Source of the DNA: Granulosicoccus antarcticus IMCC3135
GTDB lineage: Bacteria; Pseudomonadota; Gammaproteobacteria; Granulosicoccales; Granulosicoccaceae
Assembly: GCF_002215215.1 (NCBI RefSeq)
Contig: NZ_CP018632.1
Span: 7,436,501-7,500,500 of the forward strand
DNA length: 64,000 bases
Direction: 5' to 3'
The notes under the pieces were generated by a model. It saw only the letters and a list, made by a program, of their open reading frames with translations. It searched no databases and was not told where the DNA came from. Of the stretch, positions 1 through 64,000 are shown piece by piece (position 1 is the stretch's first letter; each line of letters begins with the position of its first letter). The position numbers and the translations under genes are program-made.

Positions 1-6
1 CCAGCA

Positions 7-1770
7 ATGGTGCTGACCGTGAATTGTTCAAGCCCCGAATTCCTACTTGCAGACACGCCTCCCATGTCCGACCTTCCTGCGGCACAACGACACGCGCTAG
101 AAGCGTGGGCCAGCCAGGCTATCGATGCCGGCTGGCTTGCCAGCAATGCCACCGATGCATTGAGCACCACTACTACTGCCTCGCCCGGATTACTGTTCGA
201 CAGCAGCGATCGGCCGTTGGTTGCCGGACTGTTCGGCGGCACCGGCGTTGGCAAGAGTACTCTGATGAATCGGATTGCAGGTGAGGCAATCGCACGGGCC
301 AGTGTCGAGAGGCCGACATCGCGCGACATTACCGTATACGTGCACCGGTCCCAATCGGTTGACAGACTGCCTAACGCCTTTCCCATGGAGCGCATGCGCA
401 CAGCGCTGCATAATAATGACCGCTACCGGCATGTACTGTTCATCGACATGCCCGATTTTGATAGCGTCGAATCAGCCAATCGTGACCTGGTCGACCTCTG
501 GCTACCTCATCTGGATGTTGTCATGTATGTGGTCAGCCCGGATCGCTATCGTGATGATCAAGGCTGGCGCCTGCTGCTGCAGCACGCACAGGAACATGCC
601 TGGCTGTTTGTCATGAACCACTGGGATCGTGGCGACCCTGTCCAGCTAGAGGATTTCCGGCAACAACTAGCAGCTGCCGGCCTGAGCGAACCGATGATTT
701 TTCGCAGCGATTCTTCCCGCGTGGCCTCCCCGGAAGCAGACGCCACTGAGGATGATTTTGAAGCCCTGCGCACGACACTGGAACAGCTGGCCGACCAATC
801 CATTGTCAACTCACTGAATGAGCTCGGCATTCTGGCACGTCTGAAATCCCTCAAATCGGCTAGCGACCCCTGGCTTGAGAGCCTGGGTAATGATGAATCG
901 ATTAAGGAGTTGCAGACACGCTGGCAATCCCACTGGCAACAATCAACGCGCAATCTGGCGGACACTCTGGCAACCAAAGCCCAACAATTGGCCGAACATT
1001 ACGCCGAACAGGAAGGCTCCTGGTTAAGCCGCTGGCGCAAACAACCAGAATCAAAGACGAGCCTGCCAAACGGTCCTCTAGTCGATGCAGCACTGTTGGC
1101 CAGACTCGACAATGTTCTGGCTGATTTTCTCAATCAACAGTCACAAAATTCAGCACTCCCCCTGTCTGCCCTGAAGCAGTCTGTGGCCGAACCCTATGCA
1201 CGTGCACGACGTGACTTTGCCATGACGGTTGATGATGCCGTCAACCGCTCTCTGGCATTGCCCGGCAGTGCCTGGCAGCGACGACTGCACTCGGGGCTGG
1301 GTGTACTTTGCCTGCTGTTGCCGCTGAGTGCCATGGGTTGGATCGCCTGGCGCGTCGTCAACGGTTTTGCGGCAGGTGGCACTGACCCGACTGCCTACCT
1401 GGGAAGCAACTTTGCCGTCAACGGCTCCTTGCTCCTGGCCCTTGCCTGGGCAATCCCGGCATTCGTACAACGCAAATTGAAGCCTTCACGAGCAAAAGCC
1501 GCCTATCGCGGTGTCGGACTGGGCCTGAATGAAGCACTTCTGCAGACCTCGACGGCCATCAACGCCGGCTTGAACCGACTGGCTGAACAATCACAGCGTT
1601 TACGCCAGCAGTATGAGGAGCTATGGCTATCGCTAAGCCCCACAGAGACTGCCGACATACCCGAGGCCGTGCGCCGCATGCTTGCCAGTGAGATCAGCAG
1701 CCCGGCTCAACGCTCTCTGGATGTCCGCGCCAATACCCATAGCTCAACAGAGAGCGCGCCCCTGTCATAG
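7..1770 (+). CDS. Membrane-associated P-loop GTPase
   Basis: Predicted GTPase of the dynamin-like/TRAFAC type. The P-loop GGTGVGKST lies near residues 77-85, a G3-like DMPDFD segment near 145-150, and a variant G4 motif NHWD follows VMPW-like hydrophobic strands near 205. Two hydrophobic segments near residues 430-455 and 473-490 suggest a membrane hairpin, and the rest of the C-terminal half is helical. The role is unknown; relatives act on membranes or ribosomes. The start is uncertain: ATG at 7 is the first in frame, but ATG at 64 (MSDLPAAQ) fits too and neither shows a clear ribosome binding site. The gene may belong to an operon that begins left of the window. Its 3' end overlaps convergent comF by 64 bases. 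Confidence 0.7.
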   Translation: MVLTVNCSSPEFLLADTPPMSDLPAAQRHALEAWASQAIDAGWLASNATDALSTTTTASPGLLFDSSDRPLVAGLFGGTGVGKSTLMNRIAGEAIARASVERPTSRDITVYVHRSQSVDRLPNAFPMERMRTALHNNDRYRHVLFIDMPDFDSVESANRDLVDLWLPHLDVVMYVVSPDRYRDDQGWRLLLQHAQEHAWLFVMNHWDRGDPVQLEDFRQQLAAAGLSEPMIFRSDSSRVASPEADATEDDFEALRTTLEQLADQSIVNSLNELGILARLKSLKSASDPWLESLGNDESIKELQTRWQSHWQQSTRNLADTLATKAQQLAEHYAEQEGSWLSRWRKQPESKTSLPNGPLVDAALLARLDNVLADFLNQQSQNSALPLSALKQSVAEPYARARRDFAMTVDDAVNRSLALPGSAWQRRLHSGLGVLCLLLPLSAMGWIAWRVVNGFAAGGTDPTAYLGSNFAVNGSLLLALAWAIPAFVQRKLKPSRAKAAYRGVGLGLNEALLQTSTAINAGLNRLAEQSQRLRQQYEELWLSLSPTETADIPEAVRRMLASEISSPAQRSLDVRANTHSSTESAPLS

Positions 1771-2474
1771 AGTTCGCGGGCCAGCTCCCGGGCTGTAGAG
1801 CCCGTCGTCAAGACATCATCAACGATAGCCAGATGTTGACCGGCCACCGAATGATGGGCCCGAAATGCACCTAGAATCCGGAGTTGACGCTCAACTCGGT
1901 TGAGACCGGCCAGTGAGCCGGTATCGAATTCGCGTGTAACGACCTGATTGCCGGTGCACAGACCCAGATCACGAGCACACCAACGGGCAATATCAGCCGA
2001 CTGGTTGTAACCACGCTCCTGATGGCGACTAGCATGCAGCGGCACGGGAATCAGTCGAACAGGTAACGCCATCCCCTCCGGTGTAACGGCTCTGACCGAA
2101 TTGGCCAGCAACACGCCGAATATGCGACCCAGAACGCGCTGATTACGATATTTGAATGCATGCAGCAGGCGATCGAGCGGGAATTCGTACCGATATGGCG
2201 CCACAATGCGGAGAAACGGGCTGCTCGAATCGTTACAGTTTCCACAGATTTGATCTCCCGTACCTGACAACAGAACACCGCAGGCCAAACACAGACGGCT
2301 CGTATAACCTGAGGCGTCTGTATGGAGGCAATGTTGCATCTGACTTTCACAGTCATCACACAGATCAAGAAAATCGCGCCCCTGCCGAGCACATATCACG
2401 CACTGAGTGTCAATATTCAGGCGTTTGAAGGCAGATTTTGACCATCCTTGCCAATCCGGCGTGGAAAAACGCAT
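1707..2474 (-). CDS. comF: ComF family phosphoribosyltransferase-like protein
   Basis: ComF-type protein. The N-terminus has a zinc-ribbon-like set of cysteines (CVIC, CDDC, then CLAC and CGNC) and the C-terminus has a type I phosphoribosyltransferase fold with the PRPP loop VDDVLTTGST. The family is linked to DNA uptake in naturally competent bacteria, but its biochemical activity is not settled. The open frame begins at a TTG (2480). I prefer the ATG at 2474 because AAGGA sits nine bases upstream of it. About 255 residues is normal for the family. The gene converges on the GTPase gene and their ends overlap by 64 bases, so the two 3' ends are antisense to each other. Confidence 0.85.
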   Translation of the reverse strand: MRFSTPDWQGWSKSAFKRLNIDTQCVICARQGRDFLDLCDDCESQMQHCLHTDASGYTSRLCLACGVLLSGTGDQICGNCNDSSSPFLRIVAPYRYEFPLDRLLHAFKYRNQRVLGRIFGVLLANSVRAVTPEGMALPVRLIPVPLHASRHQERGYNQSADIARWCARDLGLCTGNQVVTREFDTGSLAGLNRVERQLRILGAFRAHHSVAGQHLAIVDDVLTTGSTARELARELYDRGALSVELWVLARTSRER

Positions 2475-2807
2475 CAGCAAGTGTCCTTTTGCTTATGGAA
2501 CGTGGTGGATAGCCTACACTCTGTTTCGAGTCTTGGCAGTGGTCAGACGGTGGTTGTTGTTTTTTTCACACACGAATACGGTGGAGAGAGTTTACAATTA
2601 ACGTATTTACCGCTATATAAGACAAAAATACAACAAGTCTGCATGCTTTACCGGAGATCAACGTCACCGGGTGACGACTTGTTATCGTTTGAAGGTAATT
2701 TGATGGCAATCAGTATCAGCCTTGGACCGATTCCGGTCTTTTGCGGGTGCCGACGTCAACAGTTAGAAATATTCTGTTATTCAAATGTCAACTAGTGGGA
2801 GCTAGCT
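2475..2807. other. Intergenic region between comF and ompA-like gene
   Basis: About 330 bases without a gene. It must hold the promoters of comF (leftward) and of the OmpA-like gene (rightward). The middle is AT-rich (2570-2640), and a short palindrome lies at 2662-2676. I see no convincing coding frame: the open frames here have poor starts and no recognisable product. Confidence 0.5.
2662..2676. promoter_or_regulatory. Palindrome upstream of OmpA-like gene
   Basis: CGTCACC and GGTGACG flank a single G, a perfect 7-1-7 inverted repeat, 130 bases before the OmpA-like start. It has the size and symmetry of a dimeric operator. No regulator can be named. Confidence 0.3.
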
Positions 2808-3476
2808 ATGAATAGAAATATCGGTACAGTCAGTTCAATCGCGGCCTTGCTATTGGGTAGCAGCGTCGTATTCGCAGACGGTGTGGCTCTGGATCGCACC
2901 ATCGAAGTTCCTGCCGGCGACGACCTTGGTTACGTCAATGGCGAAGGCAACGCTATCAAGACAGGTCTGAACGACTGCCTGCAAACTGGCCTGCATGCTG
3001 ACGGCACGCAAATCGATGCTTGCGAAGGTATCGAAGATGCACCGGAAGAAGTTGCCGAAGTACCAGCAGCTCCTGAGCCAGCACCAGCTCCAGAACCTGT
3101 CAAGAAAGAGCCGATCGTCACAACAGCAACACTGGGTGGCGAAGCGTTGTTCGACAACAACTCTGACCAACTCAACTCTGCCAGCGAACAGGCAATGGCT
3201 GATCTGGTAAACCAGCTCGAGAAATTCCAGGAAATCAGTGCTATCAGCGTTATCGGTCACACCGATGCGACTGGCGAAGCCAGCTACAACCAAGGCCTGT
3301 CCGAGCGTCGTGCAGCTTCTGTTGAAGCATTCCTGAAAGCAGCTTATCCTGATGCTGACGTTTCTAGCAGCGGCATGGGTGAAGACAGCCCGGTTGCGAC
3401 TAACTCTAGCCGTGAAGGTCGTCAGCTGAACCGTCGTGTTGAAGTTCAAGTGACTGCGAAAAGCGTTACTGAGTAA
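2808..3476 (+). CDS. OmpA family protein, tandem copy 1
   Basis: Exported protein of 222 residues with a signal peptide (cleavage likely after VFA, near residue 23). A short N-terminal domain holds two cysteines in a KTGLxxCLxTG...CEGIED pattern, then comes a Pro/Ala/Glu linker and a C-terminal OmpA/MotB domain. That domain has the GHTDATG segment and the NxxLSxRRAxxV helix that bind peptidoglycan in this family. It should link the envelope to the cell wall from the periplasm; there is no N-terminal barrel and no lipobox. GGGAGC lies seven bases before ATG. The next gene is a paralogue of the same layout, and a strong hairpin separates them. Confidence 0.88.
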   Translation: MNRNIGTVSSIAALLLGSSVVFADGVALDRTIEVPAGDDLGYVNGEGNAIKTGLNDCLQTGLHADGTQIDACEGIEDAPEEVAEVPAAPEPAPAPEPVKKEPIVTTATLGGEALFDNNSDQLNSASEQAMADLVNQLEKFQEISAISVIGHTDATGEASYNQGLSERRAASVEAFLKAAYPDADVSSSGMGEDSPVATNSSREGRQLNRRVEVQVTAKSVTE

Positions 3477-3487
3477 GAAGCACTACC

Positions 3488-3515
3488 GGCGGGGGAGTCA
3501 TCAGACTCCCCCGCC
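3488..3515 (+). terminator. Strong hairpin after first OmpA-like gene
   Basis: GGCGGGGGAGTC and GACTCCCCCGCC form a perfect 12-base stem with an ATCA loop, 12 bases after the stop codon. There is no run of T after it, so it may stabilise the mRNA or weaken read-through rather than act as a full intrinsic terminator. Confidence 0.6.
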
Positions 3516-3630
3516 ATTGTCCGAGCGTACTGTCTTGGCACGTGTTCATGCTTTTGGAACACCGGCTCTGTCCGAGTCTGTCATTATCAAGATCTTGCAG
3601 CAAAAAACATAACCACTACGGAGAACAAAC

Positions 3631-4293
3631 ATGAACACTGGTAAAGCGATTGCGTTAGGTGCCTGCCTTTCATTGATCTCACTTGGCGTTTCTGCCCAGG
3701 TAGCAGTAGAAGGCGACGTTGAAGCCTCCGGAGACAGTTATGTTGCCGCTGGCGGCATGGTCTTGAAGACCGGACTTGATGAATGCCTGCATACCGGCAC
3801 ATTTTCTGACGATGCGGCCATCAACGTCTGCGAAGGCATTGAAGACGTTGTCGAAGAAGTAGCTGAAGTTGAAGCTCCAGTCGTTGAAGAGCCTAAAGTT
3901 GTTGAAGCTCCGGCAGCCCCACAGGGCAAGATCGACACACGTCAATTTAGCGAACAAACACTATTCGACACAGATTCTGCACAACTGACCAGTGCGGGTG
4001 AAGCGGTCATGAATGACATGTTCTCAGCTCTGTCTGAGTACAAGGGCATTACCGGCATCACGGTTATCGGCTACACAGACAGCCGCGGTGAAGAGGAATA
4101 CAACCTGGCTCTGTCCAAAAAGCGAGCTCAGACTATTGCTGACATCATTGCTGCCAGATACCCGGACCTGAGCATGGATGTTATTGGCATGGGCGAAACT
4201 GCTCCTGTTGCCAGCAACGATACTGCCGAGGGTCGTCAGCTGAACCGTCGCGTTGAAGTTGATGCCACTGCAACTCGCATGATCTTTAACTAA
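3631..4293 (+). CDS. OmpA family protein, tandem copy 2
   Basis: Paralogue of the preceding gene, 220 residues, with the same order: signal peptide (cleavage near VSA-QV), two-cysteine region KTGLDECLHTG...CEGIED, acidic Glu/Val-rich linker, and OmpA C-terminal domain with GYTDSRG and the LSKKRAQTI helix. It is predicted to be periplasmic and peptidoglycan-binding. ACGGAGAAC precedes the ATG. The 154-base gap after copy 1 could hold its own promoter. A 7-base GC stem at 4307-4324 and a classic terminator at 4341-4366 end the unit. Confidence 0.88.
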   Translation: MNTGKAIALGACLSLISLGVSAQVAVEGDVEASGDSYVAAGGMVLKTGLDECLHTGTFSDDAAINVCEGIEDVVEEVAEVEAPVVEEPKVVEAPAAPQGKIDTRQFSEQTLFDTDSAQLTSAGEAVMNDMFSALSEYKGITGITVIGYTDSRGEEEYNLALSKKRAQTIADIIAARYPDLSMDVIGMGETAPVASNDTAEGRQLNRRVEVDATATRMIFN

Positions 4294-4340
4294 GACGTTA
4301 CGTCTGGCGCGGCACTAGCCGCGCACCCCGGATATATTTG

Positions 4341-4366
4341 AAGGCCAGCCTCGTGCTGGCCTTTTT
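4341..4366 (+). terminator. Intrinsic terminator of the OmpA-like pair
   Basis: AAGGCCAGC and GCTGGCCTT pair around a CTCGT loop and are followed by a T tract. It lies inside the longest open frame of the next gene, which argues that this gene starts further on, at 4401 or 4407. Confidence 0.85.
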
Positions 4367-4400
4367 ATTGTCCGCAAAAGGCCCGCGAATTGCTGGCTTG

Positions 4401-5723
4401 ATGGGCATGAATATTTTCAACCCTATCGCCTCAGGCACTCGGCACCAGGGACTGGTCAAAACCCAGTTGCTACTGCTACTGTCCGGCACCGCACTGTCTC
4501 TGACAGCCTGCATCGGCATCACCCACGCCGAACGAGAACCTATCAACTGCGCCCTGCCCCATGTCGATGAGCGTCTGGCAGAGTGCACAAACATTCGCCA
4601 TGCCAGTGAATTTCCAGGCTGTCTGTCTACCGCAGATATCACTGAGCACACCTGTATTGTCATGGATGCCGATGTATCGTTCTGCTCGGCTACAGACTCA
4701 CTTCCCATTACAGCGTACTTCGACCGCAGTGAGCGCACCCTGGACTGCGCAGGCGGCACTATCGATCACGGCTGGGGGCGAACCTCACTACCCGGCGGCA
4801 CCGCGACTACAGAAGCTCGTCGCAAGCCTGCGGTGCGCCTGCAGGATGACCGCTCGCTATCGGACATCACCGTGCAAAACTGCACACTGCGAGGCACCAA
4901 CCACATGGGCATTCAGGCAACCCGCTTCTTTGGCGGCGAGCTGGGTGCCGATGGCAAGCTAGGCGAAGATGAACCACTACCGATCGGTCATCGCAACCTG
5001 ACATTCAAGAATCTCACTATTCAGGACGTCATTACAGGCATCTATCTGGGGAATTTCAGTGAGGATGTCAGCATCGACAACGTCAACATCGACAACTCGG
5101 AACGTATTGCCATCTATTCGGATTCAGGTAGCCATGGAGTACGCATAACCAATTCGATCATCAGCAACAACCTCACACGTGAGGCGATTGCCATTGATTC
5201 AACGTACGACAGCGAGATATCCAACACCTTGTTCGTCAACAACCGCGAAGGCGGCATCAATGTGTATCAGAACTGTGGCGAGCTTCTGGGGATTGTCTGC
5301 CCCGTCATTCGTGCAACCCCACCGAACAATAACCGTATCAACGACAATCGCTTCGTCAACACCGGCATCACAGGCTTGCAAATAGCCTCACGCCAGGGCC
5401 GCAATCATTCTCTGGGGTGGTGTGCAACCCTCAACGGACTGCCCGGCAAATTTACCGATACCTCCGAAGGCAACGTTGTCTCCGGAAATACCTTTGTCTG
5501 CAACGAGGGCACCTCTCTGGTGGTACAGGATGGCCCAAATATCGTCAGCAACAACACGATAGTCGCCAGAGACAATTGTATTCCCTACGAAATATCCACG
5601 GGAGGGTTGGGAGGCTCACGCCGCTCGTTATTGGACGGTCTGCATTTTCTGGACAATCATGTCGATGCCACACGTCCGCCCCGTCTCAGGAACCTGAGCA
5701 ATGCCGTCATCATCGACGACTGA
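4401..5723 (+). CDS. Right-handed parallel beta-helix lipoprotein
   Basis: Predicted exported protein of about 440 residues. The N-terminus has a hydrophobic stretch ending in a lipobox-like LTAC near residue 35, so it is probably a lipoprotein. The rest is rich in Asn, Ile and short repeats such as NLTIQDV, VNIDNS, SIISNN and NTLFVNN, the spacing expected of a pectate-lyase-like right-handed beta-helix. Such folds bind or cleave polysaccharides, but I see no specific catalytic signature. The open frame extends to 4338, but that start lies in the upstream terminator, so I place the start at ATG 4401 (4407 is also possible). The gene converges closely with the one at 5728. Confidence 0.7.
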   Translation: MGMNIFNPIASGTRHQGLVKTQLLLLLSGTALSLTACIGITHAEREPINCALPHVDERLAECTNIRHASEFPGCLSTADITEHTCIVMDADVSFCSATDSLPITAYFDRSERTLDCAGGTIDHGWGRTSLPGGTATTEARRKPAVRLQDDRSLSDITVQNCTLRGTNHMGIQATRFFGGELGADGKLGEDEPLPIGHRNLTFKNLTIQDVITGIYLGNFSEDVSIDNVNIDNSERIAIYSDSGSHGVRITNSIISNNLTREAIAIDSTYDSEISNTLFVNNREGGINVYQNCGELLGIVCPVIRATPPNNNRINDNRFVNTGITGLQIASRQGRNHSLGWCATLNGLPGKFTDTSEGNVVSGNTFVCNEGTSLVVQDGPNIVSNNTIVARDNCIPYEISTGGLGGSRRSLLDGLHFLDNHVDATRPPRLRNLSNAVIIDD

Positions 5724-5727
5724 AACC

Positions 5728-6570
5728 TCAGGGGTAGCTTATCTGGACGACACTCAAGGTTGCCTCTCCTGAGCGCAAGCGTGTCTCACGCTTGCGTACC
5801 AGCGAGACCTGCGCAGAGGACTCACCTGACAAAGCCGCCTGCACCACATCGGGCAACGTGAAGCCGCCATTATCATCCAGTGAGCACTTGACCCTCTGCA
5901 GGCCGGATCCGTCAGTAAAACCCGCACGGCCAGACAACGTCAGTTCGATTCGATCATCGGCATGGGTAGAAGCCTGCCAGGCAATCGGGGCTGCCAGTGC
6001 CTGCAGTATGCCAGTCACCGGTAATTCTCGAACCAGAGCAGCCATTGGCGCCAGTGCCACAGAATCAAATGCGGGAAAGGTCTCGGAGCCTGACACGCTT
6101 AGATGAGCATCATCGGGTAGTGGCGCATCAATCCAGCGCTCATCCGTCGCATAAAGCACGGCATCCCCGTATCTCTGGGCCTGCAGACTGATCAGTGTGC
6201 CGTCTCTGGAACTGATATCGATGCTCTCACCTGCAAACAGAGACTTACGCCATTGCGTACCAGCTCGCAACTCGCTATCCGCAATCCGGCTCTCCTCGCT
6301 CAATGAGAGTATCTCCGGGCTATCGCAAAACTGCGTGCCGTTTTCCCAGAGCCGTGCAGGACGATTGAGTGACAGCGGGGTACGGGTAAACCAGGCATCG
6401 AATACGAACTTTTCAGACCGTTGCTCGATAACCACAAAACCATTGGATGCATTATCCGCATCCAATGTCGACTCTGAGACGCTACCGCTACTGCCACCAC
6501 AGGCAACAAGCTGGGACAGACACACGGCATGGAACGTCATACACATCGCCCTCATGCGTAAGTCATTCAC
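5728..6570 (-). CDS. Hypothetical lipoprotein
   Basis: Protein of 280 residues that I do not recognise. A hydrophobic N-terminus ends in a lipobox-like LVAC near residue 24, followed by a Gly/Ser linker (GGSSGS) that suits an outer-membrane lipoprotein. The remainder is mixed beta-rich sequence with no known motif. Several in-frame ATGs lie near the start (6570, 6555, 6546, 6540); a shorter signal peptide from one of the later ones is possible. Its 3' end lies four bases from that of the beta-helix gene, and the two converge. Confidence 0.6.
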   Translation of the reverse strand: MNDLRMRAMCMTFHAVCLSQLVACGGSSGSVSESTLDADNASNGFVVIEQRSEKFVFDAWFTRTPLSLNRPARLWENGTQFCDSPEILSLSEESRIADSELRAGTQWRKSLFAGESIDISSRDGTLISLQAQRYGDAVLYATDERWIDAPLPDDAHLSVSGSETFPAFDSVALAPMAALVRELPVTGILQALAAPIAWQASTHADDRIELTLSGRAGFTDGSGLQRVKCSLDDNGGFTLPDVVQAALSGESSAQVSLVRKRETRLRSGEATLSVVQISYP

Positions 6571-6663
6571 TGTTTGCGCAAATTCTTGGCATGACGGCAG
6601 ACACTCAAGTCAGGTTAAAGACCTGCGAGAAGCAATAAACCTGCCGCCATGCCACTCAGAAGG

Positions 6664-7764
6664 CTAGCTACCTGTTGAAACCAGTGGCTTGTCGATAAAT
6701 TGAATAATACCGTTACCCACTACCCGGTCTCGACCGACGATGGTGGCTCCGCCAACGCTCAAGCCGGTGGTTGCATCGCGCACAATACTCACGCTGCCGG
6801 AGCTCATGACCAGATCACCCTCTTGCATCTGCTCTGTGGTCAATGTTCCGGGGTACAGGTGCCGCTGTACCAACTCCATGGCACCATTCATATCCAGTTC
6901 GAATACATCTTCCTCTCCTTGCTCAAAGGAGGCGTTAGGGGCAATAAACAAGGTCCAGCCCAGACCACCATTGTCTTCTTGCAACAACTCAGTCATGCCC
7001 GCCTGCTCGATAAGGTTCAGCATTATTGAATAGTTGGTCTGTCGCAACAGGAAAGTGGAAATATCGTCTGTAGTCGGTGCCGGAATATTTTCGTTCGGAT
7101 CTGTCACCCGGACAGGTGGAGTCAAGACCGTATCGATGGTATATGCGATACCGTTACTGCCCACGCTACCAGGTATCGTCAGCGTTGCATTATTGATCAT
7201 CAGATCACCGTCAGCATTGATTGTGAAAGCCGCTGGCAATCCGTTAGCCATCTCCAGCGCCTGCCCGTCAATGTCGCGCAGCGCCGTACTGTCTAGTGCA
7301 TTGGCCAGCACCGCATGGTATTGCAGTCGATCAGCCAGCTCGGCGGCAGTAAAGGAATCAAGCACACCGTTACCGATGGCGACATCCAGCGCGTCGAAGG
7401 CCGCGTCAGTTGGCGCAAACAACGTCATCGCCTCGCTACCTTTCAGGGAATCGGAAATGCCGGCCCGTTCATACAACGCAAGCAGGCGCGTGAACTCGCC
7501 ACTGGCAACCAGTGTCTCGTAGAGATTCTCGGTAGCCGTCGCAGGTGGGATGAACTCTACAGTTTCCAGCTCGACAACCTCCACATCTACCACGGGCACC
7601 TCACCTGGCTCAGTAGTCGCCGGGTCAGTATCACCACCGCCATTATTATTATCAGAGCTGTCGCTACTGGAGCAGGCGCCAACTAACAAGCCGAGGACCG
7701 CAATCGTCGATATTCTGATCGAACGGGCAAGTGTGTACGATAGAGATGGTCGCAATTTCATCAT
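6664..7764 (-). CDS. Lipoprotein with two fasciclin (FAS1) domains
   Basis: Predicted lipoprotein of 366 residues. The signal ends in LVGAC, followed by an Asp/Asn/Gly-rich linker. There are two fasciclin-type domains, at about residues 65-215 and 230-366. The first has the typical FTRLLALYERAG helix and the TLFAPTDAAFDAL motif; the second is more divergent (WTLFIAPNASFEQ). FAS1 domains mediate adhesion and matrix contacts, so a cell-surface role is likely. The open frame reaches 7845, but AAGGAGCT stands six bases before ATG 7764, which settles the start. Confidence 0.85.
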   Translation of the reverse strand: MMKLRPSLSYTLARSIRISTIAVLGLLVGACSSSDSSDNNNGGGDTDPATTEPGEVPVVDVEVVELETVEFIPPATATENLYETLVASGEFTRLLALYERAGISDSLKGSEAMTLFAPTDAAFDALDVAIGNGVLDSFTAAELADRLQYHAVLANALDSTALRDIDGQALEMANGLPAAFTINADGDLMINNATLTIPGSVGSNGIAYTIDTVLTPPVRVTDPNENIPAPTTDDISTFLLRQTNYSIMLNLIEQAGMTELLQEDNGGLGWTLFIAPNASFEQGEEDVFELDMNGAMELVQRHLYPGTLTTEQMQEGDLVMSSGSVSIVRDATTGLSVGGATIVGRDRVVGNGIIQFIDKPLVSTGS

Positions 7765-7987
7765 CTGGGTAGCTCCTTGAATTTTTAGGTGATTTTTCGG
7801 GGGCGGCTGACTGCCCGCTAAGTGCCTGTCTGGCACTTTTCCCATAGGCGGATCATACGGGAGCTATTGACCCAAACAACCCAACAGGTAGGAACTGCAC
7901 TGTCACCTTTCCATCATGAAAGACGATCACCGGCAAGCTGCAACACTGTTTAACTTGCCCTCGGGGATCACCTCATGGTGCGAGCCT

Positions 7988-8506
7988 TTACTCGACAGCA
8001 GGATCCGGCAAGCCAAAAATCATCAATTCGCCGTCGTTATCAAGAATAACCTGATGTGTAGTCACCTCGGCCAGAGTGATATCGCCTTCAACCACTTCAC
8101 CCACGGCAACCCGCCGCTCGTCTTCAGTGACAACATAGCCTGGCACCGAGGCAGCAGCAGTTCCAATCGCAGCCGCGGAGGTAGTCGCTGATACAAACAC
8201 CAGCCGGCTACCCAGAAGCTTCTGCAGCTCCTGTAGTGACTCGGTTCTGATTTGTGGCGCTTCAGGCTGATCAACCACCACAGGAACAATCACCGCTTGT
8301 TCAGTTTCCGCCACTTGAGAGCCTTCGATCTGTGCGACATCGTCGGGCGTATCACCGGCCCTGAACGCTTCCAGAAGCCGGTCGGTGACGATCAACCCGA
8401 AGGCGATGACGCCCAGGGCAATCAAAGCTCTGTTCAGTTTGAGCGGCCAGGCTTCAGATGACGACTTCTGCCGATCTGAACCCGTTGAGGGTCTGAGGAA
8501 TTTCAT
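7988..8506 (-). CDS. Small GspC-like inner membrane protein
   Basis: Protein of 172 residues with one membrane segment near residues 25-42 and a periplasmic rest. The C-terminal part (DERRVAVGEVVEGDITLAEV, then VILDNDGELMIFGL) resembles the homology region of type II secretion GspC/PulC and related PilP-type proteins, which contact the N-terminal domains of secretins. This is a weak, pattern-based assignment. It is the last gene of a three-gene minus-strand operon, 21 bases after a gene whose product resembles secretin N domains. That neighbour makes the GspC reading more plausible. Confidence 0.5.
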   Translation of the reverse strand: MKFLRPSTGSDRQKSSSEAWPLKLNRALIALGVIAFGLIVTDRLLEAFRAGDTPDDVAQIEGSQVAETEQAVIVPVVVDQPEAPQIRTESLQELQKLLGSRLVFVSATTSAAAIGTAAASVPGYVVTEDERRVAVGEVVEGDITLAEVTTHQVILDNDGELMIFGLPDPAVE

Positions 8507-8527
8507 CGAATGCTTGCCTTCCTTAGT

Positions 8528-9283
8528 TCAGAACGTGTTGTAACCGGGAATATCCGTAACCCAGCGAATCGGCTTCGAAAGACTCGCCTGATCCGTGGGT
8601 GCTTTGCCTTCGTCCTGAATATCTGCCAATACTTCCACCGAACCCGCATCGGCAATGGTATCTACAGCCTGTGGCTCAGACTCAGGCGCCCCTGCCAAAG
8701 CCTCACCTCGAGCCCTGACCAATGCCTTGGTAATGGAGGTGGCTGTGCGTCTTACGAACGCAGGATGGCCCGAGATTCGTACTGCATCTTCTCGAAATTC
8801 AAGCTTGTTTCCCGACCCTTCACTGACCTGCAACTCATCTTTCAATTCACCATCCAGCTCGGTGCTGAGCATGGCAATCGAGACACTGGTCAGAGCGCTG
8901 GCATCGTTTGCACGTAACACATCGCCTTCGACATCAAAAGCAACCGGATATTGACTCGACAAGACTCTCAGCAAATTGTCCAGAGACCCACTGAAACGTC
9001 CAGAAACAGGCACTTCAGCCAGCCCCTCGATCTCGGCAGTTTTGCCGGCAAGAGCCGCCATCTGATCAATAACCATCGTCATGGGAGCCGCATCTACCCA
9101 GAAACTGAATTCTGGTTCGGAGATGATGATGGCAGCAGGCGCGGCGTCCTCTGACGGTGTCGTGGTATCAGCATGCGAGGCACCAGCAAACAATAAAGCA
9201 CTGCCTAGCACCAGAGCCAGTTCCAACCGACCCGAGCATATTACCGGGGGTTGGTGCTCACCCTCGCACCCACGCCGACTCAT
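8528..9283 (-). CDS. Secretin N-domain-like periplasmic protein without a pore domain
   Basis: Protein of 251 residues with an N-terminal hydrophobic export segment ending near SHA-DT. The mature part follows the pattern of secretin N0/N1 domains, as in SctC or GspD. It has a FSFWVDAAPMTMVIDQMA helix, then VPVSGRFSGSLDNLLRVL, then a VEGDVLRANDAS strand, and a second alpha/beta unit with VRISGHPAFV. The large pore-forming domain of a true secretin is absent. It overlaps the upstream lipoprotein gene by four bases and precedes the GspC-like gene. It may be an accessory part of a secretion or pilus machine, or an independent envelope complex. Confidence 0.5.
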   Translation of the reverse strand: MSRRGCEGEHQPPVICSGRLELALVLGSALLFAGASHADTTTPSEDAAPAAIIISEPEFSFWVDAAPMTMVIDQMAALAGKTAEIEGLAEVPVSGRFSGSLDNLLRVLSSQYPVAFDVEGDVLRANDASALTSVSIAMLSTELDGELKDELQVSEGSGNKLEFREDAVRISGHPAFVRRTATSITKALVRARGEALAGAPESEPQAVDTIADAGSVEVLADIQDEGKAPTDQASLSKPIRWVTDIPGYNTF

Positions 9284-10323
9284 GATTTGCTCTGCCGCTT
9301 AAGCGTCAGTACAACACCTCGGCGCGGCATGACTTCGTCGAAAAGTTGTGGTGCCCAGCAACCCTCATCAAGGATCTGATCGTGTTCCAGTCCGGAGAAC
9401 ATGAGAGCTTCCTTGACACGATTTGCCCGACCCAGTGCCAGCAAGCTATTGCCGTTACTGATTTCTGTTTCGCCGTGGCTACAGCCAATAACAGACAGTA
9501 TGTCGGTATTCGGGTCCATCTCCGCGACGAAGCGTTCGATGATTCCCTTGTTCACATCGCCCAGACGCAAAGAGTCGTTGGGGAATACCAGTATGCTTTG
9601 GTCAATATCTTCGTAACCGGCAAAAACACCCTGATAGTTGGATGTCATGGTTTCATAGATATTGCGTTTGACCACCGTCTTTGGCTCAGGCTTCCACCAA
9701 CTACCACTGGCGGCGCCCAGCGCAGGGGGAGCCAGCAAATCTTCGATGCTCGGACCTTCGTAAGCCTTGAACGCCACCACGCTGTATTCGCTTTGCGGGA
9801 CCTCGAAGATATCGTCATTCAAAGCAACCGTGCGTTGCCGAGTGCCCCGTATGATCTGCTCGCTGACCGGCACAGTCTTGTCAGCAATTACCTTATAGGC
9901 ACGCTCTGCCGACACCTGCCCGATAGTCAACATGTAAAGCGGCTCACCATCAGCTTGCTGGCTTGCCTGCCGGATCTCTGCATTGACCCGGTAGAGCCCT
10001 TCAGGCGCGCTGATACGTTCAATCTTGTAGCCACGCTCACGCAGCTCATCCTCGACATCCCGAGCGAAAGATGAGGCAGGCTTGAGTGCCTGCACAGTAG
10101 ACATCAAAGGGTTCAGATGCGGAAACTGCGCCAGGGTATTAACCAGGTTTTCAGCTATCAGCTTCTGGTCGAGTGAGGCACTCTCACTCTCACTTTGACT
10201 CCAGGGAGTGTTCAAACCAATGGCGCTGCACGCCGACAAGCTGACAGTAAGCATCGACAACAGGCAAACTTGTCGAATCCGGGTAAGTGTCGATACAGTT
10301 GATTTGAAACTACCCATCTTCAT
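9280..10323 (-). CDS. OmpA-like lipoprotein, paralogue of the one at 62.6-63.6 kb
   Basis: Predicted lipoprotein of 347 residues with lipobox LSAC near residue 32. The middle part has an SSFARDVEDELRERGY segment of a kind seen in periplasmic lipoproteins of secretion and conjugation systems. The C-terminal 100 residues are a divergent OmpA-type domain with conserved GCSHGE, ALGRANRVKEAL and DEGCWAPQ segments, ending in RGVVLTLKR. The two cysteines (GCS, GCW) are shared with its paralogue at 62566. It is the first gene of the operon leading to the secretin-N-like and GspC-like genes, overlapping the next by four bases. Confidence 0.65.
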   Translation of the reverse strand: MKMGSFKSTVSTLTRIRQVCLLSMLTVSLSACSAIGLNTPWSQSESESASLDQKLIAENLVNTLAQFPHLNPLMSTVQALKPASSFARDVEDELRERGYKIERISAPEGLYRVNAEIRQASQQADGEPLYMLTIGQVSAERAYKVIADKTVPVSEQIIRGTRQRTVALNDDIFEVPQSEYSVVAFKAYEGPSIEDLLAPPALGAASGSWWKPEPKTVVKRNIYETMTSNYQGVFAGYEDIDQSILVFPNDSLRLGDVNKGIIERFVAEMDPNTDILSVIGCSHGETEISNGNSLLALGRANRVKEALMFSGLEHDQILDEGCWAPQLFDEVMPRRGVVLTLKRQSKS

Positions 10324-10544
10324 ATGGTCCCCTGATTGTTTTCCGATTTGTAAGTTGATACTCAGCAGCCATCAACTAGCCTGCCGCAAGGCAGGGTTAC
10401 TCTGTAGACAATAGCCTTTAATGTGATTCAAGGGCAGTAGTCTTGTTCGCTTCCCGAACTAGGGGGCCATAAGCTTTCTGTTTTGTAATTGACTTTGACC
10501 CGATGTGACAAAATAACGTCACCAACTCCAGAATTTTGTGAAAA

Positions 10545-11474
10545 ATGATCGAAGACAATATATCCATCGATAACGAGGGCCACACACTCGCAGGTGCGCT
10601 GACTCGACCTAATAGTGGCCCAGCCACACAAACGGTTCTGTTGATCGGCGGTAGTGGTCCACTGGATAGAAATCAGAACTCCTCAAACCTGCAACTGAAC
10701 CTGTTCAACACGCTGGCAGAGCATCTTGTGCAAGCTGGCATTGCCAGTGTTCGCTATGACAAACGAGGCTGCGGCATCAGTACCGGTAACATCGATGCCG
10801 CCGGCCATACAGACCTGGTTGAGGATGCTTCGCGCTGGCTGCGATACCTGCAGACTCACGTGGACTTCAAGGACACACAACTCTTCGTGCTGGGCCATGG
10901 AGAAGGCGCTCTGATTGGTGCGCAACTGGCAGCCCGTTATCCGGCCATTGTCGGACTGATCATGCTGGCACCTTCTACCGAGAATTATGCGGCGGTCATC
11001 GAGCGACAGGCACAAAATGCGCTGCAGGAAATTACCGATCTTCCCGGGCTCAAAGGCAAGCTGTTCCGTTTCTTTCTGCGATTGGGAGGAGATCAGATCG
11101 CCAAACAGAAAAAGCTGATTGCAAAAATCATGAAATCATCCAGAGCCACCATGAAGATTCGCAAACAGACCATCAATGCCAAGTGGATCAGGGAAATGAT
11201 TCAGCAGGACCCATTGGCCATTCATGCCCAGGTGAATATTCCCACGCTGGCGATTGCCGGCTCCAAAGATCTGCAAAGCCAGGCATCGGATCTGCAACAG
11301 TTGCAATCAGTGCTGCAAGGCCCTTTCGAATCGCATGTCATACCTGACATGACGCATATCATGCGCATCGACCCGGATGCCCCATCCACTCGCCACTACG
11401 TACGCCTGGCAAAACAGGATATGGATGAACGGGTACTTACATTGATCAGTGACTGGATTGCCAGAGCGGCCTGA
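10545..11474 (+). CDS. Alpha/beta hydrolase fold protein lacking the usual nucleophile serine
   Basis: Protein of 309 residues of the dienelactone hydrolase/BAAT-like group. It has the oxyanion-side LIGGSGPLDRNQN, the strand-loop VRYDKRGCGIST, a nucleophile elbow, a late aspartate candidate (GSKDLQ) and a late histidine (DMTHIMR). The elbow reads GHGEG where relatives have GHSxG: the codon at the nucleophile position is GGA (Gly). Unless another residue stands in, the protein should be a non-hydrolytic member or be inactive. No signal peptide is seen, so it is probably cytoplasmic. It is divergent from the OmpA-like lipoprotein operon. Confidence 0.8.
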   Translation: MIEDNISIDNEGHTLAGALTRPNSGPATQTVLLIGGSGPLDRNQNSSNLQLNLFNTLAEHLVQAGIASVRYDKRGCGISTGNIDAAGHTDLVEDASRWLRYLQTHVDFKDTQLFVLGHGEGALIGAQLAARYPAIVGLIMLAPSTENYAAVIERQAQNALQEITDLPGLKGKLFRFFLRLGGDQIAKQKKLIAKIMKSSRATMKIRKQTINAKWIREMIQQDPLAIHAQVNIPTLAIAGSKDLQSQASDLQQLQSVLQGPFESHVIPDMTHIMRIDPDAPSTRHYVRLAKQDMDERVLTLISDWIARAA

Positions 11475-11555
11475 ACCAGCGCCTGAACCACGGCCATGAC
11501 TCGCCCTGTAATCTAACGGGCTGTTGTGGCTTTCAGCTGGTTCGCTCGACAACCC

Positions 11556-14500
11556 TTATTCGACAACCGTATCGTACTGCACCTCACCCGACGCACCGGG
11601 TGCCAGCGCGCCGTCAAATGCCCACTGAATATTGCCCACATAGCCATTCTGATTATCGACTGCCGCAGGCAAGGCAAGTGTGCAACTGGTGAGCGTGACG
11701 GGCAAAGATCCTGGACAGACAATGGTTGAGTCCAGGAAGGAGAATGCCGGCATGCCATCGTTGATACGCAAATCGGTAATCGACCCCACACCAGTGTTCT
11801 CGAAACGAATCACATAGCGCAAGACATCACCAGGCAGGGCGTTACCGCCCAGAGTGCTTTCAGGACTACCCTGCGTGACGTTGACTACGACTTTTCGCAG
11901 TACCAGCTTACCGCTGGCAGTTCCAGCCACTCTGACTGAATCATTGACTCGTTGAGTGCTCGTGACTCCATGGCCTGTGGCAGCAGGATCCGAGAATACG
12001 GTTGTTGCAACCAGTGCGTGAGTGGCCAGTGCTCCAGGTGGGGCATTGGCAGGAGCCGATACCTTGACCAGCAGACAGATTAGCGACACTCCATCCGCAG
12101 AGACCGACGATGTGCCACTCAATGGTGAGTCCCCGCTACCTTGCTGGCCGTCACAATCGCTATCAAGATAGAGCGTGCGAGTCCAGCCATCGGTGGCAGG
12201 ATCGTTGATGATATCGGCAAAAGCAAACGTCACATTGCCACTGCTCTCGGCACGAAATACATGCGACAGGACAACCGCAGAACCTGGCGTAGTGCTAGCG
12301 ACCTGATCTGGCTGCAATGTGGGCTGTTTGACCAGGCCAAAGTTCAGACCACTGTAATCGGTTGCAGCAGCAGGCGTGAAGGACAACTGCCCATCAGTGA
12401 TGTTCGCATTGCTTGCTCCGCTATCGCCGACGCTCTCCGCAATCAGCAGATAACCACTGGGCGGCACCATACTGATGGTTACCGGCAAACTGGGCGGCAC
12501 CTCCAGGGTGTAACTACCATCCGGAGCTGTCTGGGTGCTAGCCACCACCGCATTGCCATTGAGCGGGTCAAGCGCCTGCACGGTGATGGAACCATAGCCC
12601 TGCTCACCGCCTGTTGGCAGCGCATCGTGTGGCGTTGCACCACCACTGCCATTGTCGATAAACACCACACCGGACAGTGCATCAGAAAACGAGATAGTGA
12701 ATACGCTTGGATCATTTTCATCAGAGTCACCACCGCTGGCAATATCTTCAGTCGGATCCCCGTCTCCATCAGTATCGGGGGTCGGACCATCATCAGACAA
12801 ATCACCTATACGAGTACCCAGGGAGGTATCAGCTGCAGCACTTGCCTGGTTGCTATAAACACCCGGGCCATTACCCAGGTCTGCTTCATTGATGACGGTG
12901 ACTTCGATCCGAATGCGCGCGGTGGCCCCCATGAGCAGCGTATTGCTACCCGCACTGTCCAGCAAGTTGGTCTGGGCACCATTGCCGGTAAATCCTGCAT
13001 TCAGGGTCAAGGTGCCAGGGTCTATAATAAAGGCAGGAGCGGCACTGACGATGTAATTGCCAGCACCGAACACCGCATCCAGATCATCCGTCAACGCGAC
13101 ATCACTCAAATCAGATGCACCCGGATTTTCCAGCACAAAATCCAGAGTCACTACCGAACCGGCGACAGCCACCGCTTTGGCAGCACCAATCAACGGCCTG
13201 CCGATGACGGTGACAGGCGTCGGGCTTTCATAGGGTGCCGTACCCGGCAAGTCAGAGACCATTGTCGTCCCCAGATTGGCAGGCAGATTGCTCAATAGCG
13301 CCTGATTGTAGACAGTACCCAGCGGAAATTCACCGGGGAACCGTACATCTATGCGGATCTCCTCAACACTATTAGCCGGTAATGCAACTCCGGTCAATAT
13401 AAAATTACCGGTATCAGCATAGGTATTCGCACTGCCTCCCAAGGCATTCTGCAAACTACCAGCGACATAGGTGCGACCATCCGTCAAAGAATCTGACAGG
13501 TCAAAACTCAATGCACCGTCAGTCTGATTAACGAGACTGAAGATATAGGTGGCGGTGCCGCCCGCCTCGACTTGTGAAAACTCCACCGACTTCTCAAAGT
13601 CCACTCCGTAGTTGCAACTAGCGCCATCATGCAATGTTGCAGCAGTACCATTGGCAACGAAACTGGTAGCCCCGGTGCTCAGGTCGACACGGTAATAAGT
13701 GCCATCGTCAACACTCATGAACAAATCGTTGCGACTGTCAAAGAACAGACTGCCCACTTCACCGGCAAAACTGCCGCCAATATTGGTGACAGCCCCGGTC
13801 TCTGGGTCAATGGTCACCAGACCAGCACCCGTTTCATACGCGTAAACGGTGCCATTTTCATGAACCGCGACATCCTGAATATCAAGTCCATGTGTGGCAC
13901 GTGCCACCACAAGGGTCGGAAAACTGCTCACATCCACTGTCATGATCTGCGAGCGTTCGTCCAGAGGAGAGGTGCCGCCGGCATCGGTGATGATATAGAA
14001 CAGCCCAGCCTCGTCAAAGGCCCCACCTCGGAAACGCGTATTGACTGCCGGCATATACGCCAGGGTCGGCCCCGGTTCGGCGACGGCAAGATCAGTGATC
14101 GCACCTTCGCTATCGATGCGCAGCAAGGTACCGGCGACCGAATTACCCAGCGTGGAGTCTGTCACGATGGCATATAGATATTCGTCCACCGGGTTGAAAC
14201 CGAGCGCGTTGAAGGCATAACCTGAAGTCGGGGCATAGTTGATGCCGGTGAATTCCTCCAGGGCGTAGGTTCCGGCATCACGGTTAACCGTATACAGTCT
14301 GGTCGAGGTAGCCCCACCCGCATCCACATAAAAGGTACTATCGCATACAAAGGGTGGACCTGACGCTGCCGGCACAACTGTCAGTGTTGCAGTATTACTG
14401 GCAGGACTGACCCCTGCCTGGAGCGATCCGACACCACTGGTCGTATTATTGTAATCACCTGGCGCACTCGATTGCACATCTATCTCTATGGTGCAGGTAC

Positions 14501-16259
14501 CGCTGCCAGGCAAGGTGCCACTGATGATGTCATAGCTGGAGCCGCCGGCTGTGGTTGTTGGACTGGTTGTATAGCCCGTGCAACCAGTACCACTGATGCT
14601 GATGGGGGTCGGCACCTCTGCCAGCACCAGCCCCGTCGGCAATGCATCGGTAAAGTTGATGCCCGTAAGGGCGGTAATACCGTTATTGGTGATCTCGAAA
14701 CTCATGACGGATGTTGTACCGACAGTGACAATATCTGGCGTAAACGCCTTGGAGATCGATGGCCGTGCTTCATCGGATTCAACAATGCCGACAGCAATAG
14801 GTTCAGGCGAGACACTGTCACCGAAGGCGTAAGTATCGATATAGGTTTGATCACCAAAACTGGTAGCCGTGAAGTCCCCCCAGTTATGATCTGCGTCATA
14901 GGTGCCATTCACATTGAACGCATTCGGCTCTGTACCGTTCAGAACGGTGTAGTCGTCCCAATAGTTGACGGTGGGAATACTCGAAAAAGTCGAGACTGCC
15001 TCATTGATTTTCAAGCCGACATTGCCGGCGCCGCCACTGGTCTCCACATCATCCGAAACGAAATGGAATTCGCCGGAACGCAATGTCATTTGCGACGAGT
15101 AACTGCCAACCGGTATCAAGACGCCATTATTATCGGTGCCATTCCAGCCAACTTCGTTCTCGCCAAACACCGCATTGCCGCGCAGGAATATATCACCCAG
15201 ACCAAAGATCCCATCAGGGCCCCCGCCAGCACCGTCGCCAGTATCGATGACAATCTCGTAGACCGCAGAGGAAGTCGTATTGCTGGTGAAGTGAAAAAAG
15301 CCATAATCCTGACTTCCTGAGGTATCACCTGGAGAGATGGTGCCATCGACACCTTCCTCATCGCTGAAATAGAAATTGGAAACGATGAGCTGATTGGTAG
15401 GTCGCGGGAAATCTTTCTCAGGATAGGCAACATAGATCGGATATAAATCGCTAACCGAATTACCGCCTCTGGGCACACTGATACCAGCCACCACATCACC
15501 GGCCGTGTTGGGGCTGTTGACACCAAGATCGTTGGCTTTCAGGGTATAGGCGAATCCGGCGAAGTTGTTCAGATCAAGCTGCCAGATATAATAGGTACCA
15601 GAGAAGCCGCCATCGGAAACCACATACATATCTGCATCAGTTGCAACATCATCGCCATAGCCATTGGCATTAAAGTCCCAGTTTGTAGACCAGAGACGCC
15701 CGCCATTGGCGCGTGGATCAATGATGTCCGACGTGCTGCTCGTGACAGTAACGTCAACAAGATTCAAATACGAGTGGTCGAGGTTTGACAGACGAATCTC
15801 ATAGGTACCCGGTACCGGTGCGGTAAACTGGAAAGGATTGGTGACCGCCGGATCGAATGTGGTGTTGAGGTCACTCGAGCAGCTGAAATTCTGAGCGGTC
15901 GCCGTCCTGCTTGCGGGCGCGTAAAGAGAACTACCAAAGGCATCGAATATCTCGACTTGGATCCGATGATTATTCGCCAGTCCGCAGGCATGGATGTTGA
16001 TAACCTCAGTCGCAGACAGAATATCGACGTATAACACGTTCGTACCCGTGCCCGTGTTGGTCTCTGTCATTATTTGTGTATGCGTTGGCCCTTCAAACAT
16101 CCCCAACTGCCAGGAGCCTTCCGCCAGGACCTTGCCTGAGGGCAAGAGCAACAATACGATGGCCAGCATGCAGATGATACGCACACAACTGCCAAACCCA
16201 GCTTGAACCGACGTACCAGAAAGCACAGCATGTCCAGACTTGTTGATCGGCTTGCCCAT
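11556..16259 (-). CDS. Giant secreted DUF11/DUF6923-type surface protein
   Basis: Exported protein of about 1567 residues, the last gene of the DUF11 cluster. Order: a long signal peptide (cleavage near VLA-EG), an N-terminal beta-rich region, a DUF11-type domain near 500-620, a propeller-like region near 635-880 (LYTVNRDAGTYALEE, then repeated VDEYLYAIV-like units, as in DUF6923), further DUF11-type domains, an SdrD-B-like domain near 1200-1290, and a terminal DUF11 domain that ends on a strand (VQYDTVVE). There is no LPXTG, RTX or autotransporter domain. A GTG at 16292 overlaps the previous stop by one base; I prefer ATG 16259, which has AGAGG upstream. Likely an extracellular structural or adhesive protein. 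Confidence 0.75.
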   Translation of the reverse strand: MGKPINKSGHAVLSGTSVQAGFGSCVRIICMLAIVLLLLPSGKVLAEGSWQLGMFEGPTHTQIMTETNTGTGTNVLYVDILSATEVINIHACGLANNHRIQVEIFDAFGSSLYAPASRTATAQNFSCSSDLNTTFDPAVTNPFQFTAPVPGTYEIRLSNLDHSYLNLVDVTVTSSTSDIIDPRANGGRLWSTNWDFNANGYGDDVATDADMYVVSDGGFSGTYYIWQLDLNNFAGFAYTLKANDLGVNSPNTAGDVVAGISVPRGGNSVSDLYPIYVAYPEKDFPRPTNQLIVSNFYFSDEEGVDGTISPGDTSGSQDYGFFHFTSNTTSSAVYEIVIDTGDGAGGGPDGIFGLGDIFLRGNAVFGENEVGWNGTDNNGVLIPVGSYSSQMTLRSGEFHFVSDDVETSGGAGNVGLKINEAVSTFSSIPTVNYWDDYTVLNGTEPNAFNVNGTYDADHNWGDFTATSFGDQTYIDTYAFGDSVSPEPIAVGIVESDEARPSISKAFTPDIVTVGTTSVMSFEITNNGITALTGINFTDALPTGLVLAEVPTPISISGTGCTGYTTSPTTTAGGSSYDIISGTLPGSGTCTIEIDVQSSAPGDYNNTTSGVGSLQAGVSPASNTATLTVVPAASGPPFVCDSTFYVDAGGATSTRLYTVNRDAGTYALEEFTGINYAPTSGYAFNALGFNPVDEYLYAIVTDSTLGNSVAGTLLRIDSEGAITDLAVAEPGPTLAYMPAVNTRFRGGAFDEAGLFYIITDAGGTSPLDERSQIMTVDVSSFPTLVVARATHGLDIQDVAVHENGTVYAYETGAGLVTIDPETGAVTNIGGSFAGEVGSLFFDSRNDLFMSVDDGTYYRVDLSTGATSFVANGTAATLHDGASCNYGVDFEKSVEFSQVEAGGTATYIFSLVNQTDGALSFDLSDSLTDGRTYVAGSLQNALGGSANTYADTGNFILTGVALPANSVEEIRIDVRFPGEFPLGTVYNQALLSNLPANLGTTMVSDLPGTAPYESPTPVTVIGRPLIGAAKAVAVAGSVVTLDFVLENPGASDLSDVALTDDLDAVFGAGNYIVSAAPAFIIDPGTLTLNAGFTGNGAQTNLLDSAGSNTLLMGATARIRIEVTVINEADLGNGPGVYSNQASAAADTSLGTRIGDLSDDGPTPDTDGDGDPTEDIASGGDSDENDPSVFTISFSDALSGVVFIDNGSGGATPHDALPTGGEQGYGSITVQALDPLNGNAVVASTQTAPDGSYTLEVPPSLPVTISMVPPSGYLLIAESVGDSGASNANITDGQLSFTPAAATDYSGLNFGLVKQPTLQPDQVASTTPGSAVVLSHVFRAESSGNVTFAFADIINDPATDGWTRTLYLDSDCDGQQGSGDSPLSGTSSVSADGVSLICLLVKVSAPANAPPGALATHALVATTVFSDPAATGHGVTSTQRVNDSVRVAGTASGKLVLRKVVVNVTQGSPESTLGGNALPGDVLRYVIRFENTGVGSITDLRINDGMPAFSFLDSTIVCPGSLPVTLTSCTLALPAAVDNQNGYVGNIQWAFDGALAPGASGEVQYDTVVE

Positions 16260-16291
16260 ATAGCCTCTGTTATCAGTGTCCTTGCCAATCA

Positions 16292-18979
16292 CTATTCGAT
16301 CACCACGGCAAAGATAAACTCCACGCTTTCACCGGGCTCAACGGTTGCGACCTCTCCGGTGACCAGGCCTGTGCCACCATCAACCGGCTCCGTGATGGTG
16401 CAGACTGTAGCCGAGCATGTCGCCGATGATCGGTAGACGGTGAAGGCGGGAGTTGCATCCTGGATAATGGCGTTGAAGACGGGTTCAACACCGGCATTGG
16501 TTGCCGTGAGGCGATATTGAACACAGTTGTTACCGGGTTCAACCGCAAATGGCTGACGCGTATAGGCCCCATCGAGCACACCATCACAGCCCAGATCCAG
16601 TGCCTGCTCTTTGACAATCCCGATGTCGCCAGCATCGACGGTTGTCACATTGCTGGCCTCAACCGAGTCGGCGCCACTGTTCCAGCTGGCTGTCAGCAGA
16701 GTAGTATCTGCCGCACCATATGCAGCATTGGCAGGCGCAACCACCTTGACGAACAAGACTTTCGTTGTGCCAGCGGGCAAGGCGGCGACCGTACTGATCA
16801 GCTGATCGGCCGCCGTAAAAACTCCATCGTCATCAGTATCTTCATAAACGGCAGAGCTCCAACCATCGGCAACCAGACTATCAACCGTTGACAGATCAAT
16901 TCCGGTAATCGTTGCATTGCCCACATTCTTGAGCTGATGCGTATAGACGATAGCACCGCCCGGCTCCAGCTGACCGTGCGAGTCTGGCTCCAGTAACAAT
17001 GTCGATGCATCAACGACCGAAACAGCATCATGCAACACATCCACGGCACCCGTTGCCGGTGAGAGAATCCTGAAATAGAGACTTTGCTCAACGGGAGCCT
17101 GCCCGGCTGGCACGCTGACATCTGCCAGAATCCGAACCGATGTGCCGACGGCGATATTGCCGGTACTGGACACATCAGTAGTATCGTCGCTGGAACGAAA
17201 GGTGACGCTCCAGCCAGCAGGCAATGTCTCACTGGCAAAGGTGGAATCTGTACTGACAGCCAGATCGAATGTATCGTCGATATTGCCAATATTGCTGGCA
17301 TAAAGAATGAATTGTGTCGTATTCCCCGGGATAGCCACATTGCTTACCTCGGCACTTGCTTCCGGGCCAGCGCCCTCTCCCAGAGCCCCGGCATTACCGG
17401 TCGCCGCATTATTGGTCAGATCCACCGAACTGGGTAGAATCTGGCCCAGGCTGTCCGTCACATCATTGAAAATGCTCGGATCCGTAGTCGACCGTGCCCG
17501 TTTCGTCACCTGATAACCTGCCCCCCCGTTATCACCCAGTGCCGAAGGTGGCAGACTGGCTTTGAGTACCACCCGATAACTGCCAGCAGGTGCCAGCGGG
17601 CCTGTATCAGGAATGCCATTGCCGCTACTGTCGACCAGAGGTGTCAGCCCATCCCCCTGAAACAACTGAAAAGCCGTGCCAGCCGGGAAAGTCGAGCTGC
17701 CGGAGTCAACGATGACATCAAAGGAATCAGTGCCATTACCTGTATTCCAGATGACATTCTCAAATGCAACAGTGGAACCTTGAAAAGCGCTTGCAACAGT
17801 TACTGCTTCGTCCGTTCCATCCACAGAACTTGAATCAGACCCGTTGGCGACCACGCCAACCGCCTGAGCCACCGCAAATGCGACACTGTTGGTATTCACG
17901 CGAGCCGTTGTCCCTGCGCCACCGTCGTATTCGAACTCGGCCGTATTGACAAGATCAATGGCCGTCACGTCCGAATCGATAGTGACATCGAACTCTAGGG
18001 TTCCACTTTCCCCCGGGCCAACTTCATTGAGAATGGCAGTCACCTGATTGGCACTGCTCGAATCAGCATCCTGCACCGCCTCGGGCAAGCCAGTACAGCC
18101 CGCCTCATAGGCGCAATAAAGAATGCTTGCAGGTGCTGAGCCCTGCACATCTGCAGAATTCGAATCGGTGAGCACCAGAGAGCCCGTGACACTCCAACGG
18201 CCTGAACCTGCAACGTAGCTCATGCCCGCGGGCAAAGCGTCTATCAAGGTGACACCCGCAGCACTTGATGCACTGTCGTTACGATAACTCAACGTCACGG
18301 TAAAAGGGCCATCGGGTGAATCTCCCCCCAGCGCACTCATGGACTTCACGACATCGATCAAGGCGGCAGCGGTCACCGTTGCCGAGTCAGTGTTCGAAAC
18401 ACTCTGGCCAGTATCGAAGCTACTCGTGGCAACCACCTCCATGCCAGCGGTATCCGTAGCGCCGGCAACACCCGGCACACCAGTGACAATGACGAAGTGG
18501 AACGACTCCCCAGCTGCCAATGCGGGTGATTCTGTCAGTGCGATTGCGTCATCGGCAACACCGTTCTGATCTATATCAGCAAATATTTCAATCGAATTGA
18601 AATCGTAATCATCGCCAGCAGCCAGGTTGCTTGCTATCAACGTAAACGTATCCGCACCGTTGCCGGTGTTGCTCAGAACATGTGGAAAGCTGACCTCACC
18701 ACCGCTGGCCGTCAGTTTATTCTGGTCCTGCGTCAACTCCACTCCAGCAACTTGCTGGATGGTTGTTTCAACAATGTTCGAAGTTGTAAACTGTTCAACC
18801 CCATTCGAATCTTTATAAGTAGCACTGGCCTGATTTCTAATGACACTACCAACCGGTGTTGCCGCGATGGCCGCAGCACAAAGCAACAGAGACAGGCACA
18901 AACAACTCAGCAGTCTTTCAGTCAGATTCCAACGTCTCCGATGCACCTTGTCAGGCAGGCAAACCCCATCAATAATCAT
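16292..18979 (-). CDS. Secreted DUF11-type repeat protein
   Basis: Exported protein of 895 residues. A signal peptide (cleavage near AIA-AT) is followed by the motif GSVIRNQASATYKD and then NTGNGADTF, both shared with the products starting at 25639 and 28825. Several Ig-like DUF11-type domains follow, with D-rich loops such as ADIDQNGVADD and DTDDDGVFTAAD that resemble calcium-binding loops. The C-terminus ends on a predicted strand (FIFAVVIE) with no anchor. Its start overlaps the end of the OmpA-type lipoprotein gene by 11 bases, which suggests translational coupling. Probable surface or matrix component; it depends on another protein for retention. Confidence 0.75.
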   Translation of the reverse strand: MIIDGVCLPDKVHRRRWNLTERLLSCLCLSLLLCAAAIAATPVGSVIRNQASATYKDSNGVEQFTTSNIVETTIQQVAGVELTQDQNKLTASGGEVSFPHVLSNTGNGADTFTLIASNLAAGDDYDFNSIEIFADIDQNGVADDAIALTESPALAAGESFHFVIVTGVPGVAGATDTAGMEVVATSSFDTGQSVSNTDSATVTAAALIDVVKSMSALGGDSPDGPFTVTLSYRNDSASSAAGVTLIDALPAGMSYVAGSGRWSVTGSLVLTDSNSADVQGSAPASILYCAYEAGCTGLPEAVQDADSSSANQVTAILNEVGPGESGTLEFDVTIDSDVTAIDLVNTAEFEYDGGAGTTARVNTNSVAFAVAQAVGVVANGSDSSSVDGTDEAVTVASAFQGSTVAFENVIWNTGNGTDSFDVIVDSGSSTFPAGTAFQLFQGDGLTPLVDSSGNGIPDTGPLAPAGSYRVVLKASLPPSALGDNGGAGYQVTKRARSTTDPSIFNDVTDSLGQILPSSVDLTNNAATGNAGALGEGAGPEASAEVSNVAIPGNTTQFILYASNIGNIDDTFDLAVSTDSTFASETLPAGWSVTFRSSDDTTDVSSTGNIAVGTSVRILADVSVPAGQAPVEQSLYFRILSPATGAVDVLHDAVSVVDASTLLLEPDSHGQLEPGGAIVYTHQLKNVGNATITGIDLSTVDSLVADGWSSAVYEDTDDDGVFTAADQLISTVAALPAGTTKVLFVKVVAPANAAYGAADTTLLTASWNSGADSVEASNVTTVDAGDIGIVKEQALDLGCDGVLDGAYTRQPFAVEPGNNCVQYRLTATNAGVEPVFNAIIQDATPAFTVYRSSATCSATVCTITEPVDGGTGLVTGEVATVEPGESVEFIFAVVIE

Positions 18980-19526
18980 TCAGATTTCCCACCTGATAGG
19001 CAAGCGGATTGCCATTCACATCCAGCAGTAACAATTCAACGCGGCGGTTGAGAGGCACCCTGGCTTCAGGTTCGGCGATCTGTAACGGCAACCCTTCACC
19101 CAGAGGCACTTTATCCATCCGCGCCGATGTCACGCCCTTTGAGAGCAGATAGGCTGCGACCATATCGACACGCCTGCTTGCCAGAGCTGCATTAAAGTCC
19201 TTGTCACCACTGGCGTCAGTAAATCCACGTACACTGACTCGCATCTCCGGATACCGCTCCAACACCGCCACATCACGATCCAGCCGCTCTTTCGCCTGAC
19301 GGCCCAGGACGTCCATTTCCAGATCGAAGCGAACCACCGGCTCCCAGGTCATGGTTTCGTCTGTCGACAATTCACGTACGACGGTTATACCGCTGGGTGC
19401 CTGCTCCAGCGCCACACGACAAGCCTGCTCGTCGTATTGCGCATAAAGCTCTTCGGTAGAAGCACAGCCATGGATGAACGGTGTCATCAGAAACATGGCC
19501 GTCAGCAAGAGAGAAGTATTTTTCAT
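18969..19526 (-). CDS. OmpA family lipoprotein within the DUF11 cluster
   Basis: Lipoprotein of 185 residues with lipobox IHGC near residue 21 and a C-terminal OmpA/MotB domain that includes VRGFTDASG and ALASRRVDMVAAYL, the peptidoglycan-contacting parts. It sits between the barrel protein gene (whose stop lies at 19541) and the next DUF11 gene (overlap 11 bases). It is likely to tie the surface assembly to the cell wall. Start choice: ATG 19526 gives the best signal peptide (MKNTSLLL...), while ATG 19541 touches the upstream stop codon and would allow re-initiation. Confidence 0.8.
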   Translation of the reverse strand: MKNTSLLLTAMFLMTPFIHGCASTEELYAQYDEQACRVALEQAPSGITVVRELSTDETMTWEPVVRFDLEMDVLGRQAKERLDRDVAVLERYPEMRVSVRGFTDASGDKDFNAALASRRVDMVAAYLLSKGVTSARMDKVPLGEGLPLQIAEPEARVPLNRRVELLLLDVNGNPLAYQVGNLNDY

Positions 19527-19540
19527 GGGACTCTGCATCA

Positions 19541-22500
19541 TCAGTTCTGCAACCACTTGAAGGCGCTGTCATCGAATTTGTATCGAAGGCCAAAACGTAT
19601 ACCCTGGGCGTCATACCCTTCCGGATCGAGATCTTCATCGCGAAAGCCGACGACGTTGTAGCCAAGCTGCAGTTGCAGATCGCGATCGAGCAGATAGGTC
19701 ACACCCACACCAAACGAATGGCGTCTGCTGCGACCGGTTCGGGTCATCAGTACCCCAGCGCGAAGGTCCAGATTCCAACGTCGGTCAATATCCCAGCTAT
19801 AGCGGCCATCCGCGACATAGGCCGCAGTCTTGTAATCACTACGCTCAAGGAACGAGACCTGCTGCTTGCCACCGAAACGGCCGCTGAACACCTGCGTGGA
19901 ATTGATCTGAAAATTCTGATGCGTTGACAGCACATGCACGTCGCGATCGCTCGCCTCGCCATCCGCACGCTCCACTTTCCAGCTGTACTGGAACAACATG
20001 TGATGGCGATTATCCAGGCGAGGCCGGCGCGCAAGGCCTGCTGTAAAAGCATGTCGGATATCCATCTGTCCCACATTCGGATCCTGTAGCGTAAAATCTT
20101 CACGCAGCAAGGCGGTCCAGTCCAGGTCAAGGCGTGCCGCGTAGGAGGCTCGCAAGCCGATATAGTCGCTGGCCGTCGCCTTCCGGTATTCGGCACGCGC
20201 ACTGAGTTTTGCATTGGGATTACGGATATCGGTGGCACCGAGCGAGACGGCAACACCATCGCCACTATCATCACCAGTGAGCGTATCCACCACCTCGATA
20301 GAAGGTGACACTGTCAGCCCCGGCTTGAGCTCATAGTTACCACGTATACCGGTACCGGTTTCCAGATCACGATTGTCGATGGCACCGCGCATCCGGTATT
20401 CTGAATACAGGCGGGTATTGGGCAGCACATCCGATTCCGCCCCCATGGCAAATGATTCGGTACTTTGCGCACCGCCCAGCGTGGTGAAATCGTAGATGCC
20501 GTTCTGCCGCTCGTAGCGCCCGTACAGGTGCGCATGATCGTGTACCTGCAGTTTGCCGCCAAATGCAATTCGATTCCGACCTGCCTGGCCGATATCCTGC
20601 TCATACTCAACGTTGACGGAACCCGCTCGCGTACCAAAGCGCAGTCGTCGGTCCGCCCCTACGATGGCCGTATTGAAGCTCTCATCCGCACTCGAAGTAC
20701 GTTGCCGAATATGACGACTGCCGCCACTCAAGGTCCATTCCTTGACTATCTTGTTCAATCTCACACCTATCGAACTACGCTGCTCAGCACTGGTCAGGGA
20801 CTCACTGTGAGTACCTTCGACATTGGCACGCAAGGTCTCGCTAATTTGCTGCCGGTGATCGAACCGTAGCTCCTGTCGCCCTGAAGCGACACCAGATCCT
20901 GCGTTGGTGAATTCCTCATCCGCACGTGCCAACGTGATTGAAGTGCGCCTTTCCTGCTTCGCATTACTCCAGTTGCGTTCCACCACAAGTCGTTGTGCAT
21001 AACCTGTTTCGCGCTCATCTCCGTGGCTCATTCGCGCCACTCCGACAGTGACACGGGTGTCCTCATTGGGTCGGTACTCCACATAACCACCACTGAGTGT
21101 GCTGCGATCTTCCGGGTTCTTATCTTCGGTATGACTGACACCAGCGACCAGTGCATCGCTCAGTGAATGCTGCAGGCGCACACCAGCAACGGTATGGGCC
21201 TCACCGCCACTTTCCTGGTCATAACTGACCCGGATATAGACAGGATTCAGCTCGCTATCAAAACTGGGAACCGGATTGGCAAAGGTCAACTGTCCGCTGA
21301 CCGAATCGAGTACATAGTCACCAAAGCGGGTGAGCCTTTGGGTGGAGAGCACCAGACCGGGATTACTACGATCACGGACGATTCTTTCCACCACTTCACT
21401 GTTTGGTACGACAGGCGACGCACTGAGACGAAACAGCATGGCTGTACCATTGCCCCGAATCTCCTCGGAGCTGCGGCCATCCTCAGGTCGAGCTGCAAAC
21501 AACTGGAAGCGCGTACGCCCATTGTCATAATGGCTGTTGAAACCCGTCAGTACTCGTTGCACCCGAGCCAGATCGTCGGCATCGCTGTTCGCATCCGTCA
21601 GATAGTCTCCCCACATGACACTGTTCTTGCCGCGCTCCAGCTTTGCATACAACCTGGACCGGCTCTGTGCCTCATAACCACGCACCGAGGCATCACCATG
21701 AATCGGGTAGTGAGCATTCGGATTGATGTCACGTAGCAGGTCAGTTTCTTTGTCTTTGTCAGAGTTATAAGACAGCGTCAATTGCGCATTACCCTTGACC
21801 CGGCCTTTGAGAAACATGGACAACTTCGAATCCACTGACGTTCCATCTTCAATGCCATCGGCCTGGTCCGTCGGATCAAAACCGTTCCCCATGATCTTGC
21901 CCGAAGCCATACCTAATTCAAGCAGTCCAATACCAAACAACGGCCGCAACGCCGCCACCTGATAGACACGCATCTCGGCAGACATCTCATTGGCTGCAGC
22001 ACGCACAATGACCGTGCCGGTGAACTCTGAACTTTTGAGATGCACAACACCGCGCCCATCTTCCACACGAACCTGATGACCGGGCTCATTATCCTGAATG
22101 TCTTCTTCTAGCCAGTTGCTGCCTCTGGCTCCGCTAGCGGTCAACGTGACAAAGTGAACGCCCTGAGCTGCATAATCATTGTCGTCAAGAATATTGATAT
22201 CAATGGGCAGAACCGTACGCCCACCATCGGCCGGCAATGTATCTTTGCGCGCTCGCAGCACCATTCTCGAACCCATTGCCGGACGTTTGAATTCCTTGCC
22301 TGCCAGAATACGCGTATTGCCAAAACCATCCTTGCCTCTAACTTCCACGCGATTCAGGCCCGCACGAAGTGTCACTCCGTACCAGGCAACAATCTGAGCC
22401 GAGGCTTTGTAATTTTCGATACGTTCGCCGATCTGCGACTGATCTACCGGCTTGCCGTTGACGAATAGCATCGGCACAACACCCGATCTGAGAACCGCCA

Positions 22501-25500
22501 CAAATCGCCCATCAAGGCTGGTATCCCCTTTTGGCCAGAGCCAGGTGCCGGTTTTGGCTTGTTGAGTGGTAATACTCCTCGCCGCAATCTTGGGGTCAAT
22601 CAATTCATCATTGACATCAGGCTTGGGCGGCTCTACCAGTTTGCGATTTCTGGCCTCGGCATTGTCCTCGTCCTCAAGTCTTTTCTCACTGCGGGTACGC
22701 CCCGCATCAGGTCCGTTCAGAATACCGTTGGAAAGATCACCATCAATATCTGCATCACGCGCACTTTGATTATCAATATCGTAGTCCGCCGTTGAATCAA
22801 ACAAACCTGCCTCTTCCAGCAACCACTCACCATCAATCTTGTCGTTGCGTGCACGAATCTGATCAAATACTTTCTCGACATCCTTGAGCGGACATGTCGC
22901 AGCAAAATCTGCGCGATGGAAATCACCTGCCGAGAGATCTACAAACCGGCTCTCGCCATTCGCAGCATTCGCATTATCCAGCGGTTTGAAAGCCAGCCCT
23001 GACGGGACGGTCAGTGGATCAACGCGCAGCGCATGCATGCCCGTCTCCAGACCATAGAGACTGTATTGTCCGTTCTCATCAGTGATAGCGAAAGTACCGT
23101 CCTCCATATAGATTTTGATACCGCCAATTGGCCATTCGCTGTCATTTTGCAGGTTGTTGCAATCAGCATCGATGTATACCTTGCCGAACAAGGCAGCCCG
23201 ATCCGATAGCACACCAGTCAGGTTAAGCTTCACCCGAGCCCGGCTCTTTGCTGAATCAAGCTGCACACCCGAAGCCGTACGTGCGGTAGCCGAAGCAATG
23301 TTGATTCCGTCGCCATCGATTGCACCCGCTGTGGCTTCCAGCACGTAGCCCAGCTCATGCTCAACGCCTGGCAACAATGTTCCCATTGGAAACTCAAGCT
23401 CAGGCCCGGGCGCTCCATCAAAATCTGTAAAAACCGTACCGTCTAGATCAACGCTGTCGGGTACCAATTTGAAACCGTACGGAAGTTGGTCAAACACGCG
23501 CACGTTATATTGAATGTCGGGACTCTGATTACGCACTTTGAGTGAATAGGCGACGACATCACCGGGCTCCACTTCAGATTGCAAGGCACGCTTTTCGACA
23601 ACCAGCCTGAAACTGCTATCTGCGGGGTCCAGTGGCAAATCATGCAAGGGGGTAGCATCACCCTCTGGCACGATAAAAACGCCACCACCGGATACCGCAT
23701 GTCCCATATCACCATAGGAATACTGGTTGACACCATAGGTAGTAAACTGTGTTGCTGGCACCTCGGATGGAAAGACATAGACAGAAGGAGGCTCTACCTT
23801 GATGTAATAACGCAGGTCCGGTCCAAGCTGTGGAACCGAATAGTTACCATCGATATCGCTGTACATGACCAAGGGTTCGCCTGTGAGACGATCACCAACA
23901 ACAGGGTCGCTAGCTGATGCACTCACCCCTGTCAGCTCCATGATACTGACAATGGCACCGGCAACCGGTGCAAGATTGTAGGCATCAAACACAGTCGCAA
24001 TCGGATCGATGATGACAGTATCGGTTAACGACACACCCAAACCATTACCGTCAAACAGAACCTGCAGCGTGTCATTGGGTGCACTTCTCAAGACGCATGA
24101 GGGTGCGTCCAGCTCATAATCGACAACTGGCGCAATCGGCTGAGTAGTATCGCCAGGGCAAAAACGCCCATCGCCGCTCTCGTCCGTACTGAGAGCAATC
24201 GGTCGAATGCTGCGATAAACACCAGAACCAGGAGCTGTTTCGACCATGACGACCTGCAAGGTGTCACCCGTTGCCAGAGAACTCAGGGTCACGATAATGA
24301 AAGCTCCCTCACCAGCATCATTGAAGAAAACGGTAGCGTCCAGATCAGTGGCATTCAGCTGGATATACAAACCATCCCGCACAGGGTCATAACTACTCAG
24401 GCCGTTGTCCAGGCGATAAGAACCCGCTTCGACAAAATCCTCATCGGTTGACATATCTGGCGTTTCACCGGCACGTCGCAAACTATTGGCAGGCTCGATG
24501 AACTGCAAAACAGCGGGTGTCGCAGCACCCAGATCTACAGGATCGGTGACGATCCGATTGCAGACTGAATTTGATTCGAACTCATTGATGCCATCACCAT
24601 CCAGGTCTATAACGGCAACATTTTCGATCACCAGACCGGCAACGTTAGAGTCTTCGGTACGCAGGGAAAATTCGTAACTCCCGCTTTGTCCCGGCCGCAT
24701 GTTCTGCGCAGGAATGAACAGCCCTATATGACTAACCGAGCTGATTCCGTTCCAGTTTTCCAGTCGCGTCCAGCGATCACCGTCATTGCGAATTTGAATC
24801 AGAGGTATTCCCTGCGCTGGTGCATGCGAGGCCTCTGCATCTGCAGTAAACAGAGTACCGGATGGAATCAGATCACTGATCACCACACCTTCGAAAACCG
24901 TGCCTTCAATGTCATGGTCGCGACTGTCAGGAATCCGATTACCACTGTTGGTAAAAGCAATTCTGTAATCAATCAGATCACCTGGCTGCAGCTCGGCTGT
25001 GCAGCTAAACGTGGAGGATTTACTCAAGGTGATAAAAGCACCATCCGTAATGACAAGAGTGTTTACGGTAATCTGTGGAGTGAGATTTCCACTCACCGAT
25101 TCGGCGACAAATTCGATATCAAAACGCTCCCCATCGAGTGACAGAGTTGGAATACTTCCCGCGATGACCACCTCAACGAATTCGCCCGGAGCCACGAGTC
25201 TGGTATCACTCAGAAGAGGCTCGCCTGGATCTGCTATCCCATTACCATTGATATCATGGAAAATACGCAAATCCTGCAGATCGCCATCGTCACCCGGCAG
25301 GTTGGCCGCAGAGATTCTGTAGCTGTCAACCGCGTTCCCCGTGTTGTAGACCCGACGCGAGAGACTGACAAATTTTCCTGCATGTGCTGTGGTGACAAGC
25401 CCTTCATCAAGCTCGAACCGGTAGACACTGGCAACCGTGGCCGTCGAGGCGTTCGATTGTGTTCGTGATACCAGTCCCGTTGTTGGATCAAACCAGGTTA

Positions 25501-25639
25501 TATCCGCCCGGTTTCGAAGCACACTACCAGGCGCACTGGCAGCCTGAACATTGCAGATACAAAGAGCGGACAGCAGCAACGTCAGCAACGCAAATAGCAT
25601 TGATAAACGTCTGATATGTGCTGGACTGGGGACCGTCAT
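19541..25639 (-). CDS. DUF11/SdrD-B protein with C-terminal outer-membrane barrel
   Basis: Protein of about 2032 residues. Order: signal peptide (cleavage near VQA-AS), GSVLRNRADITWFD motif shared with its neighbours, DUF11-type domains near 45-300 and 670-740, an SdrD-B/CNA-B-like domain near 815-880 (LFGKVYIDADC), an Ig/invasin-like domain near 1130-1230, then about 740 residues of alternating strands from near residue 1290 to the end. That tail has Arg/Tyr/Asp-rich strands and aromatic girdles typical of a large outer-membrane barrel. I infer that it anchors or exports the other DUF11 proteins. ATG 25639 is preferred over 25672 because AGAGACAC lies upstream and it gives a clean signal peptide. 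Confidence 0.75.
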   Translation of the reverse strand: MTVPSPAHIRRLSMLFALLTLLLSALCICNVQAASAPGSVLRNRADITWFDPTTGLVSRTQSNASTATVASVYRFELDEGLVTTAHAGKFVSLSRRVYNTGNAVDSYRISAANLPGDDGDLQDLRIFHDINGNGIADPGEPLLSDTRLVAPGEFVEVVIAGSIPTLSLDGERFDIEFVAESVSGNLTPQITVNTLVITDGAFITLSKSSTFSCTAELQPGDLIDYRIAFTNSGNRIPDSRDHDIEGTVFEGVVISDLIPSGTLFTADAEASHAPAQGIPLIQIRNDGDRWTRLENWNGISSVSHIGLFIPAQNMRPGQSGSYEFSLRTEDSNVAGLVIENVAVIDLDGDGINEFESNSVCNRIVTDPVDLGAATPAVLQFIEPANSLRRAGETPDMSTDEDFVEAGSYRLDNGLSSYDPVRDGLYIQLNATDLDATVFFNDAGEGAFIIVTLSSLATGDTLQVVMVETAPGSGVYRSIRPIALSTDESGDGRFCPGDTTQPIAPVVDYELDAPSCVLRSAPNDTLQVLFDGNGLGVSLTDTVIIDPIATVFDAYNLAPVAGAIVSIMELTGVSASASDPVVGDRLTGEPLVMYSDIDGNYSVPQLGPDLRYYIKVEPPSVYVFPSEVPATQFTTYGVNQYSYGDMGHAVSGGGVFIVPEGDATPLHDLPLDPADSSFRLVVEKRALQSEVEPGDVVAYSLKVRNQSPDIQYNVRVFDQLPYGFKLVPDSVDLDGTVFTDFDGAPGPELEFPMGTLLPGVEHELGYVLEATAGAIDGDGINIASATARTASGVQLDSAKSRARVKLNLTGVLSDRAALFGKVYIDADCNNLQNDSEWPIGGIKIYMEDGTFAITDENGQYSLYGLETGMHALRVDPLTVPSGLAFKPLDNANAANGESRFVDLSAGDFHRADFAATCPLKDVEKVFDQIRARNDKIDGEWLLEEAGLFDSTADYDIDNQSARDADIDGDLSNGILNGPDAGRTRSEKRLEDEDNAEARNRKLVEPPKPDVNDELIDPKIAARSITTQQAKTGTWLWPKGDTSLDGRFVAVLRSGVVPMLFVNGKPVDQSQIGERIENYKASAQIVAWYGVTLRAGLNRVEVRGKDGFGNTRILAGKEFKRPAMGSRMVLRARKDTLPADGGRTVLPIDINILDDNDYAAQGVHFVTLTASGARGSNWLEEDIQDNEPGHQVRVEDGRGVVHLKSSEFTGTVIVRAAANEMSAEMRVYQVAALRPLFGIGLLELGMASGKIMGNGFDPTDQADGIEDGTSVDSKLSMFLKGRVKGNAQLTLSYNSDKDKETDLLRDINPNAHYPIHGDASVRGYEAQSRSRLYAKLERGKNSVMWGDYLTDANSDADDLARVQRVLTGFNSHYDNGRTRFQLFAARPEDGRSSEEIRGNGTAMLFRLSASPVVPNSEVVERIVRDRSNPGLVLSTQRLTRFGDYVLDSVSGQLTFANPVPSFDSELNPVYIRVSYDQESGGEAHTVAGVRLQHSLSDALVAGVSHTEDKNPEDRSTLSGGYVEYRPNEDTRVTVGVARMSHGDERETGYAQRLVVERNWSNAKQERRTSITLARADEEFTNAGSGVASGRQELRFDHRQQISETLRANVEGTHSESLTSAEQRSSIGVRLNKIVKEWTLSGGSRHIRQRTSSADESFNTAIVGADRRLRFGTRAGSVNVEYEQDIGQAGRNRIAFGGKLQVHDHAHLYGRYERQNGIYDFTTLGGAQSTESFAMGAESDVLPNTRLYSEYRMRGAIDNRDLETGTGIRGNYELKPGLTVSPSIEVVDTLTGDDSGDGVAVSLGATDIRNPNAKLSARAEYRKATASDYIGLRASYAARLDLDWTALLREDFTLQDPNVGQMDIRHAFTAGLARRPRLDNRHHMLFQYSWKVERADGEASDRDVHVLSTHQNFQINSTQVFSGRFGGKQQVSFLERSDYKTAAYVADGRYSWDIDRRWNLDLRAGVLMTRTGRSRRHSFGVGVTYLLDRDLQLQLGYNVVGFRDEDLDPEGYDAQGIRFGLRYKFDDSAFKWLQN

Positions 25640-25679
25640 TGTGTCTCTGGTATATGAAATAACAACCGGCAAAGGCCGA

Positions 25680-25744
25680 GACTAGCCAAGCCTCCAGTAA
25701 ACGAGAGGCTTGGCTAGTCCCTCGCCGGCAACAGGCCGGCGAGG
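25680..25744 (-). promoter_or_regulatory. Two tandem perfect hairpins between DUF11 genes
   Basis: GACTAGCCAAGCCTC (25680-25694) pairs perfectly with 25705-25719 around a 10-base loop. CCTCGCCGGC (25720-25729) pairs with 25735-25744 around AACAG. The two stems are directly adjacent in the 144-base gap between the 1013-aa and 2032-aa genes. Neither has a T tract. They probably limit read-through or mark an RNA processing site that sets the ratio of the two products. Confidence 0.65.
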
Positions 25745-25783
25745 CGTGCTCTTGGGAAAAGCAGACTCGAGAGCCTGCGACAA

Positions 25784-28700
25784 TCAATCCACCCGAACGA
25801 CGAATCGGGCCGTGGCCTGCTGACCCGGAATCAGAGTTCCACCCTGACCGGTGGCTGGATCCGTTCCGGTCCCCACGTAGAAGACAATGGTTGATCCACT
25901 GATACCGCCCGAACCGTCATTGGCTGTATCACTTACTGGAAGTGGGTTACAACCGCTGCCCAGGCAATACCTCATGAGGTTACCCGTCTCGAATGTGGTA
26001 AATGCGGTGACGCTATCCGTGATGGTCACGTTCTGTGCATCGACATCGCCCTGATTCTCGGCAACCACTTGCCAGATGGCACATTGATCTGGCTCGACTT
26101 CTTTGGTCTGAACCGTCTCGAACGCTGAATCCACATCGGCAACACCGTCACAATTTGAATCAACCGCTACCGACTTGGTCAATCGAATCTGTCCATTGAC
26201 GACATCACTCTGAAAGGACACCGACGTGCTTGGTGCGCCAGCGGTTCCATCGGTATTGGTTGCCACTAGAGTCATTGTATCCACCTGACCGGAAGGTGCA
26301 GTACTGGGTGCAAACACGGTTGCCAATAACGGAATGTTGGCACCCGGTGGCAGAACCAGTTCAAGGATAGTATCTCCGTCACCATCCACCACATCGATTA
26401 GCAAGACCACACCATCAGCCTGCATTACCGAAATGGTCGTGCCGGCCACCAGATTACCCAGCACCGTGTCAGGCACTCCATCACCATCTGTATCAATCGT
26501 GATGGTGTTGTTGAAACCAGCCTGACTGTTTGTCGTTGTCAGCTCCAGCGTCTCTTCAGAGTTACCGTTGTTACTCAAGGTCGCAGGATAATCAACAGTA
26601 CCACCTGGCTCGACCTGGTTTGAAGCACTCGGCGTAAAAGCGACCGCACGACTTGGCAACACATCAACGGCTTCAAGCAAGGTATCCGTTGCTCCGGAGC
26701 TGGCCGAAATGATGCGGAAGAATAAAGGGTAGTCACCATCTCCATCAGCATTGGCATCGATTGTTTCAACGGTCGTATCGGCATCATTGTCAGACGAATA
26801 ATCGGCCGCAGACAGGGCTGCATCAGCAGGCATCGAGACCACTGCAATGTATTCGTAATCGGTTGTTCCGCCAGGTATAACCGGCGTAGAAGATATAGCT
26901 GGCCCGGTTGCTGCGCCTGAACCGTCACTCAAAAAGAACTCAACGCTCCAGCCTTCTGGCAGTGAGCCCAGATCAGTGCCATCCCAACTACTGCCTACCG
27001 ACAACTGGAAGGAATCAGAAACACCACTGACGTTATCGATGTACAAAGGAATCGTGAGCGTATCACCTGCGCTGGCCTCACGCGTCACTGCAGGTGTGTA
27101 ATCAGGTGTACCGAGGGGATCTTCATCGGTCCCGAGCGTGCCACCAATAGCGCTGTGCAAGTCAGAGGTTGCCGCCACTATTTCGAGCAATGAAATGGTT
27201 GCAGGATTACTGATTGGAGTTGCCGCTGGATCACCTGCAGAGGTGGCTGTGACTGTCGCCTGGAAACCAGCTGTTCCGTTATCACCTGAGATTCCCTGAG
27301 GAAGCTTGGCGCGTACCTTGAAAGTACGGCTGGCGGACTGTGCAATGACACCTGAATCCACACCGGCAAAGCCGTTGGTATCAGTCAGTTGCACCGAACC
27401 CGTATCGTCGAGAAACGTAAACACGGTACCGCTGGGAAAGGTTCCCAACGCTGCGGCCAGTTCAAACGTATCATCACCGTTACCATCGTTAGTGACAACC
27501 AGATCAAACAAAACAATACCGCCTGAAGCGGCTGTGTTCACTACCTGCGTATCATTGACTGTGGCGTCGTCATCCCCCCCATCATTTACACCTGCAGCGT
27601 CACCTGAACCCGTATCTGAAAGCGTAACCGCATAGTCCTGGGAAACGACATTTGATGTGGTGTTCGAGCTGACCAGCTTGTCGGCTGTTCCATTACCATC
27701 GGTATCGGCACTGACATAACCGACGTTATCAACGGTGTACCCACCACCGAATGCATCGCGATCATAGCTGACGGTAAACGTCATCGAGACCGTCGCATTG
27801 GGTGCCAACTCGGCATCAACAGCATAGATACCGGCAACCGTAGCATCGACGATATCACCATCGGTATTCAGATCGATACCCAGACCGGCTTCACCACTAT
27901 CGGCAACGTCACCATCACCGTTATAATCCAGGTTTACGCTTTCTACAAAGTTCCCTACATTGGTGGCAAGCGTATCGCCATTTGTCGTAAGCAGACCAGA
28001 CACGGAGGCAGACGAGGTGACATAGGTAGTACCTGTTGGAATACCGTCGAACAGTATGACTTTCTGCGCAGCTGTATTACCATTGTTACTAACCGTGATC
28101 GTATAGGTGATCTCATCATTGATGGTATCGTGTGAAGAGGTTTTACTGGTCACCAGTACTGCATCACCGGTAATCGTGATCAACGACTCGTTGGTACTAT
28201 CCAGCGTGTCTCGCCCTTTGGCAGTGGTCAAATCGGTCACACTGCCAACAACAGCGGAACCCGTGCCTTCCTGTGCCGTGGCTGTCATGGTGACACCCAG
28301 TGAATCGGTATCCGTTGCCGTTGTTGGTATTCTAACAGCGACGACCAGATTCGCATCTTCTCCGGCGGCCAGGGTCAACGCGCTGACTTCAGGCTCTCCC
28401 GAATCTGGCTGACCGTTGCCATTGGTATCGTGGTAAATAGTAATTGCGTCAGCATCAATCGTATCGATACCCGGCGCAGTAGTAATACCGTCCGCGGCAC
28501 TCACATCGAAAGTGTCGCTACCATTACCCGTATTACTCAGAACATACGGCAAATAGACTGTTTGCCCCGGAGCACCAGTTGTATCGATATCGGTTCCAAC
28601 TGTTGCAAAGTAGACCTGGGCAACAGTGACGATAGCCTCATTGGACTGTGCGCTATAGACATTTCCCGCAGCATCCTCATAGGTGACTGTCGCCAGGTTC

Positions 28701-28825
28701 TTGATCTCGGTCCCCGCGGCGGTTGCCGCAAAAGCCGAAGATGCGAATATGCTCAATACTCCCGCAACTGCCGATACAGCGCATACTTGCGCTACCGGGT
28801 GCAGAGGGAATCTGCTGTATTTCAT
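25784..28825 (-). CDS. Secreted DUF11-type repeat protein
   Basis: Exported protein of 1013 residues. A signal peptide (cleavage near AFA-AT) is followed by GTEIKNLATVTYED and NTGNGSDTF, the N-terminal signature of this cluster. Several DUF11-like Ig domains follow (for example AVLVTSKTSSHDTINDEITY near 215). Repeated Asp/Asn/Gly loops such as DTNGNGQPDSGEP resemble calcium-binding sites. The protein ends on a strand (ATARFVVRVD) with no sorting signal, barrel or RTX repeats. GAGAGAC lies upstream of ATG. It is the second gene of the cluster, 219 bases after the small DUF11 gene. Confidence 0.78.
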   Translation of the reverse strand: MKYSRFPLHPVAQVCAVSAVAGVLSIFASSAFAATAAGTEIKNLATVTYEDAAGNVYSAQSNEAIVTVAQVYFATVGTDIDTTGAPGQTVYLPYVLSNTGNGSDTFDVSAADGITTAPGIDTIDADAITIYHDTNGNGQPDSGEPEVSALTLAAGEDANLVVAVRIPTTATDTDSLGVTMTATAQEGTGSAVVGSVTDLTTAKGRDTLDSTNESLITITGDAVLVTSKTSSHDTINDEITYTITVSNNGNTAAQKVILFDGIPTGTTYVTSSASVSGLLTTNGDTLATNVGNFVESVNLDYNGDGDVADSGEAGLGIDLNTDGDIVDATVAGIYAVDAELAPNATVSMTFTVSYDRDAFGGGYTVDNVGYVSADTDGNGTADKLVSSNTTSNVVSQDYAVTLSDTGSGDAAGVNDGGDDDATVNDTQVVNTAASGGIVLFDLVVTNDGNGDDTFELAAALGTFPSGTVFTFLDDTGSVQLTDTNGFAGVDSGVIAQSASRTFKVRAKLPQGISGDNGTAGFQATVTATSAGDPAATPISNPATISLLEIVAATSDLHSAIGGTLGTDEDPLGTPDYTPAVTREASAGDTLTIPLYIDNVSGVSDSFQLSVGSSWDGTDLGSLPEGWSVEFFLSDGSGAATGPAISSTPVIPGGTTDYEYIAVVSMPADAALSAADYSSDNDADTTVETIDANADGDGDYPLFFRIISASSGATDTLLEAVDVLPSRAVAFTPSASNQVEPGGTVDYPATLSNNGNSEETLELTTTNSQAGFNNTITIDTDGDGVPDTVLGNLVAGTTISVMQADGVVLLIDVVDGDGDTILELVLPPGANIPLLATVFAPSTAPSGQVDTMTLVATNTDGTAGAPSTSVSFQSDVVNGQIRLTKSVAVDSNCDGVADVDSAFETVQTKEVEPDQCAIWQVVAENQGDVDAQNVTITDSVTAFTTFETGNLMRYCLGSGCNPLPVSDTANDGSGGISGSTIVFYVGTGTDPATGQGGTLIPGQQATARFVVRVD

Positions 28826-29044
28826 GTGATTGTCTCTCTATCGGTCAAAACGCGCTTGATGTCGTGGAGGGCCTGTCGGCGGAGGGATTCTGTAATTGGA
28901 ATAATCATTATTTTCTGCCATTTATTGGAGGTTTGAATGGTGTCTGTCTTGTGTTTTTGACCATCAAAATCAACGGCCAGAATGACTCCTGGACACCTCC
29001 TCGCCCATTCACCCGATTGCAATTCAGCTGTCCCGCTACAGGAC

Positions 29045-29536
29045 TCAATTGACCACCACTCGATAGCCGTACTCATGTGTACCGCCCTCAGCATCAAGGC
29101 TTTCCTCAACCGCCCAGCGAACATGTGTGTATTGCGCAGGTGGAATGACAACCTCTTTCTGACTACCATCAGCTTGCGTTTCTATTCGCATGACCGGTTC
29201 TTTTTCGAACGTTCGTCCGCCATCAATGCTGACTTCGAAAAGCGAATCGGCATTACTGTTGGCAGAATCGCTGACAAATGTGGTATTTGCAGGTATCGGA
29301 TCAATGACATTCAGCCCGCTGACAGCAGATTCGCCGCTGTTGACGAACGTCAATCTATATTCCATGAGCTCTCCGGGCTTGGCAGCGGCGGTAGCCTGTA
29401 TAACCTCGTTACCTTGCGAGTCAGTTGATACAAGATAGGCTTCTATGCGACCTTCTACGAGTCCATTAGCAAGGGCCATACTTGCAAATGAAAAAACAAG
29501 TGTCGCTATGATTGGACGAATCGTACGTAACTGCAT
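29045..29536 (-). CDS. Small secreted single-domain DUF11 protein
   Basis: Exported protein of 163-164 residues: a signal peptide (cleavage near ALA-NG) plus one DUF11-type domain (GELMEYRLTFVNSGESAVSG, then IDPIPANTTFVSDS), ending in YGYRVVVN. It is the first gene of the minus-strand DUF11 cluster, and its single domain matches the C-terminal domains of the larger products, so it could be a subunit or cap. GGAGAA precedes ATG 29536, which sets the start over the upstream in-frame ATG at 29566. Confidence 0.78.
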   Translation of the reverse strand: MQLRTIRPIIATLVFSFASMALANGLVEGRIEAYLVSTDSQGNEVIQATAAAKPGELMEYRLTFVNSGESAVSGLNVIDPIPANTTFVSDSANSNADSLFEVSIDGGRTFEKEPVMRIETQADGSQKEVVIPPAQYTHVRWAVEESLDAEGGTHEYGYRVVVN

Positions 29537-30111
29537 GATGTTTCTCCGATGAAAAGTTGCCGCCATATCGCGATACCCATCAACGAGGCGGGAGTATGCA
29601 GTTTCGGAGGTAGCAGCTCACAGGCCACTGGCAGTTAGTGATACCGTTACAAAATATCGAACCTCGATTTCAGAGGTTAGTATCTGGTGCCACTTCTCAA
29701 AAACGACTTGAGAATTTAAGCAATAGGTATCTTTCCGTCCTCACCTTGGTTCGTCCATGCCAGATGGTACGACCAACCCATTGAGTGGTTATGAGCATCA
29801 ATAACAGCTGCAGCATTATTCAACCGTTACCGCATCACGAGCCTCAAAGGGATCGTGAAACAATCCCTTAGGCATATCTCTACAGATAGGGAGTCCGGAC
29901 TGCGCGATACCTCTGATGCCCACTCTGCGTTCTGGTGTAACCAGTACGATTTCAAAAAATATTGGATATAGTCGATAACACTCATGCAGAACTAATTCAA
30001 GGTGGGTTTTTCCTATCGTTCAGCCAGCAGCAGGCCGACACGATGACACCTGACCTTATACCTGGTAATACGAAACCATAATCAGTTGACTCGATCACGG
30101 AGGTTGTCACT
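29537..30111. other. Divergent intergenic region, DUF11 cluster and chemoreceptor genes
   Basis: 575 bases with no gene I can support. It must contain the promoters of the leftward DUF11 cluster and of the rightward PAS/chemoreceptor pair. Short inverted repeats occur (for example AACCTC/GAGGTT near 29665-29685), but no riboswitch or RNA consensus that I recognise. An unannotated small RNA is possible but unsupported. Confidence 0.4.
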
Positions 30112-30642
30112 ATGGATAGAAATGTGGTGCTCACAGGCAATGAAAAGTGCCTGGATCAAGACGACATCATTGTGTCGAAGACGGATACCTCGGGTAAGCT
30201 TACTTATGGGAATCGCACATTTTTCAGCTTTGCCGGATTGAGTGAGAGTGAGTGCATGGGAAAACAGCACAACATCATCCGACACCCTGAGATGCCACGA
30301 TGCGTCTTTGAGCTTTTATGGAGAGCATTGAAGAATGGCGAAGAGCTGTTCACTTATATAAACAATCTTTCTTCAAACGGCGACAATTACTGGGTTCTTG
30401 CTCATGTCACACCGAGTACAAATTCGAGTGGCCAGACAATTGGCTACCACTCAAACAGAAGAGCGCCTAACAGAGAGTCGCTAAACAGCCACATCATTCC
30501 ACTTTACAACGAGCTTCTGAAAGTGGAACGTTCGCATTCAAGCCCCAGAGAAGCATTGTCGGAATCAAGCAAGAGAATCGATAGCATTCTTCAAGATAAA
30601 AAAATGGGATTCAATGAATTCATGTTTTCTTTAGGTGTATGA
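30112..30642 (+). CDS. PAS domain protein, Aer-like sensor half
   Basis: Cytoplasmic protein of 176 residues made of one PAS domain near 15-120, with the Aer-type features [20 protein letters not shown], then [10 protein letters not shown], then WRALKNGEE and [12 protein letters not shown]. In Aer receptors this segment binds FAD and senses redox state. Here there is no membrane segment and no signalling domain. The stop overlaps the start of the next gene, a soluble chemoreceptor, by four bases (ATGA). The pair therefore looks like an Aer-type receptor split into two coupled genes. CACGGAGG precedes the ATG. Confidence 0.82.
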
Positions 30643-31826
30643 GAATGAGTGTCTCCAATACAGCAACAACCTCGTCAGACTCGGAAAATAACACCAATGA
30701 TATTGCCAAGGCACTAGCGGTTTTGCAGCAAGTCAAAAAAGGCAACTTCGAGGCCCGCATTCTGAGTATCGAATCGACTGGAGAGTTGGGTGAGTTGCTA
30801 CATACCATCAATGATGTCATCGACCGGTCAGATGCCTATATCAGAGAATCAATGGCCTGCCTGGAGCATGCCAGTGACGGGAAATACTATCGCGAAATCA
30901 TAGAGACGAGTATGCAGGGATCATTTCTCCGTGCGGCGAAAACGGTCAATACCTCACTGAATGCAATGCTTGAAAAGGTCACCGGGTTTACCGAAATTAC
31001 AGATACATTTGAGACCTCACTCAAGAATGTTGTACAAACCCTCGCAGCTGCTGCATCCAAATTGAGTTCTTCATCCCGTACGATGCAAAGTATTTCATCT
31101 GATACATTGGAGCAGACAAACCGGGTTGCGACTGCTGCTGAAAAATCCTCAAGTCGATTCCAGACAGTTGCCAGTGCGACTGTTCAACTGACAGCCTCCA
31201 TCAATGAGATTTCCGGGCAGGTTTTATCTGCCTCGATTTTAACGCAAGAGTCTGCGGCTATCACAGTTGACGTTAAACAGCGTATTGAGGATCTGCAGCT
31301 CGCAGCCCAGAACGTGAGCAAGTCTGTTGTGATAATCAATAAAATTGCAGGACAGACCAATCTGCTGGCCCTGAATGCGACAATCGAGGCCGCTCGTGCA
31401 GGTGAAGCTGGAAAGGGATTTGCCGTTGTTGCCAGTGAAGTTAAAAACCTGGCACAAGAGACCTCCGGTGCCACCACCGAAATAGAATCGTATGTTTCAG
31501 AGATTCAAGCGGCTATGTCACGAGCCGTTGAAGGCATTCATAACGTTTCCGAAAAAATTTCGTCAATTGATGACACATACGCTTCTGTTTCAGTAGCCGT
31601 TGAACAGCAATCCTCAGCGACATCTGAAATATCTCGGAACATCGAAGGTGTTTCAAGTGGTACTCAGGAAATTACCCAGAACATTGTGCAAGTATCGCAA
31701 TCTGCTCAGGAGACGGGCAATGCAGCAACTGATGTCAATAACTCAGCAGAAGAGTTATCAAAGCAGTCAGAGGCTTTGTACAAAGAAGTGGATCGCTACC
31801 TTGTACGTGCCAGGGAAATATTGTGA
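30639..31826 (+). CDS. Soluble methyl-accepting chemotaxis protein
   Basis: Protein of 395 residues with no membrane segment. Residues 1-120 are helical and HAMP-like, and residues 130-395 form the coiled-coil signalling domain with the hairpin tip around [20 protein letters not shown] and [15 protein letters not shown]. It should control the CheA kinase from the cytoplasm. It is translationally coupled to the PAS protein just upstream, which is the obvious candidate for its input module. Confidence 0.88.
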
Positions 31827-31877
31827 ACCTCTGTGTTTGAATGCTTACTTCTATCCGACAATAAACTGATCTGAGAC

Positions 31878-31909
31878 GCCCTCTACCGAACATTGAATCA
31901 ATAGAGGGC
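31878..31909. terminator. Inverted repeat between convergent genes
   Basis: GCCCTCTA (31878-31885) pairs with TAGAGGGC (31902-31909) around a 16-base loop, between the chemoreceptor and the convergent aminotransferase. No clear T tract follows on either strand, so termination is only a possibility. Confidence 0.4.
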
Positions 31910-31947
31910 AACAGAGTGAAAAATTTCAATTCAATATTTCACAAACC

Positions 31948-33312
31948 CTATAGAGAACCCTGAACCTCGCAAATACTTTCACGCAGGATGTCTGTCGTTT
32001 CATCAATCTCCGCTTCGGTCATGATCAGTGTCGGCGAGAGAATCAGGATATTACCCAACGGACGTGCAATAAGGCCTCGTTTCTGAGCAGCTTGAGCAAC
32101 TTTCTGACCGACCTGCTCTGTCACTGCAAAGGGAGTTCTTTTTTCCTTGTCCTTGACGAATTCCAGTCCCATCATGAAATGACTTCCACGTACCTCGCCA
32201 ACCAGCTCCAGATCTCCCAGACCACGCAGGTTGTTCTCGAAACGCTTACCCGTGGTTCTTACACGTTCGGGAATCTTGTCGTTCTCCATCAAGGCGATGT
32301 TTGCCAGGGCTGCCGCAGAGGCGGCCGGGTGGCCCGAGTAGGTCATGCCGTGGAAGAACATGGCACCGTCTTCAGAGATAACTTCATGGATCTCATCGCT
32401 GATGATAGTGGCTGCCAAAGGCTGGTAGCCCGACGTCAGCCCCTTGGCCGTCGTGATTATGTCAGGCTGCATGCCGAATACGTCTTTTGATGCAAAGAAG
32501 TGCCCCAGGCGACCAAAGGAGGTCACGACTTCATCCGCGATGTACTTGATGTCATAGCGACGGCACAGCTCACTCATTCTGGCGTGATACCCCTCTGGCG
32601 CAACAATCACGCCGCCAGCACCTTGAATGGGTTCAGCAATGAAGCAGGCAATGTTTTCAGCGCCCAGGTTCTCGATACGCGTTCTGGCATCCTCCAGCAG
32701 AACGTCGAGAAATTCAGCTTCGCTCATACCCTCGCCTTCGCGCCAGTAGTGCGGAAGACGCAGATGATGCACCAGGCCTTCCGCTTTGCTCCAACCCTCT
32801 GAGTAGGCAGGAGTTGTCATTGCCATGGCCAGAAAGGTTGATCCATGGTAGGCACCGTGGCGACTCAGAATCAACTTCTTGGAACTCTGTCCCAGACGAT
32901 TATAGTAATGGTGCAAGATGCGAATGGCGCTATCATTGGCAACCGATCCGGAGTTGCTTAAATACACGGCATTCAGATTTCCGGGCGCCAATTCAGCTAA
33001 TTTTCTAGCCAGTGCCGCTGCCGCAGGGTGTGTGAAATTATAGAACGTGGAATAGAAATCCAACGTGTTCAATTGCTCAGTGATGGCACTGATGATTTCC
33101 TGTCGCTTATGGCCTGCATTGACACACCATAGACCACCAATACCGTCGATCAGCCTATTGCCTTCGCTGTCAGTCACATGAGCCCCTTCCGCTCCTACAA
33201 TAACGGTACGGGCATCTTCCTGCTTCAGCGCATTCAGATTTGCAAAGGACTGTATGAGATGAGTGTCCGAGGTAAGGACCCCATCGGTGGATATATCAAT
33301 CGCATGAGACAT
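31948..33312 (-). CDS. Class III aminotransferase, putrescine/polyamine type
   Basis: PLP-dependent aminotransferase of 454 residues, a normal length. Seen: NSGSVANDSAIR phosphate-binding region near 120, RHGAYHGST, EPIQGAGGVI, DEVVTSFGRLG, the lysine that holds PLP in TTAKGLTSG near 286, and the Thr/Gly in FHGMTYSGHP. The closest familiar relatives are putrescine-pyruvate or omega-amino aminotransferases (SpuC-like). It is the last gene of a minus-strand operon with a polyamine-type ABC importer, so it probably starts the catabolism of the imported amine. Confidence 0.85.
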   Translation of the reverse strand: MSHAIDISTDGVLTSDTHLIQSFANLNALKQEDARTVIVGAEGAHVTDSEGNRLIDGIGGLWCVNAGHKRQEIISAITEQLNTLDFYSTFYNFTHPAAAALARKLAELAPGNLNAVYLSNSGSVANDSAIRILHHYYNRLGQSSKKLILSRHGAYHGSTFLAMAMTTPAYSEGWSKAEGLVHHLRLPHYWREGEGMSEAEFLDVLLEDARTRIENLGAENIACFIAEPIQGAGGVIVAPEGYHARMSELCRRYDIKYIADEVVTSFGRLGHFFASKDVFGMQPDIITTAKGLTSGYQPLAATIISDEIHEVISEDGAMFFHGMTYSGHPAASAAALANIALMENDKIPERVRTTGKRFENNLRGLGDLELVGEVRGSHFMMGLEFVKDKEKRTPFAVTEQVGQKVAQAAQKRGLIARPLGNILILSPTLIMTEAEIDETTDILRESICEVQGSL

Positions 33313-33443
33313 TTGGGAAGGACCTTTGTTTCGACTTGTATTTAGAGTTTGCAGGATTGTTTATCGTGCTGAACGGGCCCCGTGATCGGCGGGCGTGATA
33401 GGGGCTTCCCGAACACGACAACCGACCAGGGTTCGCTTCGTGC

Positions 33444-34481
33444 CTATTTCTTTAAATTGGTCCAGATCTGGTCGTAAACATCCTGTGTCTGTTCGTCGCA
33501 GGCTTCGACAAAAACTGCGGGACCCGCTGAAGCCGGTGGATTCGCTTCAGGCAATGTTCTCAAGGACTCCTCCAGCAATTCGGATACGCCTTTGACGCCG
33601 GCTGCATATCGAGCGAAATTGCTTACAGCTGCCGCATTTTCAGGCTCCAGTAGAAAGTCCATGAATTTCAACGCATTCTCGCGATTGGGTGCATCCTTCA
33701 GCAGTGCGACATTGTCCATCCAGGCGATATAACCCTGCTCTGGAAAGGCATATTCAATGTTTGCACCTTCTTCGCGCCCCTTTGAAGAAAAGCCGCTGTA
33801 GATCATGCCCGCGATCGCATCGCCGGAGACCAGTACTTCTTTCGCCGTGTCAGAATTGAATGAAGCCCAGTGAGTTTTGGCCTCGCTCAGCATCGCATTC
33901 AGAGCTTTCAGCTTGTCGCGATCGGTTGAGCACTGTTCCATGCCTAAGTGCAGTGATGCCAACACCATGACATCGCCCTGGCTGTCGAGTACGTTGATCT
34001 TGCCGGATATTTCTTCGGGTGGGTCGAAGAGGATGTCCGTGGTATTGATATCACCGGAAAACTCATCCCGATTGACAGAGAAGGAGGTGCTGCCCCACTG
34101 GTAGGGAATCGAAAACTGTCGTCCCGGATCAAACGGTGTGTCCAACCACTGGGCCTGTATATTGCCCTTGTTCTTCAACTCACCTTCAGCAATGGTGTCC
34201 AGCAGGCCTTCGTCAGCCATGATCTTGACCATATAGTCACCAGGGACGGAGACATCGTAAGTCCCAATGCCACCGGCTTTCAATGTTGCAAGCATGGACT
34301 CGTTAGAATCAAAGGTGTCCATCACGACATCAATGCCCGTTTCAGCCGTGAACTTCTCGATCAGCTCCTGGGGCATGTACTCGAACCAGTGGTAGACAAC
34401 CACTTCGCCATCTGCCTGTGCTGCGGCACTGGCAAGCGCTAACAGAGAAGCAGTCGCTATTGGAATGAGGTGCTTTTTCAT
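33444..34481 (-). CDS. potF: Polyamine ABC transporter substrate-binding protein
   Basis: Periplasmic binding protein of the PotD/PotF family, 345 residues, with a cleaved signal peptide (near AQA-DG). Typical segments are VVVYHWFEYMPQELIEKF, YDVSVPGDYMV, the hinge IPYQWGSTSF and YIAWMDNVALLKDAPN. It should bind putrescine, spermidine or a related amine and pass it to the two permeases encoded just upstream in the operon. The gene symbol follows the putrescine system by analogy; substrate specificity cannot be read from the sequence alone. Confidence 0.85.
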   Translation of the reverse strand: MKKHLIPIATASLLALASAAAQADGEVVVYHWFEYMPQELIEKFTAETGIDVVMDTFDSNESMLATLKAGGIGTYDVSVPGDYMVKIMADEGLLDTIAEGELKNKGNIQAQWLDTPFDPGRQFSIPYQWGSTSFSVNRDEFSGDINTTDILFDPPEEISGKINVLDSQGDVMVLASLHLGMEQCSTDRDKLKALNAMLSEAKTHWASFNSDTAKEVLVSGDAIAGMIYSGFSSKGREEGANIEYAFPEQGYIAWMDNVALLKDAPNRENALKFMDFLLEPENAAAVSNFARYAAGVKGVSELLEESLRTLPEANPPASAGPAVFVEACDEQTQDVYDQIWTNLKK

Positions 34482-34499
34482 ATTTTGACTCCAATTGAA

Positions 34500-35324
34500 T
34501 CAGGTTGTCTTGTCGGATTTGCTGACGAAGTAGGAAATGGTAACCATGAGCACTGACACGCCGAGTAGCATGGTGGAAATGGCCATGATGTTAGGCTTTA
34601 TGCCCTGTTTTACTGCACCGAATATGGCCGTCGGCAAGGTCTCCACTCCAGCGCCCTTGACGAAGTTTGTAATAATGAAATCGTCCAGAGATACGATAAA
34701 GGCCAGCAGAAATCCAGAGATGACTCCCGGCGCCATCAATGGCAACAGAATTCTGGTGAATACTTGTCTACGTGTGGCGTACAGGTCCAGCGCTGCCTGT
34801 TCAACACTTTCGTCGATGCCCTGCATACGGGCTGATATAGGCAGATAGGCAAAGGGAATGCAGAACGCGATATGTGCCAGCATGATGGTCATCAGGCCTC
34901 GGTCGACACCGATAGCATTAAAGAAGATCAAAGTGGCCACCGCGGTGACAATCTCCGGCACCATCAAAGGCAAAGAGATCAGTCCGAAGGAGAGCGTACG
35001 AAATCTGAACTTGCCGGCACGGATCATTCCCGTGGCTGCCAGTGTTGCGATGGCTGTCGCCACTGTTGCCGCAATGATGGCGATGACAAAACTGTTCCAG
35101 GCGGCCAGCTTGAACTTTGCGCTTTCCGGCCCCGTAAAAACATCCACATACCAGCGCAGCGAAAAGCCCTCCCATACTGCTATGGATTGCGATGCATTGA
35201 AGCTGTAGATCGTCACGACGAGCAAAGGCGCATAGAGAATGACCAGACAGAGCAGAGTGATCGCCCGGAAGCCGGTATAAGAGCGTACATCCAGTTTTGC
35301 GGAAAGATTTGTCATGTTCAGCAA
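34500..35324 (-). CDS. potI: Polyamine ABC transporter permease
   Basis: Inner-membrane permease of 274 residues with about six membrane segments and the BPD_transp_1 EAA loop ([21 protein letters not shown]). It corresponds to PotC/PotI, the second permease of polyamine importers. Its start lies inside the end of the preceding permease gene (7-base overlap), a sign of coupled translation, and the binding-protein gene follows 18 bases on. Confidence 0.87.
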
Positions 35325-36250
35325 GCCTGCTCGTTTTCACGCCGGCTTTGCTGATGCGCAAAAAGCATGAGAATGATCAGGACGATCGATAACAAGATCA
35401 TCGAGGCGGCGGCACCGAAGGGCCAGTTGCCTGCATTGCCCTTGAATTGTTCCTCTATCAGCGAACCGATCATGAAGTTCTTCGCACCACCGAGCAGATC
35501 TGGCGCCAGGAAGGAGCCCAGGGAAGGCACAAATACCAGAATACAGCCGGCTATGACTCCAGGCTTCACCACAGGTAACAAGACCCGGCGCAGTGTTGCC
35601 CACTTGGAGGCGTACAGATCAGCTGCTGCTTCACTGAGTGAAAAATCGTAGCGCTCGACGGCGGCATAGATAGGTAGCACCATGAACGGCAAGTAGGAAT
35701 AAAACAGCCCTATCTGTACCGCAAAGTTGGTGTTGATCAGTTGCAGTGGACTATCGATCATACCCAATGCCATTAACGATTCGTTCAATGGCCCTTGATC
35801 CCGGAGCAGAAATTTCATGGATACCGTGCGAATCAGAAGGTTTACCCAGTAGGGGATCGTGATGAGAAAAACCCAGATGGCGCGGGACCCTGCCGGTCGC
35901 GTTGCAATGAAGTAGGCAGTCGGAAAGCCGACGGCCAGGCTGAGCAGTGTGGCTGCACCCGCTTGCCAGAAAGAGCGCCAGAAAATCGAGATATAGGTCC
36001 ATTCGATACTGGGAGCTTCATCTCCAAATAATCCACGATTGAAGAAAAACTGATCGTAACCAGACAGACTGAACTCCCAGATAATGCCGCCACGAAATTC
36101 CTTGGTCAAAAAGGAATACACCAGCATCAAAAGCACAGGAACCAGCGCCAGAGCACCCAGCACGATCCATGAAGGCAGAAGCAGCCACGTTCGAACCTTC
36201 TCGAAAGTGCTGCTGACGGCACTACTGCCGTTTTGTGTCGTAGCAGCCAT
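35318..36250 (-). CDS. potH: Polyamine ABC transporter permease
   Basis: Inner-membrane permease of 310 residues with a cytoplasmic N-terminus, about six membrane segments and the EAA loop ([22 protein letters not shown]). It corresponds to PotB/PotH and should pair with the other permease. Its ATG shares one base with the stop codon of the ATPase gene and its end overlaps the next permease gene. Confidence 0.87.
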
Positions 36251-37338
36251 CAGTCCATCAAGAGCCGAGCGGCTCCCTCTTCCATATTGATGAAAATATC
36301 GCTACCAGGCTCGAAGATTCGCTTGTTGCCGCGATCCGAATTGGATGTGCGTACCGTGAAGTTCGGACCATCCACAAGATCAACGATGGTCGAGATATCG
36401 GTACCAGCGAAGATGTTCTCGATCACCTTGCCCTTCAGACTCTTTTTCTCGATTGCTACATCGCTGATGATGATGCGTTCGGGACGCAGTGAAATATGAA
36501 CTTTAGAGCCAACTCCGACCCCTTGGACCTCATCGCATTCCAGCTCGTGGCCGCCGCCCAGGTGACAGATGGCGCGACCGTTCCGGATATCCTCAACCTG
36601 TACATCAAGCAGATTGGTCTCGCCAATGAAATCGGCAACGAATACGTTGCGCGGAATTTCATAGATATCGCGCGGTGAGCCCAATTGTTGCAGTTCGCCG
36701 GCTGACATCACGGCGATCCGGTCTGACATGGTCAGTGCCTCTTCCTGGTCATGGGTCACAAAGATGAAGGTAATGCCAGTCTCACGCTGAAGGTGCTTCA
36801 GTTCGAGCTGCATCGATTTGCGTAATTTAAGGTCCAGCGCTGAGAGCGGCTCATCAAGCAACAGCACCTTTGGCTGCGGGGCGAGTGCGCGGGCCAGAGC
36901 AACCCGTTGCTGTTGTCCACCGGACAGCTGGGAAGGCTTGCGCGCCGAGAAAGCAGAAAGCTGGACGAGTTCGAGCATTTCGCCGGCTTTGCGGCGGGCC
37001 TCTGTCTTGCTGGCCCCTTTCATTTCCAGACCAAATGCCACATTGTCCAGAACGTCCAGATGCGGAAAAAGTGCATAGTTCTGGAAAACCGTGTTCACAG
37101 GGCGTTTGTTAGGTGGCAGGCTCTCGATCTCCTGTCCATACAGCTGTATCGATCCCTCAGTCACATCTTCGAAGCCGGCGATCATACGCAGAAGCGTAGT
37201 CTTGCCGCAGCCGGACGGGCCCAGAAGAGTAAAGAATTCATTGTCCATGATGGACAGCGAAATTTTCTTCAGTGCCGTGAATGATCCGTATCGCTTGACC
37301 GCTTGTCGGACATCGATCGCATTCTCTTGTCTTTCCAT
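36250..37338 (-). CDS. potG: Polyamine ABC transporter ATPase
   Basis: ABC ATPase of 362 residues, first gene of the importer operon. Walker A GPSGCGKTT near 40, Q-loop NYALFPHLDV, signature LSGGQQQRVALARAL near 140, Walker B VLLLDEPLSALD near 160, H-loop FVTHDQEEA near 195, and a C-terminal TOBE-type domain (about 280-360) that is usual in PotA/PotG. It drives import by the PotH/PotI pair. The promoter region ahead of it is shared with a divergent LuxR-type regulator. Confidence 0.9.
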   Translation of the reverse strand: MERQENAIDVRQAVKRYGSFTALKKISLSIMDNEFFTLLGPSGCGKTTLLRMIAGFEDVTEGSIQLYGQEIESLPPNKRPVNTVFQNYALFPHLDVLDNVAFGLEMKGASKTEARRKAGEMLELVQLSAFSARKPSQLSGGQQQRVALARALAPQPKVLLLDEPLSALDLKLRKSMQLELKHLQRETGITFIFVTHDQEEALTMSDRIAVMSAGELQQLGSPRDIYEIPRNVFVADFIGETNLLDVQVEDIRNGRAICHLGGGHELECDEVQGVGVGSKVHISLRPERIIISDVAIEKKSLKGKVIENIFAGTDISTIVDLVDGPNFTVRTSNSDRGNKRIFEPGSDIFINMEEGAARLLMD

Positions 37339-37349
37339 GCGCTTGTGGA

Positions 37350-37420
37350 TATACCCCTGTGATGACCTGGGTTTATACTAGAACCATTGGTTCTGGGGGT
37401 ATATACCCCTAAGGGGGTAT
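37350..37420. promoter_or_regulatory. Palindromes in the divergent pot/luxR promoter region
   Basis: Seen directly: AGAACCA-T-TGGTTCT (37380-37394), a perfect 7-1-7 inverted repeat; GGGGTATATACCCC (37396-37409), a perfect 14-base palindrome; and half copies TATACCCC (37350-37357) and GGGGGTAT (37413-37420). The last one overlaps the likely ribosome binding site of the regulator gene. These are good candidates for operators of the LuxR-type protein, controlling itself and the polyamine operon. Confidence 0.6.
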
Positions 37421-37421
37421 C

Positions 37422-38213
37422 TTGTTCACGCTAACGAATTCAACTCACAAGCATCTGGCAGCAGCCATAGAGGCGCTGGGTACGCCTGCATTTTCCGAAT
37501 GTTTGTATGAATGGCTGCAGCGTTGCTTTGAGATAGACAACGGCACTGTTCTGGCCTATTACCAAACCAGCAAGCCGGATGTCTTTTTTGCCCATTCACG
37601 AATCAAGCAAGTGCATTCGCACATGGAGAATGACTATCTTTCGGGAATATATCTGTTAGACCCTTTCCACAGCCTCCACGTCAACAAGTCGGATAACGGC
37701 CTCTATCGCCTGCGCGATATCGCGCCGGATCACTTCCATCGGAATGAATATTTCGCAAACTACTATGCACGCACCACCTTGACCGATGAAATTGGTTTTC
37801 ATGTGGCCTTGCCAGGCGGTGTTTCCGTGCATACTTGCCTGGGCAGGGACAAGAGCTCTGGCAGGAATTTCACTGCTCGCGATCTCAATACAGCTCGCAA
37901 CCTGAGCAGTATTGTCTGCAGTTTGATCACGGTGCAATGGAAGGATCTGACGGCAAGTGGTGACTACAAAGATGAATTGGTGGTCGATCATCTACGCGCT
38001 CAGCTTCAGCAGCATAAAGACATTCGCCTGAGCAAACGCCAAGGCGAAGTAGCACTACTGATATTGCGCGGCCACAGCACAATTTCCATTGGCCTTTGCC
38101 TGGAGATCAGTCCACAGACAGTTAAAGTATTCCGTAAACAACTCTACCGAAAGTGCGAAATTTCCTCGCAGGCTGAATTGTTTTCACTGATGACTCGATA
38201 CCTGGCCTTGTAA
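37422..38213 (+). CDS. LuxR-family transcriptional regulator
   Basis: Regulator of 263 residues. The C-terminus (about 195-260) is a LuxR/FixJ-type helix-turn-helix (LSKRQGEVALLILRGHSTISIG, then SPQTVKVFRKQLYRK). The N-terminal 180 residues are a sensory domain I do not recognise; it is not a clear receiver or a clear acyl-homoserine-lactone domain. The gene is divergent from the polyamine importer and starts at a TTG just after AAGGGGG, inside a set of palindromes. A role in controlling polyamine uptake is inferred from position. Confidence 0.8.
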   Translation: MFTLTNSTHKHLAAAIEALGTPAFSECLYEWLQRCFEIDNGTVLAYYQTSKPDVFFAHSRIKQVHSHMENDYLSGIYLLDPFHSLHVNKSDNGLYRLRDIAPDHFHRNEYFANYYARTTLTDEIGFHVALPGGVSVHTCLGRDKSSGRNFTARDLNTARNLSSIVCSLITVQWKDLTASGDYKDELVVDHLRAQLQQHKDIRLSKRQGEVALLILRGHSTISIGLCLEISPQTVKVFRKQLYRKCEISSQAELFSLMTRYLAL

Positions 38214-38274
38214 TCCATATACGATTACTTACTTATTGTTGCACGATTGAGAGGGCCATACACGCGGATATTTT

Positions 38275-38293
38275 ACTCTACACATATATAGTG
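38275..38293. repeat. Partial copy of the dispersed palindromic repeat
   Basis: ACTCTACACATATATAGTG matches the first palindrome of the repeat at 45246 in 18 of 19 bases. The rest of that repeat is absent. It lies between the LuxR-type gene and the peroxidase/P450 operon. Confidence 0.4.
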
Positions 38294-38443
38294 CCTTGTC
38301 TTGACTCAACTCAAGCACCAGAAATGGCTGCATAACACAGCCACGCTATACATTAGGCTAGATACGACAATATGCCAACCCGTTCCACCTGATTTACAGG
38401 TTATGGTTTCTCTTCTTCAGCAGTTATCGAAGGGAAAACTGGC

Positions 38444-39199
38444 ATGTCCAACATAGCAGGCAAAGCCTATGCGATGAACGTCATCACACCGATTCGCTCA
38501 AGATACAGCTTCATCAATCGCTGGTTATTTGGCAAGGCCACTAAAACCCCGGCAGCTCTACTTGGCCTGGTGACACTCTCCCTGATTCATTACGCACGCT
38601 GGGTCATCATTCCGCGCAACTCGTTTCCGCATCTGGATGCGAGTCAGCCAAAAGAGGAGCTGAACTACGATTACATGATCTTCCAGAGCAATTTCAATGG
38701 TAGCTGGGCTCAGTACGTCGACTCATTTACATTTGCCATACCAGCTGGTCTGGACCTGTTCTGGAAATGGAATGTCCGGTATCCCAAGTCAGTACCACTG
38801 ACCCCTTTCCATGACTATATACGGCACAACCAGATAGACACCTGCCACTACTACAGCGCCTACCCCATGGCTGCATCAAACGATGTGAAGTCTGCAAAAG
38901 TACTCAAGCAGGCTTTGTGTGATTTCGACAAGGCATCTGCCGGGAAGCCTGCCGATGAATTCCTCACCGACTATCACGCGCTACTCAACGCCATGCAGTT
39001 GCATCTTGGTGAGATGCGCCCGACGCCTGTCGTGAGTATGGCGGCACAAGCGGTCAAGGATCGCCACTCGGGCACCCCGGAAAAGGTTCAAGGCTTCAAG
39101 GGGGCAAACGATTCTGCAGAACCGGTAGAAAATAGCGCTTCATCCAGAACACCACCTGCGGCTCCGCTTTCTAGCACTGACGCACCGGAGTACAGCTAA
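38444..39199 (+). CDS. Unknown protein, paralogue of next gene (peroxidase/P450 operon)
   Basis: Protein of 251 residues with no family I can name. It shares a pattern with the product of the next gene: AMNVITPIRSRYS near the N-terminus, YDYMIFQSNFNGSWAQYVDSF near residue 80, DVKSAKVLKQAL near 150 and a DYHALLN helix near 185. There is one moderately hydrophobic stretch near 40-55, not a clear membrane segment. The C-terminal 45 residues look disordered. It is the first gene of a five-gene operon with a DyP-type peroxidase, a P450 and a GST-like protein, three bases before its paralogue. GAAGGGAAAA precedes ATG. Confidence 0.7.
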   Translation: MSNIAGKAYAMNVITPIRSRYSFINRWLFGKATKTPAALLGLVTLSLIHYARWVIIPRNSFPHLDASQPKEELNYDYMIFQSNFNGSWAQYVDSFTFAIPAGLDLFWKWNVRYPKSVPLTPFHDYIRHNQIDTCHYYSAYPMAASNDVKSAKVLKQALCDFDKASAGKPADEFLTDYHALLNAMQLHLGEMRPTPVVSMAAQAVKDRHSGTPEKVQGFKGANDSAEPVENSASSRTPPAAPLSSTDAPEYS

Positions 39200-39201
39200 T
39201 C

Positions 39202-39930
39202 ATGGCCAATACCGGCGGCGGCGCACAGGCGCTGACAATTCTGAGTCCCATCAAGAATGGCTACCTTGGTGAAACCACCTTCGCGGACGAAACCTTCAAG
39301 CGATGCATGAATATTCGCATCCACGAAGAAAGCCCTTTGGCCAAGATACCGGATACCTACCTTGCCCGGCTATATGTGCTTAACGATGTGCTTTACGAGT
39401 CCAAGCCTGCCAACGACACAATCCTCAACCTGAACGATTTGTTTTCGCTATTCAAAGGCAAGTATCGGCTGCGTGGACTCCCCAAGACAGACAAGCTGAA
39501 ATCACGTTATCTTGTTTTTTCCAGCAACTTTCACGGTGAAAGCGACGAGGATCTTGACCGTTATCTGAAAAATTTATACCTACACTGGGACTACACGGAC
39601 TACTACGGAAAGCGGCATGACATTCATCATATCTGGAGACACTGTGTCGCTTATGACAAGGTAAAAAGTGCAGATGATTTTGTCAGCTACATGCGTAAAT
39701 GCGCCCTTGATACATCATTATTCTTTAACGGGTCGAACGGCGATTCCCTGAAAGAGCAGCTCAAGGCCCTGTATCTCAAGCAGGAATTATCACGCTTTGC
39801 CATCAATCATCAAGGCAAAAGCGCAGGCGAGATACAGACAGCATGGCACGCTTTCATCGATCGGGTCAGACCAACAGATCTGGAAGCTCCAAGCTGGAAG
39901 CCCGGACAATCAACGGTACGAACATCATGA
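39202..39930 (+). CDS. Unknown protein, paralogue of preceding gene
   Basis: Protein of 242 residues, no family recognised. Segments ALTILSPIKNGYLGE, RYLVFSSNFHGESDEDLDRYL, DKVKSADDFVSYM and TAWHAFIDRVRPT align in order with the preceding gene product, so the two are diverged tandem paralogues. No signal peptide or membrane segment. The stop overlaps the ATG of the peroxidase gene (ATGA). A heterodimer with its neighbour, or a substrate-handling role for the oxidases, is possible but unproven. Confidence 0.7.
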   Translation: MANTGGGAQALTILSPIKNGYLGETTFADETFKRCMNIRIHEESPLAKIPDTYLARLYVLNDVLYESKPANDTILNLNDLFSLFKGKYRLRGLPKTDKLKSRYLVFSSNFHGESDEDLDRYLKNLYLHWDYTDYYGKRHDIHHIWRHCVAYDKVKSADDFVSYMRKCALDTSLFFNGSNGDSLKEQLKALYLKQELSRFAINHQGKSAGEIQTAWHAFIDRVRPTDLEAPSWKPGQSTVRTS

Positions 39931-41471
39931 CTAGCAGCGTAATGGAAAGACAAGCCAAGGTCGCTGGAAAGACCTTGAACCTTTCAGACATTCAGGGCAA
40001 CGTCGTGCGCGCCTACGGCCATATAGGCTACTTTCATGCACGCTACCTGTTCTTCCGCATTAATGATCCGGGCAATGCGCGTGCGTTTCTGACACGAGTG
40101 GCCGAACGTGTCACCAACTCGGCTTACGCGGATTCGAAACGGAACACCCGGCAAACAACATCCAAAGCCAGCACAAACGTTGCCTTCACGTTTGCAGGAT
40201 TGCAGGCAATCGAATTACCCGCCGGCTCATTGATGGGTTTTCCGCAGGAATTTGCTGCCGGCATGAAAAAACGCATGAGTATACTCGGCGATGAAGGTTC
40301 GAGTGCACCGGAACACTGGGACAATATCTGGCAAAAGGAAGTCCATCTGTGGGTCTCGATCAATGGTCTTAGCAATGCGGATGTAGAGGAACGCTACCAG
40401 TGGATCCTGCGGCAGAACAAGGATAGCGGCGATGGTGTCGAGCTGCTATCGGGTCATCGAGGGGCTGCGGGAGAGGAGGACCTGATGTTTCAGACAGGTG
40501 CCATCTTGCGAGATGAGAACGGCAATCCCTCTGGCAAGGAACACTTCGGTTATCGTGACGGCATCAGTGATCCGGTCTTCGAAGGTCAGCCAAACGCCCC
40601 TGACACCGTGCTGGGACGCGGCAAATTGCTGGCCGGTGACAAGTGGGCACCTCTGGCCCCCGGCGAGTTTCTCTTGGGACACCTGGACGAAGCACAGGAG
40701 TACCCCAAGGCACCGATGCCCCGGTCTCTGGCGCAAAACGGCACGTTCATGGTCTATCGTAAATTACACCAGAATGTCGCCACGTTCAGGCGTTATCTGG
40801 ACGATTCAGCCGCTCAGTTCGAGGGTAGTAAAGAGATGCTGGCTGCCAAGTTCTGCGGACGCTGGCGCGACAATGGCGCACCGATCGTCGATGCGCCGGA
40901 CGATGCCGGTAAAAAGTGCTGGGATGCCCGATTCGAAGCGGCTGATGCGGCTGAAAAGCGACGCATGCTGACCGACTTTCACTACAACGACGACATTGAC
41001 GGAGCACGCTGTCCCATGAGTGGGCATCTACGCCGCATGAATCCTCGGGGCTCTCTGGAATTCGGCCAGAAAGGCGCATTCAACACACCCAGCGCGCTTG
41101 CCGATCGCCGCCGCATTTTGCGCCGTGGGCTTCCCTATGGTCAATCAGGCCCGGATACTAACGATGCCGATGATCACGGCATTATCTTCATGGCCCTCAA
41201 CGCCTCCATTGAAAGACAGTTCGAGTTCGTGCAACAGCAGTGGGTCAACTACGGCAATGACTTCAAGGAGGGCAACGACAAAGAGATACTGCTTGGCAAT
41301 CACACCGGTGAAGGAAAAGCGGTACTGCAAGTTGAGCCAGGCAGTGGCAAGCCACCCCATTTTCTTACCAAGCTGCCGCGTTTCGTTGAGTGCCGCGGTG
41401 GAGACTATTTCTTCGTTCCCGGCATCACAGCACTGAAGATGATCGCGGCTGGAATTGTGGATCCAACCTGA
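39927..41471 (+). CDS. DyP-type heme peroxidase family protein
   Basis: Protein of 514 residues, longer than most DyP peroxidases (about 300-450). It starts at the ATG that overlaps the previous stop. Seen: LSDIQGNVVRAYGHIGYFHARYLFF near the N-terminus, the DyP motif GYRDGISDP (GxxDG, with the catalytic aspartate) near residue 200, and the proximal heme histidine in GHLRRMNPR near 370. The family oxidises dyes, phenols or lipids with hydrogen peroxide. The context, upstream of a P450 and a GST-like gene, points to a dedicated oxidation pathway. There is no export signal. Confidence 0.87.
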   Translation: MTSSVMERQAKVAGKTLNLSDIQGNVVRAYGHIGYFHARYLFFRINDPGNARAFLTRVAERVTNSAYADSKRNTRQTTSKASTNVAFTFAGLQAIELPAGSLMGFPQEFAAGMKKRMSILGDEGSSAPEHWDNIWQKEVHLWVSINGLSNADVEERYQWILRQNKDSGDGVELLSGHRGAAGEEDLMFQTGAILRDENGNPSGKEHFGYRDGISDPVFEGQPNAPDTVLGRGKLLAGDKWAPLAPGEFLLGHLDEAQEYPKAPMPRSLAQNGTFMVYRKLHQNVATFRRYLDDSAAQFEGSKEMLAAKFCGRWRDNGAPIVDAPDDAGKKCWDARFEAADAAEKRRMLTDFHYNDDIDGARCPMSGHLRRMNPRGSLEFGQKGAFNTPSALADRRRILRRGLPYGQSGPDTNDADDHGIIFMALNASIERQFEFVQQQWVNYGNDFKEGNDKEILLGNHTGEGKAVLQVEPGSGKPPHFLTKLPRFVECRGGDYFFVPGITALKMIAAGIVDPT

Positions 41472-41530
41472 GACGAACAAGCTTCCATCACAGCGTCGCA
41501 CAGTTTGTATAGCTCAACCAAGAGAACGCA

Positions 41531-42787
41531 ATGTCAGACACAACGGTACGCATCAAAACCTGGATCTTCCAGAATCTTGATTTGGCATGCAGCATCATGC
41601 GCCGGGTGAGGCCGAATTTTGTGGTGGATGGCCAGGCATTCATTACCCGCTTTGACGGGGTCAATGAGGTGTTGTCACGGGACGATGTCTTCCATGTGAC
41701 CTATGCGCAAAAGATGGAAAAGGTCACCAGTGGCGGCAACTTCTTTCTAGGCATGCAGGACACCCCAACGTACACTCGCGACGTCTCACACATGCGGCTC
41801 ACTGCAAGGCGAACCGACATTGATGAGAGAATTCTACCCTTTGTCAACGCAAGCTGTGCGCAGATACTCTCGACCCTGGACGGCGAATGTGATGTGGTCA
41901 AGGCACTGACACGCGTGGTACCTACCCGCTTTATCGGTGACTACTTTGGTACCCCCGGTTGGAATCAGGAGGAATTTACAGATGCAGCCTCTCTGATGTT
42001 TGCCTACCTTTTTTACCCCAGCAACGAGGCCAGTGAAAATACAGCGCTGGCCGCAGCTCGCACCACATGTGATTACCTTGATCAGACTATTCAAGAAAGA
42101 AAGTCTCATCGAGACGAGCATGATGACGTACTCGAACGCTGCCTGGTACTGCAAGACAGTGGGCACCCGGGGATGAGCGATAGGGATATTCGCAACAATC
42201 TGATCGGTCTGCTGATCGGCGCTATCCCCACGACGTCCAAGTGTGTTGCCTTGACGCTGGACTACCTGTTCGAACACCCGGACCTGCTGGCCGAAGCACA
42301 ACAGGCAGCACGCGCCGACAACGACAAGCTCATGCTGCAATACGTCAGGGAATGTCTTCGCCTGAACGCTTTCGCTGCCGGCGTACAACGTATCTGCTCG
42401 CGGGATTACATCGTTAACGAAGGTTCGTGGTACGCCGCTCGAATACCAAAAGACACTGTAGTACTGGTTGCCACTCAATCGGCAATGATGGACAGCCGCA
42501 AGGTTGCCAAGCCCAATGAATTCAGGCTGGATCGCCCTGATTACCTGTATATGCACTACGGCGTTGGCATGCACACCTGCTTCGGAGCACACATCAATGA
42601 TGCACAGGTTCCCGCGATCTTGAAATCCGTGCTCAAACTTGAAGGCTTGAGACGCGTTGCACCGATGCAGAGCGCAGGGCCCTTTCCGGTTAGTTTGAAG
42701 ATTGCGTTCGACAGCCGTAATACTCCACCATCGAATCCGCATAAAACTGTGCACAAGCCTATCCATGAAAAAGAGGAAGTAGCGTGA
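41531..42787 (+). CDS. Cytochrome P450 with atypical I-helix
   Basis: P450 of 418 residues, no membrane anchor. The heme-ligand loop is HYGVGMHTCFG (Cys near residue 355), and the ExxR motif is YVRECLR near 275. The I-helix reads LLIGAIPTTSKC, where usual monooxygenases have (A/G)Gx(D/E)T: the acid position is a proline. That change is known in P450s that use peroxides or rearrange hydroperoxides. With a DyP-type peroxidase just upstream, the enzyme may act on a peroxide rather than on oxygen. No ferredoxin or reductase gene is nearby, which fits. Confidence 0.87.
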   Translation: MSDTTVRIKTWIFQNLDLACSIMRRVRPNFVVDGQAFITRFDGVNEVLSRDDVFHVTYAQKMEKVTSGGNFFLGMQDTPTYTRDVSHMRLTARRTDIDERILPFVNASCAQILSTLDGECDVVKALTRVVPTRFIGDYFGTPGWNQEEFTDAASLMFAYLFYPSNEASENTALAAARTTCDYLDQTIQERKSHRDEHDDVLERCLVLQDSGHPGMSDRDIRNNLIGLLIGAIPTTSKCVALTLDYLFEHPDLLAEAQQAARADNDKLMLQYVRECLRLNAFAAGVQRICSRDYIVNEGSWYAARIPKDTVVLVATQSAMMDSRKVAKPNEFRLDRPDYLYMHYGVGMHTCFGAHINDAQVPAILKSVLKLEGLRRVAPMQSAGPFPVSLKIAFDSRNTPPSNPHKTVHKPIHEKEEVA

Positions 42788-43650
42788 ATCACACGGAAGC
42801 AGCTCCAACGATTCCCCGGGTAATCACCTTCCCACCCAGCGCCGACAGTGAAACCGGACGCTGGGCACTGGATTATTACGACATCAAAGTGGATGAACGT
42901 CGCCATGCGCCACCCTTCATTTTTGCAGCCATCGGTTTGAACAAAGGCAAGAAATTTCCTTTGTTTATGCACGACGAATTAATGCTGAATGGTGTCGAGC
43001 AAATTCTTGATCATTTCAATGAAAGAGCACTGGATAACCGGCAATTGACTCCCGATGAACACCGAGATGAAATCGAAGCGCACTGGAAACGCTTCAACGC
43101 CACCATGGGTGCAGCCGTCGTCACCTGGGCGTACACACATTTGCTACCGCATCGCTCCATCATGATTCGTCCTCTGAGCCTTGGCTCCCCCTGGTACCAG
43201 CAACAGTTTGTGCGATTTCTCTACCCGATTCCCAAGACCATGCTCTGGAACGCGCTCAAGCTTAGCCGCCCGAAAGCAGACGAAGCGCTAAAGACAATCG
43301 AGGCAACGTTTGCTTACGTGGACGAGCTCCTGGCTGACAACCGCCGCTGGCTGGTTGGAGATCGCATGACCCTTGCCGACTTGTCGTTTGCGGTCAGTGG
43401 CGCGCCTCTGGTGCTGCCGGAAGGCTACGGTGGTTATCCAGGCGATCAAGGCCCCATCCCCTCTCTAGAACAGTGGCCCGCCGAGCAGCGTGCAATAATC
43501 AAGGCGATGCGGCAAACGCGTGCCGGCCAGTTCATTCTGAGAATGTACAAAGAGGAGCGGTACCGGCATTTGAATTTGTCGACAGGTGCACCAGTCGTTC
43601 AACATTCAACTTCAACAAAAGATGAACGGGTAATTGATATTGTTGAGTGA
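42784..43650 (+). CDS. Glutathione S-transferase-like protein
   Basis: Protein of 288 residues. The C-terminal half matches the GST all-helical domain: RWLVGDRMTLADLSFAVSGAPLVLPEGYGG contains the N-capping and hydrophobic staple pattern. The N-terminal half should be a thioredoxin-like domain but is divergent, and no clear catalytic Ser, Tyr or Cys stands out. The start is a GTG overlapping the P450 stop by four bases, so translation is coupled. It could conjugate or isomerise the product of the P450. It is the last gene of the operon. Confidence 0.75.
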   Translation: MNHTEAAPTIPRVITFPPSADSETGRWALDYYDIKVDERRHAPPFIFAAIGLNKGKKFPLFMHDELMLNGVEQILDHFNERALDNRQLTPDEHRDEIEAHWKRFNATMGAAVVTWAYTHLLPHRSIMIRPLSLGSPWYQQQFVRFLYPIPKTMLWNALKLSRPKADEALKTIEATFAYVDELLADNRRWLVGDRMTLADLSFAVSGAPLVLPEGYGGYPGDQGPIPSLEQWPAEQRAIIKAMRQTRAGQFILRMYKEERYRHLNLSTGAPVVQHSTSTKDERVIDIVE

Positions 43651-43723
43651 GCCCCCACCTGACAGACGGGCCAACTAGTGGGTCGATTGCCTCGGGACAA
43701 ACACTACGACTGAACAGGCATCA

Positions 43724-44872
43724 TCACTTTAAATTCTGCAGTGTACGGTTAATACTCTCTTCCACTTGCCTGGCGCCCTTGGCAATAGCTTCCTCTTGTT
43801 TCTGATCCTCTGCCTGCTGCGCATGGTGCTGTTCGATAAATTCAGCCACCATGCTCTCAGTGACCAGGTCATTCTGACTGCTGCGCTCAGAAGTCCCGAT
43901 CTGGATGATATTGGTTTTTGAATCAGGATTCTCGAAATGACTGATGGACCTGATGGGTATCCGCTTTTCCAGCATGCCGTACACAATTTCATTAACGATT
44001 GCCGCAGGCACCCCCTTCCCGAACCAGATCGCGTTTGTTTCATTCTCGAGATCGCTGACGTTCACAACAGATTCAACCTTCGTTGAATCAAGAACATCGA
44101 CAATGGCATTCCCATCAGCGCTTTTGCGATAATAGATCACCAGAGGCGGACTGGGACTGCCATATGCACCAGTCGTTGATAACGTCATACCTGAATCGGC
44201 GGCGAACGCACTACCGATTACAGACGACCCAAGCATGTCGAGGAAACTGGATTCCTGGGAGGCGTTCTGGAGACCCTCTTCGATGAATTCAAATTGCACG
44301 GGAGCGGAGAAGTCACCATCCTCTCCGGAACCGGAATTTGACTGTGCGACTTCTTTCAGGTTGTAGATACCCAACGCCTTACCATTGAAAGGGACATCAA
44401 GTAGTCCGATGTTCTGCTTGAATCCCGTGTCGTTCCCCTCACCATCCTTGACCGGAGTCAATAGATGAACTGCGAAATGGTGAGAAGGCTTTAGCTTGAC
44501 ATCACTGAGAATGGCCATCTGAACCCAAGACCCCGTTATGGAGGTCGAGATGTTATCCCGATACATTCGCGGTGCAGTCAGCGGTAGGTGGATTTCAGAA
44601 TTTTGGGGCAGATTGGTCAGCGTAATCCGGTAGGGGTAGATTTTCTCGGTACTTTGCGTGTTGATGAAACTGAAGGTTGCCAACCCCATGAATACAATTC
44701 CGGACACAGCATAAAAGATCCCCATGTGCTTACTGTCTTTCTTGAGCATCACGAAAAGCGACACGATTACCAGAAAAACACCGAAGAAAAATGGACCGTT
44801 CGTCGAAGCCAACCCAGTCAGCTCGGGCAGCTTTTCCACCAACGTCTCTAGGACTCCGCCTTCGTCAGCCAT
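43724..44872 (-). CDS. Unknown membrane-anchored protein
   Basis: Protein of 382 residues that I do not recognise. Two membrane segments lie near 28-42 and 50-67, followed by a large soluble part, probably periplasmic and beta-rich, and a charged coiled-coil tail near 335-382. A short hydrophobic stretch (SSVIGSAFAADSG) occurs near 215. It is a single gene on the minus strand between the peroxidase operon (convergent) and a small membrane protein gene (divergent). No function can be assigned. Confidence 0.65.
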   Translation of the reverse strand: MADEGGVLETLVEKLPELTGLASTNGPFFFGVFLVIVSLFVMLKKDSKHMGIFYAVSGIVFMGLATFSFINTQSTEKIYPYRITLTNLPQNSEIHLPLTAPRMYRDNISTSITGSWVQMAILSDVKLKPSHHFAVHLLTPVKDGEGNDTGFKQNIGLLDVPFNGKALGIYNLKEVAQSNSGSGEDGDFSAPVQFEFIEEGLQNASQESSFLDMLGSSVIGSAFAADSGMTLSTTGAYGSPSPPLVIYYRKSADGNAIVDVLDSTKVESVVNVSDLENETNAIWFGKGVPAAIVNEIVYGMLEKRIPIRSISHFENPDSKTNIIQIGTSERSSQNDLVTESMVAEFIEQHHAQQAEDQKQEEAIAKGARQVEESINRTLQNLK

Positions 44873-45055
44873 GAACCTTCCCCGAAATAGTTACCACCTA
44901 TTTCCCAGTCTTGAACTTTCGAAGTTTCGTGTCAACTCCCAGTACGTATTCCTATACATTTGTACGGAACGCATTATCGATTGACTACCACTAAGCCAAT
45001 AGTTGCAGGCGTAGTGGGCACTGAAAAATTGCATCGACCTTGAGGAGACATTCAA

Positions 45056-45190
45056 ATGGATATTCGAATAGGACTGCCGTGCACTGATGAATTTTTTTGT
45101 CAAATAGCGATGTGGGTAATCATCATAGTGGGGCTGTTGTTTTGCTTGGGAATTTTGATAGCGATATGGTCAGAGATCAAAAAGAAATGA
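45056..45190 (+). CDS. Small single-pass membrane protein (44 aa)
   Basis: ATG at 45056 is preceded by GAGGAG eight bases upstream and opens a 44-codon frame: a short polar N-terminus with two cysteines (CTDEFFC), a hydrophobic stretch of about 20 residues rich in Ile, Val and Leu, and a basic end (EIKKK). This is the layout of a small inner-membrane protein. It is divergent from the unknown membrane protein gene. The function is unknown. Confidence 0.5.
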   Translation: MDIRIGLPCTDEFFCQIAMWVIIIVGLLFCLGILIAIWSEIKKK

Positions 45191-45602
45191 CTGCGGCTGT
45201 TTTTGAACAGCATTCTGTCGCAGTCACTCAACACTTCAGTCGATTCACTCTACACGTATATAGTGAAACCAGATATCTGCAGCCACTTATTGAAGTGGCA
45301 CTCCTGAACGCAAGCCACTCCAATCGCATACTACTTGCCGGGCTGATCAAAAATGGCCTGCAATAGGCTGCCGAACAAGTCACCGAAAACTACACACTGC
45401 GCGGTGCTATCTTCCGCCAGTAATGATCGCTGGCCTTACTGGAAATAGGCGTGGTGACGTTTTGCTAACACATTCAGGGTGTTAATATATTCCTGAACGA
45501 TATGGAGTTTACGGCGTTTTATTGAGAATCCGACTGTCTCGATTCTCAAGATTGCGAAATCATCAAATGTTAGAACTCAACTGGATTTGGGGAAAATTAA
45601 CG
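45191..45602. other. Intergenic region with dispersed repeat
   Basis: About 410 bases between the small membrane protein and the interrupted secreted-protein gene. It contains the repeat copy at 45246-45321. A weak open frame that runs over the repeat (to 45366) has no ribosome binding site and I do not consider it a gene. The rest shows nothing I recognise. Confidence 0.45.
45246..45321. repeat. Dispersed palindromic repeat, copy 1
   Basis: A 76-base unit that matches 57515-57591 over its whole length. It contains an imperfect palindrome (CACTCTACACGTATATAGTG), a conserved GTGAAACC, a perfect hairpin (CCACTT-ATTG-AAGTGG), and a conserved end GCAAGCCACTCC. This is the layout of a small palindromic extragenic element. 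Confidence 0.75.
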
Positions 45603-45714
45603 ATGCGTAAGGCACTTCTGTTCAGACACCACTTTTTCGTCACCTGCGTGATGTTAACTTTGCTATTTCCATTAGCCAACCAGCAATCTCTGGCAGTGGT
45701 CGACAGGGATTTTG
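45603..45714 (+). pseudogene. 5' part of a small secreted-protein gene, cut by the IS605-type element
   Basis: ATG 45603 (GGGGA ten bases upstream) opens with a clear signal peptide: MRKALLFRHHFF, then a hydrophobic core to LFPLANQQSLA. The frame runs into the right end of the IS605-type element at 45715. If the IS is removed between 45714 and 52270, the frame continues without a stop for another 34 codons (to a TAA at 52371-52373), giving a protein of about 71 residues. The family is not recognised. Confidence 0.55.
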
Positions 45715-45724
45715 TTGACATCCT

Positions 45725-45746
45725 CCTCTCCCCCTGAAGGAAGAGG
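45725..45746 (-). repeat. Right-end hairpin of the IS605-type element
   Basis: Eight-pair stem (with a G-U on the minus strand) containing CCCTGAAGGA, the same core as the left-end hairpin. It lies just after tnpB, where the 3' end of a TnpB guide RNA scaffold normally falls. Confidence 0.65.
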
Positions 45747-45759
45747 ATTCCTACGGCGT

Positions 45760-46998
45760 TCAGGCTATTGCCCAAATCGCTTCAGCGGGTTCCTGTTTCA
45801 CTGGGGCCGCCTGAATGACATGCTCTCGTAATTCAGGTCTGACATCCCCTCCACAGGCCAACACGGCGTGTCCCGCCGCTTCTATATTTTTTGCTGCATT
45901 GGTATCAGCGTTGTCCGAATACCCACAGCTCTGGCAGCAGAAACCTGTCTGGCTCTGTCGGTTTTCCTTCGCTATGTGCCCACAGCAAGAGCATTGCTGA
46001 CTCGTGTACTGAGCCGGGACGACAACCAGCTCTCCTCCTGCCCAACCAAGCTTGTAGCCTAACTGACGTCGGAATTCGCCCCACCCCTGGTCCAGAATGG
46101 CACGGTTGAGACCGGACTTGGCCTTCACGTTCTTGCCCGGCAATGCCTGACTACCCGACGCCGAACGAGACATATTGGCCACTTTCAGATCTTCGATACA
46201 CACGACTGCGTGGTTATTGCTGATGGTGTGTGTCTTCTTGTGCAAATAGTCGGCTCGGGCATTGGCAATACGTCGGTATAGTCGGGCAACCCTGTCTTTC
46301 TGCTTTCTCCAGTTGTTGGAAAATTTCTTTTTACGCGCCAGTGAGCGTTGCTCCCGGGCAAGCTTTCTTTGATACGTTGCAAAGCTGTTGAGCGGCAGAT
46401 GATTCTCTCCGTCACTCTGTGCAGCGAATACCTTGATGCCCATATCAATACCCACCAAACTCGTGGAGGGGTGTTGTGACGCCTCCACCTCGCGTACTGT
46501 CTGCACAGAAAAAAACCACTTGCCACAACGCTCACTGATCGTGATATTGCGTAACGTACCCAGCACCTTTCGACTGTTGCGGTAGCGAATCCAGCCTAGT
46601 TTGGGCAGAAACACACGATTGTTGGCTTGATCCAGTTTGAATTGTTTGGGTTCAGGGTATCGAAAACTATCGCCGTCGCCTTTTTTCTTGAACCGGGGAA
46701 ATCCTGCCCGCCCGGCAAAGAAATTCTGAAACGCACGATCAAGATCCCGCAGTGACTGCTGTAACGGGTGGGCCGGCGCATTCTTGAGCCAGCAGGTGCC
46801 TTCTTCCTTTCGCCACTTCGGCAGGCAATTGGCCATGGGCACATAGCCTATATACTTCAATCCTGCCTTGTGGTTCTCCTGCTGCAAACCCAGTGCCCTG
46901 TTATAGACAAATCGACAACTACCGGCAAACTGTCGCAACTTACCCAGTTGTTCGCCGTTGGTACGTAGTTCGAATTTGTAGGCTTGAAGGCGTTCCAT
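45760..46998 (-). CDS. tnpB: TnpB, RNA-guided nuclease of an IS605-type element
   Basis: Protein of 412 residues, a full-length TnpB. N-terminal helix-turn-helix region (RLQAYKFELRTNGEQLGKLRQFAGSCRFVYN), a RuvC-like nuclease with its three acids (LVGIDMGIKVFA, CIEDLKV, SDNADTNAAKNI), and the zinc finger CSCCGH...CQSCGY between the last two. TnpB proteins cut DNA guided by an RNA that reads through the IS right end, favouring retention of the element. All key residues are present, so it is probably active. It starts one base from the first in-frame ATG of the divergent tnpA. Confidence 0.93.
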   Translation of the reverse strand: MERLQAYKFELRTNGEQLGKLRQFAGSCRFVYNRALGLQQENHKAGLKYIGYVPMANCLPKWRKEEGTCWLKNAPAHPLQQSLRDLDRAFQNFFAGRAGFPRFKKKGDGDSFRYPEPKQFKLDQANNRVFLPKLGWIRYRNSRKVLGTLRNITISERCGKWFFSVQTVREVEASQHPSTSLVGIDMGIKVFAAQSDGENHLPLNSFATYQRKLAREQRSLARKKKFSNNWRKQKDRVARLYRRIANARADYLHKKTHTISNNHAVVCIEDLKVANMSRSASGSQALPGKNVKAKSGLNRAILDQGWGEFRRQLGYKLGWAGGELVVVPAQYTSQQCSCCGHIAKENRQSQTGFCCQSCGYSDNADTNAAKNIEAAGHAVLACGGDVRPELREHVIQAAPVKQEPAEAIWAIA

Positions 46999-47020
46999 GC
47001 ATTTATTATACTATTGGCCT

Positions 47021-47437
47021 ATGAGCAAAGATACGACTATTCGCACAGGAAGACACTGTGTATTTATTATGCATGTCCACTTGGTCTTCGTCACAAAGTA
47101 TCGTCGTGATGTCTTCACCAAGAAAATTCTCGATGACTTGAAGATCACCTTCACCAAGGTATGTGAAGACTTTGAAGCCACTCTGGTGGAGTTTAATGGT
47201 GAAGACGATCATGTCCATCTTCTGGTTAACTACCCACCCAAGGTGCCAGTATCTGGCCTGGTCAACAGTCTGAAGGGGGTATCTAGTCGCCGAGTAAGAA
47301 AAGCAGATTATCCGAGCATCAAAAACAAACTGTGGGGTAATGCACTATGGTCTCCTTCGTACTTTGCCAGCAGTTGTGGTGGAGCTCCGATTGGCCTGAT
47401 CAGACAATACATCGAACAGCAACGAACACCGCGCTAA
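47021..47437 (+). CDS. tnpA: TnpA, IS200/IS605-family Y1 transposase
   Basis: Protein of 138 residues with the HUH motif (DHVHLLV) and the catalytic tyrosine in LIRQYIEQQ, as usual for single-strand Y1 transposases. ATG 47021 (MSKDTTIRTG) is the usual family start; an in-frame ATG at 46997 also exists. Its 3' end lies 28 bases from the group II intron. The intron inserted between the left IS hairpin and tnpA and did not break the gene, so transposase activity is plausible, although its left end is now 4.8 kb away. Confidence 0.92.
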   Translation: MSKDTTIRTGRHCVFIMHVHLVFVTKYRRDVFTKKILDDLKITFTKVCEDFEATLVEFNGEDDHVHLLVNYPPKVPVSGLVNSLKGVSSRRVRKADYPSIKNKLWGNALWSPSYFASSCGGAPIGLIRQYIEQQRTPR

Positions 47438-47464
47438 CACAACAGAGAGGCTTCGCCTCTCGCG

Positions 47465-47536
47465 ATCGGGATAGGGGCCGACCGAAGACGGGCCCCTCCC
47501 ACACCACCCGGCATGCGGGTCCGCACCGGGCGGTTC
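47465..47536 (-). ncRNA. Group II intron domains V and VI
   Basis: Read on the minus strand: GAACCGCCCGG...CCGGGTGGTG is the domain V hairpin, with the GCGG/GCAT upper part, and it is followed by a GGGGCC...GGCCCC stem with a short 3' tail CTATCCCGAT that carries a candidate branch-point A eight bases from the end. This is the catalytic core and lariat end of the intron. Confidence 0.82.
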
Positions 47537-47548
47537 GAGAAGTTGAGG

Positions 47549-48553
47549 TCATGAGAGACGAGGTACATCTAAGCCATCGTAGTATTTGACTGATAGAATA
47601 AAGTGCAATCCCGAAAGGCTGTTGTGCCAACAACGTTTGCTAGAACAAGCGATGAGCTTAGCCAACTCCTGCGAGGCACCGAGACGACGTAAAGCGTCAT
47701 ACGCCGTACGGCCGCGTCGCCAGTGCTTGAGCTGGATAGCCCGCAATCGGCGTCGTATCCAGCCATCCAGATCACGGAAGATTTTCGGCGTTTGTGCCAG
47801 ATGAAAGTAAGCCTTCCATCCGGGAATGAAACTCCGAAGTTCTACCGCAACTTGGACAAGGCTGCGACCACCGACGCGACGTGTGATCTGCCGGATGCGC
47901 TGCTTGAACTTGACGATTGCCGAAGGTGATACCGCAATTTTAACCGTGTTCCCACTCCACCGCCGTAAGCAGTAGCCCAGAAACTTACGACCAAACACGG
48001 GCCCGACTGCAGTCTTTGCCTCGTTCACCCGAAGGTGCAGTTTTGCATACAGCTTCCGAAGAGAGCGCAGTACCCGTTCCCCCGCCCGTTGACTACGAAC
48101 ATACACATTGCAGTCATCGGCGTATCGGGCAAACTTGTGTCCGCGCCTCTCCAGAGCCTGATCCACTTCGTCCAACAGCACATTAGCCAGTAACGGTGAA
48201 AGAGGGGAGCCTTGTACGGTTCCCTCCAAGCGTTCCACCAATACGCCGTTGATCATGACGCCAGCTCGAAGAAATCGTCGAATCAACCGAAGAACGGCCT
48301 TATCGTCGATTCGCTTACTCAGCCGGTCCATGAGAACGTCGTGATTAACCCTGTCGAAAAATTTCTCAAGATCCACATCAACCACCACCTGATAGCCTTG
48401 TTGCACACACTGCTGTGCATGGAGCACAGCATCATGGGCACTTCGACCTGGGCGAAAGCCGTAGCTGAACTTTGAGAACGTCGGGTCAAGCAGGGGTTGC
48501 AGTACTTGCAACAGTGCCTGCTGGATCAGGCGATCAATGACGGTGGGGACCGT
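47549..48553 (-). pseudogene. ltrA: C-terminal part of group II intron reverse transcriptase/maturase
   Basis: About 330 residues: from PTVIDRLIQQALLQVLQP through the RT catalytic YADD box (RYADDCNVY), the maturase X domain (RSFIPGWKAYFHLAQTP, WIRRRLRAIQLKHWRRG) and a short end with no HNH endonuclease. Its N-terminal part (RT blocks 0-2) lies at 51462-51843 and ends in ELGIPTV, exactly where this part begins. The gene was split by the serine-recombinase element, so the intron can no longer make its own maturase. Confidence 0.88.
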
Positions 48554-48583
48554 GGTTTCATAATGCACCTCGTGCAGTTGGCG

Positions 48584-50647
48584 TTAGGGATTGACCGGGG
48601 TATCTATTCGGGTTGAGTTTCTCACCCAGTCTTCGAGCTCCTTTTCTTTGCTTCGTGTGAGCGTGATCCAGTAAGGCGTTCCGTGTTCAAGTTGTCGAGC
48701 CTCAACAACATCGCACTCTATCCAGTAGTAGACGACGTTGCGGCTGATACCGAAGCGTACCATTACCTCGTTGACGGTTAGCTCATTAGATCGTTTTAGA
48801 TCAGCGCAGGGAATCCGATGTCGGTAACGAACCCACGAGATCATGGGTGCCGTGAACTTCTTGCCTTTTGGGCTTCGCAGTCCTTGTGCATTGAGTTCAG
48901 CGACAATGTCTTTGTCCCTCATCGTGCAGGCTAACGCTCTGATTTTTTCAACCATCTCGGCTGGATAACGTAGCTGCTCAGCGATAGGCGCTGGCAGCTG
49001 CACGACGATGTCATTCGTCGCACCACCTTGCCAACGTACGTGCAGAATCGCTTGGCGCTCTTCCCGTCGTTTTTCGACGGTGATGTCCTTAATCAAAAGC
49101 CTCAACATACGCTTTTTATCTTTAGACGAGGTTGTTTTCGCATTCCATAAACGCGGCAGATCCTTTGCTAAGGCCAACACCATCTGGCGCTGTTCATCAC
49201 TGACAATGCACGCCTCTTTTGAGTGGAACTGCGCGTACTGTTCTTCGAGTTTTTGCAACTCCTCCAGTGCATTGTTCCAGCGCTGCTCTAGCGTCGATGC
49301 AACCAGACGGTTCGACGGGTCCACTTCCTCGTAACGCCGTTGTGCCAGCTGTGCTTCATAGCCAGCACGTTCGATTCTTCGCTGCCATTGTTGCCCCACC
49401 GACTGGTCGCGCTCTTGCAGTTGACGCACCGATTCCACAGCCAGTTCCACTTGTGCAGGAATCATCGCTGCCAACACCGCTTCACAGACCACCGGGTCCA
49501 GAACGTTTGCCTGAACAAACATACAAGACTTTGTTGCAACACCTTCTCGTCGGCGCCAGTTGCATTCATAGAGCGGATAGATGCCGCCGTTGCCTTTGTA
49601 GCGAACGGTGAGTTTACGGCCGCAACAACCACACAGTAGCAAGCCCTGCAGCATAGCCAGGCCTTCTCGTGCCGCACCGCTCAACAATGTCTGCTCACTG
49701 TTGGTTCGATTCCTATCCAATCGCTCTCGATTCTGCAGGTATTCATCCCAGCTAACATAGCCCTCATGATGATCGCGTAAATTGACGCGCCATGACTCCA
49801 TGGGTACTTCGCAGGACCGGGTTTGAATCTCACCATTGGCATCAACCTGCTTTTTGGACTGATAGCGTCCGTATACGTAGGCACCAGCATAAGTGGGGTT
49901 CGATAGAATTGATAGGACGCGAGACTCACACAGCGGCCCCCAGATCAGCTTGCCGTCCCATGCGCCGCCGTATGAACGCTTGGGGAATTTTAACCCCTTG
50001 TCACCAAAACGATGGACCACGCCATAGGCAGTACCAACCTCGTTGAACAACGAGAACACCATGTGTACCGCGCCTCGCACCTCATCATCTGGGTCGAGTA
50101 CCGTTCGATCCTGATCGTCAAAGCACAAACCCACCGGCAACGGAAACCTCAACTCACCCTTTCTGGCCTTGTTCAGTTTGCCACCCTGGAGGCGCGCGCG
50201 CAGAAAATGCAATTCTGCCTGTGCCAACGTTCCCTTCATCCCCAGTAACAACGCATCGTTGAAATCTCCCGGGTCGTAGCAACCGTCTTCGTCGATAACC
50301 GCCGTCTGCGTCATTGCACACAGTTCGATCAATCGATGCCACTCCAGACTTGAGCGGGCCAACCGCGACGCCTCCAGAGCGAACACCGCTCCCACGTCCC
50401 CCATTGACACATCCGCCACCAGTCGTTTGAAATCGTTGCGACCTGTGGTCTGTGCTCCCGACACACCCAGATCCCCGTCCAGTGTCACTATCTGTTCTGT
50501 CGTCCAACCCATTCCAATCGCTTTGTCGCGCAGAGCATACTGGCGCTCCGTGCTCTCCTGATGCCATCTCACTTGGCCCATCGTCGATTGACGCACGTAC
50601 ACGTACGCCTGTCGCTGAAGATGCTGTTCTGTCAACTTCGTGCTCAT
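48584..50647 (-). CDS. Large serine recombinase
   Basis: Protein of 687 residues. The N-terminal resolvase-type catalytic domain starts with YVYVRQST (nucleophile Ser near residue 21), with STERQYALRDKA, SRLARSSLEWHRL and the arginine-rich active-site region. A recombinase domain follows near 180-290 (NPTYAGAYVYGRYQSKK), a zinc ribbon near 335-375 (CGCCGRKL...CNWRR), a long coiled coil near 400-470, and a C-terminal helix-turn-helix region. GAGGAG lies seven bases before ATG. It is intact and should catalyse integration and excision of the surrounding element. Confidence 0.92.
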   Translation of the reverse strand: MSTKLTEQHLQRQAYVYVRQSTMGQVRWHQESTERQYALRDKAIGMGWTTEQIVTLDGDLGVSGAQTTGRNDFKRLVADVSMGDVGAVFALEASRLARSSLEWHRLIELCAMTQTAVIDEDGCYDPGDFNDALLLGMKGTLAQAELHFLRARLQGGKLNKARKGELRFPLPVGLCFDDQDRTVLDPDDEVRGAVHMVFSLFNEVGTAYGVVHRFGDKGLKFPKRSYGGAWDGKLIWGPLCESRVLSILSNPTYAGAYVYGRYQSKKQVDANGEIQTRSCEVPMESWRVNLRDHHEGYVSWDEYLQNRERLDRNRTNSEQTLLSGAAREGLAMLQGLLLCGCCGRKLTVRYKGNGGIYPLYECNWRRREGVATKSCMFVQANVLDPVVCEAVLAAMIPAQVELAVESVRQLQERDQSVGQQWQRRIERAGYEAQLAQRRYEEVDPSNRLVASTLEQRWNNALEELQKLEEQYAQFHSKEACIVSDEQRQMVLALAKDLPRLWNAKTTSSKDKKRMLRLLIKDITVEKRREERQAILHVRWQGGATNDIVVQLPAPIAEQLRYPAEMVEKIRALACTMRDKDIVAELNAQGLRSPKGKKFTAPMISWVRYRHRIPCADLKRSNELTVNEVMVRFGISRNVVYYWIECDVVEARQLEHGTPYWITLTRSKEKELEDWVRNSTRIDTPVNP

Positions 50648-50786
50648 CGGTACACTCCTCCACAGGGCGGCAGGAATCGATGGGCTCGCGCAACCAGGCC
50701 TCTAGCATGTTGGCCATCAGTGTTGCGGCGGCAGTGGTATCGAAGGTGGCGGTGAGCGTGGTAGATGAGGCACTCACCGCCAGCAC

Positions 50787-51119
50787 CTAAAACCGTTCCC
50801 GACGGCGCAACAACTCCTGATTGATCGCGCACAATTGATCGAGCCTGTCGCGGATCTCGCGATAGTTGGCAAGATACTCGGCCACTTGCGGCTGAGTGTC
50901 TTGTGGGACGTAATCCATGGCGGGGCGTGCCCCCGTGCGGCTGATCGACAAGTAGTACTTCGGGCCGTGTCCCTGGCCAGTAGCGCACTTGCAGTTTGGT
51001 TTGCCGCAACGTTTGTAGCGTTCGATCAGCGAGCCACGTAGAACAGTATCCAACGGTGGGATTTTGCGTAACAGTTGCTTGCGCCGGCGCCTGAGTTGAG
51101 TGGTCGAAATATCCTGCAT
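50787..51119 (-). CDS. DUF6788-like small protein of the recombinase element
   Basis: Protein of 110 residues with a basic N-terminus and a conserved core: LIERYKRCGKPNCKCATGQGHGPKYYLSISR, which carries three cysteines of a possible metal site and resembles DUF6788 proteins found next to serine recombinases and transposases. The C-terminal 40 residues form a helix. The function is unknown. It lies between the DUF5372-like gene and the recombinase gene, all in one direction. Confidence 0.72.
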   Translation of the reverse strand: MQDISTTQLRRRRKQLLRKIPPLDTVLRGSLIERYKRCGKPNCKCATGQGHGPKYYLSISRTGARPAMDYVPQDTQPQVAEYLANYREIRDRLDQLCAINQELLRRRERF

Positions 51120-51167
51120 AGTTGTCGGACCACGTATATGACTGCCCAGATAATAGTCTACATGAAA

Positions 51168-51431
51168 TCATTCGTCAACTCCGTCGGACTCGGTCAGTTG
51201 ACGTACCAGCGTGGCAAGAGTCAGCAGCGAATCAAACTCCAGGATCACACCCGGTGAGGCTAATTCGCTTAGCGGCTCCCAGTCTGTCCACTCTTGCGCA
51301 ACGGCCAGAGTGCCGCGCTCAGGGTGACGAATAATCAACGTCTCCACGCCCGATACGCGACGGCGCTTCAGGACATCAAAACGTTGCTGGGTCAATGGAT
51401 GGAAGGGATGAGTTACCGTGACACATCCCAA
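51168..51431 (-). CDS. DUF5372-like small protein of the recombinase element
   Basis: Protein of about 87 residues from a TTG at 51431. It begins LGCVTVTHPFHPLTQQRF, a DUF5372-like start, and continues with TLIIRHPERGTLAVAQEWTDW. The open frame runs further upstream into the maturase remnant, but the element border is near 51462, so the native start must lie inside the element; TTG 51431 is the best candidate. The function is unknown. Confidence 0.6.
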   Translation of the reverse strand: MGCVTVTHPFHPLTQQRFDVLKRRRVSGVETLIIRHPERGTLAVAQEWTDWEPLSELASPGVILEFDSLLTLATLVRQLTESDGVDE

Positions 51432-51461
51432 ACTGGAATTGGTATCAGGTGTAGTTCGCGT

Positions 51462-51843
51462 GGACCGTCGGTATCCCCAATTCCCTGGAGCCTCCACCCG
51501 GTTTCGGAATTTCCACGCGTCGCACGGCCGATGGCCGATAACTACCGCGCAGCAATTCATCCCGGATCACTGGCCACTGGGTGTGAAGATATTCAATCGT
51601 TTGAGTGATTGAAAGACCGTCTACGCCCGCACTACCTTTATTGGCTTTGACGCGTTTCCACGCCTCCACCATGTTCTCTCGCGAGAGCGCCTGCTCAAGC
51701 AGATTCTCCCGCCCCAAGCCTTCGGTTCGTTGAGGCACCGACACCGCTTCACCGCGCGCAGAAAGCTTTCGGGCTTCACCCGTTCGTCTCTCACTGCGCC
51801 TCGGTCTCCCGAGTTTCTGGTGCTTTGCTTTGTCGAGCGTCAA
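51462..51843 (-). pseudogene. ltrA: N-terminal part of group II intron reverse transcriptase/maturase
   Basis: About 127 residues with the intron RT N-terminal pattern: NLLEQALSRENMVEAWKRVKANKGSAGVDG, then ELLRGSYRPSAVRRVEIPKPGGGSRELGIPTV. It then runs into the recombinase element and stops after five foreign codons. The start is TTG 51843, with AAGGAGAG eleven bases upstream. It is the first part of the reverse transcriptase whose remainder lies at 47549-48553. Confidence 0.85.
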
Positions 51844-52233
51844 CGTCTTCTAGCTCTCCTTCTCGTTTAGCCCTTCATCGCATGATGACGACTACTATGG
51901 CCTCTGCTGACTTCTCACTCCGACCATACGATCGTCGCCCTTTCAGGCACAAGGTGAGATCTCCCCGGGTAAGACTGCAATCCTTCCCCACACAACCGCC
52001 GAATCTACATTATCTCCCTTTGACCACAAGAGCTTCGCGATGACGTGCCCGCTCGCCCTGATTGATAATGCCTCAATATTCGGTTCTTGTTCATCGGCTC
52101 GTGGTTTCGCTATACACTTCCTCCCCACGCTTGGTCACCCTTGCGCAGTTGTGCTTCACTTCGGTCGCTGTGGTCAGCTTCCGGGAGGACTTTCACCTCC
52201 AAGATCGCACCCATGCCGGGCGCACCTATCCAT

Positions 52234-52253
52234 CCCCGCCCTGAAGGACGAGG
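52234..52253 (-). repeat. Left-end hairpin of the IS605-type element
   Basis: On the minus strand CCTCGTCC-TTCA-GGGCGGGG forms an eight-pair stem (two G-U pairs). The core CCCTGAAGGA (plus strand) matches the right-end hairpin at 45725-45746. It lies eight bases before the intron 5' end at 52225 and probably served as the intron target. Confidence 0.65.
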
Positions 52254-52269
52254 TTTTTCGCGCAGATGG

Positions 52270-52602
52270 ATAAATCTCGCGAATACCTGAAATCAATGTC
52301 GTTGGTGAAGAACAGTCAAGCGGACGTTAGTAAATACGGATCCATAATTGACAACGCGGAAAAAAATTGCTAAACGTGATATCAAGCCCGTGAAGCAGGG
52401 AGCTTCTGAGAAAAAACTAACTAAATCAAGAGGTCTTACTGGAATCGTTTTTGGTGATGAATGCAAGAAACCCGGGTTTTTCAAGCGTATTTCGGCCTCA
52501 GGCGCCATTACTCGAAAAAACCGTCTGAGTATCATCTTATTTCCCGATCGAACCACTAGGGTTTACCCTAATAGGCACACTCGCTATTTCCACATATAAT
52601 CC
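52270..52602 (+). pseudogene. 3' part of the interrupted secreted-protein gene
   Basis: From the IS left end the frame of the 45603 gene continues as DKSREYLKSMSLVKNSQADVS to a TAA at 52371. That stop follows a run of seven A (52360-52366). Skipping one A would carry the reading on in another open frame to 52599, adding about 80 residues (IAKRDIKPVKQG, later GLTGIVFGDECKKPGFFKR). So this part is either the end of a short protein of about 71 residues, or a frameshifted longer one of about 145. The next gene is the deaminase effector. Confidence 0.45.
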
Positions 52603-52630
52603 GAAATGTGTGTAACAGCGGAGTAAAAAG

Positions 52631-54259
52631 ATGGATGTCAGCGGGACAGGTCGGTCAAGCTCTCCGTCCAGCAGTAGCGGCAATTCGTACTCCGATAGCA
52701 GCGGTAGTGGAAGCGATTGGTCCTCATCCGGCTCGGGCCTGGATACCGACAACTCAACATTCGCCACTAACGACGATTCCCGGAACTCACGCAGCTCAGA
52801 CTGGGATACAGACAACTCAAGCACAAGCACCACCGATACCCTGCGTAATCAAACAACAGAACTGGATCGAGCCCGTGGCGAACACCAGGCTCCGACAGTT
52901 CAATCGGCAGCTGATAGCCAACCACAGGCTATCGCGAAGCCAGAGCCTGAGATCAGTTTCAGTGACGTTGAAGTCGGGAGTGTAGTTGCCGGGGTAATCG
53001 GATCGAACAACGGTATATTTGCAAGTTCCGAGATACGCACCAGAAATGCATCATCGACATTCAATGATCAGATTGTTGCTGACGGGCTAGGCAACAAATC
53101 AGTGGTTTCCGCGGCTGTCTTTGACAACGTAACCGGCAAGATAACAACTGGAACCAACTCCAAAGCCCCGTTGAGCAGGGAAAGCGCCCATCCTGTGCTT
53201 CAGCAACGTCTGGACAACATGGACTATTCCAGGGCTCACAACAGCTGGCAAGGCAACCATGCAGAAGTGCATGCGCTCAACGACGCACTGTGGAGTCGCG
53301 AAACTCACAACCAGAGTACCGGCACCCCCCGTGCAGTAACAGAAGCTGATTTACCCAGCATGACGCTACAAACGGCATGGACAAAATCCAGTCAGAAAGG
53401 CGGCATGACAATCGGTGAAGTTGCGCACCGTTGCGCGAACTGCACCCAATTGACTGATGGCGTACAGAACCTGGCTGGCGACTCCCCTGCCGACTACTCC
53501 GTGTCCAAGGCAGCCGCCAACGATGTGTCGGTTGCAACCGACACACCCAGGTACGCATTTGCGAATAGTGATCTCTCCAGCGCGCGCCGCGGAGCACAAA
53601 CCGGGGCTCTTGCAGGCTTCGGGATAAGCAGCTTCCAGAACTTGCGTGACGGTGTCACTACCGAGGACGTGGCGACCATTGCCACGGATACAGGTGTTGC
53701 CGCGGCTACAGGTGCCACGGGCGAAATGATAGAGAACTCAGTGGCACGTTTTGTTGAATCACGCGCTGGGGCAGCGCTGCAGCAAGGTGCTGGAACAACC
53801 ACTCGCGTCATGAGTTCGCGTATCGCAGGCGCTGGCGTTGCAGGCGCTGTCATTGGTGCAGGCTTCTCATCCGTTGACCAGGTTCAGGCATGGCAACGTG
53901 GTGAGGTATCAGGATCCGAAGCAATCGGAACCGTTACGGCTGAAGCTGCCACCGGCCTTGCAGCAGGCTCGGCAGGCGCATTGGCCGGTGCAGCAATTGG
54001 CAGCATCATCCCTGTCGCAGGCACTGTCGTGGGCGGGGTTGTTGGTTTTGGTGTCGGCATGGCTGCGGGCTGGGCCGCTGACAAGGGATTACGTGCATCA
54101 GGTATCACTGACGCCGTTGCCAGCGGCGTCACCACCACTATAGATGCCGGAGGTCGCGCGGTAGAGGCCGCAGGTGATGCGATCGGATCAGCTGCATCGG
54201 CCGTATCCGACACCGTCGAAAGGTGGGGACAATCCCTCTCGTCAGCGTTCGGATGGTAA
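52631..54259 (+). CDS. YwqJ-like deaminase toxin, candidate type VI effector
   Basis: Protein of 542 residues. The N-terminal 100 residues are Ser/Thr/Asp/Asn-rich and disordered. About 115-285 resembles the YwqJ-type deaminase fold: SAHPVLQQRLD, the zinc-binding/catalytic GNHAEVHALNDAL near 207-219, and the paired cysteines HRCANCTQLTDG near 263-274. The C-terminal 220 residues contain glycine-zipper hydrophobic segments (GAVIGAGFSS, GLAAGSAGALAGAAIGSIIPVAGTVVGG) able to enter a membrane. GGAG precedes ATG. The next two genes are a DUF1795 chaperone and a probable immunity gene. I infer a toxin that deaminates a nucleic acid or nucleotide in rival cells. Confidence 0.75.
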   Translation: MDVSGTGRSSSPSSSSGNSYSDSSGSGSDWSSSGSGLDTDNSTFATNDDSRNSRSSDWDTDNSSTSTTDTLRNQTTELDRARGEHQAPTVQSAADSQPQAIAKPEPEISFSDVEVGSVVAGVIGSNNGIFASSEIRTRNASSTFNDQIVADGLGNKSVVSAAVFDNVTGKITTGTNSKAPLSRESAHPVLQQRLDNMDYSRAHNSWQGNHAEVHALNDALWSRETHNQSTGTPRAVTEADLPSMTLQTAWTKSSQKGGMTIGEVAHRCANCTQLTDGVQNLAGDSPADYSVSKAAANDVSVATDTPRYAFANSDLSSARRGAQTGALAGFGISSFQNLRDGVTTEDVATIATDTGVAAATGATGEMIENSVARFVESRAGAALQQGAGTTTRVMSSRIAGAGVAGAVIGAGFSSVDQVQAWQRGEVSGSEAIGTVTAEAATGLAAGSAGALAGAAIGSIIPVAGTVVGGVVGFGVGMAAGWAADKGLRASGITDAVASGVTTTIDAGGRAVEAAGDAIGSAASAVSDTVERWGQSLSSAFGW

Positions 54260-54269
54260 TCTGTAAAAC

Positions 54270-54716
54270 ATGAAAACCTTCCAGGCCAATGGCTTTGACA
54301 GTGTCCAGCCTGACGGCTGGCAAGATCGTTCAACACTGACCCTTGTAGGACCTGTTGCAAGCGACGGCTTTGCCAGTAACATCGTGGTCACACAACAACC
54401 GGTGGACAGCACAACGTCCGTGACGCAATTTGCACAAAGCCAGCTGGCCACTCTGGCAACAGAGGTGCAATCACTGGACATCGCCGATGAACGCGAAGTA
54501 AGCCTCAACGGGCGCAAACTATATCAGCGATTACACAGCTTCACTGTCGGCCAGCAGCGCGTCGCACAAGTACAGACTTACGTCTTTGCAATTGTTGATG
54601 ATCAACGCACCGCTTTCGTCATAACAGGCACCACATCACCTGAGGCATTTGATGCAGCCATGCCAGCCTTTAAAGCGTTCATTGAAGGTTTCAAGACTCA
54701 ACACAACGATGCCTGA
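54270..54716 (+). CDS. DUF1795/DcrB-like (Eag-type) effector chaperone
   Basis: Protein of 148 residues with the DcrB/DUF1795 pattern: DGWQDRSTLTLVGP, then TSVTQFAQSQLATL near 45-60, LNGRKLYQRLHSFTVGQQRVAQVQTYVFAI, and a final AAMPAFKAFIEGFK helix. Eag proteins of this family shield the membrane segments of type VI effectors before loading. The gene begins 11 bases after the deaminase gene, whose product has such hydrophobic segments. It overlaps the next gene by eight bases. There is no signal peptide, which supports Eag rather than a periplasmic DcrB. Confidence 0.8.
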   Translation: MKTFQANGFDSVQPDGWQDRSTLTLVGPVASDGFASNIVVTQQPVDSTTSVTQFAQSQLATLATEVQSLDIADEREVSLNGRKLYQRLHSFTVGQQRVAQVQTYVFAIVDDQRTAFVITGTTSPEAFDAAMPAFKAFIEGFKTQHNDA

Positions 54717-55302
54717 ACTGACAGAACGAGCACAGAAGTATCTTGGCTCATTGGAAAGACGAGTGCCGGTGCCCGTTGCCGATGTCAGACAAGCGCTCAT
54801 TGATCACGGTTATCCTGTGCTTGAGGTATGGCTGGACTTCCATGATCGATATGCAGGTTATTGTGAAACCCTGGGAGAAGGCGGAACGACATGGGGACTC
54901 AAGCACGCCGACACGAGATACTCGCTCATGAATGGCCGACCATTCGAAGTGGAAGCCTACCGAGATGAGGCAGATGGACTCTGGACCATCGAAGCTGCCG
55001 ACTCACATCCATCCTTCGATCAGACTATGGATGAAAACGGCGAATTTCAGCATATTCCTGCAAGCTCATTTGAAATTCATCTAGAGCGAGCTGCACTTTT
55101 TCAGCAGTACATGGATCTTGGTGCCAAACCCTACTCACAGATGGGTTACCAACGTATCTCACAGCTCAAGCCAGAATCATCCGAGGCAGAACGTGTGGAG
55201 GCGGCCAGTGACAAATATATCGAGTGGTGGCAAGGAAAAAAATATATAGCAGCACGCTGGACTGAGACCGGCGAGTGGCTATCGGCATTCGTAAAATCTT
55301 AA
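54709..55302 (+). CDS. Probable immunity protein of the deaminase toxin
   Basis: Cytoplasmic protein of 197 residues that I cannot place in a named family. It is acidic and rich in Trp, Tyr and Asp (EVWLDFHDRYAGYCETLG, EYRDEADGLWTIEA), a composition common in immunity proteins. ATG 54709 overlaps the chaperone gene by eight bases; an in-frame ATG at 54649 lies inside that gene and is less likely. By its place directly after the toxin and chaperone it is the expected antidote. Confidence 0.6.
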   Translation: MPELTERAQKYLGSLERRVPVPVADVRQALIDHGYPVLEVWLDFHDRYAGYCETLGEGGTTWGLKHADTRYSLMNGRPFEVEAYRDEADGLWTIEAADSHPSFDQTMDENGEFQHIPASSFEIHLERAALFQQYMDLGAKPYSQMGYQRISQLKPESSEAERVEAASDKYIEWWQGKKYIAARWTETGEWLSAFVKS

Positions 55303-55437
55303 GCCGCTTGAACATCACCGATGTCGCCACCCAGCACTGGAGTTCCACCAAGGAGTGGAGCTTGTTTGAATTGAACAAGAGTGCAAATCAATTCAAATCG
55401 ACAAGATATTCAACATTTTTAACAACGGATCTAGTTC

Positions 55438-56466
55438 ATGAAAAATACCTACTCTTCATTCTTAGCGTCTTTTCGCACACTGGCTTTAGGACTTCTTGTC
55501 GCCGGGGTACAGGCTTGCAGTTCATCTGATTCTGGCGGAAATGGTGGCAGCATATCATTTGCAGACCCGATGGATTCATCCACACTACGCTCGGCCCTGA
55601 TCACGGGTAGCTCAGCAGATAATGATGCCGAGTACTGGGAATGTGTGGTCGCCGATGGCAGTGCTACTCTTGAGTATCGACTGATGTCTGATGGCACTGG
55701 GGTTGAAAATGATCGGGCCAATCCGACCGTGACTTCGGGTTTTACCTGGCAGACTAATACAGCCACATCGGCATCCATATTTGTGACCGCCTCGGGTGTG
55801 CAGAACGAACTTTCGGATATCAATTTTACGGACAGTGAGCATATGAGTCTGGTCGTTGCTCAAACGCTTGAGTTGTCATGTGCACGGCAAGGCGGGCAGA
55901 CTGTGGTGCCTGATGCGTCGGCGGCACCGGCTGGAAGTAATGCACTGGCCTATGGTGGCGTTGGCTATGGATTGACGCATGGGTTTGAACGCGTTTATAG
56001 CGGTTATCGTAATGGGGGGCGCAGTCATGATCAGCACAATATCTGTATCGCCGATGCCTCTTTCGAGCTTCACTACAACACGAGCATAGGGCTGGGTGGA
56101 GGCGGAGTTTCGTGGTATCCAAATGATGAGACAGTGTCCTTTTGTGCCAGTCTTTTTGTGCCGGTGGATACTCGTTTAGAAACAGCATCATCTAACTTTG
56201 TATCTGATGATGTAGACGAGCAAAACAATGCTCAGTTTGCCGGACAATATTTTGCCAACGACGGTGAGTTCGAAATCGATCTCAACTCGAACGGTGAGAT
56301 ATCAAGCGATGAAAACGAAAAATTTGACGTCATTAGCGGCACTATTTCTTTCACAAGGGTTTCTGATGATATCGCCAACATGCGCTTTGATGTGGTCCTT
56401 GATGATGGCTCAACCGTCAGCGGCTCGTTTGAAGGACAGTTCATTTTTTACGATGATAGTGTCTAG
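55438..56466 (+). CDS. Hypothetical lipoprotein
   Basis: Predicted lipoprotein of 342 residues. The signal ends in a lipobox-like VQAC near residue 27, followed by SSSDSGGNGG. The mature part is beta-rich with five cysteines or so and Asp/Asn/Gly-rich loops (DLNSNGEISSDENEKFD near 295), but no family is recognised. It begins 135 bases after the immunity gene and is not clearly linked to it. Confidence 0.62.
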   Translation: MKNTYSSFLASFRTLALGLLVAGVQACSSSDSGGNGGSISFADPMDSSTLRSALITGSSADNDAEYWECVVADGSATLEYRLMSDGTGVENDRANPTVTSGFTWQTNTATSASIFVTASGVQNELSDINFTDSEHMSLVVAQTLELSCARQGGQTVVPDASAAPAGSNALAYGGVGYGLTHGFERVYSGYRNGGRSHDQHNICIADASFELHYNTSIGLGGGGVSWYPNDETVSFCASLFVPVDTRLETASSNFVSDDVDEQNNAQFAGQYFANDGEFEIDLNSNGEISSDENEKFDVISGTISFTRVSDDIANMRFDVVLDDGSTVSGSFEGQFIFYDDSV

Positions 56467-56616
56467 TGGATCGGAGCGCTATTATTCAACGGCGTATCCA
56501 GAGGCAAACGCCTGGTAACAGAAGTGTCAGGCGTTAATGCATTCGCGTGGCATTGAGCCGCCGCCGTGGCCAAGGCGTCATGGCGACGTTGCAATCGGCC
56601 AGCAATTAGCAAAGCG

Positions 56617-56637
56617 GCTTTTGATACAATCAAAAGC
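56617..56637. terminator. Inverted repeat after lipoprotein gene
   Basis: GCTTTTGAT and ATCAAAAGC form a perfect 9-base stem around ACA, just before the frameshifted gene. There is no T tract, so its role as a terminator is uncertain. Confidence 0.4.
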
Positions 56638-56660
56638 TGGTTCAAATGATTAAAGGGTAG

Positions 56661-57309
56661 ATGACTTTGGCCTTTACGTTCTTTAAAAAAAGCCGGTTGA
56701 CCGACTTATCGACTACCCATGTTACGAGCAGCCTTTCGCAGCACCTGCGTGCAAGCTTACCGACGCTCAAGCCGACGCCAATTTCGACTATTTCCTGACA
56801 AACAAAGCGTCACGCATCGACGTGTTAGCTGACTTACTGACAGGCTTTGATATTGATGTTCGCGCTGGTATGAATGCTACATCCCCCGATCCACTAGTGA
56901 CCCAGTTGTATCAGTGGTCCGGTGAACACTGGCCTATGTTCTTTGACAAAGCTATTCATAACGAAAGACAATGGATTGCATCAAACAAACAAGATGGTAA
57001 CCGTATTTATTCCGTGATAATGGATACAGCGATTGTAATGGGCGAGCTCATCATCAAACATCGCCCCACCTATTGCTGGAATCTGGACAGAGACCCTGGC
57101 AACAGATTATGGCGTCATACAATCGCTGTGTTCTGACAGCACGCTGGTTGCCTGAAACCGATGGACTCATTGCTGTTGATATTGAAGCTCACGTAGCTCA
57201 ACGTTTTCTTCACGCAGACTATTTCGGACAAAGACACGAGGAACTATGGTTAGCGCTAGTACACGCATTAGTCTCTGGAAGCCGTGAAGGTGCGCACTTG
57301 AAGTATTAG
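56661..57309 (+). pseudogene. Hypothetical gene broken by two frameshifts
   Basis: Three consecutive open segments in three frames join into one sensible protein of about 215 residues: MTLAFTFFKK (from 56661), then KPVDRLIDYPCYEQPF through VTQLYQWSGEHWPMFFDKAI to YCWNLDRDP, then MASYNRCVLTARWLPETDGLIAV through to SREGAHLKY (stop at 57307). The first shift falls at a run of seven A (56685-56691) and the second between about 57085 and 57115; each would be repaired by one added base. The family is not known. Either a decayed gene or assembly errors. Confidence 0.6.
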
Positions 57310-57607
57310 TGCGAATGGCTCTGACATAAAGTACACGTATTTGATTATGCAAGGAAAAGGTTGACTTGATTACTACGCTTTGGCTTTCTAATCCCAACCC
57401 ACAGCAACCATTTTTGACTGTAACGGACGATATCGAGTACGGCAAAATCAATCTGTTGACAAGGAGCACAACCAAGCCAATGCCACTGAGGTTTCCAATG
57501 CACTTCTGGCAATCCACTCTACACGTGTAGAGTGAAACCAAAGTATCTGCACCCACTTATTGAAGTGGCTCCCCCGAGCGCAAGCCACTCCGCTGGCATA
57601 TCAAATC
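57310..57607. other. Intergenic region with dispersed repeat
   Basis: About 300 bases between the broken gene and convergent radC. It holds the full repeat copy at 57515-57591. No other feature is seen. Confidence 0.5.
57515..57591. repeat. Dispersed palindromic repeat, copy 2
   Basis: A 77-base unit matching 45246-45321 end to end. Here the first palindrome is perfect (CACTCTACACGTGTAGAGTG, 57515-57534), followed by GTGAAACC, the hairpin CCACTT-ATTG-AAGTGG at 57553-57568, and GCAAGCCACTCC. It lies 17 bases beyond the radC 3' end. Confidence 0.75.
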
Positions 57608-58282
57608 CTACATCAACCCCCGCTCCGCCAACGACGTCTGCACTCCCTGCCCGATAATCAAATGATCCAGCACGCGAACATCTATCAGCGCCAGCGCATC
57701 CACCAATTTACGGGTCAATCGAACATCCGTATCAGATGGTTCAGCCACTCCACTCGGATGGTTATGGGCGAAAATAACCGCAGCCGCATTACTAGACAAA
57801 CACCGCTTAACCACCTCTCGGGGATAAACCGCAGCCGAATCAATCGTGCCCCTGAACAGCTCCCGATACTCTATCACCCGATGTCGATTGTCCAGAAAAA
57901 GCCCTGCAAAAACTTCATGTCCCAAGCCTGTCAGGTGCAGGGCAAGGTAATGGCGGACATGCTCTGGCGAGCTGAGTACATCCCCCTGCATGACCGTTTC
58001 AAAGACATTGCGTCGGCTGACCTCAAGAGCGGCCTGCATCAGGCAGTAGCGGGCGTCTCCTAAGCCTTGTGCGGCACAGAAGGTTCTTTTATCGGCACCC
58101 AATAGATTACTCAGGCTGCCAAACTCTTCCAATGCGTTGAAAGCGACCTGGATGGCGGAATTACCCGCTGTGCCTGTTTGTATGAATATGGCCAGCAATT
58201 CGGCATCGCTCAGTGAGCTTGCGCCGTGGTGCAGCAGTTTTTCGCGCGGCCGCTCGCTGAGCGGCCAGTCCCTTATAGTCAT
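57608..58282 (-). CDS. radC: RadC family JAMM/MPN protein
   Basis: RadC of 224 residues with an N-terminal helix-hairpin-helix-like region (LLHHGASSLSDAELLAIFIQTG) and the JAMM zinc motif FAHNHPSGVAEPSDTD near residue 175-190. The name refers to DNA repair, but RadC does not act in RecA-dependent repair and its true role is unclear. ATG 58282 (MTIRDWPLSERPREKL) is the usual family start. It is divergent from coaBC, a common arrangement in gammaproteobacteria. Confidence 0.93.
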   Translation of the reverse strand: MTIRDWPLSERPREKLLHHGASSLSDAELLAIFIQTGTAGNSAIQVAFNALEEFGSLSNLLGADKRTFCAAQGLGDARYCLMQAALEVSRRNVFETVMQGDVLSSPEHVRHYLALHLTGLGHEVFAGLFLDNRHRVIEYRELFRGTIDSAAVYPREVVKRCLSSNAAAVIFAHNHPSGVAEPSDTDVRLTRKLVDALALIDVRVLDHLIIGQGVQTSLAERGLM

Positions 58283-58425
58283 GATCAGCATCCTTGTTGA
58301 TCGTTTATTGGTATCTGCAGTAGATCACACCCGCCCGCTCAGGTCACGCATTGAGTACATAAAAGCTGAACTGTGGTCCCGGGGGTGCGTCAGAAGGACA
58401 GGACAAACTGATAACATGCTTTCCC

Positions 58426-59667
58426 ATGTCGACACTCACTAACAAGAAGATACTCCTCGGTGTTTCCGGAGGAATCGCGGCCTACAAGAGCGCCATTCTG
58501 GCCCGACGTCTGATAGACGAAGGGGCGACGGTGCGGGTGGTCATGACGCAGGGAGCTCAGGCGTTCATGCAGCCACTGACGTTCCAGGCGCTTACCGGAA
58601 ATCCTGTGCACCTGGACCTGCTTGACCCGGCGGCGGAAGCGGCCATGGGGCATATCGAGCTGGCACGCTGGGCAGATGCCATTCTGATTGCGCCTGCCAG
58701 CGCCAATACACTGGCCCGGCTGGCACATGGCATGGCCAGCGACCTGCTAAGCACCCTGTGCCTGGCAACTGACGCTCCCATTCACGTTGCACCCGCCATG
58801 AACCGGCTGATGTGGAGCAATCCGGCGACCATCGATAACTGCGCCATTCTGAGTAAACGCGGCGTAAGTTTCTTCGGGCCAGGCTCCGGTGCACAAGCCT
58901 GCGGTGAAGTGGGCTCGGGAAGGATGCTGGAACCGGAGGAAATCCGTGACCAGATGATCGCCGCGATGAACAATGAGCCCTCACCCACCGCCAACAATGG
59001 CCCGCTCGCAGGCAAGCAACTACTGATCACCGCAGGCCCGACACGCGAGGCCATCGATCCGGTTCGCTACATCAGCAACCACAGCTCGGGAAAAATGGGT
59101 TTTGCACTGGCCGAAGCTGCACGTCTGGCCGGCGCGATGGTCACGCTGGTTGCAGGTCCGGTCGCGCTGCAGGCCCATTCAGATATAAAGCGTATCGATG
59201 TGGTCTCTGCCGAACAGATGCTCAAGGCAGTCATGAGCCAGGTCGACAAGGCTGATGTGTTCATCTCGGTTGCCGCGGTCTCAGACTATCGACTGACCGA
59301 AGTGATGGATCAGAAGATCAAGAAGAACAGTACAGAGATGACCCTGACGCTGGTGCGCAACCCGGACATTCTGAAAAGCGTTGCCGATCTTCCCAACCGT
59401 CCGTTCGTTGTCGGTTTTGCAGCAGAAACAGAAAACGTGGAGGTTCACGCTCGCGGCAAACTGGAGAAAAAGGCACTCGACATGATTGCAGCCAACCATG
59501 TCGGACAGGCCGACAACCCAGTCTTCAGCTCTGACACCAATGCACTTGATGTGTACTGGCCAGCAGATAACGGTCACGAACATATTCCTTCAGCCACTAA
59601 ACAATCAGTCGCTCACTCACTGCTGGACATTATCGGCCAGCAAATGAGCGCAAGAAAAACTACATGA
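58426..59667 (+). CDS. coaBC: Phosphopantothenoylcysteine synthetase/decarboxylase
   Basis: Bifunctional coenzyme A enzyme of 413 residues. CoaC flavoprotein half, about 1-185: [38 protein letters not shown], and the PAMN loop. CoaB half, about 190-413: [25 protein letters not shown], then KIKKNS and RNPDIL. It couples 4'-phosphopantothenate with cysteine using CTP, then decarboxylates the product with FMN. Standard length and motifs. The stop overlaps the dut start by four bases. Confidence 0.96.
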
Positions 59668-60122
59668 TGAATAGCGTTGATTACACCGTCGTTGACCCGC
59701 GCATCGGCGACACCATAGCGCTGCCAGAATACGCCAGTGCTGGTTCTGCAGGATTGGATCTGCGTGCCTGTGTGCAGGAAACTCTGACTCTGATGCCTGG
59801 CAGCACCGAACTGATCCCTACCGGCCTGTGCATCCATATTGCTGACCCCGGCTATGCAGGCATGATCCTGCCGCGTTCGGGCCTGGGCCACAAGCACGGC
59901 ATCGTACTCGGCAATCTGGTGGGCCTTATTGATTCTGACTATCAGGGACAGCTGTTTGTTTCCTGCTGGAATCGAGGCACCGAAGCATTTGATATCGAGG
60001 TAGGTGCACGCATTGCCCAATTGGTCATCGTGCCGGTGGCGCAAGTCACCTTCAATCGTGTCGACAACTTTGACAGCACATCGCGTGGCACCGGTGGCTT
60101 TGGCTCCACAGGAAAAAACTGA
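59664..60122 (+). CDS. dut: dUTP diphosphatase
   Basis: Trimeric dUTPase of 152 residues. Conserved motifs are all present: AGLDLRA near 30, [10 protein letters not shown] near 70, GLIDSDYQG near 90, the RIAQLVI strand near 115 and the C-terminal arm [10 protein letters not shown]. It hydrolyses dUTP to dUMP and so keeps uracil out of DNA. ATG 59664 overlaps the coaBC stop. Confidence 0.96.
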
Positions 60123-60192
60123 TTTTCAAATTGCCGAACCGTACGCTGTTGCGTAGCGCGCTTACAATATTGGCACCCGGAAAAATACAGAT

Positions 60193-62504
<2,312 letters not shown>

Positions 62505-62565
62505 TACCGCCGATGCGCCCGGACTGTCGGGCGCAAGGTTCGGCGCTGCTCAGCTTAACGAGCTC

Positions 62566-63636
62566 TCAAGACGAGCTTACTTCCCGCTTCAGAGTGAGCA
62601 CCACTCCGTGTTGCGGGAATCTCAGATCGAGGACTTCATCCGCCCAGCAGCCCGCTTCAAAAATATTGCGCTCAGGTACACCCGCCTTCTGCAACCCCTT
62701 GCTGATGACCTGCGCACGAGCCACTGCCAGTTCGGCATTGCCGTTTTCCAGCTGAGACTCCACCTGCGAACAACCCACCACGACCACCAGGTCGGTATCG
62801 GTTTCAAGTTTGGTCGCCAGAATTTGCAGCAAGCCCAGACTTTGCTCACTCACCTCAAGTGACTCGCGATCGAATCTCAAAATCTCTTCGTGGACATTGA
62901 ACAGGTCCGTGAAGGGCTCATTGGCAAAGGACTCAGCAGCCAGGTTCTGCACTCCGGCGTATTGTTTCTGCGTATCTATCTCAGGTAATTCCGGCTCCGG
63001 CTTTGGCTCACCGGTTTGAATCTTCGAGGGGTCGAGGGTAGGCATGGAGGCTAAGTGCCGCTTGATTCCCGTTGCATCGGTACCACGCAACGTCATCTCG
63101 CTGTTAGCCACCAGCACCCCGTCACTCAGAAGGCGATAGCTGCGCTGTAGCTGCCTGTCACCAACACTGATGATATAGGTTCCCGAAATACCATCGCTCG
63201 AATGGGAATCTTCCACCTTGAAAAAACCGACGGCCAGATCATTGTCCCGATCATCGCTGATCACCAAATCGTAACCCGACTCCGTCAGACCCGCCTTCAA
63301 CACTGCTGCAAATGGCCCCGCCGATCGAGTGACATCGCTCCACAGCAACGTTGTGTTCGCTGGTTGCAGATCCTTGATCTGTACCAGCATGCCGGTGAAA
63401 TCTGCGGCAATTTGCTGCATGCCCCCTGGCTCAGACGATTGATCCGAGACAGGCTGCGCTGAAACAGACTTCTCTGCGACAGATTTCCCTGCGACAGCCT
63501 GCACTGAGACAGGCCGCTCTGGGACAGGCTTCTCAACTTCTACGGCCAGCCCCGATAGCGATGGTGATGCACAACCCGCAATCAATGCGCTGAGCATGCA
63601 AAGAGCAACAAGCCCCTGTTTTCGTAAACGTTTCAC
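62566..63636 (-). CDS. OmpA-like lipoprotein with pentapeptide repeats
   Basis: Predicted lipoprotein of about 356 residues, paralogous to the product of 9280-10323. The signal ends in the lipobox IAGC. A low-complexity stretch of six tandem pentapeptides follows (PVPER, PVSVQ, AVAGK, SVAEK, SVSAQ, PVSDQ). The middle region has GPFAAVLKAGLTESGYDL, and the C-terminal OmpA-like domain has GCSQVES, AVARAQVISKGLQ, EAGCWADEV and GVVLTLKR, all matching the paralogue. The start is most likely GTG 63636 with GAGGG upstream; the open frame extends to 63702. It lies alone, convergent with argB. Confidence 0.7.
   Translation of the reverse strand: MKRLRKQGLVALCMLSALIAGCASPSLSGLAVEVEKPVPERPVSVQAVAGKSVAEKSVSAQPVSDQSSEPGGMQQIAADFTGMLVQIKDLQPANTTLLWSDVTRSAGPFAAVLKAGLTESGYDLVISDDRDNDLAVGFFKVEDSHSSDGISGTYIISVGDRQLQRSYRLLSDGVLVANSEMTLRGTDATGIKRHLASMPTLDPSKIQTGEPKPEPELPEIDTQKQYAGVQNLAAESFANEPFTDLFNVHEEILRFDRESLEVSEQSLGLLQILATKLETDTDLVVVVGCSQVESQLENGNAELAVARAQVISKGLQKAGVPERNIFEAGCWADEVLDLRFPQHGVVLTLKREVSSS
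63439..63528 (-). repeat. 15-base tandem repeat (six units) in lipoprotein gene
   Basis: Six diverged 15-base units, each with a GACAG or AACAG core on the plus strand, encode the pentapeptides [PAS]-V-x-x-[QKR]. The unit is a multiple of three, so copy-number change keeps the frame. Confidence 0.8.
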
Positions 63637-63825
63637 CCCTTGCCCTCGGTTCTGAAATAATCGCCTAACTTTACACCATGCACTACCTGCAACAGGCTGC
63701 ATCAGTCCGCATAGTCAAACGGGCGTCACAGTTAAATACCAACATCGGCACCAGTAGCTTCAATGAGGGCAGAATAACAATGTAACGTACAGCTTCGCAC
63801 CCATCAAACCTCATACGCTTCGACC

Positions 63826-64000
63826 ATGTGCAAAAAAATATTTCTGAAAATCCCCCTCTCACTGCTGCTATCCGGCCTGTTCTTGCTCTGCGTCGCGACG
63901 CCCTCCCTGGCACAACAAGACGTAGATCACAAAAAAATTGTCCCGACTGGACAGTGGGTAGATTCTCGCAAATCTTTCTTCAACTGGCAGCCCATATTTT
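63826..64000 (+). CDS. Start of a secreted protein, cut by window end
   Basis: ATG 63826 opens a frame that stays open to the end of the window (58 codons). It has a signal peptide with KK near the start, a core of Leu/Ser/Gly, and likely cleavage at SLA-QQ. No stop is reached, so the product is unknown. It is divergent from the OmpA-like lipoprotein gene at 62566-63636. Confidence 0.6.
   Translation, partial: MCKKIFLKIPLSLLLSGLFLLCVATPSLAQQDVDHKKIVPTGQWVDSRKSFFNWQPIF

Follow-up and report, generated by a model that had tools for sequence, protein, structure and literature searches.

The five genes at positions 38,444 to 43,650 of the window, the 64,000-nucleotide stretch of the Granulosicoccus antarcticus IMCC3135 genome analyzed here, are tentatively interpreted, with close to an even chance of being right, as a membrane-associated two-step lipid-oxidation module of the oxylipin type. 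The constant part of this module is formed by two related proteins, U1 and U2, and a DyP-type peroxidase, which are combined either with a cytochrome P450 or, in other genomes, with a catalase-related AOS-like protein (CatR). The operon in the window comprises the following genes:

U1: 38444..39199, plus strand, 251 aa, TPIR/SNFNG protein
U2: 39202..39930, plus strand, 242 aa, SPIK/SNFHG protein, paralogue of U1
DyP-type haem peroxidase: 39927..41471, plus strand, 514 aa, with PF21105, PF20628 and PDB relatives
Cytochrome P450: 41531..42787, plus strand, 418 aa, Pfam P450 with haem-loop Cys and ExxR
GST-like protein, accessory: 42784..43650, plus strand, 288 aa, with a GST_C match

A check of the open reading frames in the window sequence confirmed all five genes of the initial annotation together with their spacing: U1 and U2 are separated by 2 bases, U2 and DyP share a 4-base ATGA overlap, 59 bases lie between DyP and P450, and the P450 and GST-like genes share a 4-base GTGA overlap. 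The longest DyP frame begins at 39843; the start at 39927 was preferred because of its better fit to the ATGA overlap with U2. Scans of the window for promoters and terminators gave no clear excess over shuffled sequences (4 vs 3.8 and 7 vs 5.7, respectively).

Of the 80 best related loci, 77 repeat the order U1-U2-DyP, and the remaining three are cut by contig ends. In an even draw of 397 Pseudomonadota genomes the U domain is encoded by 25, and in all 24 loci fetched from this sample (the window's genome excluded) DyP lies beside U or is fused to it. This recurrence rules out a chance gene order, and U1-U2-DyP is the core of the operon. The complete set of five genes also occurs in Nitrosomonas and a few other genomes, and a single functional unit of all five is supported.

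U1 and U2 are 23% identical over 236 columns (BLASTP E 2e-9, single comparison) and reach no Pfam or NCBIfam cut-off, in agreement with their first description as related proteins of unknown family. U1 contains a hydrophobic segment at residues 38-56 and is the counterpart of the Ub domain in fusion proteins; hydrophobic segments also precede Ub in three plasmid fusions, in a Rhizobium U-U-DyP protein and in a Skermanella U-U protein. The alignments used for folding included 45 of 76 full-length U1 homologues and 45 of 74 full-length U2 homologues, and 60 columns are invariant among the 46 U1 sequences (window plus 45 chosen homologues). The predicted structure of U1 was too poor for use (pLDDT 52.6). 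According to its AlphaFold model (mean pLDDT 82.2), U2 may adopt a ferredoxin-like or dimeric alpha+beta barrel-like fold (order beta-alpha-beta-beta-alpha-beta in the ferredoxin-like type). The top VIA-align rows are mostly proteins of these types with Z of 5.0-7.1, values that are also common when a model has no true relatives. Foldseek returned no match for the U2 model at E < 0.001, and U1 and U2 profiles gave only noise against PDB sequences.

The peroxidase has both domains of a DyP, namely DyP_N (PF21105; E 1.1e-13, 52.1 bits against a cut-off of 27.5) and Dyp_perox_C (PF20628; E 3.8e-5, 23.9 bits against a cut-off of 20), while its TIGR01413 score of 95.8 bits is slightly below the cut-off of 100.5. 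The residues that we take to be the GxxDG Asp, the proximal His and the distal Arg are kept in the window and in every readable sequence: D211 in 108 of 108, H367 in 107 of 107, and both R396 and R399 in 105 of 105. Pfam assigns only DyP domains to this protein and no animal haem peroxidase domain; PF03098 was seen in a single neighbour, at L127. Ordinary DyPs use H2O2, the natural substrates of the family are largely unknown, and we know of no DyP that acts as a fatty-acid dioxygenase.

The P450 (Pfam P450, E 2e-17) has the haem-loop Cys and the ExxR motif, with C350, E274 and R277 invariant in 17 sequences. Standard P450 monooxygenases carry an acid-alcohol pair in the I helix; the window protein has Pro233 at the acid position. 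Among DyP-linked P450s (matches of at least 45 bits, two rows being unreadable at this position), Pro occurs in 38 of 40 readable sequences, with Ala at L129 and Asp at L079; the P450 of L084, omitted from alignment A5 for a stop in its tblastn range, was read here from the open frame. The RoxA-linked P450s described below keep Glu in four of four cases, and therefore the mechanism may differ between the two contexts. The haem loop of the window protein is an ordinary YGVGMHTCFG, free of the insertion borne by the CYP74 clan. The best 60 of 375 PDB matches include P450nor (CYP55A1), CYP260A1, CYP107A1 and pentalenolactone synthase and lend no support to an assignment to CYP74 or CYP152. A scan of 78 ORFs of 50-200 aa, located within 5 kb at 17 P450 loci and in the window, recognized no ferredoxin or flavodoxin family; an ORF overlapped by a longer frame may be missed in this way. 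Among the neighbours scanned, the absence of electron-transfer genes noted at first is thus upheld and a linked ferredoxin is not supported; a more distant one may serve the P450.

The partner of the U-DyP core varies between loci. In the 24 sampled loci it is P450 in 13 and CatR in seven, with neither in four; in the 80 best relatives it is P450 in 25 and CatR in 26. Both partners together were found in none of these loci, nor in any of the 107 loci of the DyP tree. A further 17 of the 80 relatives, with flanking sequence of 3 kb or more in either direction, have neither partner nearby. The initial annotation would have been undermined if U proteins were found mostly without these enzymes; their link to DyP proved constant, whereas that to P450 is split, with CatR often in its place. 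Where present in the 24 sampled loci, P450 or CatR is fused to the core or lies at most 110 bases away, except for a second CatR copy about 3 kb away at L127. Nine loci (L003-L005, L117-L121 and L124) encode P450-Ua-Ub-DyP in one ORF, and a DyP-CatR fusion occurs at one, L127. In some bacteria the module forms one polypeptide of about 1,400-1,600 residues.

On a quick DyP tree, for which matches had to reach 200 bits and span more than 350 residues, the P450 and CatR states require at least eight changes. Many distant rows of this tree are long branches, and loci near a contig end, which may conceal a partner, were still counted as 'none'. A recount over the 68 loci with 3 kb on both sides gave seven changes. 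For instance, a methanotroph clade with 98% support mixes P450 (L025, L027 and L031) with CatR (L028). An independent-pairs test of P450 against CatR yielded no same and about 3.5 opposite pairs, which is in the expected direction, not significant and of low power (median p 0.25 for all rows and 0.125 for complete loci, up to 0.5). L054 is omitted from alignment A6.

CatR proteins match PDB entry 3e4w, an AOS-like protein, best (1.6e-8), ahead of true catalases (8e-4). With the proximal Tyr in 64 of 65 and the distal His in 54 of 60 readable sequences, they are putative catalase-related AOS proteins. In the sections of PMC5617202 consulted, cAOS and CYP74 are a known unrelated pair of enzymes converting fatty-acid hydroperoxides. 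Outside the DyP loci, RoxA-like di-haem proteins (PF21419; PDB 4b2n) adjoin 22 of 30 CatR loci, and both occurrences of the same P450 subfamily outside U-DyP loci have a RoxA-like protein nearby. Two Pseudomonas aeruginosa enzymes, the oleate dioxygenase PA2077 (10S-DOX) and the diol synthase PA2078, belong to the group of RoxA according to the available part of PMC4496055. The window's genome has no PF21419 match, so a diol synthase of the FadCcp or OdsAB kind is not indicated there. The P450-RoxA loci form an awkward pair, a P450 without predicted membrane segment beside a presumably exported protein.

DyP and RoxA-like proteins are both absent from another 23 sampled CatR loci (L176-L198), and no recurrent neighbour was seen among 84 of their 91 ORFs, those of 1,300 aa or more being omitted (25 of 66 families listed). 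Therefore only part of the CatR family is tied to lipid oxygenases. At the level of genomes, CatR has no match in any of the 14 U-DyP-P450 genomes (13 plus that of the window, at E <= 1e-20 for the latter), which is not significant with 46 of 397 genomes positive. One genome (G208) has a RoxA-P450 locus plus a separate CatR, and in another (G372) U-DyP and RoxA-CatR lie on different contigs. The either/or of P450 and CatR holds for loci and not for whole genomes, and the systems can coexist at separate places.

The GST-like protein of the window matches GST_C above the cut-off (E 1.9e-6, 28.5 bits) and GST_N_3 below it (19 bits, cut-off 22). A clear GST was found in only one sampled locus (L125), a 24-bit match at L132 not being borne out by Pfam, and in 15 of the 80 related loci, every one with P450. 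This scarcity rules out GST as a core part and makes conjugation, proposed earlier as a pathway step, at most accessory; GST is an optional extra of the module. Taken with the P450 counts above, it also disposes of a fixed five-gene set. Lipid genes were sought by tblastn at 144 loci and were not seen at most of them: patatin occurs at five (L009, L083, L085, L200 and L205), oleate hydratase at three (L137, L008 and L174, two of them apparently one protein), FadL at two (L083 and L085) and a Tle1-like protein at two (L130 and L202).

Taking into account these patterns, we propose a first step in which the DyP haem protein would form or hold a lipid hydroperoxide, the unsaturated acyl substrate being anchored or presented to it by U1 and U2, which are probably partner proteins of a non-haem barrel type. 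U-DyP would thus stand in place of a lipoxygenase, an animal haem dioxygenase or a RoxA-like 10S-dioxygenase. In the second step the P450 would rearrange or cleave the hydroperoxide without external electrons, like CYP74-type or PpoA-type P450s, with the catalase-related AOS-like protein as its replacement in other bacteria; in operons that include a GST-like protein, the reactive product may be its substrate. The two-by-two exchange of U-DyP or RoxA-like with P450 or CatR, along with lipid genes at a minority of loci, suggests a division of labour, with U-DyP making or presenting a lipid hydroperoxide and P450 or CatR rearranging it. The earlier idea of a route that makes a peroxide and then rearranges it fits these exchanges, although not as a fixed gene set, and its oxylipin-like character is partly supported.

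A more far-reaching version, which we regard as possible but doubtful, would make U-DyP a previously unknown DyP-fold fatty-acid dioxygenase with two barrel-type partner domains, passing the hydroperoxide within a membrane complex to a P450 or a catalase-related isomerase. Oxylipin synthesis in bacteria would then draw on exchangeable cassettes, with U-DyP, a RoxA-like protein or perhaps an animal-type haem peroxidase as the oxygenase and P450 or CatR as the isomerase.

Haem and thiol enzymes of these kinds can act on peroxides, and all enzymes of the operon belong to them. The membrane-bound DyP with P450 or CatR might then simply destroy stress-peroxidised membrane lipids without any biosynthesis, and GST would clear aldehydes. 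The membrane-like segments, the GST-like protein, the mutual substitution of CatR and P450, and the presence in Granulicella of katG and a Fur-type regulator some 4 kb away from the triad would all suit such detoxification. We nevertheless consider it unlikely: the place of U-DyP is also taken by RoxA-like proteins, whose characterised relatives include product-forming dioxygenases in the parts of the literature consulted, and oleate hydratase and FadL beside a few loci suggest dedicated fatty-acid metabolism.

Still less probable is an H2O2-driven peroxygenase system, in which H2O2 from an oxidase would allow DyP and the acid-less P450 to hydroxylate or couple another substrate, with CatR replacing P450 only as a safety valve for H2O2. 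An H2O2 scavenger and an H2O2 user have different jobs, so the either/or of CatR and P450 would not be expected, and none of the scanned neighbours in the window was assigned to an oxidase by Pfam; yet a Pro in place of the acid would suit a peroxide-shunt P450, no ferredoxin was seen among the scanned ORFs, and H2O2 handling fits both the GMC oxidoreductases near the U-DyP-CatR genes of L126 and L128 and the LodA-type oxidase, which produces H2O2, that is fused to CatR or close to it at L180 and L177. Tailoring of an unrelated small molecule (e.g. a peptide or terpenoid) by DyP and P450, with scaffold genes elsewhere, is very unlikely, since despite the PDB relatives of the P450 and a PLP decarboxylase in six P450-type loci no recurrent scaffold-making gene was seen among the neighbours named by Pfam (20 chosen from the 24 sampled loci; 165 ORFs listed), the module occurs in very different genomic contexts, and some loci carry lipid hints.

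No description of a DyP-P450 module was found in searches of open-access literature, and the portion of an octadecanoid review consulted (PMC11719350) mentions none. If the two-step lipid-oxidation reading is true, it gives DyP peroxidases of one clade a concrete role, identifies their constant partners as two undescribed protein families, and has the plant and coral either/or of P450 and catalase-related hydroperoxide enzymes recur repeatedly in bacterial genomes. It would also extend oxylipin-type chemistry to nitrifiers, methanotrophs, soil bacteria and rhizobia, for which, to our knowledge, none has been reported. Thanks to the fusion proteins, expression of a single gene would suffice for a direct test of the idea.

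When compared to known systems, the proposed module shares with the CYP74 clan (plant AOS and HPL) a presumed electron-free hydroperoxide chemistry and an I helix without the O2-activating acid residue, but its haem loop is ordinary and the best 60 of 375 PDB matches are other P450s. PpoA-type fungal linoleate diol synthases are haem dioxygenase-P450 fusions, and the nine P450-U-U-DyP proteins likewise join a haem oxygenase/peroxidase and a P450 in one polypeptide. In contrast to the animal-haem-peroxidase fold of PpoA, the module has a DyP fold, extra U domains, membrane segments and a reversed domain order. In the coral AOS-LOX and HPL-LOX fusions, as far as the sections of PMC5617202 at hand describe them, a catalase-related haem protein is fused to an oxygenase, just as CatR adjoins DyP in relatives of the window locus or is fused to it (L127); however, the coral partner is a lipoxygenase, whereas here it is DyP with U domains, and the window has P450. 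A bacterial parallel is the oleate diol synthase PA2077/PA2078 (FadCcps) of P. aeruginosa, an oxygenase and a hydroperoxide-converting enzyme in one operon as proposed for the module, whose RoxA-like relatives elsewhere adjoin P450s and CatRs of the families described here; both of its enzymes are c-type di-haem proteins in the available part of PMC4496055, whereas the window combines U1-U2-DyP with a P450.

The operon resides in a genome assembled as a single contig of 7,783,862 bases and consists of five ORFs:

38444-43650, plus strand: operon of U1, U2, a DyP-type peroxidase (DyP), a P450 and a GST-like protein

U1 and U2 are separated by 2 bases, U2 and DyP overlap by 4 bases (ATGA), a gap of 59 bases precedes the P450, and the P450 and GST-like genes again overlap by 4 bases (GTGA). 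The DyP start at 39927 matches the U2 junction better than that of the longest ORF (39843). Pfam families were assigned to DyP, the P450 and the GST-like protein, while U1 and U2 fell below every curated cut-off in Pfam and NCBIfam; at 23% identity to each other, these two proteins are paralogues. A LuxR-type regulator lies upstream of the operon, together with a binding-protein ABC transporter and a class III aminotransferase on the opposite strand; we count none of these in the module.

Downstream, the minus strand encodes a 382-aa protein (43724-44872) with no Pfam family above cut-off. The interval 45760-47434 contains a minus-strand TnpB-type protein (OrfB_IS605, Cas12f1-like TNB domain) and a plus-strand ORF (46997-47434), probably the single Y1_Tnp (IS200-type transposase) match among 78 small ORFs collected near 17 loci with a DyP-linked P450 and in the window; the pair resembles an IS200/IS605 element. 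A further mobile region near the 3' side of the operon (47549-51171) comprises a group II intron-type reverse transcriptase/maturase, a large serine recombinase with a zinc ribbon and a Pfam-less ORF of 175 aa.

The core of the module is U1-U2-DyP. A profile scan of the genome collection with U1 gave 469 pattern matches, 450 of them encoding a relative. Among the best 80 of these 450, U2 was present in all 80 and DyP in 77, the remaining three being truncated by contig ends; an alignment of 46 U1 sequences has 60 invariant columns. In an even sample of 397 Pseudomonadota genomes (at least 90% completeness requested), chosen against close-relative bias, the U domain was found in 25 genomes and in 19 of 232 genera. 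We fetched one locus from each U-positive genome except that of the window and annotated these 24 with profiles built for this analysis: DyP adjoins or is fused to U in every one, the gap at locus L140 being about 0.9 kb. A search of 57 genomes from the window's genus, family and class found a U2 match (E <= 0.001) in the window's own genome alone, which suggests that the operon is an accessory acquisition.

The core is accompanied by either of two haem proteins. Besides the P450, a catalase-related protein of about 337 aa (CatR) was found near DyP. It matches the Pfam Catalase family modestly (3.9e-7), and the best PDB match of its profile is 3e4w (1.6e-8), which we take to be an allene-oxide-synthase-like protein of Mycobacterium avium, with true catalases at 8e-4 or weaker. 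Among the 80 relatives, 25 have the P450, 26 have CatR and none has both (4.6e-6 under an assumption of independent loci, which they in fact are not). The 24 sampled loci comprise 13 with P450, seven with CatR, four with neither and none with both (0.00095 by the same naive count assuming independence). In these loci the P450 or CatR is fused to the core or lies at most 110 bases away, the one exception being an additional CatR at L127, some 3 kb off. A quick tree of 107 DyPs requires at least eight changes between the P450 and CatR states, the deeper ones being less sure since many distant rows have long branches; a methanotroph clade with 98% support mixes P450 (L025, L027, L031) and CatR (L028). 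A strict independent-pairs test pointed in the same direction but was underpowered. Of the 29 relatives lacking both proteins, 12 are cut by a contig end within 3 kb and 17 are uncut; in three of the latter (L022, L023, L066) a family of about 278 aa without a Pfam match adjoins U1-U2-DyP.

The occurrence of fusions in several arrangements argues strongly for a joint function of these proteins. On Novosphingobium, Sulfitobacter and Pararhizobium plasmids, the P450, two U-type domains (Ua and Ub) and DyP form one polypeptide of 1,423-1,620 residues, and the same P450-Ua-Ub-DyP order occurs in 6 of the 24 sampled loci (L117-L121, L124). The Rhizobium leguminosarum fusion (L006) is without the P450, the U-U protein, DyP and P450 of Skermanella (L007) are separate genes, and DyP is fused to CatR at L127. 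The three plasmid fusions all have a hydrophobic segment ahead of Ub, and so do the U-U-DyP protein of Rhizobium and the U-U protein of Skermanella. One is also present in U1 of the window, at residues 38-56 (mean hydropathy 1.72); none above threshold was found in Granulicella U1 or in U2 of either the window or Granulicella. All nine P450-U-U-DyP fusions (L003-L005, L117-L121, L124) have a gene of one family on their 5' side (tblastn, 26-100% identity), with Pfam TPR repeats in the three members scanned (L117, L121, L124); the L117 member also has a nucleotide-cyclase domain.

A second exchange involves RoxA-like di-haem proteins. Across the 397 genomes, the P450 subfamily (E <= 1e-60) was found in 13, of which 11 have it in U-DyP loci and two near a RoxA-like gene, about 0.1 kb (L174) and 1.3 kb (L175) away. 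CatR (E <= 1e-20) was found in 46 genomes; among the 30 CatR loci listed, 22 adjoin a RoxA-like gene, three adjoin DyP and five have neither within 1.5 kb. Many of the 22 come from one family (f26) and are thus not independent; in the seven fetched with longer flanks (L199-L205) the pair is adjacent in every case. Another 23 CatR matches (L176-L198) have no DyP or RoxA-like partner within 15-20 kb, and the families listed among their neighbours show no common theme. All four RoxA-like proteins scanned match PF21419 (1.7e-19 to 2.1e-16), and PDB entry 4b2n was also matched (7.6e-7). Hence U-U-DyP and RoxA-like proteins each occur with the P450 and with CatR, so that all four combinations exist; at L135, near a contig end, U-DyP itself adjoins a RoxA-like gene in two pieces. 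The exclusion of P450 and CatR holds at the locus level, not the genome level: genome G208 carries a RoxA-P450 locus and, at a different site, a CatR; in G372 a U-DyP locus with neither adjoining (L140, contig C1) coexists with an adjacent RoxA-like/CatR pair (L204, contig C2).

The DyP positions that we take to be the catalytic Asp, the proximal His and the Arg are invariant wherever readable, and the PDB relatives of DyP include putative peroxidase chains (8re3, presumably a Dictyostelium protein), an ancestral D-type DyP (7anv) and Alr1585 (5c2i). From these residues and relatives, the operon's DyP should bind haem and react with peroxide; it might in addition be a dioxygenase. DyP and chlorite dismutase belong to the dimeric alpha+beta barrel superfamily. 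The U2 model was predicted with good confidence (pLDDT 82.2), and VIA-align places it closest to solved structures that are for the most part dimeric alpha+beta barrel or ferredoxin-like proteins, the first 16 rows having Z of 5.0-7.1, values common without true kinship, and rmsd of 3.3-4.2 over 93-119 residues; Foldseek gave no match under 0.001. The predicted model thus makes membership of U2 in this fold likely rather than established. We infer that the U proteins may serve as partner or substrate-presenting proteins.

The window P450 retains the haem Cys and ExxR, and Pro233 occupies the I-helix position that in P450s normally holds the proton-relay acid. Among 40 readable DyP-linked P450s this residue is Pro in 38, Ala in one (L129) and Asp in one (L079), while RoxA-linked members of the same subfamily have Glu in four of four (three distinct proteins, those of L008 and L174 being apparently the same). 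None of the 78 small ORFs matched a ferredoxin or flavodoxin family. Taken together, the proline and the lack of such a match among these ORFs would favour peroxide- or hydroperoxide-dependent chemistry for the DyP-linked P450s.

Of the 144 loci scanned, a minority have lipid-type neighbours. In Vibrio penaeicida (L083, L085) the order is P450-U1-U2-DyP-patatin-FadL. Oleate hydratase adjoins U-DyP-CatR at L137 (MCRA, 4.5e-196), is separated from RoxA-P450 by some 3 kb in Bradyrhizobium (L008) and is also present at the RoxA-P450 locus L174. Patatin was found near RoxA-P450 (L009) and RoxA-CatR (L200, L205). A Tle1-like phospholipase neighbours P450-U1-U2-DyP at L130 and RoxA-CatR at L202. At L127 an animal haem peroxidase adjoins CatR and U-DyP-CatR; this peroxidase, CatR, a U protein and the DyP-CatR fusion are adjacent and divergently arranged (L127:4682-12887).

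Other neighbours were also noted. A permuted papain-like protein (PF05708, C92; Pfam was run on L016 alone) lies 3' of the GST gene in eight loci (L010, L016, L018-L021, L071, L125); related folds include lipid acyltransferases. A PLP-dependent decarboxylase family occurs in six P450-type loci, at most 2 kb upstream of U1 in L018, L020, L021 and L125 and about 9 kb off in L027 and L031. One ORF of 1,035 aa (L180:7855-10959) is a fusion of a catalase-related domain with one of the L-lysine epsilon-oxidase (LodA) type, the latter match being read in the overlapping L169; this fusion suggests that certain CatRs deal with H2O2 generated in situ.

By analogy, the simplest reading is that U-DyP would supply or hold a lipid hydroperoxide, which the P450 or CatR would convert. 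Of the two main rivals, an H2O2-driven peroxygenase system draws support, for at least some CatRs, from the CatR-LodA fusion and from GMC oxidoreductases that lie near the U-DyP-CatR genes at two loci; the other is that the module instead detoxifies lipid peroxides. In the accessible portions of the open-access literature we found no description of a DyP-P450 module. The protein families are partly undescribed; the scheme that the module would follow, an oxygenase with a hydroperoxide-converting haem enzyme, is already known. According to excerpts of PMC4496055, the Pseudomonas aeruginosa 10S-dioxygenase PA2077 and 7,10-diol synthase PA2078 group with RoxA, and in the oleate pathway, as excerpted from PMC5155153, dioxygenation yields 10S-HPOME, which is isomerised to the diol. 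As allene oxide synthases and hydroperoxide lyases, plants use P450s (CYP74) and corals use catalase-related proteins; both types act on a fatty-acid hydroperoxide from a partner oxygenase, which in corals is part of the same fusion protein (PMC5617202, in excerpt). The same choice between a P450 and a catalase-related protein is seen in plant and coral oxylipin enzymes and in the bacterial loci around U-DyP and RoxA-like proteins.
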